Origin: Acidobacteriota bacterium
GTDB taxonomy: Bacteria > Acidobacteriota > Thermoanaerobaculia > UBA5066 > Gp7-AA6
Length of the DNA: 48,643 nucleotides
Direction: 5' to 3'
NCBI GenBank assembly: GCA_027307335.1
Contig: DAHUXD010000057.1
Coordinates: 1-48,643 of the forward strand
Positions 1 through 48,643 of the stretch are shown piece after piece. The notes beneath the pieces are model-generated. The model was not told the DNA's origin. It saw only the letters and a program-made list of their open reading frames with translations, and did no database searches. Position 1 is the first letter of the stretch, and each line of letters opens with the position of its first letter. Both the position numbers and the translations under genes were made by a program.

Positions 1-631
1 GGCGGGGCGCGGCGGCCCGCGCGGCCCGGCGGCGGCGGTCGCGGACGCCGACCGCCACGCGCGCCGCGAGCAGCACCGCGAGCACGGCCGCGTAGATCGC
101 CGGCTCGCGGACGTCCTTCTTGACGCGGAGCCAGAAGTGAAACGCGGCGAGGGCGCCGGCGGCGTACGCGAGGCGGTGCAGCCGCTTCCAGCGCGGGAAG
201 CCGAGGCGGCGCACCGCGCCGGCCGTGGAGGTCGCCGCGAGGGGCGTCAGCAGCAGGAAGGCCGCGAAGCCGCTCAGGATGAACGGCCGCCTAGTCACGT
301 CCGCGACGATCGCCTTTGCGCGCAGGCCCTGGTCGACGATCGCGTACGTCGCGAAGTGGACGCACGCGTAGAAGTACGCGAAGAGGCCGAGCATCCGCCG
401 CAGTCCGATCGCCCACGTCCAGCCCAGGACCTCGCGCGCGGGCGTGCACGCGAGCGATGCCACGAGAAAGACGAGCGCGGTCAGGCCGAGCCGGTTGAGC
501 GCCTCGGCGACGGGGTCGGCGCCGAGCGCGCCGCCCTCGGCCTGGAGGAGGACGGAGGCGAGCGGGGCGAGGGCCGCGGCGAAGACGGCCGGCTTCAGCC
601 ACGGGCGCGGCCCGCCGCGGAGAGCGACCAC
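1..631 (-). CDS. msrQ: MsrQ heme-binding membrane subunit of methionine sulfoxide reductase (3' end cut by window)
   Basis: Integral membrane b-heme protein that passes quinol-derived electrons to periplasmic MsrP for repair of oxidised methionines. About 210 codons are open and run off the left edge with no stop, so the C terminus is missing or nearly complete (family about 200-220 aa). The translation shows several hydrophobic helices and helix-borne histidines in CVHFATY, RLHRLAY and AFHFWLRVKK, the pattern of the ferric-reductase-like domain. The start is a GTG 13 bases after the msrP stop; no better in-frame start lies between them. Gene order msrP-msrQ on one strand is the classical operon. 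Recognised by order and motifs. Confidence 0.88.
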   Translation of the reverse strand, partial: MVALRGGPRPWLKPAVFAAALAPLASVLLQAEGGALGADPVAEALNRLGLTALVFLVASLACTPAREVLGWTWAIGLRRMLGLFAYFYACVHFATYAIVDQGLRAKAIVADVTRRPFILSGFAAFLLLTPLAATSTAGAVRRLGFPRWKRLHRLAYAAGALAAFHFWLRVKKDVREPAIYAAVLAVLLAARVAVGVRDRRRRAARAAAPR

Positions 632-644
632 GGTGCTCAGACTC

Positions 645-1628
645 TCAGAAGTAGCGCGCGAGGTCCATGCCGGCGTAGAGGCCGGCGACCTGGTCGGCGT
701 AGCCGTTGAACGGCAGGGTCGGCCGGCGGGCGACCTCGCCGATGCGGCGCTCGGTCGCCTGGCTCCAGCGCGGATGGTCGACCGCGGGGTTGACGTTGGC
801 GTAGAAGCCGTACTCGTCGGGTCCCGCCACGTTCCACGTCGTCGGCGGCTGCTCGCGCGTCAGCGCGATGCGGACGATCGACTTGATGCCCTTGAAGCCG
901 TACTTCCACGGGACGACGAGGCGCAGCGGGGCGCCGTTCTGATTCGGGAGCGGCCGGCCGTAGAGCCCCGACGCGAGGATCGTCAGCGGATGCAGCGCCT
1001 CGTCGAGGCGCAGCCCCTCGACGTACGGCCACTCGAGGTAGCCGCGCCGCTGCCCGGGCATCTCCTTCGGGTCCAGGATCGAAGTGAAGGCGACGTATCT
1101 CGCGTTCGACGTGGGCTCGGCGCGGCGGAGCAGATCGCCGAGGGGGAATCCCCGCCAGGGAATGACCATCGACCAGGCCTCGACGCAGCGCATGCGATAG
1201 ATCCGGTCCTGAGCGGGGAAGGCCGCGAGCAGCGCGTCGACGTCGAAGGTCTGCGGCCGCCGCACCTCGCCCTCGACGACGACCGTCCAGGGCCGCGTGC
1301 GAAACGCGCCGGAGAGCCGCGAGGGATCGTCCTTGTTCGAGCCGAACTCGTAGAAGTTGTTGTAGGTCGTCACCGCCTCGAACGGCGTCTGGGGTTCCCC
1401 GGTGTCGTACGGGCCGCGCGCCCGGGCCCCGGTGCGCGTCGGCTCGCCGGCCCGGGGTGTCGCGCGGGAACCCGGCTTCAGTCCGCCCGTGAGCCAGACG
1501 AGACCCGCGCCGGCGCCCGCAGCGGTCGCCGCGAACAATGCCGCGTTCTTCAGGAACCGCCGGCGGTCGGCGTACACGGCCTCCGGCGTGATCTCGGAGG
1601 ACGGCGGATTCGGAGGCGGCTTCGGCAC
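645..1628 (-). CDS. msrP: MsrP periplasmic protein-methionine-sulfoxide reductase, molybdopterin catalytic subunit
   Basis: Reduces methionine sulfoxide in exported proteins using a Mo-molybdopterin cofactor. The 327-residue product carries a twin-arginine signal (RRRFLKNAA, residues 22-30) followed by a hydrophobic stretch, so it is exported folded with cofactor. The sulfite-oxidase-like fold follows, with the expected Mo-ligand cysteine at about Cys148 in [11 protein letters not shown]. The ending GMDLARYF resembles other MsrP proteins. A GAAGGAGC ribosome site sits just before the ATG. It is first in an operon with msrQ. Length and motifs match the YedY/MsrP family; no anomaly seen. Confidence 0.95.
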
Positions 1629-1745
1629 GATGCTCCTTCGATGCCCGGAACAACACGGAGGCTACCCCCGGAATGCCCCGCCGCGACGGATTGGTTAGAG
1701 TGGCCCTCGCGGCGGGAAAGAAGCCATGCGGCAGGAGGTCGATCG

Positions 1746-2075
1746 ATGATGAAGACGTTGGCGGTGCTGGCCTTCGTCGTCGCGGGGGCATCCGCGGCGG
1801 CGGCGGCCGAGATCCACGGCACGGTGAGCGATGGCGGCAAGCCGGTCCCGAAGGGCGTCGCCCTGAAGCTCGACTGCGGCGGGGCCAGCGCCGAGGCGGC
1901 GACGGACGAGTTCGGCTCCTACAGCCTGAAGGTCGCGGCGACGGGCGAGTGCCGGCTGACCGTGGGCTACCAGGGCGCCAGCGGTTCGCTCGGGGTGTCG
2001 GTCTACGAACGCCCCAGCCGCTACGACCTCGCGGTGAGCAAGGACGGCGGCAAGCTCGTCGTGTCGCGAAAGTGA
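1746..2075 (+). CDS. Small secreted protein with carboxypeptidase-regulatory-like (Ig-type) fold
   Basis: A 109-residue protein with a clear Sec signal peptide (about residues 1-20, ending ASAAAAA) and one compact beta domain beginning EIHGTVSDGGKPVPKG. That opening, with DEFGSYSLKV further on, resembles the carboxypeptidase D regulatory-like domain found in many secreted Bacteroidota and Acidobacteriota proteins. No catalytic residues are visible; a structural or binding role in the envelope is inferred. Start chosen at the ATG with AGGAGG seven bases upstream (1733-1738); a second ATG follows directly. Its stop overlaps the next gene's GTG by four bases, so the two are probably co-translated. 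Confidence 0.8.
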   Translation: MMKTLAVLAFVVAGASAAAAAEIHGTVSDGGKPVPKGVALKLDCGGASAEAATDEFGSYSLKVAATGECRLTVGYQGASGSLGVSVYERPSRYDLAVSKDGGKLVVSRK

Positions 2076-3040
2076 CGGACGAGACCGCGCCGCCGCGCCG
2101 CCGCGACACGTGGGACAAGGCGGCGATCGTCCTCCAGCCCGTCGGCGGCCTGCTGACGGCGTTGGCGGTCGCCATCCTCGGCTTCTGGACCTCCAGCTAC
2201 CTGCGCGACCGGGAGGCGCGGGAGACCGCGCTGCGGGAGCGCATGGACACGAGCGAGACGAACGCGCGGCTGTACTCCGAGCTGATCAGCAAGCGCGAGG
2301 AGTCGGAGAGCGCGCTCCGGAAGGACATGTTCACGTCGATCATCAACTCGTTCCTCGGCGGCGGCGCGGGAAACCTCGAGCAGAAGGTCCTGAACCTCGA
2401 GCTCCTCGTCTACAACTTCCACGAGTCGCTCGACCTGAAGCCGCTCTTCCTCCACATCGCCCGTCAGGCGCGCACGAGCCCGGACCGCTCCGAATACATG
2501 GCGCGCCTGAATCGCGTCGCGGAGGAGATCTCGAAGAAGCAGATGCTCGTCATCGAGGAGGGAGGCGCCGCCTTCGACGTCTCGGCCGACGGGAAGGCGC
2601 TCGCGTTCGTCGGTCCCGACGGCGTGTCCCGCGTTCCCTACGTCGCGCGCGACCTCGTCGTCGACGGCATCGGCCGCAACTTCAAGCTCGAGATCCTCGA
2701 CTTCGACAAGGCCGGCGAGCAGGTGCAGCTTCGAATCACGGTGCGCACCGCCGAGCCCACGGGAACGGAGACGATCTCGACCGAGTTCTGGGTCGGCCAC
2801 TTCGATTTCCCGATGATCGACAACACGCGCCTGCCGCACGACCAGCGGGTGGCGGTGGTGATGAACGCGCTCGACCCGGGGAGCGCCCGCGCCGACCTGA
2901 CGCTCGCGTACTTCCCGGGCAAGTACGCCGGCCTGCGCGAGAAGCCGTACTACGACGAGGTGCTCGCGAAGCTGCTCGCGGTCAACGCGGCCGCGTTCAT
3001 TCCGCCGGCGACGCCGACGCCCGCCGCGTCGCGCCGCTAG
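2072..3040 (+). CDS. Membrane-anchored protein of unknown function
   Basis: A 322-residue protein starting at a GTG that overlaps the previous stop (GTGA). It has one N-terminal membrane segment at about residues 12-40 (LLTALAVAILGFWTSSYL), then a charged, probably helical region (about 42-85, RDREARETALRERMD) that could form a coiled coil. A mixed alpha/beta domain follows, ending in a proline/alanine tail. The soluble part mentions no catalytic motif I recognise. Co-translation with the small Ig-like secreted protein suggests an envelope role. The family is not recognised; function unknown. Confidence 0.8.
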   Translation: MTDETAPPRRRDTWDKAAIVLQPVGGLLTALAVAILGFWTSSYLRDREARETALRERMDTSETNARLYSELISKREESESALRKDMFTSIINSFLGGGAGNLEQKVLNLELLVYNFHESLDLKPLFLHIARQARTSPDRSEYMARLNRVAEEISKKQMLVIEEGGAAFDVSADGKALAFVGPDGVSRVPYVARDLVVDGIGRNFKLEILDFDKAGEQVQLRITVRTAEPTGTETISTEFWVGHFDFPMIDNTRLPHDQRVAVVMNALDPGSARADLTLAYFPGKYAGLREKPYYDEVLAKLLAVNAAAFIPPATPTPAASRR

Positions 3041-3047
3041 CGGCGCG

Positions 3048-3733
3048 TCACGCCCTCGGGAACGTCGCGATCCACCAGACCGCGACGACCAGCATGACGA
3101 ACGCGACCGCGATCAGCCCGACGCGGGCGGCGTGGATCCGGAAGCGCTGGCTGAGCACCGTCAGGAGGAGGACCGTGGCGAGCACGACCGTGATGCGGAC
3201 GTACTCGTCGCCGGTCTCGCGGCTGGAAACGCCGCGCTCGTACTCGCTCCGCGACTGCTCCGAGAGGGCCCGGGCCTTCTCGAGCCGCGCGTCCCTGTAC
3301 TCGGGCATGAAGCTCGGGCCCGCGGGTGCCGACGCGTTTTTCATCGGTCCGTCTTGATCCACGCCTCGTAGGCGACGCGGTACTCGGGCCGGAAGCGGCG
3401 CTCGAAGGTGGCCGCGAGCGCACCCTGGCCGCTCTGCGTCGCCGCGATCTAGGAATTGAAGGTGCTGATGTCGTAGAGGTGCTCCTGTCCGGCGAGCGTC
3501 TGCTGTTCCTGCGCCTCGGCCGTGATCGAGCTCGCGCGGGCGTAGGCCGCCGCGCTCCGCGCGTCCCACTTCGCGGCCTGGTAACCGCTCCAGGCGGTCA
3601 GGACGGCGACGGCGGCGAGCACGACCGCTTCGAGGACCTCGAGCCACTCGGCCCGCCCGTGCGGTCCGCCGCCATGGTGGCCCTGCTCGTGGATCCGGTG
3701 CGCGAACTCGACGTTCGACGTGCTCTCGGGCAT
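3048..3733 (-). pseudogene. Disrupted gene for a two-transmembrane conserved hypothetical protein (nonsense plus frameshift)
   Basis: Reading the minus strand from the ATG at 3733 (good GGAGGG site) gives a hydrophobic anchor (VVLAAVAVLTAWSGYQAAKW) and continues to a TAG at 3449-3451. The same frame then continues with sensible protein (IAATQSGQGALAATFERR) to a TGA at 3341-3343, where the frame shifts by one to MKNASAPAGPSFMPEYRD and a second membrane pair ending IATFPRA. From memory, a conserved family of about 200-residue membrane proteins has this architecture, with Trp at the TAG position and TDP at the shift. One TGG-to-TAG change plus one lost base would therefore explain both lesions. 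The rightmost 98-codon part could still be translated from its own ATG. Sequencing error at two sites is the alternative. Confidence 0.75.
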
Positions 3734-3738
3734 TGACC

Positions 3739-3756
3739 CTCCGCTGTTTCGCGGAG
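3739..3756 (-). promoter_or_regulatory. Short hairpin overlapping the ribosome-binding site of the disrupted gene
   Basis: CTCCGC and GCGGAG form a perfect 6-bp stem with a 6-base loop. On the minus-strand transcript the second arm is part of the GGAGGG Shine-Dalgarno sequence of the gene starting at 3733, so folding would hide it. Whether this matters is unknown, as the gene is broken. Confidence 0.3.
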
Positions 3757-3817
3757 AATACCCGAGCACCTCCGTTACAAGGACGAGAGGAGTTGTCCTA
3801 CCAAGGATGCGATGTCG

Positions 3818-5047
3818 TTAGGGATCGATGATTATCTTCCCGAGCATCTTCTCGTGGGTGGTCTCTGGTGGACCCCCTTGAGCGCAGCTGTCGTTGGTAC
3901 AGTGAAAATCCTGCTCGGGTGCACCGACGGGGATGTTCAGTACGAAAGAGGCGGTCTCCCCGGGGTTAAGGGGAGTTGCGGGCAGTCCGATCGCGGAGTT
4001 GTCGCTTATCGCGTGCATGCTCGACGGCTCCCCGAGAGGCGGATCAGCGTTGTACATGTTCAAGTTGTATGTACAGCCCTCGTGAAGGTGTATGACGCAG
4101 TTGTGGCACTGAAACGTGTTCGGAGGAATACCTAAGGTCGACGTGTCCTCGATCGTATAGGAGCAGATGCCTGGAGTGCATGGCATGAATCCCTGGTCAG
4201 CCGGGGGACAAAAGCTCCAGCCCCAGGACAATGAGCGCAGTGTAATCGTTGTTGGCCCAGACGGCGTCTGCGTGGGCGTCGGCGTCGCGGGACTTCCCGT
4301 GGGCGTGGGCGTCGGCGTCGCGGCCCGGGTCGGCGTGCGCGTGTGCGACGGCTGGCCCGGCACCGGCGTCTCGGTCGGCGGAGCGGGCGTCGGCGAGGGC
4401 GCGTACGGGAAGCTCTTCAAATCCCAGCTGCCGCACGGCGAGTCGTCGTTCTTCTCGTAGACCTCGACCTGGTTCGTCGAGACGTCGCGCACGGTCATCG
4501 TGTAGTGGAGGCTCGTCATCGCGCTCCAGAAGATCCAGTAGTGGCCGAACGTGGGCGCCTCGAGCACCTTCACGGTGACCTCGGGATTGCCGGGGTCGTT
4601 CGTCAGCGACGGGAAACTGAACCAGCCGAAGCGATCGGTGACGTCCACGGCCTGCGCCGCCGAGGCCGCGCCCGTGTTCGGGTCCTTGACCTGGATCGAG
4701 ATCTCGAAGGGATGGACGCCGAGGAGCCGCAGCGTCGAGGGGTCCGAGACGGTGAGGCTCTGCGCGACCGTCGTGCCCTGCGTCGTCAGCCGGACGTCGT
4801 AGGCGCCCGAAGCGGACCAGGCGTGCGACGGGGCGGCCTGCGTCGCGGAGCCGCCGTCGCCGAAGTCCCAGAGCCACGATGCGCCGCCGGCGGCGGAGGT
4901 GTCGCGGAGCGAGACCATCTGGCCGGCGACCGGGTTGGGCGGGTCGATCTCGAACGTCACGGTCGGCGTCGCGCCCGCTTTCGCGAGCCACACGGCGGCG
5001 AGAGCGATCGCGAAGAGGGGGATGAAGGCGGCGAGCTTGCGGTTCAT
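3818..5047 (-). CDS. Secreted PKD-domain protein with Pro/Thr linker and C-terminal cupredoxin-like domain
   Basis: A 409-residue exported protein. Signal peptide about 1-26; a PKD domain about 27-100 with the hallmark WLWDFGDGGSAT and a closing TVS strand; a further beta-rich region to about 210; a Pro/Thr-rich linker about 213-268 (TPTPTPTGSPATPTPTQ); then a Cys-rich domain resembling cupredoxins. The latter has His in IHLHEG and MHAISDNS and a terminal Cys-His-Met set (FHC, TTHEKM) that could form a type-1 copper site, though spacing is longer than in plastocyanin. PKD domains usually serve extracellular adhesion. Base composition falls sharply in the C-terminal part (about 52-62 % G+C in sampled 60-base lines). 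It lies downstream of the DUF1501 gene behind a strong hairpin. Confidence 0.82.
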   Translation of the reverse strand: MNRKLAAFIPLFAIALAAVWLAKAGATPTVTFEIDPPNPVAGQMVSLRDTSAAGGASWLWDFGDGGSATQAAPSHAWSASGAYDVRLTTQGTTVAQSLTVSDPSTLRLLGVHPFEISIQVKDPNTGAASAAQAVDVTDRFGWFSFPSLTNDPGNPEVTVKVLEAPTFGHYWIFWSAMTSLHYTMTVRDVSTNQVEVYEKNDDSPCGSWDLKSFPYAPSPTPAPPTETPVPGQPSHTRTPTRAATPTPTPTGSPATPTPTQTPSGPTTITLRSLSWGWSFCPPADQGFMPCTPGICSYTIEDTSTLGIPPNTFQCHNCVIHLHEGCTYNLNMYNADPPLGEPSSMHAISDNSAIGLPATPLNPGETASFVLNIPVGAPEQDFHCTNDSCAQGGPPETTHEKMLGKIIIDP

Positions 5048-5068
5048 CGGGACGGTCGGAGAAACAAC

Positions 5069-5094
5069 CGGGGGCGGCCCCGCGGCCGCCCCCG
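5069..5094 (-). terminator. Strong GC hairpin between the DUF1501 gene and the PKD-protein gene
   Basis: A perfect 11-bp stem (5069-5079 with 5084-5094) encloses a 4-base loop. On the minus strand it follows the DUF1501 stop and is trailed by GGTTGTTTCT, a weak U-rich run, so it may act as an intrinsic or partial terminator separating the surface-protein operon from the PKD gene, or as an mRNA-stabilising structure. Confidence 0.55.
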
Positions 5095-5108
5095 ATCGAG
5101 CATCCGTT

Positions 5109-6590
5109 CTAGCAGCCTCCTGGAGGAGCTCCCATGAAGCCGAGGTCCATCGTGGCGAAGTTCCCCGCGTTCGGGAAGACCGTGGCCATGTCGATGTCGG
5201 CCACGCCGAACCACTTGGCGAGCGTTCCGGCGTACTGGTCCGCGGCGGACGTCGGGATCCAGCGGCCGCGGCCGCCCGTGGGACTGCTGGTCGTGTCGTC
5301 CGGACCTCCGGCCTGGAGCGTGGGGAAGATCGAGCCGGTCGACCCGTTGGGCGTGCCGTAGAAGTTGCCTCCGGTCACGGCGTCGCCGACGACCAGGTGG
5401 TGGCTGCCCCAGCCGTGGTCGGTGCCGGCGTTGCCGCCGGAGCCCGACTCCTGCAGGGTGCGGGCGAAGTCCGAGAGGGTGAAGGCGGTGATGTTGTCCT
5501 GGAGGCCGAGCTCGACCGTCGCCTGGTAGAACGAGGAGAGCGACTGCGAGAGATCGAGCAGGTTCGCGTCCTGGTTGTTGCGCTGGTTCTGGTGCGTGTC
5601 GTAGCCGCCCTGCTGCACGAAGAAGATCTGGCGGGAGAGGTTCAGGCTCGGCGATCCCTGGATGAGCTTGATGACCTTGGCGACCTGCTTCAACTGGTTG
5701 CCGAGGCCCGAGCTCGGAAAGACCGTGTTGATGGTCGGGTCGGTCGTGAAGTCGGAACCGATGTCGACGCCCTGCTGCGTCGTCGTGCTCGCGCCGGCGA
5801 CCATGAACGGCGTCAGGTCGATCGTCCGCAGGTAGTTCATCGAGGCGAGCCGCGCCTGGTCCGTGGTCGTCGAGCTGAAGCCGTTCAGGACGAGCACGCT
5901 CGTCAGGGAGCCGGTGCCGATCGAGAGGGGCCGCTGGAGGCCGATCGCGAAGGTCGACGATCCCGCGATCGAGGTGATCGTCGGGAAGCCGCTGCCCGCG
6001 TTGCAGGTCGCGACGGCGTCGGCGGTGCGGCCGCCCCAGCCGGTCGAGATCTTGATGTCGGCGCGTCCCGATTCCCACGCGTTGACCTGGTCGGAGTGCG
6101 AGAAGAGGGAGTAGGGCTTGGGCTTCGAGTTGGCCATGTACTCCGCCTGCGACATCGGCACGACGAGCGGCCCGACGTTCGTCACGACCGCGAGCTTGCC
6201 GGCGTTGTACAGGCTGACCGGTCCGGGGTAGAGCGGCCCCGAGTTGGGGGTCTGGTAGTCCCCCATGTTCGGGTGGAACCCGAACGTGCGGCCGCCGAGG
6301 CTCGCGGGCGGATTCGCGAGCGGGAGGAGGTTGCCCGCCGGGATCGCGATGGTGGGCCGCTGGCTCGTGTACGACGTGTAGTACGAGTCGTTCGGGATGA
6401 TCATGTTGTTCGAGTCGTTGCCGCCCTGCAGGAACACGCAGACGAGCGCGCGATAGTTCCCGCTCACGCCGTTGCCGGGTGTCGCGAGCAGGTTGGCGAG
6501 GCCGAACTTCTTGACGGTGCCCTGCAGCGCCGCGGCGCCGAGGGCAGCGCAGGTCGTCCGGACGAGGAAGTCCCTTCTGGAATGCGACAT
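5109..6590 (-). CDS. DUF1501 family Tat-exported protein
   Basis: A 493-residue protein beginning with a twin-arginine signal (SRRDFLVRTTCAALGAAAL) and the DUF1501 opening (RALVCVFLQGGNDSNNMIIP). The family belongs to the alkaline-phosphatase/sulfatase-like fold, but its reaction is not established. Later conserved blocks are visible: QQGGYDTHQNQ, FTLSDFARTLQES and DHGWGSHHLVVGDAV, carrying Asp/His residues that could bind metal. It starts 4 bases after the upstream DUF1800 stop, the usual DUF1800-DUF1501 operon order in Acidobacteriota, Planctomycetota and Proteobacteria. The two probably act together at the cell surface; the substrate is unknown. Confidence 0.93.
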   Translation of the reverse strand: MSHSRRDFLVRTTCAALGAAALQGTVKKFGLANLLATPGNGVSGNYRALVCVFLQGGNDSNNMIIPNDSYYTSYTSQRPTIAIPAGNLLPLANPPASLGGRTFGFHPNMGDYQTPNSGPLYPGPVSLYNAGKLAVVTNVGPLVVPMSQAEYMANSKPKPYSLFSHSDQVNAWESGRADIKISTGWGGRTADAVATCNAGSGFPTITSIAGSSTFAIGLQRPLSIGTGSLTSVLVLNGFSSTTTDQARLASMNYLRTIDLTPFMVAGASTTTQQGVDIGSDFTTDPTINTVFPSSGLGNQLKQVAKVIKLIQGSPSLNLSRQIFFVQQGGYDTHQNQRNNQDANLLDLSQSLSSFYQATVELGLQDNITAFTLSDFARTLQESGSGGNAGTDHGWGSHHLVVGDAVTGGNFYGTPNGSTGSIFPTLQAGGPDDTTSSPTGGRGRWIPTSAADQYAGTLAKWFGVADIDMATVFPNAGNFATMDLGFMGAPPGGC

Positions 6591-6594
6591 GGCG

Positions 6595-9159
6595 TTACCT
6601 CTGCACCTGGTACTGCGACGACGTCGCGACCAGATAAAGCGCCTGGCGGGCGCGTTTCAACGTGTCGGTCGACGGCGAGACCGCCTCGACGGCCGTGACG
6701 ATCGAGCTCCGCATGTTGTCGGACATGGTGCCGTGCAGCAGGAGCCGATTGAGACGATCGACGAGGTTCGCGGAGTTCGGCGCGAGCTGCTGCAGCTCGG
6801 TAAAGTCGATCGAAGTTCCGTTCGGCTGGTAGCAGGACGACACGCTGCAGGAAACGCCGAACGTCGCGAACACGACCGTGTTGACGAAGTTGGCGCGCTT
6901 CAAAGAGGTCGACGCGTCCATGATGCCGAACTCGGGCCCGAGGAGACCGGCCGACGCCGGCGGGGCGAGGAACGCCTGCGGGTAGTAGCTGAAGACCGTG
7001 GACGGCTTGAAGATCTCCTGGCCCTGATCGCGCGTGCAGTTGGTGCACGTCGAGAGGGCGCCGTCCGACTGCGTGCTGCGGTTGGCCGACTGCGCATTGA
7101 AGGCGCGCAGGATGCCGAGCTCGTACTGGGCCGGATCCTTCAGCTTGCCGAAGTTCGGATCGCCGGAGTCGACGCGGGCCTCGGGGTCGAGGAGGATGGC
7201 CTTCACGACGGCCCACAGGCTTCCGCGCGTTCCCGACCCGTTGTCGTTGAAGAACCCCGCGACCCTCTCGATGTAGCCGGCCGACGGGTTCGAGGTCACG
7301 AGGCTGTGGATGAGCTCCCGCGACAGGTACGGGCCGACATTCGGGTGATTGAAGAGGGCGTTGAGCGCCGCGGTCAGGTCCTGGTCGCCCGTCTGGCCCG
7401 CCGGGATGATCGTGGGGGTGCCGTCGCCGTTCTGGTTGGGCAGGAACGGCTGCGCGCCGCCCACGTCCTGGACGAAGAGGTCCTTCTCGGTCGTGTCGTG
7501 CTGGACGGCCTTGAGCGTCATCGGGCTGATGTAGTCCGGAGCCTGCTCGCCGGTGTCCCCGGCCAGCGGAGGCACCGAGACCTGCGGGATGTACCAGCCG
7601 GTGAAGACGAGCTTCATGTTGTCGATGACCGACTGGTCGTAGGACGGCAGGGGCAGACTCGAGATCGGGTCGTTCTGCGTCGTGCCGTCCTGGTTGAGCA
7701 GCACCGTCCCGATCGAGAAGAGCTGCATGATCTCGCGGGCGTAGTTCTCGTTCGGGTTGCCCTTGGTCGACGAGTCCATGTTGAGGAAGTCGCCCATGGC
7801 CGGGTTCAGGGTCAGATTGTTCAGGATGTCGCTGTAGCTGCCGAGCGCGTTGCTGTAGAGGATGTTCAGGTACGGAATGACCTGTGCCGGCTGCGTGATC
7901 GTGTTCGTCGAAACGACGTCGAGCTTGTGGAGCGCGAAGAAGACGCGCTGCCGCAGCTGATCGGGCTGATAGAGGGCGTTCCGGAAGAACGTCGTGTAGA
8001 GCGGGTACGTGGAGTAGTTGTCGCGGCGGCAGTTCGGCGGGTTGGCGCCGGTGCCGTCACCGCAGCCCGAGGGGACGCCGCTCGGGACGAGGTTCTGCGC
8101 CGGGAAGAGCGACGCCGTCGCCTGGTGCTGCGCCGCGAGCCACGGCAGGACGCCCTGACCGAGCACGGCCGAGATGTCCGAATCCGTCGGTCCCCAGGTG
8201 GCCTGCTCGAGGAGCCGCGTGGCCTCGGGGCGGTGGAACGTCTTCGCGAGGAAGACCGCCATCTGGCCGCGCGTGACCGAGCTGCTCGGACAGTACTGCG
8301 TGCCCCCGCAGCCGGTCGTCACGTAGAGGCGCGCGAGCTCCTCGACCCAGGGCGCGAAGGGGCTCGAGACCGGCACGTCGGAGAAGACGCCGGTGGCGGC
8401 GGGCGGGGCGTAACCGGTGCCGTGGTAGATCTTCAGGAGGAAGACCGCCATCTGGCCGCGCAGGACCGATGAGGACGGGCAGTAGTTCGGCGGAGAGCCC
8501 GCCTGGCAGCCGCCCGTGATCCCCTCGGCGTAGAGCTGCTCGATCCAGTCCGCGGCGAAGTCGCCGATGTGCACGTCGCCGAAGATCGTGCCGGTCGCGG
8601 GAGGCGGCACGTAGGCCGGGCCGTGCTCGGCGCGGAGCAGGAACACCGCCATCTGCGCGCGGGTGATCGACGAGCTCGGGCAATAGTTGCCGCCGCCGCA
8701 TCCCGCCGTGATGCCGTCGCGGATGATCGTCTCGACGGGCGCGTGGTACGGGCTCGCCTGCGCGACGTCGCCGAAGTCGGAGAACCAGCCCTTCGGGATC
8801 ACCGATGCCGGTCCGCCATTGTTGACGATGACGTCGTACAGCGCGCCCGCCGCGAGGCCCGGGCTCGTCGCCTTGATCAGCGTCGTGCTCGTCACGACGC
8901 CGCCCGCGCCGACGCCGCCGATCGTCACGGTGGCGGACGGCGAGAACGCATTTCCGACGAGATTGATCGCCGTGCCGCCGGACGCCGGGCCCGAGGTGCC
9001 CGAGACGTACGCGAGCTGGAAGGGCGTCGAGGTCGTCGCGCCGAAAGCGCTACCCGCGGACTCCGGTCCGAGGGTCGCGAGAATCGTCGCCATGCCCGGG
9101 ACGACGACTCTCGCGAGGAGCGAGGAGAGGGAGGATCGGCCAAAGGGTCGTTCTCTCAT
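6595..9159 (-). CDS. Surface protein: TIG domain, three SLH repeats and DUF1800
   Basis: About 854 residues. Order: signal/hydrophobic N terminus (1-40), IPT/TIG Ig-like domain (about 46-125), three S-layer-homology repeats (about 128-310, each with TRAQMAVFL or RGQMAVFL), then a full DUF1800 domain (from about 312, RPEATRLLEQATWGP) with its NENYAREIMQLFSIG signature. SLH repeats usually bind cell-wall or envelope polymers, so this anchors a DUF1800 protein to the surface. All three repeats carry a GC...YCP cysteine pair. A GTG at 9165 gives two more residues, but the AAAGGA site is only three bases from it and nine from the ATG at 9159, so I prefer the ATG. It is co-transcribed with DUF1501 downstream. 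Confidence 0.93.
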   Translation of the reverse strand: MRERPFGRSSLSSLLARVVVPGMATILATLGPESAGSAFGATTSTPFQLAYVSGTSGPASGGTAINLVGNAFSPSATVTIGGVGAGGVVTSTTLIKATSPGLAAGALYDVIVNNGGPASVIPKGWFSDFGDVAQASPYHAPVETIIRDGITAGCGGGNYCPSSSITRAQMAVFLLRAEHGPAYVPPPATGTIFGDVHIGDFAADWIEQLYAEGITGGCQAGSPPNYCPSSSVLRGQMAVFLLKIYHGTGYAPPAATGVFSDVPVSSPFAPWVEELARLYVTTGCGGTQYCPSSSVTRGQMAVFLAKTFHRPEATRLLEQATWGPTDSDISAVLGQGVLPWLAAQHQATASLFPAQNLVPSGVPSGCGDGTGANPPNCRRDNYSTYPLYTTFFRNALYQPDQLRQRVFFALHKLDVVSTNTITQPAQVIPYLNILYSNALGSYSDILNNLTLNPAMGDFLNMDSSTKGNPNENYAREIMQLFSIGTVLLNQDGTTQNDPISSLPLPSYDQSVIDNMKLVFTGWYIPQVSVPPLAGDTGEQAPDYISPMTLKAVQHDTTEKDLFVQDVGGAQPFLPNQNGDGTPTIIPAGQTGDQDLTAALNALFNHPNVGPYLSRELIHSLVTSNPSAGYIERVAGFFNDNGSGTRGSLWAVVKAILLDPEARVDSGDPNFGKLKDPAQYELGILRAFNAQSANRSTQSDGALSTCTNCTRDQGQEIFKPSTVFSYYPQAFLAPPASAGLLGPEFGIMDASTSLKRANFVNTVVFATFGVSCSVSSCYQPNGTSIDFTELQQLAPNSANLVDRLNRLLLHGTMSDNMRSSIVTAVEAVSPSTDTLKRARQALYLVATSSQYQVQR

Positions 9160-9232
9160 CGGCACTGGTCCTTTCTGGACAGCCGTCCGCGCAAGATTGA
9201 TTTGTATTGGTGTCGGGCATTCTAGGGGCGGG

Positions 9233-9253
9233 CATCACAGCCATGCTGTGATG
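9233..9253. promoter_or_regulatory. 21-bp palindrome in the divergent region of two SLH-protein genes
   Basis: CATCACAGC and GCTGTGATG are perfect 9-base inverted arms around a CAT centre. The site lies in the 275-base gap between the DUF1800 gene (minus) and the SLH gene (plus), about 10 bases upstream of a possible minus-strand -10 (TAGAAT, 9219-9224). A dimeric regulator controlling both genes is the natural reading; as RNA it would also fold. The regulator is unidentified. The rest of the gap holds no gene I can support. Confidence 0.5.
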
Positions 9254-9257
9254 GGAG

Positions 9258-9288
9258 TCACTTTCTGCCGATGATTCCTTCAAAGTGA
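9258..9288. repeat. Second inverted repeat in the same divergent region
   Basis: TCACTTT (9258-9264) and AAAGTGA (9282-9288) are perfect 7-base inverted arms 17 bases apart, right beside the 21-bp palindrome. They share the TCAC/GTGA edge with it. A second regulator half-site pair is possible; chance is also possible for arms this short. Confidence 0.3.
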
Positions 9289-9434
9289 AGCCGAGGTTAC
9301 GGCGGCCGGGGCCGCGCCGCGACTGTTCGCGCGTGCCGAAGAAGGACAGGTGCCCGACGCGTCCCGGGCTCGTCCTTCTGGTCAGGTGCTCCGCGGGCGT
9401 GCGCCGCCTCATAATGCTTTCGGACGATCCACCG

Positions 9435-11378
9435 ATGAATCCGTTGACGCGGGGCGCGACATTTTTCGCGCGGACGGGGCTCCTCCTCGCCGCCGCGGGG
9501 GCCGCCGCGGCCCAGACGATGCCGCCGCGTCTCGAGGCGGGACTCCCCGGGCCCTCGCTCGCGAACGCGACGAACTGGTGGGGGACCGACGTGTCGGCCG
9601 CTCCGGTCGACGGCGGGTCGGACGCCTTCATCGCGTACATCAACAACGGCAGCCCGCGGCCCCTCCACCCGGACTTCGGCGGCACGCTTCCGGACGGCGT
9701 CTCGATCTACGGCTTCCCCTACGCGGTGGTCGACGGCGGCCAGCCGAAGAAGACCGTGCAGTTCGCGCAACCCGACGAGAGCGACGGCGTCGACCACTCG
9801 ACGCAGACGTCGTACCCGTTCTACCCGATCCCCGACGCCGCGATCACGCAGCCTCACTGGATCGAGGGCGGCGATCCGGGTTCGATCGACGACACCGGAA
9901 CCGAGGACCGGCACCTGCTGATCGTCGATCGCGACAACCGCCATCTCTACGAGCTCTACAACGTCTGGTGGGACGGATCTCAGTGGACGGCGTACTCCGG
10001 CGCGTTCTGGGACCTGAAGACCGACGACCGCCGCCCCGACGGATGGACGTCGGCCGACGCCGCCGGGCTCGACATTCTTCCCGGCCTCGTTCGCTACGAC
10101 GAGGTGTACGGCCGGGACGAGATCCGCCACGCGTTCCGCTTCACGGTCCGCCACACGAACGGCTACCGGTATCCGGCCTCGCACCTCGCCGGACCGCAGG
10201 TCTCCGGCGCGCCGCCGATGGGCATGCGGATGCGCCTGAAGGCGTCGAAGGACATCTCGGGCTTCGATCCCGCCATTCAGAAGATCTTCCGGGCGATGAA
10301 ACGGTACGGCCTGATCGTCGCCGACAACGGCACCGACATGTACGTCAGCGGCACCTGGGACGACCGCTGGGACAACGACGTCCTCAATCCGGCGTTCGCC
10401 GCCCTGACGGCCTCCGACTTCGAGGTCGTGCAGCTCGGCTGGCAGCCGCCGCTCGCCGCCGCTCTCGCCGTCGACCGGCGCGCGGGCGGATCGTCGAACG
10501 AGAACGGGATCCTCGAGCCGGGCGAGACCGCCGTCGTCGAGCCGTCCTGGGAGAATCCGCCGTCGGGCTCGGCCGCGCTCGCGGGCGCGGCCTCGGCGTT
10601 CGGCGGCCCTTCCGGCGCGGCATACACGATCGCCGACGGCACCGCGGCGTACGGGGCGCCGCCATTCGGCGCGCCGGCGAGCTGCTTCGACGCGACGGGC
10701 GACTGTGATGCGCTCGGCCTTTCGAACCCCTCGCCGCGTCCGGCGCTCCACTGGGACGCCGTCTTCACCGAGACCGTGAACGGAACCGCCGCGAAGACCT
10801 GGACGCTGCACGTCGGGGGCAGCTTCGCCGACGTCCCGGCGAGCGACTCCTTCTACGCGAAGGTCGAGACGCTGTTCCACAACGGCATCACCGCGGGGTG
10901 CAGCGGGTCCAACTACTGTCCCGCGGATTCCGTCACGCGCGCGCAGATGGCCGTCTTCCTCCTGAAGGGCAAGCTCGGATTCGTCTACGGGCCGCCCGCC
11001 GGAAGCGGAACGCGCTTTCTCGACGTGCCGACGGGTTCCTTCGCCCTCGACTGGATCGAGGACCTCGCGGACAGCGGCATCACGGCGGGCTGCGACGCGT
11101 CGCTCTACTGTCCCGACGCCGCCGTCACGCGCGCGCAGATGGCGGTCTTCCTGCTGAAGGCGAAGCACGGCAGCGCGTACGCGCCGCCGCCGGCCGCCGG
11201 CGTCTTCGCCGACGTCCCGGTCGACAGCAACTTCGCGCCATGGATCGAGGAGCTGGCCGCCGAGGGAATCACCGCCGGCTGCGGCGGGGGCAACTACTGT
11301 CCCGACGCACCCAACACCCGCGCGCAGATGGCCGCGTTCATCGACGCGACGTTCGGGCTGAGTCTGTATGGTCCTTGA
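9435..11378 (+). CDS. Secreted protein of unknown N-terminal domain with three C-terminal SLH repeats
   Basis: A 647-residue exported protein. Signal peptide about 1-28 (ATFFARTGLLLAAAGAAAAQ), a large N-terminal region (about 29-370) rich in Trp/Tyr/Asp with blocks such as ATNWWGTDVSAAPVDG, ELYNVWWDGSQW and DMYVSGTWDDRWDND, a linker region, and three SLH repeats in the last 150 residues, each with a GC...YCP pair and TRAQMA. The large domain is not one I can name; its repeated aromatic/acidic blocks suggest a beta-rich fold, possibly carbohydrate-related (inference). Start set at the ATG giving a clean signal peptide; an ATG at 9414 adds seven residues and neither has a strong ribosome site. 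Divergent from the DUF1800 operon. Confidence 0.85.
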   Translation: MNPLTRGATFFARTGLLLAAAGAAAAQTMPPRLEAGLPGPSLANATNWWGTDVSAAPVDGGSDAFIAYINNGSPRPLHPDFGGTLPDGVSIYGFPYAVVDGGQPKKTVQFAQPDESDGVDHSTQTSYPFYPIPDAAITQPHWIEGGDPGSIDDTGTEDRHLLIVDRDNRHLYELYNVWWDGSQWTAYSGAFWDLKTDDRRPDGWTSADAAGLDILPGLVRYDEVYGRDEIRHAFRFTVRHTNGYRYPASHLAGPQVSGAPPMGMRMRLKASKDISGFDPAIQKIFRAMKRYGLIVADNGTDMYVSGTWDDRWDNDVLNPAFAALTASDFEVVQLGWQPPLAAALAVDRRAGGSSNENGILEPGETAVVEPSWENPPSGSAALAGAASAFGGPSGAAYTIADGTAAYGAPPFGAPASCFDATGDCDALGLSNPSPRPALHWDAVFTETVNGTAAKTWTLHVGGSFADVPASDSFYAKVETLFHNGITAGCSGSNYCPADSVTRAQMAVFLLKGKLGFVYGPPAGSGTRFLDVPTGSFALDWIEDLADSGITAGCDASLYCPDAAVTRAQMAVFLLKAKHGSAYAPPPAAGVFADVPVDSNFAPWIEELAAEGITAGCGGGNYCPDAPNTRAQMAAFIDATFGLSLYGP

Positions 11379-11399
11379 GAAGGAGACCGAAGCGATCGC

Positions 11400-12824
11400 C
11401 TAGCCGCGCGCCGGGAGCTTTCCCTTCGCGTAGACGAAGACGCCGATCCCGAGCATCGCCACCGTCAGACCCACGACCTTCACGACCGCCAGAGCCTTGT
11501 GGGGCTCCTCGTCCGGGGGGAGGAGCGAGAGGACGATCGAGACGAGCGTCGTTGCGAGCCCGACGGCGCCGAGAACGGCGACGCCGAGCGCGCCCCCGGG
11601 AATCCAGAATCCCGGCACCTTCGCTTCCGCGCGGAGCTTGATCGCGGCCGCGAAGAGGTAGAGGAACGGGATGAAGTACCAGATGATCGTCATGCTGACG
11701 AGCGCGTCGTAGGCGCCGCGCACGGACGTGCCGGCCTGGCCGAGAAAGACGAAGACGGCCGTGATCAGAGCCTGCGAGACGAGCGCGACCCAGGGCGTCC
11801 CCCACCGCGGGTGGATGCGGGCGAACCCCTCCGGCAGGTAGCGGTCGAGTCCCGCGACGAAGGGGATCCGCGCCACCGACGCGAGCCACGCGCCGACGCT
11901 CCCGAGCGCCGTCACCGTGACGAGGACGGCCGCCACGGGCGAGAGGCCGGAGACGCCGATGCGCGCCTCCGCGCGCGCGATCGCCTGCACGATTCCCTGG
12001 AGGCTCGTGACCTCGGCGGCCGGAAGCGCGATCAGCACGCTCACCGTCCCGGCCAGGTAGATCGCCACGATGATCGGGATCGAGACGAGGATCGCGCGCG
12101 GGACCGTGCGGCGCGCGTCGCGGATCTCGTCGCCGAGGAACGAGGCCGATTCGAGTCCGGTGAGCGCGAACGCGATCGTGGACCAGAAGACGACGTCCTT
12201 GAAGTGCGTGCCGGGCACGAGCGCGCGCGCGGTGAACGCGGTGGCGGATCCGAGCCGCGAGAGCGCGGCGACGCCAATGCCGATCAGGAGCGCCGTCGCG
12301 AGCCATCGGGCGATCGCGCCGACGTTCGACAGCCACTTGCCGATCTCGATGCCGACGACGTTGACGACGGTCGCGACGGCGAGCCCCGCCAGCGACGCGG
12401 CGATGAAGTAGGGCGCGCTCGTCGAGAGGGCGGTCCAGCGCGGGCCGCCGGCGTAGAGCGCGTTGCCGGCGGCGAAGTAGAGGACGGCGGGGAAGTAGGG
12501 CAGGTTCGACATCCAGTAGGACCACCCCGTGACGAAGCCCGCGAAGTCGCCGAAGGCGAGCTTCGTCCAGACATAGACGCCGCCCTCCTCGGGATGGCGG
12601 GAGGACAGCGCGATCACGCAGACGCCGAGCGGGGCCGCCATCGCGAAGAACCCGATCGCCCAGACCGTCAGCGCGGAGGCGCCCCCCGCCGCGGCGGTCG
12701 CGACCCACTGCAGGTTCGTGCCGGCGGTGATGAGGAACAGGAGAACGTCGCGGAACCCGAGGTTCCGGTGGAGACCCGCCGCACGCGCGGCGAGGGGTAC
12801 GTCGGAGTTTTCGAGCTCGGCGAT
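11400..12824 (-). CDS. APC-superfamily amino-acid/amine permease; no canonical start codon
   Basis: A 12-helix-type importer of amino acids or related amines (APC/AGT-like), about 474 residues. Helix 1-2 region FRDVLLFLITAGTNLQWVA and WAIGFFAMAAPLGVCVIAL and the loop HPEEGGVYVW are typical of the superfamily. The first ATG (12641) falls inside helix 2 and would delete helix 1. Between it and the upstream Rieske stop (12846-12848, same frame) no ATG, GTG or TTG occurs. The sequence around 12824 reads ATC GCC GAG CTC GAA, exactly where homologues would be expected to begin Met-Ala-Glu-Leu, so I place the start at this ATC. It ends 21 bases from the convergent SLH gene. Position next to Rieske genes suggests import of the methylated amine they oxidise. 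Confidence 0.82.
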   Translation of the reverse strand: MAELENSDVPLAARAAGLHRNLGFRDVLLFLITAGTNLQWVATAAAGGASALTVWAIGFFAMAAPLGVCVIALSSRHPEEGGVYVWTKLAFGDFAGFVTGWSYWMSNLPYFPAVLYFAAGNALYAGGPRWTALSTSAPYFIAASLAGLAVATVVNVVGIEIGKWLSNVGAIARWLATALLIGIGVAALSRLGSATAFTARALVPGTHFKDVVFWSTIAFALTGLESASFLGDEIRDARRTVPRAILVSIPIIVAIYLAGTVSVLIALPAAEVTSLQGIVQAIARAEARIGVSGLSPVAAVLVTVTALGSVGAWLASVARIPFVAGLDRYLPEGFARIHPRWGTPWVALVSQALITAVFVFLGQAGTSVRGAYDALVSMTIIWYFIPFLYLFAAAIKLRAEAKVPGFWIPGGALGVAVLGAVGLATTLVSIVLSLLPPDEEPHKALAVVKVVGLTVAMLGIGVFVYAKGKLPARG

Positions 12825-12845
12825 GCCGCCGAGCGTAGCAGAGGC

Positions 12846-13916
12846 CTACGCCCTCAGCGCCGCGGCGAGGAGACCGTGGAAGTGGTGGACGCCGTTCTCG
12901 CGGCGCACGGAGTAGCGCCCGCGGTCGTACGTGCGGGATCCGAGCCCCTTCTGCACGGCCTCGCAGACGGCGACGTCCTCCCGCTGCACCTCTTCGGCGA
13001 GCGCGAAGGAGCGCGCGAACTCCTCGGAGGCGCCGGGACGGTCCGGCTCGAGGAGGTACCACTCGAAGCGCGTCCGCGTCCTCTCGGGGGAGAGCGGCAG
13101 GACGAGGTTCGTCTGGAGGTTGTCCGGGTAGAGGTTGAGCATCAGGTTCGGGAACACCCAGTAGTAGAAGGCCTCGGCGCCGCCCCCGGCCGCTCCGTCA
13201 CCGGTGCGGAGGGGGGCGTGCTGCTTCGAGTGGCTGCCGGCGGTCTCGACCGCGTACGCGCCGTAGTCGAGCCGGCGGAAGAGCCCGGGGTGCACGATCG
13301 GGATGTGGTACCCCTCGACGTAGTTGTCGACGTACACCTTCCAGTTGCACGCGATCTCGTCGTCCACCGTCCGGACGCGGCGCATGCGCTCGAGCGGCAG
13401 GTGCGCCGTCTCGTCGATGATCGCGCCGAGCGCCGCCGGGAGGGAGGGCGCGGCCGGGTCGAGACAGACGAAGAGGAAGGGGCCGAAGCTCTCGACGCGC
13501 ATCGAGGGAAGGCTTTCCGCCGCCGGATCGAATCGGCGGACGCCCTCCCAGTCGGGCATCGACTGCAGGCGGCCGTCGAGCCCGTAGATCCAGCCGTGAT
13601 ACCCGCAGCGGAACGCGCGGCGGCGGCCCGCGCCCTGGGCGACGGGACCCGCCCGGTGGCGGCAGACGTTCGAGAACGCGCGGATCGTCCCGTCCTCGAC
13701 GCGGACGACGACGAGCGGCTCGCCCGCGACCTCCGTCGTGAAGTAATCGCCGTCGCGCGCCACCTGCTCCGCGCGGCCGACGAGCTGCCACGTCCGCGCG
13801 AACACGCGGTCGCGCTCGAGGGCGAAGAGGCCCGGATCGCGATACCAGGAGGCGGGCAGCGTGGACGCCTCGGCGACGTCCGGCTCGAACCGGAACGCCT
13901 CCGGGTCGGGGGTCAC
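12846..13916 (-). CDS. Rieske non-haem iron oxygenase, alpha subunit (choline/betaine monooxygenase-like)
   Basis: A 356-residue oxygenase. The Rieske [2Fe-2S] motif is complete (Cys85-x-His87 ... Cys104-x2-His107, in CRHRAG and CGYHGW), and the mononuclear iron site shows DNYVEGYHIPIVHP (His204, His209). Such enzymes hydroxylate or demethylate small amines or aromatics with O2 and need an external reductase; none is encoded nearby. Starts at a GTG overlapping the tetR stop (GTGA). No ordinary start codon follows for the downstream permease. The neighbours (betaine-homocysteine methyltransferase, amine-oxidising flavoproteins) point to quaternary-amine substrates rather than aromatics (inference). 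Confidence 0.9.
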   Translation of the reverse strand: MTPDPEAFRFEPDVAEASTLPASWYRDPGLFALERDRVFARTWQLVGRAEQVARDGDYFTTEVAGEPLVVVRVEDGTIRAFSNVCRHRAGPVAQGAGRRRAFRCGYHGWIYGLDGRLQSMPDWEGVRRFDPAAESLPSMRVESFGPFLFVCLDPAAPSLPAALGAIIDETAHLPLERMRRVRTVDDEIACNWKVYVDNYVEGYHIPIVHPGLFRRLDYGAYAVETAGSHSKQHAPLRTGDGAAGGGAEAFYYWVFPNLMLNLYPDNLQTNLVLPLSPERTRTRFEWYLLEPDRPGASEEFARSFALAEEVQREDVAVCEAVQKGLGSRTYDRGRYSVRRENGVHHFHGLLAAALRA

Positions 13917-14623
13917 ACGCGGCGTTCCCTGCCGGCCGCCCGGGGACGGGACGGCGCCCGCGCCGCGATCGCGCCGGCGAGCAGGTCGAGGAACTGCTCG
14001 ATGCGAGCCGCGGTCTTCTCCGCGCGGTTCCCCTGGCGGGAGAAGAGGCCGGGATCGAGCTCCTCGGTCAGCAGCGCGTCCTGGAAGCGCTCGACCGTCC
14101 ACTCGAGGATCGAGACGATCATCGCCTGGTCGACGTCCGGCCGGACCTCGCCGCGCTCGACGCCGAGGCGCACGAAGGCCGCGGTGCCGTACGGATCGTT
14201 GTCGCGGAGAAAGCGGTTGATCTCCTGCCGCAGCTTCAGGTCCGTGCCGTAGTTGCCGAGGAGCGCGATCCGGTAGGGGATCCAGTCCTCCCGCACGAGA
14301 CGGTCGGTCCGCTCGAGCCAGTAGCGCAGGGTCGCGAAGAAGCCGCGGGCGACGACCTCCGCGGGCGCGTCGAGCCAGGCCGGAAACGAGCGCACCGCCT
14401 TCTGGTACCCGGCCAGGAAGAGGCCCTCCTTCGTGCCGAAGTGCTGGAAGACCGAGCCCTTCGCGATCGAGAGCTCGCGGGCGACGTCCTCGATGCGCGT
14501 GTCGTGGTAGCCGCGCTCGGCGAAGCGACGCATGGCGGTCTCGAGGATGAGCGCGCGTTTCGCCTCGGTGCGGGACGGCGCGCCGGCGGCGCGGGGCAGG
14601 GCGGGAGAGGTGCTGGTTTTCAT
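13913..14623 (-). CDS. TetR/AcrR-family transcriptional regulator
   Basis: A 236-residue repressor-type regulator. The helix-turn-helix domain is at about residues 22-70 (ILETAMRRFAERGYHDTRIE, then SIAKGSVFQHFGTKEGLF), followed by a helical ligand-binding domain and an Arg-rich tail. It is first in the minus-strand tetR-Rieske-permease unit and divergent from the oxidoreductase genes at 14698, so it probably controls both arms. An imperfect palindrome overlaps its own start (14623-14635), and the absence of a ribosome site, with a -10-like TACGCT just upstream, suggests an autoregulated, nearly leaderless transcript. The ligand is probably the island's substrate; unproven. Confidence 0.93.
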   Translation of the reverse strand: MKTSTSPALPRAAGAPSRTEAKRALILETAMRRFAERGYHDTRIEDVARELSIAKGSVFQHFGTKEGLFLAGYQKAVRSFPAWLDAPAEVVARGFFATLRYWLERTDRLVREDWIPYRIALLGNYGTDLKLRQEINRFLRDNDPYGTAAFVRLGVERGEVRPDVDQAMIVSILEWTVERFQDALLTEELDPGLFSRQGNRAEKTAARIEQFLDLLAGAIAARAPSRPRAAGRERRV

Positions 14624-14635
14624 GACTGCCGGTCA
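14623..14635. promoter_or_regulatory. Candidate TetR operator
   Basis: TGACTGCCGGTCA has perfect TGAC/GTCA outer arms (10 of 13 positions match its reverse complement), a shape common among TetR-family operators. It abuts the tetR start codon and touches the candidate -10 element, where binding would block transcription. Confidence 0.5.
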
Positions 14636-14663
14636 GCGTACAGGAGGCGCAGCCCGGAATCAA
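14635..14663 (-). promoter_or_regulatory. Candidate promoter for the tetR-Rieske-permease unit
   Basis: On the minus strand TTGATT (14658-14663) and TACGCT (14635-14640) are separated by exactly 17 bases. Predicted initiation falls within a few bases of the tetR ATG, so the message would have almost no leader. The -10 matches the sigma-70 consensus weakly. Confidence 0.35.
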
Positions 14664-14697
14664 CGTGTGCTAGCTTAATTTTCACGGGCATGCCGCG

Positions 14698-16314
14698 ATG
14701 ACTCGCGATCAGAAGCGCCGGTCCTACGACGCGATCGTCGTGGGCGCCGGGCACAACGGCCTGACGGCGGCCGCGTACCTCGCACGGGCGGGGCTCACGA
14801 CGCTCGTGCTCGAGCGCCGCGCGATCGTCGGCGGGGCGTGCGTCACCGAGGAGATCGCGCCGGGCTGCCGCGCCTCGACGACCTCGTACATCGCGAGCAT
14901 GCTCCGGCCCGAGGTCATCCGCGATCTCGGCCTCGCGCGGCACGGACTCAGGATGGTGCCGTGCGATCCGGCGCTGCTCGTGCCTTTCTCCGACGGCGCC
15001 GCGGTCGCGTGGTGGTCCGATCGCGAGCGGACCGTCCGCGAGCTCGCAAGGCTCTCTCCGGCCGACGCCCGCACGTTCGTGCGCGTCGACGAGGAGCTGA
15101 AGAAGCTCGCGCGCTACCTTCAGCCGTTCTTCCTCGAGCCGCCGCCGGACGTCGGCGCACGGGGGCTCGCCGGGCTCGTCGAGGCCCTCCGCGTCGGGCG
15201 CCGCTTCCGCGGCATCACCGGCGCCGAGATCGGCCGCATGGTCGCGTTCTTAACCGGGAGCCTCGGCGACTTCCTCGACCGCAACTACGAGTCCGAGAAG
15301 GTCAAGACGCTCCTCCTCGCCAACAACGTCTACGGCAAGCACGGCGGCCCGTACGCGCCGGGCACCGCGCTCGGGCTGCTCTTCCACCTCCTCTCGGGAG
15401 GGGAGCACGGGCTCCAGGGCTTCTACGGCCACGTCCTCGGCGGGATGGGCGCGATCACGCAGGCGATGGCCGCCGCGGCGGGAGGGTTCGGCGCGGAGAT
15501 CATCACCGGTGCGTCGGTCGCGCGCATCGCGGTCGCGAACGGGCGCGCGCGCGGCGTCGTGCTCGAGGACGGGACCGAGATCGGCGCCCGCGTGGTCGTG
15601 TCGAACGCCGATCCGAAGCGCACGTTCCTCGGCCTGCTCGAGCCGTCGGCGCTCCCCGCGGACTTCCGAGCGGCCGTCGCCGGCATCAAGATGGACGGTC
15701 CCTGCGCGAAGGTGAATTTCGTGCTCGCCGAGGAGCCCCGCGTCACCGCGATGCCCGCGGGCTTCACGACGCCTCAGCGCGCGCTCTTCACGCTCGTGCC
15801 CTCGCTCGACTTCGCCGAGCGCTGCTACAACCTCGCGCGCGAGGGGGAGCTCCCCGAGGAGCTCTGGGTCGACTGCGTCGTCGCGTCGAACGTGGATCCT
15901 TCGCTCGCGCCCCCGGACCGCCACGTCATGACCTGCTTCGTGCAGTACGTCCCGTACCGCCTCCGCGAGGGCACCTGGGACGAGAAGCGGGAGCTCCTCG
16001 GCGACCGCGTCGTGAAGAAGATCGGCGAGTACGCGCCGAACGTCCCGGGCGCCGTCGTCGCGCGGCAGGTGCTGACGCCGCTGGATCTCGAACGCACGTA
16101 CGGGCTGACCGAGGGCAACATCTTCCACGGCGACCTCTCGCTCGAGCAGCTCTTCTTCCTGCGGCCCGTCGGCGGCTGGGCGCGTTACCGGACGCCGGTC
16201 GAGGGCCTCTACCTCTGCGGCGCGGGCGCCCATCCCGGCGGCGGCGTGACCGGCGCGCCCGGCCACAACGCGTCGCGGCAGGTGCTCCGCGACTGGAAGC
16301 GGCGGGCCGCGTGA
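14698..16314 (+). CDS. Phytoene-dehydrogenase-like / PYROXD2-like FAD oxidoreductase
   Basis: A 538-residue flavoprotein of the CrtI/PYROXD2 (COG1233) type. The N-terminal dinucleotide fold is clear: YDAIVVGAGHNGLTAAAYLA (GAGHNG at 16-21), an acidic end to the second strand (VLERR), and GGAC. The C-terminal flavin-binding GLYLCGAGAHPGGGVTGAPG is typical of the family. Despite the name, many members are not carotenoid enzymes. No other carotenoid gene is here, so a role in oxidising a demethylation intermediate or an amine is more likely. First gene of the plus-strand arm, overlapping the next gene by four bases (GTGA), so co-translated with the DAO-type oxidase. Confidence 0.9.
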   Translation: MTRDQKRRSYDAIVVGAGHNGLTAAAYLARAGLTTLVLERRAIVGGACVTEEIAPGCRASTTSYIASMLRPEVIRDLGLARHGLRMVPCDPALLVPFSDGAAVAWWSDRERTVRELARLSPADARTFVRVDEELKKLARYLQPFFLEPPPDVGARGLAGLVEALRVGRRFRGITGAEIGRMVAFLTGSLGDFLDRNYESEKVKTLLLANNVYGKHGGPYAPGTALGLLFHLLSGGEHGLQGFYGHVLGGMGAITQAMAAAAGGFGAEIITGASVARIAVANGRARGVVLEDGTEIGARVVVSNADPKRTFLGLLEPSALPADFRAAVAGIKMDGPCAKVNFVLAEEPRVTAMPAGFTTPQRALFTLVPSLDFAERCYNLAREGELPEELWVDCVVASNVDPSLAPPDRHVMTCFVQYVPYRLREGTWDEKRELLGDRVVKKIGEYAPNVPGAVVARQVLTPLDLERTYGLTEGNIFHGDLSLEQLFFLRPVGGWARYRTPVEGLYLCGAGAHPGGGVTGAPGHNASRQVLRDWKRRAA

Positions 16315-17507
16315 GTCGCGAGCTGCCGAAGGCGGCCGACGTCGTGATCCTCGGCGCGGGCGTGATGGGAGCGTCGATCGCGTTCCACCTCGCGCGCCGA
16401 GGGGCCGGGCGCGTGCTCGTCCTCGACAAGGCCGACGTGGCGTCGGGCGGCAGCGGGCGCTCGTCGGCGCTCGTCCGCATGCACTACAGCTTCCCGCCCG
16501 AGGTGGACCTCGCGGTGAAGAGCCTCGAGATCTTCCGTTCGTGGAAGGACTACGTCGGACGCGACGGGCACTTCCGCGAGACCGGCTTCGTGCGGATCGT
16601 GCCCGAGAAGGAGATCCCCCGACTCGAGAAGAACGTCGCGATGCAGCGCTCCCGCGGCGTCGACGCGCGCGTGGTGTCGCGGCAGGAGCTGCGCGAGATC
16701 GCGCCGGCGTGGAACGTGGACGACGTGCCGAAGGCGGCGTGGGAGCCGGGCTCCGGCCACGGGGACGGCGCCGGCGTCGCGGCCGATTTCCTCGAGCGCG
16801 CGCGGGAGATGGGCGTCGAGTACCGATCGCAGACGCGCGTGGCCGCGTTCGCCGTCGAGGGCGGGCGCCTTCGCGGCGTCCGCACGGACCGCGGCGAGGT
16901 CGCGGCGCCGCGCGTGGTCGCGGCCGCGGGGCCCTGGAGCCGGCCGCTTTTCGCCGCGGTCGGCTTCGACCTGCCGGTCGAGGGCGAGTACCACGAGGTC
17001 GCGATCCTGAAGGACCCGCCGGGACTGCCGCGCGTGGGGCCGGCGTGCATCGACGGCGTCACGACCACCTACTTCCGGCCCGAGGTCGGCGGGCTGACGC
17101 TCGTCGGCGACTTCTGGGGGAAGCGGGGCGCCGATCCGGACGCGTTCCCGCAGTCGCCGTCGCCGGACACGCTCGCGGAGCTCGTCGGCCGGGCGGTCGG
17201 GCGCGTGCCCGCGCTCGAGGACGCGGCGATCTGGCGCGGCGTGACCGGCGTCTACGACGTCAGCCCGGACTTTCGCCCGCTGATCGGCCCGGTCCCCGGC
17301 GTCGAGGGGCTGTTCACGGTCTGCGGCTTCTCGGGAATGGGCTTCAAGATCTCGCCCGCCGTCGGGCTGTGCGTCGCCGAGCGGCTCCTCGACGGGAGGG
17401 CATCGAGCGTCGACATCTCCGCGTTCGATCCGGAGCGGTTCGCGCGCGGCGCCCCGATTCATGCGGAGTGGGAATACGGCGACGAAGAACCCGCGGCGTA
17501 CACATAG
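16311..17507 (+). CDS. DAO-family FAD oxidoreductase (sarcosine/dimethylglycine oxidase-like)
   Basis: A 398-residue flavoenzyme of the D-amino-acid-oxidase family (COG0665, sarcosine oxidase beta-like). GAGVMG (residues 15-20) lies in VVILGAGVMGASIAFHLARR, and GGSGRSSALVRMHYS follows, a flavin-contacting loop seen in sarcosine oxidase beta/GlpD-like proteins. The C terminus has PLIGPVPGVEGLFTVCGFSG, the usual second FAD block. It would oxidatively remove N-methyl groups or deaminate a secondary amine. Starts at a GTG overlapping the preceding stop. The stop codon shares its last base with a large inverted repeat. The neighbouring BHMT-like gene fits a betaine to dimethylglycine to sarcosine route. 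Confidence 0.9.
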   Translation: MSRELPKAADVVILGAGVMGASIAFHLARRGAGRVLVLDKADVASGGSGRSSALVRMHYSFPPEVDLAVKSLEIFRSWKDYVGRDGHFRETGFVRIVPEKEIPRLEKNVAMQRSRGVDARVVSRQELREIAPAWNVDDVPKAAWEPGSGHGDGAGVAADFLERAREMGVEYRSQTRVAAFAVEGGRLRGVRTDRGEVAAPRVVAAAGPWSRPLFAAVGFDLPVEGEYHEVAILKDPPGLPRVGPACIDGVTTTYFRPEVGGLTLVGDFWGKRGADPDAFPQSPSPDTLAELVGRAVGRVPALEDAAIWRGVTGVYDVSPDFRPLIGPVPGVEGLFTVCGFSGMGFKISPAVGLCVAERLLDGRASSVDISAFDPERFARGAPIHAEWEYGDEEPAAYT

Positions 17508-17566
17508 GGTCAGGTCTCTCAATGGTGAATTCGGTCGCGTGAGATCACCTTTGAGAGACCTGACCC
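17507..17566. repeat. 60-bp inverted repeat, 22-base arms (REP/MITE-like)
   Basis: Arms 17507-17528 and 17545-17566 are complementary over 22 bases with a single mismatch; the outer 16 bases (GGGTCAGGTCTCTCAA and its reverse complement) are perfect. The loop is 16 bases. It begins at the stop codon of the DAO gene and ends just before the ribosome site of the next gene. GGGTCAGGTCT-type termini recall mobile palindromes linked to REP-associated (RAYT) transposases, from memory; no transposase is nearby. It could instead act as an operon-internal RNA hairpin. Confidence 0.8.
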
Positions 17567-17579
17567 CAAAGGAGGAGAC

Positions 17580-18560
17580 TTGAAGAAGAGCATCCTCGAC
17601 CGGCTCAAGGAGGGTCCCGTTCTCGGCGACGGCGGATACCTGCTCGAGCTCGAGAAGCGCGGCTGGGTGCGCGCCGGTCCGTTCACTCCCGAGGTCGCGC
17701 TGACGCGCCCCTCGGCGCTGCGCGAGCTCCACGACGAGTTCCGCGAGGCCGGAGCGGAGGTGCTCCAGGCGCTGACCTTCTACGCGAGCCGCGACAAGCT
17801 CGCCACCGTCGGCCTCGCGAACCGCCTCGAGGACCTGAACCGCGCCGCCGTCCGCATCGCCCGCGAGGCCGCGGGCGACCGCTGCCTGGTCGCCGGGAAC
17901 ATCTCGCTCACCTGGATGTACGAGCCCGACAGCCCCGCCGCGGTGGATCGCGTGCGGCGGACGTTCGACGAGCAGCTCGCCGTGCAGGTGGACGAGGGCG
18001 TCGACTTCGTGATCGGCGAGACCTTCTCGTTTCTCGGCGAGGCGCTCCTCGCCGTCGAGCGCGCGAGGGCGACCAGGCTCCCCGTGATGGTCACGGTCTG
18101 CTTCGAGAACCAGCCCGTCACGACCGACGGCCACACGGCCGCCGACTGCGGGCGGGCGCTGCAGGACGCCGGCGCGGACATCGTGGGCATCAACTGCCTG
18201 CGCGGGCCCGAGACGACGCTGCCGCTGATCGAGGAGATGCGGAAGGCGGTGAAGGGGTTCGTCGCGTGCCAGCCCGTCGGATACCGCACGCCGCCCGACC
18301 GGCCCGACTTCACGAGCCTCGAGGCCTTCCCGTTCGAGCTCGACCCGCTGCAGCACTCCCGGCGCGAGATGGCGCGGTGGGCCGAGCAGGCGCGGGACCT
18401 CGGCATCGACTACATCGGTTCCTGCTGCGGCTCGGTCGCCGCGCACGTCCGCGAGATGGCGCGCGCGCTCGGCAAGCTCCCGCAGGAGAACCGCGAGTGG
18501 AAGGTCGACTACTCGAAGCCGATGTCGGCCTACGAGTACTACCGGCACGAGGGAAAGTAG
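17580..18560 (+). CDS. Betaine-homocysteine S-methyltransferase-like enzyme
   Basis: A 326-residue zinc methyltransferase of the homocysteine S-methyltransferase (Pfam PF02574) family. The zinc cysteines are all present: Cys206 in GINCLRGP and Cys282-Cys283 in IGSCCGS, matching Cys217/299/300 of human BHMT. The start GDGGYLLELEKRG resembles the family's DGG opening. The enzyme moves a methyl group from glycine betaine (or a similar methyl donor) to homocysteine, giving methionine and dimethylglycine. Start is TTG with AGGAGG close upstream; no ATG is nearby. Located between the DAO gene and the second Rieske gene, it supports a methyl-amine catabolic function for the island. Betaine is the best guess, not proven. 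Confidence 0.88.
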   Translation: MKKSILDRLKEGPVLGDGGYLLELEKRGWVRAGPFTPEVALTRPSALRELHDEFREAGAEVLQALTFYASRDKLATVGLANRLEDLNRAAVRIAREAAGDRCLVAGNISLTWMYEPDSPAAVDRVRRTFDEQLAVQVDEGVDFVIGETFSFLGEALLAVERARATRLPVMVTVCFENQPVTTDGHTAADCGRALQDAGADIVGINCLRGPETTLPLIEEMRKAVKGFVACQPVGYRTPPDRPDFTSLEAFPFELDPLQHSRREMARWAEQARDLGIDYIGSCCGSVAAHVREMARALGKLPQENREWKVDYSKPMSAYEYYRHEGK

Positions 18561-18571
18561 GACTCGAGAGG

Positions 18572-19660
18572 ATGGCCCTGGAGAAGTCGCTGCCGTCCGA
18601 GTACTACCGCTCGCCCGAGATCTTCGCGCGCGAGCGGGATCGGATCTTCGGGCGCGAGTGGTTCTGCGCGGGCCGCTCCGACTCCCTCCCCGAGGCGGGA
18701 CGCGTCCGGGTGCTCGAGGCCCACGGCGAGAGCCTGCTCGTCGCCCGGACGGCCGACGGCCGCCTCGAGGCCCACTACAACGTCTGCCGCCACCGTGGCG
18801 CGCGGCTCTGCGCGACGGACGCCGAGGGGCCGACCCTGCGCTGCCCGTACCACGCCTGGACGTACGCGCTCGACGGGAAACTTCTCGCCGCGCCGTACCT
18901 GAACCAGGACCCGGCCCTGTCGCAGGAGGACTTCTCGCTCCACCCGGTGTCGATCGCCGAGTGGGGCGGCTTCTACTTCCTGAACCTGTGGCCGAAGGGG
19001 CCCGCGGCCCGCGACTTCGCGCGCTGGCTCGGACCGGTCGCGGAGCGCGTCGCCCGCTACCCGCTCGCGCGCCTGACGACGGCGCGGTCGATCGAGTACG
19101 ACGTCGCGGCCAACTGGAAGATCGTCGCCGAGAACTACAACGAGTGCTACCACTGCGCGGGCGTCCATCCCGAGCTGTGCGAGGTCGTGCCGGCCTTCAA
19201 GACGAACGGCGGCGCGGGCCTCGACTGGGACCGGGGGATTCCGCACCGCGACGGGGCCTTCACTTTCACCCGCAGCGGCAAGACGTCGCGGGCGCCGTTC
19301 CCCGGCCTCTCGGAGGAGGAGAAGACCCGCCACAAGGGCGAGCTCGTCTATCCGAACCTGTTCCTCTCCCTGTCTGCCGAGCACGTCGCGGCGTTCCGCC
19401 TGACGCCGGAGGCGCCGGACCGGACGCGCGTCGTCTGCGAGTTCCTGTTCGATCCGGACGAGGCGCGCCGGCTCGAGTTCGATCCGTCGGACGCCGTGGA
19501 GTTCTGGGACCTGATCAACCGGCAGGACTGGCGGATCTGCGAGGAGGTCCAGCGCGGCGTCTCCTCGCGAGCGCACCGCTTCGGCTACTACGCGCCGATG
19601 GAGGACCAGAGCCTCGACATCCGCCGTTACGTCCTCGAGCGCCTCGGCGAGGCGCCGTAG
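18572..19660 (+). CDS. Rieske non-haem iron oxygenase (glycine betaine/choline monooxygenase-like)
   Basis: A 362-residue Rieske oxygenase, distinct from the one at 12846 but of the same family. Cluster motif Cys72-x-His74 ... Cys91-x2-His94 (CRHRGA, CPYHAW); iron site AENYNECYHCAGVHPE (His194, His199). ENYNECYHC is the signature often seen in glycine betaine monooxygenase GbcA and choline monooxygenase. ATG start 11 bases after the BHMT-like stop. Two Rieske enzymes in one island suggest sequential oxidations of the same substrate class. No GbcB-like reductase is encoded in the window, so electrons must come from elsewhere. Confidence 0.9.
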   Translation: MALEKSLPSEYYRSPEIFARERDRIFGREWFCAGRSDSLPEAGRVRVLEAHGESLLVARTADGRLEAHYNVCRHRGARLCATDAEGPTLRCPYHAWTYALDGKLLAAPYLNQDPALSQEDFSLHPVSIAEWGGFYFLNLWPKGPAARDFARWLGPVAERVARYPLARLTTARSIEYDVAANWKIVAENYNECYHCAGVHPELCEVVPAFKTNGGAGLDWDRGIPHRDGAFTFTRSGKTSRAPFPGLSEEEKTRHKGELVYPNLFLSLSAEHVAAFRLTPEAPDRTRVVCEFLFDPDEARRLEFDPSDAVEFWDLINRQDWRICEEVQRGVSSRAHRFGYYAPMEDQSLDIRRYVLERLGEAP

Positions 19661-19669
19661 GCCCTCCGC

Positions 19670-21154
19670 CTAGCGCGCGACGGCTGGGACGGGCACGGCA
19701 ATCCCCTCGAGGATCTTCGCCTCGACGTACGAGAAGAACGGGTTGCAGTTCAGGCGCATGAACTGGTCGATCGGGACGGACAGGACGCCCTTCTCCCCGC
19801 GCGGCGCTAGCAGGCCGAGCCGAAGGCCGTAGTCCTTCGAAAGATCCGGCGCGATGCCGTAGAGCGGATCGTCCGGACGGAACGGCGTTGCGAGATGGGA
19901 GAGGGAGAAGATCTGCGGCGGCCATGCGAGGCCGGGCGCCATCTCGTGCGCCTCGACCGAGCCGGGGTCGAGCGTCTTCACCACGACCTCGGGCGCGCCC
20001 GCACGGGCGTTGGTGAGAAGGTCGAGGCGATAGTGTCGATCGCGGCTCGCGAGGAGCGCCGCGAGCCGGTCGTCGTAGCTGTGTTCGAGGAGGCCCGCGG
20101 CGACCGCGGACCGGTTGACGTCGAAGAGGACGAGCTCGCTGCCGTTGTCCTGCAGGTGCCCGAAGAGCGCGTCGATCGTCGACCACGTCTCGACCGTCGA
20201 GTCCTCGAGAGAGACGAAGGCGAGGATCGGCGGCAGCGCCCGGATCCGGTTGCCCGAGGCGGCGGTCTCGATCTCGCCCTGGATCGCGCGCGTGATCTCG
20301 GTCGTCTGCTCGCCGGCGAACGCCGGGAACGAGTTGTACTTGAACGGGTTGAACTCCGGCTGGATGTCCAGCCACCGCGACTGGGCGAAGTAGGGGATCG
20401 CGCCGACCGCGCCGACGAGCTTCGCGATCGCGGTCGCCGCGCGCGCGAACTGCGTCACGCCGATCATCGGCGAGAAGAGCACGACGCGATCCGGTCGCGG
20501 CAGCGACGCGTCGCCGAGCGCGTCGAGGGCGTACTGCACGGAGAGCGCGCCGCCGTTCGAGTAGCCGACGAGGTGAAACGGGAGCTTGTCGCCGACGCGC
20601 GCGCGCACCGCCCGCGCGCCGAGGCGGGCCGCCGCGCGCCAGTCCTCCCAGCGCGCCTCGGTCAGCGCCCCGGGCACCGTACCGTGGCCCGGCACGCGCA
20701 GCGCGAGCGCGTAGAAGCCCTCGCGCGCGTAGATCTCCGCCTCCGCCCGCACGCTGTACGGCGAATCGGTCAACCCGTGCAGGAGGAGCACGCCGCCGCG
20801 GACGTCCCCCGCGGGCACCATCTCGTAGGTGTGGTTCCAGTTCTTGTCGAAACGGAGCGGGTTGACGGCGCCCTCGATCGAATAGCGGGAGAGCCGTCCC
20901 TTCACCGTCGGCGGCCCCGGCGTCATCACCGTCCGTTCCATCTCGGAGAAGAGCGTCTCCTCTCGGCGGAGGTAGTCGGCGAGCGTCGTGTTCGGCTGGA
21001 GATCCGCGGCGCGAAACTCGCCGGGAAGCGGGCGGTGCCACGCCTGCAGCGGGGGCTTGTGCCGGGCGTCGCAGGCCCGGACGAAGACGATGGTGACGAC
21101 CGCGATGAGCGCGACGTCGACGGCGCCGAAGACCCACTTGAAGAACCGTTTCAC
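19670..21154 (-). CDS. Membrane-anchored alpha/beta hydrolase
   Basis: A 494-residue hydrolase. An N-terminal membrane anchor (residues 2-23, VALIAVVTIVFVRAC) is followed by an alpha/beta-hydrolase domain from about 100: GGVLLLHGLTDSPYSVRAEA, then HLVGYSNGGALSV with the GYSNG nucleophile elbow. The HGLTDSP start and VSLED (possible acid) resemble monoglyceride-lipase/carboxylesterase-like proteins. The substrate is unknown; a lipid or ester on the outer face of the membrane is inferred. Starts at a GTG overlapping the CPBP gene stop (GTGA), so it is translated with that protein. Ends 9 bases from the convergent Rieske gene. Confidence 0.88.
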   Translation of the reverse strand: MKRFFKWVFGAVDVALIAVVTIVFVRACDARHKPPLQAWHRPLPGEFRAADLQPNTTLADYLRREETLFSEMERTVMTPGPPTVKGRLSRYSIEGAVNPLRFDKNWNHTYEMVPAGDVRGGVLLLHGLTDSPYSVRAEAEIYAREGFYALALRVPGHGTVPGALTEARWEDWRAAARLGARAVRARVGDKLPFHLVGYSNGGALSVQYALDALGDASLPRPDRVVLFSPMIGVTQFARAATAIAKLVGAVGAIPYFAQSRWLDIQPEFNPFKYNSFPAFAGEQTTEITRAIQGEIETAASGNRIRALPPILAFVSLEDSTVETWSTIDALFGHLQDNGSELVLFDVNRSAVAAGLLEHSYDDRLAALLASRDRHYRLDLLTNARAGAPEVVVKTLDPGSVEAHEMAPGLAWPPQIFSLSHLATPFRPDDPLYGIAPDLSKDYGLRLGLLAPRGEKGVLSVPIDQFMRLNCNPFFSYVEAKILEGIAVPVPAVAR

Positions 21155-22017
21155 GCGAGAGCTCCTTCGAGGGGGGCGAGCCGGCGCGCGGCCCGCCAGG
21201 CCAGCCAGGCGGCCGGCACGGCGACCAGGGCGAGCGCCGCGCCGAACTCGCCGATGATCCAGGGCGTGGGACCGGTGTTGCCCGTCAGCGGGTCGAAGAC
21301 CTCCTGGATCCAGAGGTTGTGGCTCGCGTGGAGGATCGCGGCCGGCCAGACGCTGCCGGAGGCGAGACGGATCCACGCGAAGACGAAGGCGATCCCGAGC
21401 ACGAGAACCGTGAAACAGGCGAGGCTGTACCCGGGACGCGTGCCCCCGTTGTAGTCGGCGAAGAGCAGGAGGGGCCAGTGCCAGACCGCCCAGATGGCGC
21501 CCGAGACGAGGGCGACACGGGGCAGGCTCGAGCGACGGGCCAGCTCCGGGACGAGGAATCCCCGCCAGCCGATCTCCTCTCCCAGCGCGGTCAGGCAGGA
21601 AAAAAGGACGCCGGCCGTCGCCTGCAGGAGGAGAAACTTTCCGAACGCGGTTGCGGCCGAGCCCGGGCCGAAGCGCAACGCGATCGTGCCGGCGAAGACG
21701 GGGTCGGGGAGCCGCCCGAGGCCGAGCGCCCACGTCGCGCCGTAGGCGACGAGCGCGTAGGCGACGGGAATCGCGTAGGCGAGACCCGCGTAACGCCAGC
21801 TCCAGCGCCAGCCGATCGCGCGCAGGCGCCGCCCCGTCAGGAGCGATGCGACGAGGGCGGCCGCCGCGGGGCACCACATCAGCCCGACAACCCAGGCGCC
21901 GCCCGCGGCGTCGACACTGCCGGCGCGGATGACGCGGTACTCGAAGTACGCCGAGAAGGCGAAGGTCAGGAGGACGTAGAGCCCCACGCGGAGCGAGGCG
22001 GACTTCCGTTCGGGCAT
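21151..22017 (-). CDS. CPBP-family intramembrane protease homologue (Abi-type)
   Basis: A 288-residue polytopic membrane protein of the CPBP/Abi family, glutamate-type intramembrane metalloproteases related to Rce1. Motif 1 EEIGWRGFLVPEL, motif 2 AVWHWPLLL and motif 3 ILHASHNLWIQE give the expected Glu-Glu and three histidines. About seven hydrophobic segments are visible. In bacteria these proteins serve CAAX-like processing, bacteriocin maturation/immunity or unknown functions. Directly coupled to the alpha/beta hydrolase by a four-base overlap. The biological role is open. Confidence 0.92.
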   Translation of the reverse strand: MPERKSASLRVGLYVLLTFAFSAYFEYRVIRAGSVDAAGGAWVVGLMWCPAAAALVASLLTGRRLRAIGWRWSWRYAGLAYAIPVAYALVAYGATWALGLGRLPDPVFAGTIALRFGPGSAATAFGKFLLLQATAGVLFSCLTALGEEIGWRGFLVPELARRSSLPRVALVSGAIWAVWHWPLLLFADYNGGTRPGYSLACFTVLVLGIAFVFAWIRLASGSVWPAAILHASHNLWIQEVFDPLTGNTGPTPWIIGEFGAALALVAVPAAWLAWRAARRLAPLEGALA

Positions 22018-22042
22018 CGGCTGGCGCGGAGTGTACAGCGAT

Positions 22043-22079
22043 CCCCCCTCTCCCTCCGGGAGAGGGCCGGGGTGAGGGG
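22043..22079. repeat. REP-like palindromic element
   Basis: CCCTCTCCC tcc GGGAGAGGG (22046-22066) is a perfect 9-bp stem with a 3-base loop, continuing as ccggggtgagggg. This CCCTCTCCC-GGGAGAGGG-GGTGAGGGG pattern recurs in intergenic DNA of many GC-rich bacteria (from memory). Sitting after the amidohydrolase stop and before the CPBP start, it may act as a terminator-like hairpin. Confidence 0.6.
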
Positions 22080-22101
22080 CGTCCTGGAGCCGCTCTCTTC
22101 C

Positions 22102-25100
22102 CTATTTCTTCCAGAAGAACTTCGGCGGCGGCTCCTCGCGGGGCCAGACCTCCTTCATCGTCTCCGCGTCCCACATCTCGCCGTTCTTGACGACCCACCG
22201 GATCTTCGTCGTGTTGTGGATGTCGTCGAGCGGGTTCGCGTCGAGGACGATGAAGTCGGCGAGCTTGCCCGCCTCGATCGATCCGAGGTCGGGCTGGAAC
22301 CCGATCTTCTCCGCGGCGAGGATCGTCGAGGCGCGCAGCGCCTCCATCGGCGTCATCGCCCAGTTCTTCTGCGTCGCGCCCTCGCCGGCCATGGCCCAGA
22401 TCTCCCAGTGCGGCCCGAGGCCCTGGAGCTGGCCGTGCGCGCCGAGCGCGACGTTGCCGCCCGCGCGCAGGATCTCGGTCGCGCCGTGGGCGACCGTGGG
22501 GAAGTGGTACTCCGCCGGCCAGATCCACGGGTGCCGCCGCGCCATGCGGTCGAGCGACTCGTGCGGCACGAAGCGGTTCAGCTTCGGGTCGTCGTGCGGG
22601 TTCGCGTTCTGCCAGTAGTAGAGCTCTCCCCACGGTCCGCCGTACGCGACGAGGAGCGTCGGCGTGTAGAAGGTCGTCGACTTGGCGAAGAAGTCGACCG
22701 CGTCCCTTCCGAGCGCGACGGGCAGCGCGTGTTCCCAGGCCGTGAACCCGTCCATCGCCATCGTCAGGTCGGTCGAGTACTCGCCCGCGCCCTCCGCGGT
22801 CAGGAGCATGTGCAGCTCCCGGCAGGCCTCGGCGAAGTAGATGCGCTGCGAGCGGCGCGGCTGCTGGTAGACCTTGATCATCCGCGCGCCATACGCCTTC
22901 ATGCGCCGCACCTGGTGCTTCGCGTCGTCGAGGTTGTTGACCTCCGCGAAGACGTCGGACTGCTGGCCGCCGTAGAGCACGTCGCCGGAGGAGTACACGC
23001 GCGGGCCGACCATGAGGCCCGCCTCCACGTCCTCGGCCTGCGCGAAGACGTCGAGCGACGGCGCCGAAGGGTCGTACACGGTCGTCACGCCGTACGCGAG
23101 GTTCGCGAGGTACTCCCACTTCGCCTCCGGGAAGAGCTCGAAGCCGGAGTAGTGCAGGTGCGCGTGGGTGTCGACGAAGCCCGGGATGATCGTCTCGCCG
23201 CGCGCCTCGTACACCTTCGCGCCCGGCGGCACGGAGAGCGTTCCGCTCGCGCCGACCGCGGCGATGCGGTTGCCGGTCACGAGCACGTCGGCGTTCTCGA
23301 GCACCGTGTCGCCCTGCATCGGGATCACGCGCGCGCCGCGGAGCACGAAGGAGCCCCCGGGCGCCGGACGCGGCGCGGTCAGCGCGATCTCGATCGTCTC
23401 GGATTTCGGCACGCGCGCGTCCTGGACCTTCTCCTTCTCCTTGTCGGCCTTCTCCTTGTCGGTCGACGGCTCGGACTTCTGCGCCTCCTCCTTCTTCGCC
23501 TTCTCCTCGGCCTTGCGGCGCTCCGCGCGCGCGAACTCGACCGCGGAGGCGATCGGCAGCCGGTAGAAGGCGTTCGCGAGGCCCCACGTGATCGTCTTGC
23601 CGCCGTCGGCCCAGCGCACGTAACCTCCCGCGTCGTCCGACAGGCGGTAGACGGGGACCGCTCCCTCCTTGAGAGACACCTCGGGCGGCTCCTTCAGGTA
23701 CACGCCCGGCATCGCCGTCACGTAGACGTTGTCGCGCGACGTGAAGACGATCCACTGCCCGTCCGGCGACGGCACGATGTCGTCCACCACCGGAAAGCGG
23801 ATCACGCGCTTCTTGTCGGTGCCGTCCGGGCGAACCGAGACGAGGTCGTTCTTCGGATCGTCGGTCGGCTTCTTCGGCTCGATCGGGTCGCGGTACCAGA
23901 TCCGCGTGCCGTCGGCGTTCCAGAAGGCCTGCGGGTGGAAGCGCAGCGCGTCGCCGAGCTTCACGGAGGTCACGGGCCGGACCTCGCCTCCCGCCGCGTC
24001 GAGCACGCCGATCTCGAAGAAGTCCTCCTCCTCCGGCTGATGGCCGCGGAACTCGAGGCCCGATCCGCGGACGACCGCGAGGCGGTCGCCCTTCGGCGAC
24101 CACGACGGGTTCGCGTAGTGGCCCGCCTGGCGCGTCAGCTTGACCGGCACGGCGCCCGGAGCCGCCGCCGCCTTCCAGACCTGGCCGCCGTCCGCGTCGC
24201 TCCACGAGACGTACGCGATCCACTTGCCGTCGTCGGAGAAGGCCGGCGCGTACTCGCGGCGCGGCATCGACGGGTCGTCCTTCGTGAGACGCCGGGGCGC
24301 GCCCACGGCCTTGCCCGCCGCCACCTCCTGCAGCCAGACGCGCCCGAACGCCTCGAACGCGATCCAGCGGCCGTCGCGCGACTGGCTCGGCCATCGCAGG
24401 ATGCGCGCCTTCACGGGGCCCTGTTCGACCTTCTCCTGCCAGGTCACGCGCGGCGCGACGAACTGCTCGACCGGAGCCGTGAACGGAATGTCGCGACGCG
24501 CCCCGCTCGCCACCTCGAGGCGGGTGAGCCTGCCCTTGTCGGAGAAGACGAGCGCCTTGCCGTCGGGCGTGAAGGCGTAGTTCGGCCAGAGGTCCATCTG
24601 CGCGAAGCCCTCCTCCTCGTCGCGCGTGACGGCGCGCGCGAGGATGCGCTCGGAGCCGGCCGCGAGGTCGCGCGCCACGAGGACCGTGTCGTCGTCGCGC
24701 CGCGACACGTAGACGAGGGTCTTTCCGTCCGGCGAGACGGCGGGGCGGACCGCGCCGCCGAACCCGGTCGTCACCGGGAAGCTCTCGGCGAGCTCGCGGT
24801 CGTAGCGGAAGATCTGCCAGAGGCCGTCCTTGAGGTCGGGGATGTAGTTGAAGCGGCGCTGGCGCGCCTCGTAGTAGATCGACTTGCCGTCGCGCGACGC
24901 GACGGCGCCGCCGGCGTTGTTCGCGTCGTCCGACGAGGTCAGCTTGAATCCGCTGCCGCCCTCGCGGTGGTAGATCCAGAGCTCGACGGGCGGGATCCCG
25001 GCGCGCTTGCCGTCCTCCTTGCGCGCGATCAGGTAGTTGCCGTCGGGGGTCCAGGCGGCGCTGCGCACGTAGGCGTCCTTCTCGGTCGTGAGGGCGCGCG

Positions 25101-25509
25101 GGTTCTTCCCGTCGGCGTCCATCAGCCAGACGTTCTCGATGCCGCTGCGGTCGCTGGTGAACGCGATCGTCTTCCCGTCCGGCGAGTAGCGCGGGTGGGA
25201 GTCGAACGCGGGGCCCCGCGAGATCGCGGTCGCCGCGCCGCCCGCGAGCGGGACCGTGTAGATGTCGCCGAGGAGGTCGAAGGCGATCGTCGTCCCGTCG
25301 GGCGAGACGTCGACCGACATCCACGTGCCCTCGCTCGCCGTGAAGGCGATCTTTCGCGCGTCGGCGCGCGGCTTGTTGATGTCGGCGGCGGGGTCGGGTT
25401 TCTTCTCCGCGTCGGTCTTCGGCGGGTCGGCGGCGAACGCCGCGGCGGCCGCCGCGAGAGCGGCCCCCATTCCCACGAGCACCCGAAGCGTCTGCAGCCG
25501 CTGGCGCAT
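22102..25509 (-). CDS. Beta-propeller (PD40/TolB-like) amidohydrolase, secreted
   Basis: A 1135-residue exported fusion. Signal peptide about 1-27 (VLVGMGAALAAAAAAFAA). Residues about 55-660 form one or more beta-propellers with repeated SPDGKTIAF, DGKALVFSD and DGKWIAYVS (PD40/TolB, tricorn-like). A charged linker follows (EEKAKKEEAQKSEPSTDKEK), then an amidohydrolase domain with the metal-binding GFVDTHAHLHYSG and the composite-domain end GKLADFIVLDANPLDD. Such TolB-amidohydrolase fusions are found in Acidobacteriota and Bacteroidota; probable hydrolysis of exported amides, peptides or cyclic compounds. Good ribosome site (AGGAG) before the ATG. No operon partner; a REP-like palindrome follows. 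Confidence 0.92.
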   Translation of the reverse strand: MRQRLQTLRVLVGMGAALAAAAAAFAADPPKTDAEKKPDPAADINKPRADARKIAFTASEGTWMSVDVSPDGTTIAFDLLGDIYTVPLAGGAATAISRGPAFDSHPRYSPDGKTIAFTSDRSGIENVWLMDADGKNPRALTTEKDAYVRSAAWTPDGNYLIARKEDGKRAGIPPVELWIYHREGGSGFKLTSSDDANNAGGAVASRDGKSIYYEARQRRFNYIPDLKDGLWQIFRYDRELAESFPVTTGFGGAVRPAVSPDGKTLVYVSRRDDDTVLVARDLAAGSERILARAVTRDEEEGFAQMDLWPNYAFTPDGKALVFSDKGRLTRLEVASGARRDIPFTAPVEQFVAPRVTWQEKVEQGPVKARILRWPSQSRDGRWIAFEAFGRVWLQEVAAGKAVGAPRRLTKDDPSMPRREYAPAFSDDGKWIAYVSWSDADGGQVWKAAAAPGAVPVKLTRQAGHYANPSWSPKGDRLAVVRGSGLEFRGHQPEEEDFFEIGVLDAAGGEVRPVTSVKLGDALRFHPQAFWNADGTRIWYRDPIEPKKPTDDPKNDLVSVRPDGTDKKRVIRFPVVDDIVPSPDGQWIVFTSRDNVYVTAMPGVYLKEPPEVSLKEGAVPVYRLSDDAGGYVRWADGGKTITWGLANAFYRLPIASAVEFARAERRKAEEKAKKEEAQKSEPSTDKEKADKEKEKVQDARVPKSETIEIALTAPRPAPGGSFVLRGARVIPMQGDTVLENADVLVTGNRIAAVGASGTLSVPPGAKVYEARGETIIPGFVDTHAHLHYSGFELFPEAKWEYLANLAYGVTTVYDPSAPSLDVFAQAEDVEAGLMVGPRVYSSGDVLYGGQQSDVFAEVNNLDDAKHQVRRMKAYGARMIKVYQQPRRSQRIYFAEACRELHMLLTAEGAGEYSTDLTMAMDGFTAWEHALPVALGRDAVDFFAKSTTFYTPTLLVAYGGPWGELYYWQNANPHDDPKLNRFVPHESLDRMARRHPWIWPAEYHFPTVAHGATEILRAGGNVALGAHGQLQGLGPHWEIWAMAGEGATQKNWAMTPMEALRASTILAAEKIGFQPDLGSIEAGKLADFIVLDANPLDDIHNTTKIRWVVKNGEMWDAETMKEVWPREEPPPKFFWKK

Positions 25510-25604
25510 GCGTCTCTCCTATGCGGAAGGGAAGCCGCGGATTATCCGTCCCGGGTCGCGGGGCTTGTCAACAGGGAAGTGACCGGAGCGACAATGTCCG
25601 GTAC

Positions 25605-26240
25605 GTGAAGACGCGGACGTCGGCGGTCCTCGCGGGAGCGGCGCTCCTCCTCGTCGTGGTGCGCCACCCGCTCGAGCTCCGGCTCCTCCGACATCGGGCC
25701 GCTCCCCGGCCGGACGTGCAGCGGGAACCGCTGCAGCTGGCGGAGTCGCGGGCGCCCTTCGAGCACGCGGCGGGCCGCGGCCGTTACCGGATCGTGCCGC
25801 GCTTCCGCTGGGACCAGGCGGCGCGGGTCGTTTCGGAGGAGCCGTATCGTTTTGGCGCAGCCGGGTCGCTCATCCCGGAGGACCTCGCGCTCGCCTGGGG
25901 GCCGCTCCTCGAGCCGCCCTACGCCGGCAGAGTTTCGTACAGCCAGGGGATGCGCTTCTTCTTCTGGAGGACGAAAGACCTCTCGCTCGACCGCGGCACG
26001 ATCGTGTCCCACTCGGCCAACGTCCACGTCATCCCGGCGACGGGGCGCCTCTCGCACGCTCTTTCGGCCGTCTCGAAGGGCGACGACGTACGGCTCGAGG
26101 GCTGGCTCGTGGACGTCGAGGGAATCACCGATCCGGACTTCCGGTGGACCACGAGCACGACGCGCACGGACGAGGGCCCGAACTCCTGCGAGACGGTGTA
26201 CCTGGAGAGGCTGACGATCGGGGAGAGAGCGTACGAGTAG
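25605..26240 (+). CDS. Conserved hypothetical membrane-anchored protein (HSANxHxIPA family)
   Basis: A 211-residue protein with an N-terminal membrane anchor (SAVLAGAALLLVVV) and a compact soluble domain. Distinctive blocks LALAWGPLLEPPY, SQGMRFFFWR and HSANVHVIPAT match, from memory, a family of bacterial conserved hypothetical proteins with HSANMHLIPA; the reaction is unknown. Start taken as the GTG giving an immediate basic, hydrophobic N terminus; the ribosome site is weak. It faces away from the amidohydrolase gene (95-base gap) and converges on the ABC transporter. Confidence 0.78.
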   Translation: MKTRTSAVLAGAALLLVVVRHPLELRLLRHRAAPRPDVQREPLQLAESRAPFEHAAGRGRYRIVPRFRWDQAARVVSEEPYRFGAAGSLIPEDLALAWGPLLEPPYAGRVSYSQGMRFFFWRTKDLSLDRGTIVSHSANVHVIPATGRLSHALSAVSKGDDVRLEGWLVDVEGITDPDFRWTTSTTRTDEGPNSCETVYLERLTIGERAYE

Positions 26241-26289
26241 GAGCTCCGTCTCCTCCGAAATCGCTCGGAGGAGCCCATCCCCATTCGCT

Positions 26290-27579
26290 TTACGTCGCCT
26301 CCCAGCGCTCGGCGACGCGGCGGGCGACGAAGAAGAAGAGGAGGCCGAGCCCGACCAGCACCGCCACCTGCGGCCAGATCGCCCAGACCGGCTCGTCGCG
26401 CCAGAAGATCTTCTGGAACCCGTCGAGCGCCCAGGCGTTCAGCGTGATCAATCCGATCTTCTGGAGCTTCTCCGACATCAGGAACCGCGGGAAGAGGCTG
26501 CCGCCGAGGGCCGACATCAGGAGGATCGACAGGTTCGACAGCGCGACGAGCTGCATCCGCGAGCGGCACACCGAGGCGAGCATCAGGCCGAAGGCGGACG
26601 AGACCGCCGCCGTGGCGATCGTCATCACGAAGAACCCGGGCAGGTGGTTCCAGAGCTCGAGGCCGAAGAAGAGCGCGCCCCAGACGAACATCAGGCAGAG
26701 CTGGACGACGCCGACGCCGCCGAGGTAGAGCAGCTTGCCGAGCAGGAGCCGCGTCATCGAGACGCGCGTCGAGAGGATCCGGTCGAGCGTGCCGCTCTCC
26801 GCCTCCTCGATGAGCGCGCCGCCCGCGCCCGTCGCCGAGAAGAGGAGGAACATCACGCCGAGGCCGGCCGCATAGAAGGTCACCGTGGGGTTCTTCTTCT
26901 TCCCGCCGACGACGTCCCGCGTCTCGACCGCGACGAGGCCGGCGTTCGCGCGGCCGGCGCCCGAGGCCGCGGCGGCGCCGTCCCGCGCGCGGTCGATCGC
27001 GCCGATCGCCTCCTCCATGCGCGCCCGCTGCTCGGGCGTGAGGCCGCCGCTCCACTTCTCGAGCTCCGACATTCCGGACCTCGCGAGCGCCGCGGGCATC
27101 GACGTCATCGCGACCTTCTGGACGAGGCCGTTGACGACCTGCGGCGCGATCGGGTCCGAGCTGTCGGCGAGGACGCGGACGGTGCTCCGCTCGCTGCCGG
27201 GCCCGAACGCGAGGGGGTGCGCGCCGAAGCCCTTCGGAACGATCAGCGCGACGGGCGCCTCGCCCTTCTTCACCGCCTGCTCGGCCTGCGCGGCCGTGTA
27301 GAGGGGGCCGTTCGGGTCGTTCTCCTCTCCCGGCTTCAGCCCGACCGAGAGGCCGGCCTCCGCCTTCAACCCGGCGACGAACTGGCGCGAGGCGTCCGAA
27401 CCGTCCTCGTCCACGACGATCAGCGGGATCTTCCGCGTCGCGGCCTTCCCCGCGCCCGAGAAGATGGCGGCGAAGATCGTGAAGAAGGCGACCGGCAGGA
27501 TGAACGCGAGCGTGAACGCGGCGCGGTCGCGCTTCAGGTTCATCACCCGGTTCTTCGCGACGGCGAGGATCATGCTCAC
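26290..27579 (-). CDS. ABC-2 family permease (export)
   Basis: A 429-residue permease. One N-terminal helix (AFTLAFILPVAFFTIFAAIF) precedes a large extracytoplasmic domain of about 200 residues, then about five helices (FYAAGLGVMFLLFSATGAG onwards) and the conserved EEAESGTLDRILST stretch typical of ABC-2 exporters (YhiH/DrrB/NatB-like). Starts at a GTG overlapping the ATPase stop. The pair forms a complete one-ATPase, one-permease export system for a lipophilic substrate, drug or sodium; the substrate is not inferable from sequence. Confidence 0.92.
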   Translation of the reverse strand: MSMILAVAKNRVMNLKRDRAAFTLAFILPVAFFTIFAAIFSGAGKAATRKIPLIVVDEDGSDASRQFVAGLKAEAGLSVGLKPGEENDPNGPLYTAAQAEQAVKKGEAPVALIVPKGFGAHPLAFGPGSERSTVRVLADSSDPIAPQVVNGLVQKVAMTSMPAALARSGMSELEKWSGGLTPEQRARMEEAIGAIDRARDGAAAASGAGRANAGLVAVETRDVVGGKKKNPTVTFYAAGLGVMFLLFSATGAGGALIEEAESGTLDRILSTRVSMTRLLLGKLLYLGGVGVVQLCLMFVWGALFFGLELWNHLPGFFVMTIATAAVSSAFGLMLASVCRSRMQLVALSNLSILLMSALGGSLFPRFLMSEKLQKIGLITLNAWALDGFQKIFWRDEPVWAIWPQVAVLVGLGLLFFFVARRVAERWEAT

Positions 27580-28511
27580 TCGCGCAGCTCCCGTCCCGTC
27601 AGCTGCAGGAACACCTGCTCGAGCGTCGGCGCTTTGAGCGTCAGGTCGCGCACCGGCACGCCGGCCGAGTGGAAGAGGTCGAGGAGGCGGCGGATCTCGG
27701 CCGCCGGGTCCTCGACCGAGAGACGCACCTGCTGCCCGTCGCGTTGCGCGCCGAGGCCGGCGAGGCGGTCCCAGAGCGCGGCCGGGATCGGCGCCGCGGC
27801 GTCGACGGCGACGGCCTGCCGCGTGCCGACCGTCTTCCGGACGAGGTCCTCCTTCGTGCCCGACGCGATGATCTTGCCATGGTCGATGATCGCGATCCGG
27901 TCGCAGAGCCGTTCGGCCTCCTCCATGTAGTGCGTCGTGTAGAGGAGCGAGACGCCGCGGCCCTTGAGCTCGCCGATCATCGCGTAGATGCGCTCGCGGG
28001 ACTGCGGGTCGACGCCGACCGTGGGCTCGTCCAAGAGCAGGACGCGCGGGTCGTGGATGGTCCCGGCGGCGATGTTCAGGCGCCGCTTCATCCCGCCCGA
28101 GAGCTTGTCGGTCTTGTCGTCCGCGCGGTCGGCGAGCCCGATCCAGTCCAGGCTCGCGGCGATCCCGCGGTCGAGCGCCCCGCCCGAGAGTCCCTGGTAG
28201 CGGCCGAAGGTCCAGAGGTTCTCCTTGGGAGACAGCAGCGGATACAGGGCGATCTCCTGCGGCACCCACCCGCGCACGGCGCGCGCCCGGGGGTCGGCGG
28301 CGTCGAAGCCGAGGATCCGGACCGTCCCCGAATCCGGCACGACCCGCGACGCGACGCTCCGGACGAGGGTCGTCTTGCCGGCGCCGTTCGGCCCGAGGAG
28401 CCCGAGGATCTCGCCCGGGCGCATCTCGAGGGAGACGCCGTCCAGCGCGCGCCGGTCCGCGAAGGACTTGGACACGTCGCGAATCTCGAGGGGCAGCGCT
28501 TCGGCCGGCAC
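27576..28511 (-). CDS. ABC exporter ATPase
   Basis: A 311-residue ATPase driving the adjacent ABC-2 permease. Walker A GPNGAGKTTLV, signature LSGGMKRRLN, Walker B VLLLDEPTVGVDP and the H-loop TTHYMEEAERL are all intact, as is a C-terminal extension of the CcmA/NatA type. GTG start; overlapping the permease by four bases. It lies divergent from a CPBP gene 105 bases away. No regulator is adjacent. Confidence 0.95.
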   Translation of the reverse strand: MPAEALPLEIRDVSKSFADRRALDGVSLEMRPGEILGLLGPNGAGKTTLVRSVASRVVPDSGTVRILGFDAADPRARAVRGWVPQEIALYPLLSPKENLWTFGRYQGLSGGALDRGIAASLDWIGLADRADDKTDKLSGGMKRRLNIAAGTIHDPRVLLLDEPTVGVDPQSRERIYAMIGELKGRGVSLLYTTHYMEEAERLCDRIAIIDHGKIIASGTKEDLVRKTVGTRQAVAVDAAAPIPAALWDRLAGLGAQRDGQQVRLSVEDPAAEIRRLLDLFHSAGVPVRDLTLKAPTLEQVFLQLTGRELRE

Positions 28512-28563
28512 GGCGCAATCCTAGCCGATCGCCTCCGGCGCCTCGCCAGGCGCGGGCGGCGCC

Positions 28564-28592
28564 TTGTGGGCGCTCGAGAGCCGGGTTATCCT
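28564..28592 (+). promoter_or_regulatory. Candidate promoter of the CPBP gene
   Basis: TTGTGG (28564-28569) and TATCCT (28587-28592) are 17 bases apart, a good sigma-70-type spacing, ending 24 bases before the ATG at 28617. The same TTGTGG -35 is found before rpsO. Confidence 0.4.
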
Positions 28593-28616
28593 GCGCCGCT
28601 TGCCTTCCGAAAAAGC

Positions 28617-29420
28617 ATGAGCTCTCTGGCGTTCGTCCTGCTCGTCGTCGCGGGAAGCCTCGGAATCCTCCTTTCGTTCGTCCAGGCGCGGTCGCGCGCC
28701 GTGTTCACGGAGGACGGCTTCGAAGAGCCGGGACGGCGCGCCGTCGCCATGGGCCTGCTCGCCGGCGTTCTGCTCCTGACGGTCGCGATCCCGTTCGCCG
28801 GCGGTCTCGCGGGGTCGCAGCCGGAGACGAAGGAGCTGTCGCTCGTCTCGGTCTTCGCCGTGCACGGAATGCTCCTGTTCTTCCTCGCGTGCTACTACGC
28901 GTTGTCGGGGCGGCGCTCCGTCACCGACTTCCTGCGGCTCCGGACGGACCGGCCGGGCACGGAGCTCGCGCGCGGGGTCTTGATCGGCGTCGCGGGGTGG
29001 CTCGTGACGATCGTGACCGCGATGGTCCTCGTCGGGCTCTGGTATCTCGTGGCCCACCGCGGCCGCGCGGAAGCGCCCGGCGGCTCCATCTCCCCGACGA
29101 TCGTGTGGCTCGTGTCGCGGCCGCTCTGGGTCCGGCTCTCGATCGTCGTGTCGGCGATGGTCGTCGAGGAGTTCTTCTTCCGCTCTTTCCTGCAGCCGCG
29201 GGTCGGGGCGGTCGCCGCGACGCTGATGTTCACGGCCGCCCACGGCGCCTACGGCCAGCCGCTGATGCTCGTCGGGATCCTCGTCATCTCGACGGTGCTG
29301 TCCTTCACGTTCGCCCGATCGAAGAGCGTTCTGCCGTGCATCGCGGCGCACGGCGTGTTCGACGCGATCCAGATGTTCGTGATCATTCCCTGGTACCTGA
29401 GTCAGGCGTCGGCCACCTGA
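28617..29420 (+). CDS. CPBP-family intramembrane protease homologue
   Basis: A 267-residue membrane protein unrelated in detail to the other CPBP gene at 21151. Motif 1 is VVEEFFFRSFLQPRVG (Glu-Glu and Arg), motif 2 FTAAHGAYG and motif 3 IAAHGVFDAIQ provide the histidines. About six to seven hydrophobic segments. The first ATG after a promoter-like sequence was used as start. It stands alone, between an exporter (divergent) and a zincin gene (convergent). Role unknown. Confidence 0.92.
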   Translation: MSSLAFVLLVVAGSLGILLSFVQARSRAVFTEDGFEEPGRRAVAMGLLAGVLLLTVAIPFAGGLAGSQPETKELSLVSVFAVHGMLLFFLACYYALSGRRSVTDFLRLRTDRPGTELARGVLIGVAGWLVTIVTAMVLVGLWYLVAHRGRAEAPGGSISPTIVWLVSRPLWVRLSIVVSAMVVEEFFFRSFLQPRVGAVAATLMFTAAHGAYGQPLMLVGILVISTVLSFTFARSKSVLPCIAAHGVFDAIQMFVIIPWYLSQASAT

Positions 29421-29483
29421 AGTGGTGCTGAAGAGGGGAGATGCTCCGGGCCCGGGTCGAGGGGCTCGGTAGAGACGGATGGA

Positions 29484-30650
29484 TCAGGGTGACGTGACGA
29501 CGACGTCCCGCGTCTCCCTCTTGATCGTCTCGGCGGATCCCGTCGGCTTGACCGAGCGCGTCTTCCTCAGCGCCGCCTCGAAGCGCGCCGCCGCGTCGGG
29601 GTCGTCGAACCGCACGCGCCAGACGTAGCCCATCTTTCCGTTTGCGACGCCGAACGCGACGCGGTCGCCCCGCCAGCCCTCCGAGGCGCGCTCGGCCTCG
29701 TCCTCGGGCAGCGCGCGCTCGAGGAGGAACTTCACCGTCCACTCCCCGAGCGTGTCGGTGTAGACGAGCCGTCCTCCCGGGAAGAGGGACGCGGCGTTGG
29801 CGGGGAGGAGGCCGGTCGCGGGCGAAGGGTAGGGGCGTCCGTGCAGGATCTCGGCGCTCGACTCGGGGGGATTCCTCCAGAGGCGGTCGACCTCGGCCCA
29901 GCCGCCCTTCTCGTAGGCGGCCCGCACGAACGAAGTGCCGGCGGCGTAGGGGAAGAAGAGCTGCTCGACGAAGTAGTCCGGCACGTCCTTCGGCACGTTC
30001 GCCTTCTCGAGGCCTCCGGCGGTTAAGAGGGGCGCGAGCTCCTCCTCGGCCTTCTCGTCGGCGCCGGGGATGTCCTTCAGCGCGACCTTGATCATCACGA
30101 ACGTGGCCTCGCCCTCGAGCAGGCACTGCAGCGCGAACGAACGGTCGCCGTCGTCCTTCAGCGCCTTCGTGCGCGCATCGAGCCGCAGGGTCTCGTCCTG
30201 CAAAGCGTGCATCAGCTCGTGGGAATAGATGAGGCCCTGGGCGAGCCCCTCCATCTCCACGCCGCCCGCGACGGCGTTCTCCGCCCCCTTGACGACGAAG
30301 AACCGCCTCGGCTCCGGGTCGTAGAAGGCCACCACCTGCGACGCATAGAAGTCGACGAGCCGGTCGAGGGTTCCCGGCGACTCGTCGATCAGGCCGAGGA
30401 CCTTGAGCGAGCGCAGGTACTCCTCGGCGGAGGCCGGCAGCGCCTCGACGATCTTGCCGCGGAGGATGCGCCGGGCCTCCGCGGGGTCGATCTCGGTCGC
30501 GGGCACCGGCCGCTCGAACCGGCGTCCGCGCACCTCCTCGACCTGTCGGGAGACCTCGGCGACGCGCTGCGGCACGAGGTCGGTCGCGGCGGGGCAAAGG
30601 GAGGCGGCGAGGGCGAGAAAACCCGCCGTCACGAGCCCTTTTCGAGGCAT
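29484..30650 (-). CDS. Secreted zinc metallopeptidase-like protein (HExxH)
   Basis: A 388-residue exported protein: signal peptide about 1-22, then a zincin-type domain with HELMH (residues 144-148) in IYSHELMHALQD and a candidate third zinc ligand in CLLEGEATF (Glu179 or Glu181). This HExxH...EGEA arrangement resembles gluzincin-type peptidases. A second half, about 220-388, has no motif I can name. Probable hydrolysis of peptide bonds in the envelope; substrate unknown. No operon partner: it diverges from the anti-sigma gene and converges with a CPBP gene. Confidence 0.82.
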   Translation of the reverse strand: MPRKGLVTAGFLALAASLCPAATDLVPQRVAEVSRQVEEVRGRRFERPVPATEIDPAEARRILRGKIVEALPASAEEYLRSLKVLGLIDESPGTLDRLVDFYASQVVAFYDPEPRRFFVVKGAENAVAGGVEMEGLAQGLIYSHELMHALQDETLRLDARTKALKDDGDRSFALQCLLEGEATFVMIKVALKDIPGADEKAEEELAPLLTAGGLEKANVPKDVPDYFVEQLFFPYAAGTSFVRAAYEKGGWAEVDRLWRNPPESSAEILHGRPYPSPATGLLPANAASLFPGGRLVYTDTLGEWTVKFLLERALPEDEAERASEGWRGDRVAFGVANGKMGYVWRVRFDDPDAAARFEAALRKTRSVKPTGSAETIKRETRDVVVTSP

Positions 30651-30735
30651 TCCACGAGGGTAGCACGGGGGAGATCTCGGCTTCCTTTCGGCGGGGGCTT
30701 TGGTCTAAGATCCGCGCGACTCCAGAAGTCCGTGA

Positions 30736-31203
30736 ATGAGCGCAGTGTCACCTTCCAGCAAGCCCGGGCCGATCCGGATGTCTCTGTCGAGCCGTTTCGA
30801 GAACATCGAGATGGTGCAGCATCTCTGTTCGAAGCTGCTGGAAGGGCGAGACGTCCCGGAGGAGCTGCGCCACTGGATCCTGATGGCCCTGCGCGAGGCG
30901 CTCGCCAACGCGATCAAGCACGGCAACCAGCAGGACACGACCAAGCACGTCCACCTCGAGATGGACATCGTCGGGGACACGCTCGCGATCTCGATTCGCG
31001 ACGAGGGGCCCGGATTCGACCCCGAGGCGGTCGCCGATCCCCTCGCGCCGGAGAATCGCCTCAAGACCTCCGGCCGTGGCATCTTCTACATGCGCACGTT
31101 CATGGATGACGTGCGCTTCCGCCGTCACGCGAGCGGCGGCATGGAAATCGTTCTCAAGAAAACTTTGGGCGCTGTCAACGAGAAGGAGGAAGACCGAGCA
31201 TGA
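30736..31203 (+). CDS. Anti-sigma factor serine/threonine kinase (HATPase, RsbW/SpoIIAB-like)
   Basis: A 155-residue GHKL ATPase. N-box EALANAIKHGN, G1-type DEGPGFDP and G2-type GRGIFYMRTFMDDV are complete. Such kinases phosphorylate a STAS partner and release or sequester a sigma factor or another target. The STAS protein follows with an ATGA overlap. The first ATG was used; an ATG at 30778 (MSLSSRF) would begin the core domain directly and is equally possible. No sigma factor gene or PP2C phosphatase is nearby, so the target is unlinked. Confidence 0.92.
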   Translation: MSAVSPSSKPGPIRMSLSSRFENIEMVQHLCSKLLEGRDVPEELRHWILMALREALANAIKHGNQQDTTKHVHLEMDIVGDTLAISIRDEGPGFDPEAVADPLAPENRLKTSGRGIFYMRTFMDDVRFRRHASGGMEIVLKKTLGAVNEKEEDRA

Positions 31204-31541
31204 AAACCAACGTGCGCGATGCCGGCGGCGTGCAGGTCGTCGAGCTCAAGGGCAAGATCACGATCGGTTCGGGAGACGTGCAGCTGCGCGAGACGATCAA
31301 CAAGCTCGTCGACTCGGGCAAGAAGAACATTCTCGTCGACATGAAAGAGGTCACGACCATCGACTCGTCGGGCATCGGCGAGCTCGTCGGCTGCTACACG
31401 TCGGTGACGAACAAGGGGGGCAAGCTGAAGCTGCTGCACCTTCCCCCGAAGATCAACGACGTGCTGACCGTGACCCAGCTCATCACCGTTTTCGACGTCT
31501 ACGAATCGGAGTCGGAGGCGCTGGCGAGCTTTCGCGGCTAG
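31200..31541 (+). CDS. STAS-domain anti-sigma factor antagonist
   Basis: A 113-residue STAS protein (SpoIIAA/RsbV-like). VQVVELKGKITIGSG and the phosphorylation-type loop TIDSSGIGELVG are visible. It is the expected partner of the kinase with which it overlaps by four bases. When unphosphorylated it would bind the kinase and free the sigma factor. Ordinary length and composition; no odd feature. Confidence 0.94.
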   Translation: MKTNVRDAGGVQVVELKGKITIGSGDVQLRETINKLVDSGKKNILVDMKEVTTIDSSGIGELVGCYTSVTNKGGKLKLLHLPPKINDVLTVTQLITVFDVYESESEALASFRG

Positions 31542-31558
31542 CGGATAGGGCAGCCGTC

Positions 31559-32458
31559 CTGACGGGTCCCTCCGCGGGCGGCGGCGCGTTCGATCGCTTC
31601 GCCGCGTTCGCGCGGCCCTCGCTCGAGGAGGCGCTCTCTCGGGCTCTTCCTCCGCCCGTCCCAGGTGCCGCGGGTCTGTCCCGGGCGATCGGCGAAGCCG
31701 TTCTGTCCCCGGGAAAACGCCTGCGTCCGCTCGCGGCGCTCGCCGCGGGCGACGTCGCGAAGGCGCCGCGGGAGGCGGCGATGGCCGTGGCCGTCGCCGT
31801 CGAGTACGTCCACGCGGCGTCGCTCGTGCTCGACGACCTGCCGTCGATGGACGACGCCGGCCGGCGCCGGGGAAGGCCCGCGCTTCACCGCGTGCACGGC
31901 GTCGCGACGGCGGAGCTCGCCGCCGTGGCGCTGCTCTCCCGGGCCTTCGAGGTCGTCGCGGCCGCGCCGTCGGCGACCGCCGCGGCCCGCGCGCGGATGA
32001 CCGAGGAGCTCGCGGGCGCGGTCGGCGCTTCCGGCTGCTGCGCGGGCCAGGCGGCGGACCTGTCCGCGGATCCCGCAGCGCTCGCCCTCGACGATCTCGA
32101 GGCGATCCACGCGCGAAAGACCGGCGCGCTCTTCGTCGCCGCCGTGCGCGGCGGCGCCCTCGCGGGCGGCGCGGCCGAGAAGGTCCTGGCGGCCCTGACC
32201 CTGTTTGCGCGCAACCTCGGCCTGGCCTTTCAGATCACCGATGACCTCCTCGACCTCGAGGGGGACCCCGAGCGCATGGGCAAGGACATCCACCGCGACA
32301 GCCACCGCGCCAACTTCGCGACGGTGCTCGGCCCCGGGTCCGCCCGCCTCCTCGTCGACGAGCTGCTCGAGGCCGCGCGGGGCGCTCTGACGCCGCTCGG
32401 CGCGCGCGGAGAAGTGCTGGTCGACCTCGCCCGGGTGGTCCGGACCCGGCGCTCGTGA
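31559..32458 (+). CDS. Polyprenyl (farnesyl/geranylgeranyl) diphosphate synthase
   Basis: A prenyltransferase of about 299 residues that builds linear isoprenoid diphosphates. The first Asp-rich motif LVLDDLPSMDDAGRRRGRPA and second FQITDDLLDLEGD are intact, as is GKRLRPLAAL near the N terminus. No ATG, GTG or TTG is found in frame in the stretch before the conserved N terminus; the first ATG (MAVAVAVEY) would cut off the GKRLRP region. CTG at 31559 has AGGG eight bases upstream and gives the usual 299-residue length, so I use it. Its stop overlaps the next gene's GTG. Product chain length is undetermined. Confidence 0.85.
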   Translation: MTGPSAGGGAFDRFAAFARPSLEEALSRALPPPVPGAAGLSRAIGEAVLSPGKRLRPLAALAAGDVAKAPREAAMAVAVAVEYVHAASLVLDDLPSMDDAGRRRGRPALHRVHGVATAELAAVALLSRAFEVVAAAPSATAAARARMTEELAGAVGASGCCAGQAADLSADPAALALDDLEAIHARKTGALFVAAVRGGALAGGAAEKVLAALTLFARNLGLAFQITDDLLDLEGDPERMGKDIHRDSHRANFATVLGPGSARLLVDELLEAARGALTPLGARGEVLVDLARVVRTRRS

Positions 32459-34050
32459 GCGCGCGGCCGACGCTCGAGCAGGCCCGCTCGCGGCTCCGGG
32501 AGCTCGGGTACCTCGATGCCGGCGTCGACCGGCTGCTGTTCGGCCCGGTGTTCCGGGGCCGGGGCGGCGCCTTCCTGCCCGCGGTGCTGCTCGCCGGCCT
32601 CGGCGGCGCACTCGCGGCCGTCGCGGCGGTCGAGGCGTCGGAGCCGGGCTTCGGAGCGTCGCCCGCGTCGATCGCCGCCCTGCTCGTGCACGTGTTCGTC
32701 GCGGACCTGGTCCCGGCCGGCCTCATCGCGCTCGCCGTCGGCGCCGTCGCCGACCGCTCGAGGCGGCCGGGCGCCGCCGCCACCGCGGCCGGGCTCGCCG
32801 CCGGGGCGGCGGTGTTCGTCCTCTGGATCGTCGGCGCCTACGGACTCGCGCACGAGCTCTCGCCGCGCTCGCTCCTCTGGGGGATCCCGGTCGCGGCGGC
32901 CGCCCTGTTTCTCGCCGCCGCGGTGCGTCTCGGTTTCCTCGCCCGGGCGTTCGCGCGGTCCGGCTCGCTGCCGGGACGCGCGGCGCGGCGCGTGTTCGCG
33001 GGAGCGGCCGTGCTGGGCCTCGCCACGGCCGCGCTGCTGCTCCTGCCGCGGCGGGAGCCGCCCGCGTCCGAGGCTCCGCACGTCGCGCCGCGGAGGATTC
33101 CGGTCGTCGTCCTCGCGGTCGACGGTCTCGACCTCGACGGTCCCGGCCGCTCCGACGAGATCGCCCGCCGTCTCGGCTCCGGGGCGACGGGATGGTGGCC
33201 GGCGGAGCGGCTCTCGCCGCCCGAGATCTGGACCGATCTCGCGACGGGCGCCGCGGCGAGCGCTCACGGCGTGCGCGCGCTCGCCCGGGTCCGGCCGCTC
33301 GGGTCGCCGCTCGCGCTGCGGCCGCCCTTCGGCACCGCCTGGTACCTGCGCTTCGCGGGGCCGGCCGTCGGCCTCGTCGCGAACGCGCCCGTGTCGGAGG
33401 CCGACCGCCTGCGCCTCGACTTCTGGGAGGTCGCCGCGTCGGCGGGCATCCGCAGCCTCTCGGTCGGCTGGTGGGCGGCGGGACCGTGGCCCGGCGCGAC
33501 GGTCGTCGAGAACCGCTCGATCCTGGAGCGGGCGTCCGGCGGTCCCGAGGCCGATGCGATCGCGCTCGGGATCTTCGAGGCGGAGATGGCGAAGGGCTAC
33601 GGCGTCGCGACCGTCTACCTGCCCGGTTGCGACATCGCCCGCGACGACGCGAAGGCGCGGGCGAGCGCGGTCGCCGGCGTCGCCGCGGCGCTCGAGAGCT
33701 GGGCCGCCCGAGCGGCGGCGGGGGAGTGCGCGCTGGTCGTCCTCGCCGCCGACAGCCATCCGCGCGCGGCGGGAGCACTCGGGAGAATGGTGGTGTTCGA
33801 CACCGGGGTCTCGCCGCGCACGCTCCGCATGCGCCCCGATGACGCCGCGCCCTCGATCCTGGCCCGCGCGGGCGTGCCGCCGGCCCGCGATCTTCCCGGC
33901 GCCGCCCTCGCCGCGCTCTTCGCGCCGGGCTCGATCGAGACGGCGACCGTCGCGACGTACGGTCCGCGATCCGTTCCCCGGACTTCGGCGAAGCCGGAGA
34001 GCGACCGCGAGTACCTGGAGAAGCTAAGATCCCTCGGTTACCTGCAGTGA
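32455..34050 (+). CDS. Membrane protein with alkaline-phosphatase/sulfatase-like domain
   Basis: A 531-residue protein: about four to five N-terminal membrane helices (to about residue 200), then a degenerate alkaline-phosphatase-superfamily domain (IPVVVLAVDGLDLDGPG; PEIWTDLATGAAASAHGV, the nucleophile Thr/His region; DSHPRA). It ends in EKLRSLGYL, an ending I associate with phosphatase-like proteins in Acidobacteriota. Probable phosphodiester or phosphate/sulfate ester hydrolysis at the membrane surface. GTG start overlapping the polyprenyl synthase stop suggests coupled expression and perhaps an isoprenoid-linked or lipid-headgroup function (inference). Confidence 0.8.
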   Translation: MSARPTLEQARSRLRELGYLDAGVDRLLFGPVFRGRGGAFLPAVLLAGLGGALAAVAAVEASEPGFGASPASIAALLVHVFVADLVPAGLIALAVGAVADRSRRPGAAATAAGLAAGAAVFVLWIVGAYGLAHELSPRSLLWGIPVAAAALFLAAAVRLGFLARAFARSGSLPGRAARRVFAGAAVLGLATAALLLLPRREPPASEAPHVAPRRIPVVVLAVDGLDLDGPGRSDEIARRLGSGATGWWPAERLSPPEIWTDLATGAAASAHGVRALARVRPLGSPLALRPPFGTAWYLRFAGPAVGLVANAPVSEADRLRLDFWEVAASAGIRSLSVGWWAAGPWPGATVVENRSILERASGGPEADAIALGIFEAEMAKGYGVATVYLPGCDIARDDAKARASAVAGVAAALESWAARAAAGECALVVLAADSHPRAAGALGRMVVFDTGVSPRTLRMRPDDAAPSILARAGVPPARDLPGAALAALFAPGSIETATVATYGPRSVPRTSAKPESDREYLEKLRSLGYLQ

Positions 34051-34060
34051 CGGGGCGCGC

Positions 34061-35113
34061 ATGAGAGCGGTCTTCTTCGAGAAGCACGGCGGCGACGAGG
34101 TCCTCCAATACGGCGAGCGCCCCGATCCGGCGCCCGGCCCGGGGGAGGTGCGCCTCGCGATCCACGCGGCGGCGATGAATCACCTGGACGTCTTCGTGCG
34201 CGAGGGCATCCCCGGCGTCCCGCTGCCTCAGATTCCCGGCGCGGACGGCGCGGGCGTCGTCGACGCCGTCGGGGACGGCGTCTCCGACGTGAAGCCCGGC
34301 GACCGCATGCTGGTGCAGCCCGGCCTCTACTGCACGGAGTGCGAGTTCTGCCGCCGCGGCGAGCAGAGCCTGTGCACCACGTTTCGGATCGTCGGCGAGC
34401 ACGTGCCGGGCACGTTCGCGGAGAGGGCCGTCCTGCCGCGCCGGAACTTCTTCCCGGTCCCCGCGGGCCTCTCGTTCGCCGAGGCGGCCGCTTTCCCGCT
34501 CGCGTATCAGACCGCGTGGCGGATGATCGTGGGCCGCGCCGCGGTCCGCGCGGGCGAATCCGTGCTGATCCACGGCGTCGGCGGCGGCGTCGGCATGGCC
34601 TGCCTCGAGATCGCCGTCCTGTGCGGGGCCCGCGTGATCGCGACGACGTCGGACGAGGAGAAGGGGCGCCGCGCCCGCGAGGCCGGTGCCGAGACGGTCG
34701 TCGACTACAGGAAGGAGGACGTCGCCAGGGCGGTCCAGCGCTTGACGGACCGGCGCGGCGTGGACGTCGTGGTCGACACCGTCGGCGAGGCCACCTGGAT
34801 GACGTCGCTCAAGTCCGCGGCGAGGGCCGGGCGCATCGTGACCTGCGGCGCGACCTCCGGGCCGAACCCGAAGGAGGAGATCCGCCTCGTCTTCTGGAAG
34901 CATCTGTCGATCCTCGGTTCGACGATGGCCAGCGACCACGAGTTCCGCGCGCTCTACGCCGCGGTCGCGGCGGGGAGGCTGCGGCCCCGCGTCGACCGGG
35001 TGTTTCCGCTCTCGCGCTCCGCCGACGCCTACCGGTACATGGAGGAGGGGAGGCAGCACGGGAAGATCGTGCTGGTCCCCGAGGGAATCACGGACGCGGA
35101 GGCGCGGCCCTAG
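34061..35113 (+). CDS. Zinc-binding alcohol dehydrogenase / quinone oxidoreductase family protein
   Basis: A 350-residue MDR (medium-chain dehydrogenase/reductase) protein. GroES-like N-terminal domain, structural zinc lobe cysteines in CTECEFCRRGEQSLC, and a nucleotide-binding VLIHGVGGGVGMACLEIAV (residues about 168-186). Probably NADPH-dependent reduction of an aldehyde, ketone or enone; substrate not determinable. It starts 10 bases after the phosphatase-like gene and ends base-to-base against the convergent DUF2905 gene. Confidence 0.93.
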   Translation: MRAVFFEKHGGDEVLQYGERPDPAPGPGEVRLAIHAAAMNHLDVFVREGIPGVPLPQIPGADGAGVVDAVGDGVSDVKPGDRMLVQPGLYCTECEFCRRGEQSLCTTFRIVGEHVPGTFAERAVLPRRNFFPVPAGLSFAEAAAFPLAYQTAWRMIVGRAAVRAGESVLIHGVGGGVGMACLEIAVLCGARVIATTSDEEKGRRAREAGAETVVDYRKEDVARAVQRLTDRRGVDVVVDTVGEATWMTSLKSAARAGRIVTCGATSGPNPKEEIRLVFWKHLSILGSTMASDHEFRALYAAVAAGRLRPRVDRVFPLSRSADAYRYMEEGRQHGKIVLVPEGITDAEARP

Positions 35114-35335
35114 CTACCGGCGGAACAGCCAGAGCAGCAGCGTGAGCACCGCCGAGAGAACGAGGCAGGTCACGATCGGGAAGGCGAAGGTCCAGCCTTC
35201 CCGCCGGACCACGATGTCGCCGGGGAGCCTGCCGAGGTAGCGCGACAGCAGCGGCCAGGCGACACCGGCGAAGACGAGCACCGCGCCGGCGACGATCAGC
35301 AGCGTGCGCAGAGGGCTCTGGACGGGGTCGGCCAT
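35114..35335 (-). CDS. DUF2905 family small membrane protein
   Basis: A 73-residue protein with two hydrophobic segments (TLLIVAGAVLVFAGVAW and IVTCLVLSAVLTLLLWLF) separated by LGRLPGDIVVRREGWTFAFP, the recognisable DUF2905 core. Function unknown; usually found near ruvB or queA in other genomes. Start ATG at 35335. It is convergent with the alcohol dehydrogenase gene without a spacer. Confidence 0.9.
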   Translation of the reverse strand: MADPVQSPLRTLLIVAGAVLVFAGVAWPLLSRYLGRLPGDIVVRREGWTFAFPIVTCLVLSAVLTLLLWLFRR

Positions 35336-35389
35336 CGGTGCGATTATGGCCTCGTCCTCTCGGGTTCGCAGGCGTTCCGTCGGCGACCC

Positions 35390-36094
35390 ATGACCGAACC
35401 ATCTCCGCGATCCGTCTTCCGCGTCTGCGACCTTCCCTCCGACGAGCGCCCCCGCGAGCGTCTCTTCCGCCTCGGCGCCGCGTCGCTGTCGAACGAGGAG
35501 CTGCTCGCGCTGCTGCTCCGGACCGGCATCGCCGGCCAGAGCGCGCTCGACGGCGCGCGGCGCCTGCTCGCCACGCGCGAGGGGCTGAACGGCCTCTCGG
35601 GCGCCTCGCCGGTCGAGCTCGCGGCCGAGCGCGGTGTCGGGCCGACGCGCGCGGCCGCCATCGCCGCGGCCCTCGAGATCGCGCGCCGCCTGCCCGCCGA
35701 GACCCTCGCCGGCCGCGACCTCTTCAACGAGCCGCGGCTGGTGAAGGACTTCCTCCGCCAGTCCCAGGCCGACGACGCGCAGGAGCGGACCGGGGCGCTG
35801 TTCCTGAATGCGCGCAACCGTCTCCTGCGAAACGACCCGGACATCTACCGCGGGACGCTCGACCGCGCCGTCGTCGAGCCGCGCGAGATCCTGCGGCGCG
35901 CGCTGCTCGGCCGCGCGGCCGCCGTGATCCTGTACCACAACCATCCGTCCGGCGACCCGACGCCCTCGCGCGAGGACCGCGAGTTCACGCGGCGGCTCGC
36001 GACGGCTTCGGAGGCCGTCGGCGTGCGCCTCCTCGACCACATCGTGGTCGGCCGGGAGGGCTGCGTCTCGTTTCGCGAGGCGGGGCTGCTGTGA
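35390..36094 (+). CDS. radC: RadC-family JAB-domain protein
   Basis: A 234-residue protein. Helix-hairpin-helix-type N terminus (residues about 15-80, SNEELLALLLRTGI then RGVGPTRAAAIAAA), then a JAB/MPN+ metalloprotease-like domain (YHNHPSGDPTPSREDREF carries the HxHx7SxxD motif). Historically called DNA repair protein RadC; that role is disputed. All motif residues are kept. The vapBC pair follows 36 bases later on the same strand but probably has its own promoter. Confidence 0.95.
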   Translation: MTEPSPRSVFRVCDLPSDERPRERLFRLGAASLSNEELLALLLRTGIAGQSALDGARRLLATREGLNGLSGASPVELAAERGVGPTRAAAIAAALEIARRLPAETLAGRDLFNEPRLVKDFLRQSQADDAQERTGALFLNARNRLLRNDPDIYRGTLDRAVVEPREILRRALLGRAAAVILYHNHPSGDPTPSREDREFTRRLATASEAVGVRLLDHIVVGREGCVSFREAGLL

Positions 36095-36095
36095 G

Positions 36096-36124
36096 TTGCA
36101 TATATAACATAAGATTTATATGCT
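36096..36124 (+). promoter_or_regulatory. Candidate vapBC promoter/operator in an AT-rich island
   Basis: TTGCAT (36096-36101) and TATGCT (36119-36124) are 17 bases apart. They overlap an inverted repeat GCATATA (36098-36104) and TATATGC (36117-36123), the sort of palindrome bound by VapB. Initiation would fall at or next to the vapB ATG, so the transcript may be leaderless. Confidence 0.55.
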
Positions 36125-36130
36125 CCAGGC

Positions 36131-36343
36131 ATGAGAACCACCGTGGATCTCCCCGACGAGCTTCTCGAGGAAGCGCGAAAGGCGACGGACTCGAAGACGA
36201 TGCGCGAAACGCTGATCCTCGGCCTCCAGGAGCTGATCAAGAAAGACAAGCGAGAGCGGCTTCTGTCTCTGGCCGGCAAGATCCACATCGATTTCGACCC
36301 CTCCGTTTCCCGGGGCCGCGGCCGAAGCCGAAAGTCCCGTTGA
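36131..36343 (+). CDS. vapB: VapB-type antitoxin (ribbon-helix-helix)
   Basis: A 70-residue protein starting MRTTVDLPDELLEEARKAT, a ribbon-helix-helix DNA-binding fold, with a basic, proline-containing C-terminal tail (GRGRSRKSR) that would wrap the toxin. Pairs with the PIN toxin by a four-base overlap (TTGA). It probably represses its own operon through the palindrome upstream. Confidence 0.9.
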   Translation: MRTTVDLPDELLEEARKATDSKTMRETLILGLQELIKKDKRERLLSLAGKIHIDFDPSVSRGRGRSRKSR

Positions 36344-36732
36344 CGCGCGTTCTCATCGACACTTCCGCCTGGGTGGATTTCCTCGGCGGGGAGAAGACGG
36401 CCGTTTCTCGGGTCGGCGAACTCCTCGAGGGGGGAGGAGCGATCCTCTGCGGACCGGTTGCCGCCGAGCTCCTCTCCGGTGCGCGAAGCACCGCGGAGTA
36501 CGCGGTCTTGAAGGAGCTTGCGGAGGGGCTGGAGAGCCTCCCGGATCCTGCGGGGGTGTGGCCGCGCGTCGCGGACTATCGATTCGCGCTCGCTCGCGGC
36601 GGGTTTCTCGTCGGCATTCTCGATCTGGTGATCGCGGTGACCGCCCTCGATGCCGCCGTGCCGCTGCTCACCCGCGACCGTGGATTCGAGCGCATCCGCA
36701 CGGTCGTGCCCATCGAGCTGGACCTGTTCTAG
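36340..36732 (+). CDS. vapC: VapC-type PIN-domain ribonuclease toxin
   Basis: A 130-residue PIN nuclease. Acidic active-site residues are visible: RVLIDTSAWVDFL (Asp7), AAELLSGA (Glu), ILDLVIAVTA (Asp) and LTRDRGFERI (Asp). VapC toxins cleave RNA, typically initiator tRNA or the 23S sarcin-ricin loop; this target is unknown. The start is a TTG overlapping the antitoxin stop. 21 bases before metG. Confidence 0.92.
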   Translation: MTRVLIDTSAWVDFLGGEKTAVSRVGELLEGGGAILCGPVAAELLSGARSTAEYAVLKELAEGLESLPDPAGVWPRVADYRFALARGGFLVGILDLVIAVTALDAAVPLLTRDRGFERIRTVVPIELDLF

Positions 36733-36753
36733 AGTATCGTCCCGCTCCCGAAG

Positions 36754-38682
36754 ATGAAGACCTTCTACGCGACGACGCCGATCTACTACGTCAACGATCT
36801 GCCCCACATCGGGCACATCTACACGACCGTGGTCACGGACGTCGTCACCCGCTTTCGCCGCCTCTCCGGCGAGCCCACGCGATTCCTCACCGGCACCGAC
36901 GAGCACGGCCAGAACATCGAGAAGGCGGCCGCGGCCCAGGGCATCCCGCCGCTCGCGCTGGCGGACCGGGTCGTCGAGCGATACCACCAGCTCTACCGGA
37001 CCTTCGAGATCCGGAACGACGATTTCATCCGCACGACGGAGGCGCGGCACCGCCGCGGGGTGGAGGCCCTGATCGCGCGCATCGCCGCCGCCGGCGACTT
37101 CTACACGGCGAAGCACGAGGGCTGGTACTGCTCGAGCTGCGAGGCCTTCTACACCGAGAAGGAGCTCGACCCCGAGAAGCGCTGTCCGGTGCACGCCACC
37201 GCGACGGCCTGGGAGTCGGAGGAGAACGTGTTCTTCCGCCTCTCGAAATACGCGGGGCCGCTCCTCGAGCACTACGAGCGGCACCCGGAGTTCGTGCGGC
37301 CCGAGAGCCGGCTGGCCGAGGTCGCCTCCTTCGTCCGGGGCGGTCTGAACGATCTCTCGGTTTCGCGCTCGAAGGTGCGCTGGGGCATTCCGTTTCCGGG
37401 GCACCCCGGCCACGTCGTCTACGTGTGGCTCGACGCCCTCGCCAACTACATCACCGCGCTCGGCTTCGGCTCGCCGGAGGACCGCTTCTACCGGGAGTTC
37501 TGGGATCATCCGGAAGCGGAGCGCGTGCACTTCATCGGCAAGGACATCCTCCGGTTCCACGCGGTCTACTGGCCGGCGTTCCTCCTGTCGGCCGGCCTGC
37601 CGCTCCCCACGACGGTCTGGGCCCATGGCTGGTGGCTGCGCGACGCGAAGAAGGTCTCGAAGTCGGTCGGCAACGTCGTCCGCCCGGACGCGCTCGTCGC
37701 GGAGTTCGGCCCCGACGCGTTCCGCTACTTCCTGATGAGGGAGATGGCGTTCGGGCAGGACGCGAGCTTCTCGGATGAGGCGTTCCTGACGCGCTACAAC
37801 GCCGACCTCGCGAACGACCTCGGCAACACGGTATCCCGGGTGGCGGCGCTGTGCCGCCAGTCGTTCGGCGGGACGCCGCGCGAGGTCTGCACCGACAACG
37901 AGATCGTCGGCGCGTTCGGGGACGCCGAGGCGGAGTGGCGCGCGGCGATGACGGCGTGCCAGTTCGCCCGTGCGCTCGAGGCGGTGTGGCGCCTGCTGAC
38001 CGCGGTCAACGGCTACGTCGTCGCGAAGGAGCCCTGGAAGATCCGCAAGCAGGAGGGCGCCGATTCGGCCCGCCTCCACCGCGTGCTGTCGGCGTCCGCC
38101 GAGGGCGTGCGCCTCGCGGCCGTGATGCTCTCGCCGTTCGTCCCGTTCACGAGCCGCCGCATCTTCGAGACGTTCGGCATGATGGCCGCCGATCCGACGG
38201 CCTCCGACCTCGCGTGGGGAAGGCTCCCGGTGTCGGCGCCGATGCCCGAGCTGCCGGCCCTCTTCCCGCGCGCCGACGCCGCCGCCTACTTCCAGAAGGA
38301 GACCGCCATGACCGAATCGGCTGCCTCTCCCGCGCCCGCCGCTCCCGAAGACGACCGGATCGCGATCGAGGACTTTCAGAGGGTGCGGCTGCGCACGGCG
38401 AAGGTGCTCGTCGCCGAGCGCGTGCCGAAGTCGAACAAGCTCATGCGCCTCGAGGTCGATCTCGGCGGCGAGCGCCGCCAGATCGTCGCGGGCATCGCGG
38501 CGCAGTACGCGCCCGAGCAGCTCGTCGGCCGCAACGTGGTCGTCGTCGCGAACCTCAAGCCCGCGAAGCTGATGGGCGTCGAGTCGAACGGCATGGTCCT
38601 GGCGGCGTCGGTGGGAGAGGCGGGAGCGCCCGTCCTGCTCGACGTGCCGGCGGACGTCCCGCCGGGCAGCAAGGTCAAGTAG
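36754..38682 (+). CDS. metG: Methionyl-tRNA synthetase with C-terminal tRNA-binding domain
   Basis: A 642-residue class I synthetase. HIGH motif HIGH (residues about 18-21 in LPHIGHIYT), zinc-knuckle CSSC...CPVH, and KMSKS-type KVSKSVGN. After the anticodon domain there is a linker, then a Trbp111/EMAP-like OB domain (about 540-642, RVRLRTAKVLVAERVP; MGVESNGMVLAAS) that aids tRNA binding and dimer formation. It charges tRNA-Met with methionine. No ribosome site is strong at the ATG; the start agrees with homologues. Followed by tatD, often seen next to metG. Confidence 0.97.
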   Translation: MKTFYATTPIYYVNDLPHIGHIYTTVVTDVVTRFRRLSGEPTRFLTGTDEHGQNIEKAAAAQGIPPLALADRVVERYHQLYRTFEIRNDDFIRTTEARHRRGVEALIARIAAAGDFYTAKHEGWYCSSCEAFYTEKELDPEKRCPVHATATAWESEENVFFRLSKYAGPLLEHYERHPEFVRPESRLAEVASFVRGGLNDLSVSRSKVRWGIPFPGHPGHVVYVWLDALANYITALGFGSPEDRFYREFWDHPEAERVHFIGKDILRFHAVYWPAFLLSAGLPLPTTVWAHGWWLRDAKKVSKSVGNVVRPDALVAEFGPDAFRYFLMREMAFGQDASFSDEAFLTRYNADLANDLGNTVSRVAALCRQSFGGTPREVCTDNEIVGAFGDAEAEWRAAMTACQFARALEAVWRLLTAVNGYVVAKEPWKIRKQEGADSARLHRVLSASAEGVRLAAVMLSPFVPFTSRRIFETFGMMAADPTASDLAWGRLPVSAPMPELPALFPRADAAAYFQKETAMTESAASPAPAAPEDDRIAIEDFQRVRLRTAKVLVAERVPKSNKLMRLEVDLGGERRQIVAGIAAQYAPEQLVGRNVVVVANLKPAKLMGVESNGMVLAASVGEAGAPVLLDVPADVPPGSKVK

Positions 38683-38683
38683 T

Positions 38684-39442
38684 TTGCTCGCCGATTCCCA
38701 CTGCCACCTGCAGATGGGAGGGGACGCCGACGCGCTCATCGAGCGGGCGCAGCTTTCGGGCGTGACGCGCTTCCTGGTCCCCGGCACCACGCTCGATGAC
38801 TCGCTCGCGGCCGTGGAGCTCGCCGCGTCCCGCGACGGCGTCTGGGCCGCGGTCGGCGTCCACCCGCACGAGGCGAAGGACTTCGACCCGGCGCGCGACG
38901 GCGCCGCCTTCGAGCGGCTCGCCCGGTCGCCCAAGGTCGTCGCCATCGGCGAGATCGGCCTCGATTTCCACTACGACCACTCGCCGAGGGAGAGGCAGCT
39001 CGAGGTCCTCGACTGGATGCTCGACTGCGCCGAGCGGCTGCGACTGCCGGTCCTCCTCCACAACCGCGAGAGCGGCGCCGAGATGCTCGCGCGGCTCGCC
39101 CGGCGCGGCCCCCGCGAGAACGCGGGCGTGTTCCACTCGTTCACCGAGGACGCGGACTACGGACGCGAGGCCATCGCGCTCGGCTACCTCGTGTCGTACT
39201 CGGGCATGATCACCTTCCGGGCCGCGGAGAACATCCGCGCCTCGGCCGCCGAACTCCCGCTCGACCGCATGCTGGTCGAGACCGACACGCCCTACCTCGC
39301 GCCGGTGCCGCACCGGGGCCAGCCGTGCGAGCCCGCGTTCGTGGTCGAGACCGCGAAGAAGCTGGCGGAGGTCAAGGGCGTCTCGTTCGAGGCCGTGGCC
39401 GCCTCGACGACCGCCAATTTCGGCCGCCTGTTCGGCGCGTGA
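38684..39442 (+). CDS. tatD: TatD-family metal-dependent deoxyribonuclease
   Basis: A 252-residue TIM-barrel hydrolase. LADSHCHLQM (metal-binding HxH), AIGEIGLDFH, VLLHNRESGA, GVFHSFTED and the MLVETDTPYLAPVP block are intact. Acts as a 3'-5' exonuclease on DNA/RNA ends. Start is TTG one base after the metG stop; AAGG lies ten bases upstream. Overlaps the next gene by four bases (GTGA). Confidence 0.96.
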   Translation: MLADSHCHLQMGGDADALIERAQLSGVTRFLVPGTTLDDSLAAVELAASRDGVWAAVGVHPHEAKDFDPARDGAAFERLARSPKVVAIGEIGLDFHYDHSPRERQLEVLDWMLDCAERLRLPVLLHNRESGAEMLARLARRGPRENAGVFHSFTEDADYGREAIALGYLVSYSGMITFRAAENIRASAAELPLDRMLVETDTPYLAPVPHRGQPCEPAFVVETAKKLAEVKGVSFEAVAASTTANFGRLFGA

Positions 39443-39807
39443 GCTCGCGCCGCATCTCGCCGGCCGAGTTCGAAGCCTGCGTCGAGGAGGCGCTCTCCTC
39501 CGTCCCGGCGTCGTTCCGCAAGTATCTCGACAACGTCGTGGTCGCCGTCGAGGACGAGCCGACCGACGACGACTACGAGGAGTCCGACACGCCCGACGAG
39601 GAGGAGCTCTTCGGCATCTTCCGGGGCGTGCCGTTCTTCGATCGCTCCTCGATGGTGACGGCGCTGCCGGCGCAGATCGCGATCTTCCGCGGCCCGATCC
39701 TGCGGTGCTGCGCGACACGGGGCGAGGCCGTGCGCGAGATCCGCGACACCGTCGTCCACGAGGTCGGCCACATGCTGGGCCTCGAAGACGAGGAGATGCC
39801 GTACTGA
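39439..39807 (+). CDS. Small zincin-like metallopeptidase family protein
   Basis: A 122-residue protein of the minimal-zincin group (DUF1025-like, PF06262). The HExxH motif with the third ligand (HEVGHMLGLED) is at the C terminus, and an acidic stretch (EDEPTDDDYEESDTPDEEE) lies in the middle. Starts with a GTG overlapping the tatD stop. Cellular role unknown. Ends 17 bases before the next secreted protein's start. Confidence 0.92.
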   Translation: MSSRRISPAEFEACVEEALSSVPASFRKYLDNVVVAVEDEPTDDDYEESDTPDEEELFGIFRGVPFFDRSSMVTALPAQIAIFRGPILRCCATRGEAVREIRDTVVHEVGHMLGLEDEEMPY

Positions 39808-39824
39808 GTGCTATCGTCGGCCGC

Positions 39825-40217
39825 GTGAAGGGGACCGCCCGCGTCGCGCTCGCCCTGGCGTTGCTCGCCGCCGGCCCGGCGGCCGCCCAGGAGAAGACCA
39901 GCCCGACGATCGCCCGCGAAACGGCCGAGTCGAACGCGAAGACGCCCGCCGGCCGGCGCTACGAGTCCGCGCTGGAGTCGAGCCTCGACTCCTGGCTGCG
40001 CAGGGCGCTGGAGAAGTGCCTGAAGGGCGTGACGAAGGAGGATGCCGTCTCCTTCGATTTCCTGGTCCGGATCGGCGACAACGGGAGGGCCGAGGAGGTC
40101 CTCTACGCCCCCGAAACCTCCGTCGGCCGCTGCGCGAAGGAGGACTTCGAGGACGCGAAGTACCCGTTTCCGCCGCAGGCCCACTGGTGGGTCAAGATCC
40201 CGGTCGAGATCCGCTGA
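39825..40217 (+). CDS. Small secreted protein of unknown function
   Basis: A 130-residue exported protein: signal peptide about 1-21 (ARVALALALLAAGPAAAQ), then a helical stretch and a short beta region (DFLVRIGDNGRAEEVLY). Two cysteines (CLKG and RCAKED) could form a disulfide. The end WWVKIPVEIR vaguely recalls TonB-C-terminal-type endings, but no clear domain is seen. Start is a GTG. Its 3' end overlaps the convergent glycosyltransferase gene by 26 bases. Confidence 0.75.
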   Translation: MKGTARVALALALLAAGPAAAQEKTSPTIARETAESNAKTPAGRRYESALESSLDSWLRRALEKCLKGVTKEDAVSFDFLVRIGDNGRAEEVLYAPETSVGRCAKEDFEDAKYPFPPQAHWWVKIPVEIR

Positions 40218-41649
40218 TCCGCAGCGCGGCGGCGAGGGCCGCGCAGTCGCGCTCGCGCGACAGGAACACGACGACGTCCGGACTGCGGGAGGCGTGGACC
40301 GACGCGCAAGGCCGGAACCGCTCCGCGAGCGCCGCCTCGAGCTCCGGCGACGAGTCCGCGGCGTAGAGCGCGATCGCGTCCGCGCCATTCGAAGCGGCGC
40401 GCACCGAGTCCGCGGAGAGGGGGTGCGCCGGCGCGAGGTCGCGGATCTCGGTTCCCGCCGGGAACGCGAGCGCGTCTCCGTACGCCCACGCCTGCTCGAG
40501 CACCACGACGCGCGGCGGATCGGGCGACGCCGCCAGGGCGGCCGCGGCCGCGGCGGCGGCCATCGACTTGTGCGAGAGCAGGTGCCAGGTCCGCTCGAGT
40601 CCGAGCGGCACGGCGGCGGCGCGCGCCGCCGTCGCGAGCCCCGCCTGCCGGCGCCGCAGCCGCTCCCACCCGAACCCCGCCGCGATCGCGAGAAACGGGA
40701 CGGCGGCCTGGACGTACCGCGGCTGCTTCAGGGGGGAGAAGGACAGGAGAACCACGGTGGAGGCCGCGACGAGGAGCGGCGCCCGGGCCCGCCGGTCTCG
40801 CGCGCCCGCGGCGGCGAGCAGGACGAGGAGCGGCCCCGCCCAGCCGAGGAGGTTCGACGCGTACCAGAACCAGGGGCGGCGGCGGTCGAGCGCGCCCCAT
40901 TCGGAGGGATGGCGGGTGTACCGGATAAACGCGCGGAGGCTCGCAAACCATCCGCCTCGCGTGGTCGCGTCGAACAGGCCGGCGAAGAGGAGCAGCCCCA
41001 CCGCAAAGCCCCCGAGGACCGCCAGAACGCGGGAGGCCCGTCGCGTCCGAGCGGCCGCGAAGGCGAGGAGCGGAACGATGAGCACGCCCTCGCTCCATCG
41101 GACGGTCATCGCGGCGGCCGCGGCGACACCGGCCGAAAACGCCGGCAGGCCGCCGGCGTCGTCGCGCGCGACCAGAAGGAACGCGGCGAGGAGGAGCGTC
41201 GTCGAGATCGGCCGGGGAAAGGGCATGGTCGCGTAGGCGAACGGCAGCCAGTGGAGCGCGAAGAGAAACGCCGCCGCGCGGGCGGCCGCGGCGCTCGCCC
41301 CGAGGGTCCGCGCGAGGCGGTCGACGAGGACGATTCCGGCGGTCGAGAACAGGGCCGTCGGGAGCGCCGCGAGCCACGTCAGCGCCCGAGGTCCGTGAAA
41401 GCCGAGGAGGCCCCCGAGGCGCAGAAACGGGGCGGCGACGAGGAGGGGGTGGAGCGGCGAGCGGATGTCCCACGGCACGTACGGAAAGCGGAGCGCCGCG
41501 CGGGCGGCGCTCTCGACGATCTCGAGATCGTCGCCGGACTGGAAGCCCGGGAACGCCGCGGCGAGGGCGAGCTTGGCGGCGAGCGTCGCGGCGGCGAGAG
41601 CGGGGACGAAGAAGCGCCAGGCGCCCGCGTCCTCCGCCGCCCGATCCAT
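40192..41649 (-). CDS. GT-C-type membrane glycosyltransferase (GPI mannosyltransferase/Alg9-like)
   Basis: A 485-residue membrane protein with about ten hydrophobic segments. The first extracytoplasmic loop carries GDDLEIVESAARA and VPWDIRSPLHPLL, the acidic loop and SPLHP motif typical of polyprenyl-phosphate-sugar-using GT-C enzymes such as Alg9/PIG-B and GT39-related proteins. The C terminus is a soluble domain with LEQAWAYGDALAFP. Probably transfers a sugar from a lipid carrier at the outer face. It starts before the pnp operon terminator and is transcribed in the same direction, but as a separate unit. Confidence 0.85.
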   Translation of the reverse strand: MDRAAEDAGAWRFFVPALAAATLAAKLALAAAFPGFQSGDDLEIVESAARAALRFPYVPWDIRSPLHPLLVAAPFLRLGGLLGFHGPRALTWLAALPTALFSTAGIVLVDRLARTLGASAAAARAAAFLFALHWLPFAYATMPFPRPISTTLLLAAFLLVARDDAGGLPAFSAGVAAAAAMTVRWSEGVLIVPLLAFAAARTRRASRVLAVLGGFAVGLLLFAGLFDATTRGGWFASLRAFIRYTRHPSEWGALDRRRPWFWYASNLLGWAGPLLVLLAAAGARDRRARAPLLVAASTVVLLSFSPLKQPRYVQAAVPFLAIAAGFGWERLRRRQAGLATAARAAAVPLGLERTWHLLSHKSMAAAAAAAALAASPDPPRVVVLEQAWAYGDALAFPAGTEIRDLAPAHPLSADSVRAASNGADAIALYAADSSPELEAALAERFRPCASVHASRSPDVVVFLSRERDCAALAAALRISGSRPGS

Positions 41650-41676
41650 CGCGGGAATTGTGTCAGGTCGGACACG

Positions 41677-41704
41677 AAAAAGGCGCGGCTTTCACCGCGC
41701 CCTT
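41677..41704 (-). terminator. Intrinsic terminator of the infB-pnp operon
   Basis: On the minus strand GGCGCGG (41695-41701 region) and CCGCGCC form a 7-bp GC stem with a 6-base loop, followed by TTTTT (41677-41681 on the other strand). It lies 28 bases after the pnp stop. A textbook rho-independent terminator. Confidence 0.85.
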
Positions 41705-41731
41705 TCCGATTCCGGGTTTCGGATCTCGAAC

Positions 41732-43960
<2,229 letters not shown>

Positions 43961-43981
43961 GATTTTTACCCTTCTCGTGAA

Positions 43982-44059
43982 GGGCGCCGGGTCGGGGCCA
44001 GCCGCACGAACGCGGCCGCGGAAATCGCGGTCGGGCCGCGCCGGACGAGCCCGGCGCCC
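43982..44059 (-). promoter_or_regulatory. pnp leader inverted repeat (possible autoregulatory structure)
   Basis: GGGCGCCGGG (43982-43991) and CCCGGCGCCC (44050-44059) are perfect 10-base complements in the 106-base gap between rpsO and pnp, closing a long GC-rich hairpin with another short stem inside. In Escherichia coli the pnp leader forms a double-stranded region cut by RNase III for PNPase autoregulation. The location here is the same; the mechanism is inferred. Confidence 0.55.
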
Positions 44060-44066
44060 GGTTCGA

Positions 44067-44345
44067 CTACTTGCGCAGGCCGAGGCGCTCGATCAGCTTC
44101 TGATAGCGACCGGCGTCTTCGCCGCGGAGATACTCGAGGAGCCGGCGCCGGCGCCCGACCATCTTCAGCAGGCCGCGGCGGGAGTGGTGGTCCTTCGCGT
44201 TCGACTGGAAGTGTTCGGTCAAGTACGCGATGCGGCTGGTCAGCAGCGCGACCTGGACCTCGGGAGAGCCCGTGTCGGTGTCGTGCGTCCGGTACTGCTT
44301 GACGATGTCAGGCTTGCCGGACTGATATTCGGTGACGTTCACCAT
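44067..44345 (-). CDS. rpsO: 30S ribosomal protein S15
   Basis: A 92-residue primary 16S rRNA-binding protein. [39 protein letters not shown] and [11 protein letters not shown] are invariant S15 blocks. The position between truB and pnp is conserved across bacteria. ATG start with GGAGGC just upstream. It probably also has its own promoter in the AT-rich region behind truB. Confidence 0.98.
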
Positions 44346-44373
44346 GCCTCCAAACTACTCAAAACACTCACTC

Positions 44374-44402
44374 TTTTTAATAAGCCGCGAAGACTACCAC
44401 AA
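44374..44402 (-). promoter_or_regulatory. Candidate rpsO promoter
   Basis: TTGTGG (44397-44402 on the minus strand) and TAAAAA (44374-44379) are 17 bases apart; initiation would leave a leader of about 20 bases before the rpsO ATG. It lies in the AT-rich part of the 98-base truB-rpsO gap, unlike the surrounding GC-rich DNA. Confidence 0.4.
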
Positions 44403-44443
44403 GGCGGGGTGGGGCTGCCAGCCGGGGGCCCGGCCGCCGCGAG

Positions 44444-45370
44444 TTACCCCAGCACGATCCGCGGCTTGATCATCGCGACCCCGCGGTCCCCGATGGGATT
44501 GACCTGGCCGAGGGCCAGCATGTCGTCGGCCGGGCCGACGAGGGTCACCCAGTCGCCCTCCCGGGCGTGGACGTCGCGCGCCGGAACGGCCTGGCCCCTT
44601 CGGATCTTCCAGGCCTCGAGCGACGCGAGCTGGACCCGAGGGAAGGGGAACGCGACGCGGGCGAGCGGGACCGCATGCGGCGCGGCGAGCCGGTCGGCCG
44701 GCGCCAGCGCCTCGAAGCGTTCGAGGGGAACGGCGTCCTCCACACGAAAGGTCCCGATCCGGGTGCGCCGCAGCGCCTCGAGATGGGCGCCGCACCCGAG
44801 CTTCCCGCCGAGCTCGTTCGCGATCGATCGGATGTAGGTCCCGGAGGAACAGGAGATCGAGAAGGCGACCGCACCGTCCTTCGGCGTCCCGAACTCGAGG
44901 CGCTCGACGCGCACCTTCTTCGGGAGCGAGGGCACGCTCTCGCCCTTTCGGGCCATCTCGTAGAACTTGCGGCCGCCGACCTTCTTCGCCGAATACGGAG
45001 GCGGCGCCTGGAGGAACTCGCCGCGGAAACCGGCGGCGGCCTGCTCGATCGCGGCCGCGGTCACGCCGGAGGCATCGCGCTCGGGTCCGATCGTCTCGCC
45101 CTCCCGGTCGTACGTGGCCGTCGCGCGACCGAGCCGGATGACGCCCTCGTAGGACTTGTCCATGAGCGTGAAGAACCCCTGGAGTCGCGCCGCGTTGCCG
45201 GCGCAGAGGAGCAGGAGTCCCGTCGCCATCGGGTCGAGCGTGCCGCTGTGCCCGATGCGGGCCAGGCCCGTCGCCCGGCGCGCGCGCTCGACGACGTCGT
45301 GCGAGGTGAGGCCCTCGGGCTTGTCGAGCAGCAGCAGGTAGCCCCGCTGCAGGGGATCCGTCGCGATCAC
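44444..45370 (-). CDS. truB: tRNA pseudouridine(55) synthase
   Basis: A 308-residue enzyme converting U55 of tRNA to pseudouridine. Key blocks: LLDKPEGLTSHDVV, IGHSGTLDPMATG with catalytic Asp, and CSSGTYIRSIANELG. A C-terminal PUA-like part follows. The GTG start overlaps the rbfA stop by four bases. Part of the conserved infB cluster. Confidence 0.97.
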   Translation of the reverse strand: MIATDPLQRGYLLLLDKPEGLTSHDVVERARRATGLARIGHSGTLDPMATGLLLLCAGNAARLQGFFTLMDKSYEGVIRLGRATATYDREGETIGPERDASGVTAAAIEQAAAGFRGEFLQAPPPYSAKKVGGRKFYEMARKGESVPSLPKKVRVERLEFGTPKDGAVAFSISCSSGTYIRSIANELGGKLGCGAHLEALRRTRIGTFRVEDAVPLERFEALAPADRLAAPHAVPLARVAFPFPRVQLASLEAWKIRRGQAVPARDVHAREGDWVTLVGPADDMLALGQVNPIGDRGVAMIKPRIVLG

Positions 45371-45759
45371 TCGGGGTCCTCGCCGGTGTCGCCGTCCTCG
45401 AGGTCGGGCTCCGGCGGGCGCACCTGGTGGAGCAGCTCCTCGATCCGCGCACCGCGCTCGAGCGAGCGGTCGGCGACGAAGTGCAGCTCGGGCGCGTAGC
45501 GCAGCTGGCAGCGCTGGCCGACCTCGCGGCGCAGGTAGCCCGCGGCGCGGCGAAGGGCCTCGAGCGCGAGCGCGCGTTCGTCGTCTCCGCCGAGGCAGGA
45601 GAAGAAGACCCGCGCGGACTTCAAGTCCGGCGGCATCTCGACGTCGGTCACGGTCACGCGCTTCAGGTCGGGGTCGTGGGCCTCGAGCAGGAGCAGGCGC
45701 GACAGCTCCGCCCGGACGACGTCCGCGACGCGTTGCGAGCGGCGCGATTCCTTCTTCAT
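45367..45759 (-). CDS. rbfA: Ribosome-binding factor A
   Basis: A 130-residue KH-type ribosome maturation factor acting on the 30S subunit's 16S rRNA. SQRVADVVRAELSRLLLLE and LRRAAGYLRREVGQR with LRYAPELHFVAD are the expected blocks. An acidic tail (EDGDTGEDPE) follows. It sits between ylxP and truB in the operon. Confidence 0.95.
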   Translation of the reverse strand: MKKESRRSQRVADVVRAELSRLLLLEAHDPDLKRVTVTDVEMPPDLKSARVFFSCLGGDDERALALEALRRAAGYLRREVGQRCQLRYAPELHFVADRSLERGARIEELLHQVRPPEPDLEDGDTGEDPE

Positions 45760-45774
45760 CGGGTTTCGGACACG

Positions 45775-46062
45775 TCAGACATGGATGAACTCGTTCCGGT
45801 ACTCCAGGATCTCTCCGTCCAGATTCTCCTCGACGAAGCGGAGGACGTGCTGCAGGAGGGCGTCGAGCGGCGCCTGCTCCGGTCCGACCACCGCGACGCC
45901 GATCCGGGCCCGCTGCAGGAGGTCCTGGCCGTCGACCTCGGCGGCCGAAACCTCGAAGTCATTCCGGATGCGCGTCTTCAGGCTCTTGACGATCATCCGC
46001 TTTTCCTTCAGCCCGCGACAGCCCGGCAGGTGAAGATCGAAGACCGCGTAGGCGATGACCAT
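45775..46062 (-). CDS. DUF503/YlxP-family protein
   Basis: A 95-residue protein with the DUF503 (YlxP-like) blocks AVFDLHLPGCRGLKEKRMIV and RNDFEVSAAEVDGQD, and a C-terminal helix. Function is not settled; it is regularly placed between infB and rbfA. ATG start, 41 bases after infB's stop. Confidence 0.92.
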   Translation of the reverse strand: MVIAYAVFDLHLPGCRGLKEKRMIVKSLKTRIRNDFEVSAAEVDGQDLLQRARIGVAVVGPEQAPLDALLQHVLRFVEENLDGEILEYRNEFIHV

Positions 46063-46103
46063 GGCTCCGAAATCCCAAATCCGAGACGCGGACGAGACGC
46101 GGC

Positions 46104-48643
46104 TTACGCGCCGAGGACGCCGGCGACCTTCTCCACCTGGAACGCCTCGATGATGTCGCCGATCTTGACGTCCTGGTACTTCTCGAGTCCGATGCCGCAC
46201 TCGAATCCCTGCTTGACCTCGGAGACGTCGTCCTTGAAGCGTCGCAGCGATCCGATCTTGCCCTCGTAGATGACGCGGTTGTCGCGCAGGAGCCGCACTC
46301 CGGCGCTGCGCGGGATCGTCCCCTCGGTGACGTAGCAGCCGGCGACGACGCCGAACTTCGGCACCTTGAAGGTGTTGCGCACCTCGGCGCGGCCGCGGGC
46401 GACCTCCTTCAGCGTCGGCTCGAGGAGGCCCTCCATCGCCTTCTTGATCTCGTCGGTGACGTTGTAGATGACCGTGTGGAGGCGGATCTCGACGCCGTCC
46501 TTTTCGGCCTCCTCCGCCGCCTTCTTCTCGGGCCGCACGTTGAAGCCGACGATGATCGCGCCCGACGCCGAGGCGAGGAGCACGTCGTTGATCGTGATCG
46601 CGCCGACGCCCGCGTGGAGCAGGGACACCTTCACCTTGTCGTTCGAGAGGGCCTTCAGCGACTGCGAGAGGACCTCCATCGAGCCCGAGACGTCGGTCTT
46701 GAGGATCAGGGGCAGGTCCTTGATCTTGCCTTCCTGGATCTTCGAGAACAGCTGCTCGAGCGAGACGCGCGAGCTGGCGGCCATCGCCTTGTCCCGCTCC
46801 CGCTGCTGCCGGAACGCGACGACGGAGCGCGCCTTCGCCTCGTCTTCGACGACCTGGAAGGCGTCGCCCGCCTGCGGCAGGTCCTCGAAGCCCGTGACCT
46901 CGACCGGCGTCGCGGGGCCCGCCTCGCCGACCTTCTCGCCGCGGTCGTCGTTCATCGAGCGCACGCGCCCGAAGACCGAGCCCGCAAAAAACACGTCGCC
47001 GACGCGGAGCGTGCCGGCCTGGATGAGCACGGTGGCCACGTTGCCGCGGCCCGCCTCCCGCCGCGCCTCGAGAACGACCCCGCGCGCCTCTCCGGTCGCG
47101 GGCGCGGTCAACTCGCCCATCTCGGCGACGAGGTTGATCAGCTCGAGGAGGTGATCGATGCCCTGCTTCTTCACGGCCGAGATCTCGGCCGACGGCGTGT
47201 CGCCGCCCCACGCCTCCAGCAGGACGTTCTGGTCGGCGAGCTCCTTCTTGACGCGGTCGACGTTCGCGTTCGGCTTGTCGATCTTGTTGATCGCGACGAC
47301 GATCGGCACCTTGGCGGCCCGCGCGTGAGCGATCGCCTCGATCGTCTGGGGCATGACCGCATCGTCGGCCGCCACCACCAGCACGACGATGTCCGTCGCC
47401 TTGGCGCCGCGGGCGCGCATCGAGGTGAACGCCTCGTGGCCCGGCGTGTCGAGGAAGACGATCGGCTTCCCGTGCACCTCGACGCGGTAGGCGCCGATGT
47501 GCTGCGTGATGCCGCCCGCCTCGCCGGCGGCGACGTTCGTCTGTCGGATCGCGTCCAAGAGCGACGTCTTGCCGTGGTCGACGTGGCCCATGACCGTCAC
47601 GACCGGCGCGCGGGGCACCCGGGCGGCCGCCGCGGCGCCCTCGCCCTCGCGGGCGGAGCGGGACAGGTCGAGCTCCTCCTCGAACGAGACGACCGCGGCC
47701 TCGACGCCGATCTCCTTGGCGATCTGCACGGCCGTCGGGGCGTCGAGGGTCTGGTTGACCGTGGCGAGCACGCCCCGCTGCATCAGCAGGCGCTGGATGT
47801 CGCGGGCGAGCACGCCGAGCTTCTCGGAGAGCTCCTTGACCGTCACGCCCTCGCTGAAGAACACGGGGCCGGTCGGCGCGGGCTTCTTGAATTCGAGGAG
47901 CTTGCCCGAGTCGTGGGCCCGCGTCTCCTTCGCCGCCCGGCGGATGGCGGACTTCGACGCCGGCCGTTCGACCGCGGCCGCGTCGGGCACCTCCGCCGTC
48001 TTCTCGATCAACGGCAGCGAGATGTCGGAGTAGGTGTCTTCCTGGTACGTGCCGACGAACTCCCGCAGGTCGACCTCGTCGGCGACGGTGATCTTCGGGC
48101 GCGCGCCGCGCTTTCCGGCTGCGGCCTTCTTCTTCTCGTCCTCGCCTTCCTTCTTGCGCTTGGGCGCGCCGCGGTCGGCGCCGGCGGGCGCGGTGCGGCC
48201 GACGGGCGCTCCGGGGCGGGGCGGTCCGCCGAGCGGGCGGGCGCCGGGCCCTCCGGGCGCCGGCCGATAGACCGACGGACCCGACGGCCTTCCCATCGGA
48301 CGGCCGACGCCGCCCGCCGGACCCATCGGCCTTCCCGCGGCGGGTCCCATGGGACGGCTCGCCGAGGGTCCCATCGGGCGAGTTCCGGCCGCCGGACCCA
48401 TCGGGCGCTGCAGCGGGCCGGCCGGACGAGGGCCGGCCGCGGGGGCGGCCGGGCGCGGCGGCACGACCGGACGGGGCGGAAGAACGATCTTGCGCGGCAG
48501 GGGCGGGGCCGCCGGCTTCGGCGCCGGAGCGGGAACCGGCTCGGGCTCCTCCTCGACGACCGCGGTGCGCGCGGGCTCGACGGCGGCGCGCGGGGCCTTC
48601 GCCTCGGCGGACTCCGCGACCTTCGCCGGAGCGGCCGGCTCCG
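46104..48643 (-). CDS. infB: Translation initiation factor IF-2 (5' end beyond window)
   Basis: The frame is open to the right edge, so the N terminus is missing; about 846 codons are seen. The N-terminal low-complexity region is Pro/Ala/Arg/Met-rich with repeated RPMGPAAG-type units. After a basic/acidic region comes the IF2N subdomain ([20 protein letters not shown]), the GTPase domain ([38 protein letters not shown]) and the C-terminal domains binding initiator tRNA. It promotes fMet-tRNA binding to the 30S subunit. First of the visible genes in the infB-ylxP-rbfA-truB-rpsO-pnp order; nusA probably lies further right. Confidence 0.98.

Follow-up and report, generated by a model that had tools for sequence, protein, structure and literature searches.

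A probable AUC initiation codon in a permease gene of an Acidobacteriota bacterium, with the layout of a leaderless gene

We find that an APC-type amino acid permease gene in a 48,643-nt stretch of DNA from an Acidobacteriota bacterium (the window) has no canonical start codon, and that it is probably a real gene whose initiation codon would be AUC (ATC at 12824-12822, reverse strand). On the sequence, this ATC is the best candidate start, and the best supported of the four options raised in the original prediction, namely an ATC start helped by translational coupling, readthrough of the preceding stop, a mutation of the start codon, and a sequencing error. The permease frame (12845-11403, reverse strand) runs for 481 codons directly after the TAG (12848-12846) of a Rieske oxygenase gene, up to a TAG at 11402-11400; read from the ATC, the ORF occupies 11400-12824 and has 475 codons with the stop. 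Reading of the frame bore out what had been noticed earlier: the Rieske stop and the permease share a frame; no ordinary start lies between it and the first in-frame ATG (12641-12639, codon 69, in the string ‘FFAMAAPLG’ within helix 2), as codons 1-68 are free of ATG, GTG and TTG; and the ATC, codon 8 counted from the Rieske stop and 21 nt beyond it, is followed directly by GCC GAG CTC GAA. The coding signal upstream of the first ATG, GTG or TTG was measured with a codon-usage score trained on long ORFs of the same genome. By this score, coding sequence in the permease frame begins at about codon 4, and a start at the first canonical codon would cost 27.7 nats, the second largest loss among 1805 predicted genes (2.384 Mb, 55% of the genome) and the largest among 614 in an 815-kb sample, where the next gene loses 14.0. 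From the Rieske end to codon 25, the other two forward frames offer a start only in the +1 frame (GTG at 12784-12782, bounded by a TGA at 12856).

The permease closes a run of genes on the reverse strand. A TetR-family regulator (13913-14623; PF00440, 2.1e-15) precedes the gene for the Rieske oxygenase alpha subunit (12846-13916; PF00848, 6.9e-41; PF00355, 1.7e-21), whose GTG start overlaps the TetR stop. The permease itself matches PF13520 (2.1e-45; 155.9 bits, against a curated cut-off of 27) and PF00324 (2.5e-28); compared with the NCBIfam equivalog for GadC-type antiporters, it scores 156.1 bits, under the cut-off of 650. The Rieske protein is similar to glycine betaine monooxygenase GbcA, far under the cut-off of that family. 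Past the TetR gene, on the opposite strand (14698-18560), lie FAD oxidoreductase-like and homocysteine S-methyltransferase-like genes, and their closeness to the GbcA-like Rieske gene suggests methylated-amine catabolism. Since in related genomes (L017, L020, L029, and L038) Rieske genes likewise adjoin APC permeases, it is plausible from gene order that the Rieske protein and the permease form a unit for transporting and oxidizing a methylated amine or amino acid. On the other side, the window holds neighbouring genes for SLH-domain proteins (6595-9165, reverse strand, and 9414-11378, forward strand), one of them fused to DUF1800; the second is convergent with the permease.

The internal ATG at 12641 was considered as a start and rejected, as it would remove helix 1 and the invariant residues between 47 and 62. 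The AA_permease_2 Pfam match begins at codon 48, and when the permease is aligned with six relatives, seven residues upstream of the ATG (W47, A49, A51, A52, G55, S57, and W62) are invariant; the ATG is therefore not the start. A homologue search covering 396 genomes from the phylum, in which the nearest relatives share 51-60% identity, points the same way: in all 12 of the nearest homologues (L042-L053), helix 1 is preceded by a canonical start, between about codons -4 and 23 in permease numbering. A start at the internal ATG is therefore not credible. The original prediction would have been overturned by homologues that truly begin at this ATG, and the 12 nearest do not. The ATC at codon 8 falls inside the range of homologue starts; ahead of helix 1 the homologues' tails vary and do not align. 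Two more distant homologues from one genus (L060 and L061) have CTG AGC in common near the start position: in L060, an AGGAGG lies 8 nt upstream of it and there is no canonical start, and L061 has a GTG at codon 22 besides.

The sequence before the ATC resembles that of leaderless genes. Among 577 well-defined starts of the same genome, 86 have TANNNT 6-10 nt upstream, which is a leaderless-type layout, and 131 have Shine-Dalgarno (SD) matches of at least 5 nt. An extended -10-like element, TGCTACGCT-C (TGC-TACGCT-C, 12840-12831, hexamer at 12837-12832), ends 7 nt upstream of the ATC, the spacing found in leaderless genes here. With a -10 position weight matrix (PWM) trained on the 577 starts, from which the permease was left out, the hexamer scores 7.46 bits, a value reached at 6-10 nt by 72 of the 577 starts, by 42 of 3462 controls (positions 20-45 nt further upstream), and by one of 1160 intragenic, in-frame ATC codons; it is a moderate score, reached by about 1.2% of upstream control positions. 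No match of at least 3 nt to AAGGAGGTGATC was found before the ATC in the stretch searched for an SD. The permease thus has the features of a leaderless gene (a -10 element at 6-10 nt and no SD), and also the feature that marks AUN starts of the infC and pcnB kind, AUC in place of any canonical start; the strong, compensating SD of those genes is absent.

A second gene has the same layout. In a PAS histidine kinase gene on contig C9, we observed TAAAAT-CGTCCC-ATC, with the -10 element six nt before the ATC, and the first canonical start is at codon 58, within the first PAS domain. In both cases (the permease, 12822-12848, and the C9 kinase, near 78429) the ATC lies 21 nt past the stop of an upstream gene on the same strand; this common spacing may be a coincidence. 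In 40 frames with a coding loss above 5 (736 codons), four codons have such a -10 element at 6-8 nt, and two of the four are ATC, which makes up 26 of the 736 (p ~0.007, calculated by hand and post hoc, the test having been devised after the first case). Across all 1249 genes, -10 enrichment before ATC is weak (4 of 477 ATC codons, against a background of 0.37%, at a stricter setting and with both cases included), so the case rests on the genes that lack a canonical start. Some other high-loss frames were set aside by eye: the TrmH-like C31:111232 and the gnd-like C22:13391 are uninformative because an ATG further in suits them, and others, C31:53891 and C65:43911 among them, look spurious. 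No clear start codon was found in the start-less frames C22:59156, C18:135153, C51:5343, C31:129504, and C62:10686.

Near-cognate starts recur elsewhere in the genome and in its relatives. In eight of the ten start-less frames scanned, a Pfam domain begins ahead of the first canonical start (a PAS kinase, two Ser/Thr kinases, an RluB-like protein, Pth, RsmH, the head of a poly(A) polymerase, and Sua5); the remaining two (M29 and a beta-lactamase fold) are uninformative. For about eight of the genes examined, some of them essential, the apparent start is ATC, ATT or CTG, and CTG seems to be used for pth, the rluB-like gene, and a kinase. The pth gene (L247, L248, and L249) lacks ATG, GTG and TTG in all three genera of one family: at its start, AAGGAGAAGTAG or TAA is followed by CNN-CTG-CGC-GCN-ATC-GTC in G000 (the present genome), G002, and G001, so that a CTG shortly past the upstream stop is common to all, and in the next family (G004 and G006) TTG takes the place of CTG. 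In other genera of the order, pth has ATC, ATT or ATA near the start (L263, L259, and L252). For rsmH, we observed ATT GAG AAC in G000 and a stretch without a canonical start in G002; most of 20 genomes have ATG or GTG, and the stretch printed for G015 also lacks a canonical start. In infC, compared across the 18 of 30 loci shown by a motif search (G001 is masked by N there), G000 and G002 have TGA-AAG-ATC after GGAGGTGA, with the TGA in frame, and G004 and G006 have AGGAGG, then ATC GAC, with no canonical start. On contig C6, a Ser/Thr kinase frame (L198:6473-9034) begins TGC ATC ACG CTC TCG GCG GGT, with its kinase domain from codon 13 and its first ATG at codon 24; here ATC seemingly stands in the place of Met.

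We weighed several other explanations for the permease start. The ATC stands where a leaderless ATG should be, and the 12 nearest homologues all keep a canonical start, as would be seen if a former ATG had recently changed to ATC in this lineage, leaving the gene silent or expressed in traces. Such a loss is unlikely: the 481-codon frame is intact and normal in codon usage, and with a second gene of the ATC layout and several conserved near-cognate genes there is less need for it. The true codon might also be ATG, with 12822-12824 wrong in the assembly or consensus, or representing a minor strain variant. The genome is a draft of 65 contigs and base 12822 is known from one assembly, but the substitution would have had to hit this base and, independently, the ATC of the PAS kinase, and three separate genomes have no canonical start for pth; we consider this explanation improbable. 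Starts at ATC, ATT or CTG in separate genomes argue against sequencing error as a general cause, leaving the single base 12822 unproven. Because near-cognate starts recur, the error and pseudogene readings are weakened in general, not for this base. Two options of the original prediction, a mutated start and a sequencing error, keep some probability at 12822 and become less likely given the other conserved genes, and pth in two related genera, that have no canonical start.

A one-base assembly indel could instead hide a start at the GTG at 12784 in the +1 frame. This GTG corresponds roughly to codon 21, close to where the homologues L009, L047, and L052 start, but codons 8-24 favour frame 0 over +1 (2.2 against -1.7 nats, a weak difference), and by eye neither an SD nor a TANNNT is suitably placed before it; we think an indel very unlikely. 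We give equally little probability to initiation from a different near-cognate codon, namely ACG (codon 4) or CTG (codon 36 or 45), or from ATG 12641. The apparent use of CTG elsewhere in the genome speaks for the former, but both CTG codons are within helix 1, ACG is absent from the start codons listed in a review (PMC4611024), and the ATG is disfavoured by the loss of helix 1 described above. Readthrough of the TAG into a Rieske-permease fusion, for which the shared frame is the one argument, is extremely improbable: the Rieske catalytic domain ends normally ahead of the TAG and a -10-like site lies between the two genes, so this part of the original prediction was not supported. Its proposal of an ATC start is favoured by the homologue starts, by the -10 element at 7 nt, and by the ATC of infC; help from translational coupling over the 21 nt between the Rieske stop and the ATC is possible from their arrangement.

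If the permease does start at the ATC, transcription would begin on its A or one base before, so that the mRNA would have no leader or almost none, and translation would be started on the 5′-terminal AUC by the ordinary initiator tRNA(CAU), with low efficiency; IF3 probably restrains initiation there. On transcripts extending out of the Rieske gene, reinitiation at the AUC, which lies 21 nt beyond the Rieske stop, may contribute as well. Three CAU tRNAs were read in a search for a special initiator tRNA (26 of 30 loci cut, from 45 matches), with nothing odd in any of them; one (L115) we take to be an ordinary-looking initiator candidate. Because the initiator looks ordinary, no special decoding machinery was found. 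Deinococcus deserti reportedly uses non-canonical initiation codons, going by the title of a 2010 paper by Baudet, and would then resemble the present case in having unusual starts within a leaderless-rich phylum.

Leaderless genes have been reported in three of three Acidobacteria, at 13.3% (PMC3160421), and the permease is like them in its -10 spacing and lack of an SD. It differs from the leaderless genes of mycobacteria, which in the reporter experiments cited work with ATG or GTG only, ATC being the negative control (PMC4633059); a leaderless AUC is for this reason not expected. Behind an SD, ATC keeps only 0.2% in the same reporters (PMC4633059). According to the review, AUC is among the start codons of bacteria, IF3 rejects AUU, AUC and AUA, and AUG on leaderless mRNAs is not replaceable by other codons (PMC4611024). 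Since leaderless ATC fails in the mycobacterial reporters and IF3 rejects AUC, low-level synthesis of the permease, or extra reinitiation from Rieske transcripts, is likely. Among AUN starts, infC and E. coli pcnB are the two AUU cases cited in one source (PMC1780047). The permease is like these genes in presenting an AUN codon to the initiator tRNA, and infC of the same genome starts with ATC; but that infC has a strong SD (GGAGGTGA), whereas the permease has none and its -10 element would put the codon at the 5′ end of the mRNA. In Staphylococcus aureus, infC starts with AUA and there are two further non-canonical sites, the only three in the passage cited, and all three have an extended SD (PMC13009471), unlike the permease.

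A search of the open-licence literature found no paper on a leaderless mRNA with an AUC start codon, which is not proof that none has been published. If a leaderless AUC is truly used here, the requirement for AUG or GUG at the 5′ end in leaderless initiation would not hold universally, and what IF3 does on leaderless mRNAs would become testable in a new group. More tentatively, and with rather more doubt than confidence, we suggest that this lineage initiates on leaderless AUC and regularly uses CTG, ATC and ATT for about 1% of its genes, including the essential pth and rsmH, and that standard gene callers cut these genes short or overlook them. Callers limited to ATG, GTG and TTG would make the permease 61 codons too short, without its first helix, and other conserved genes of the clade would likewise be called short.
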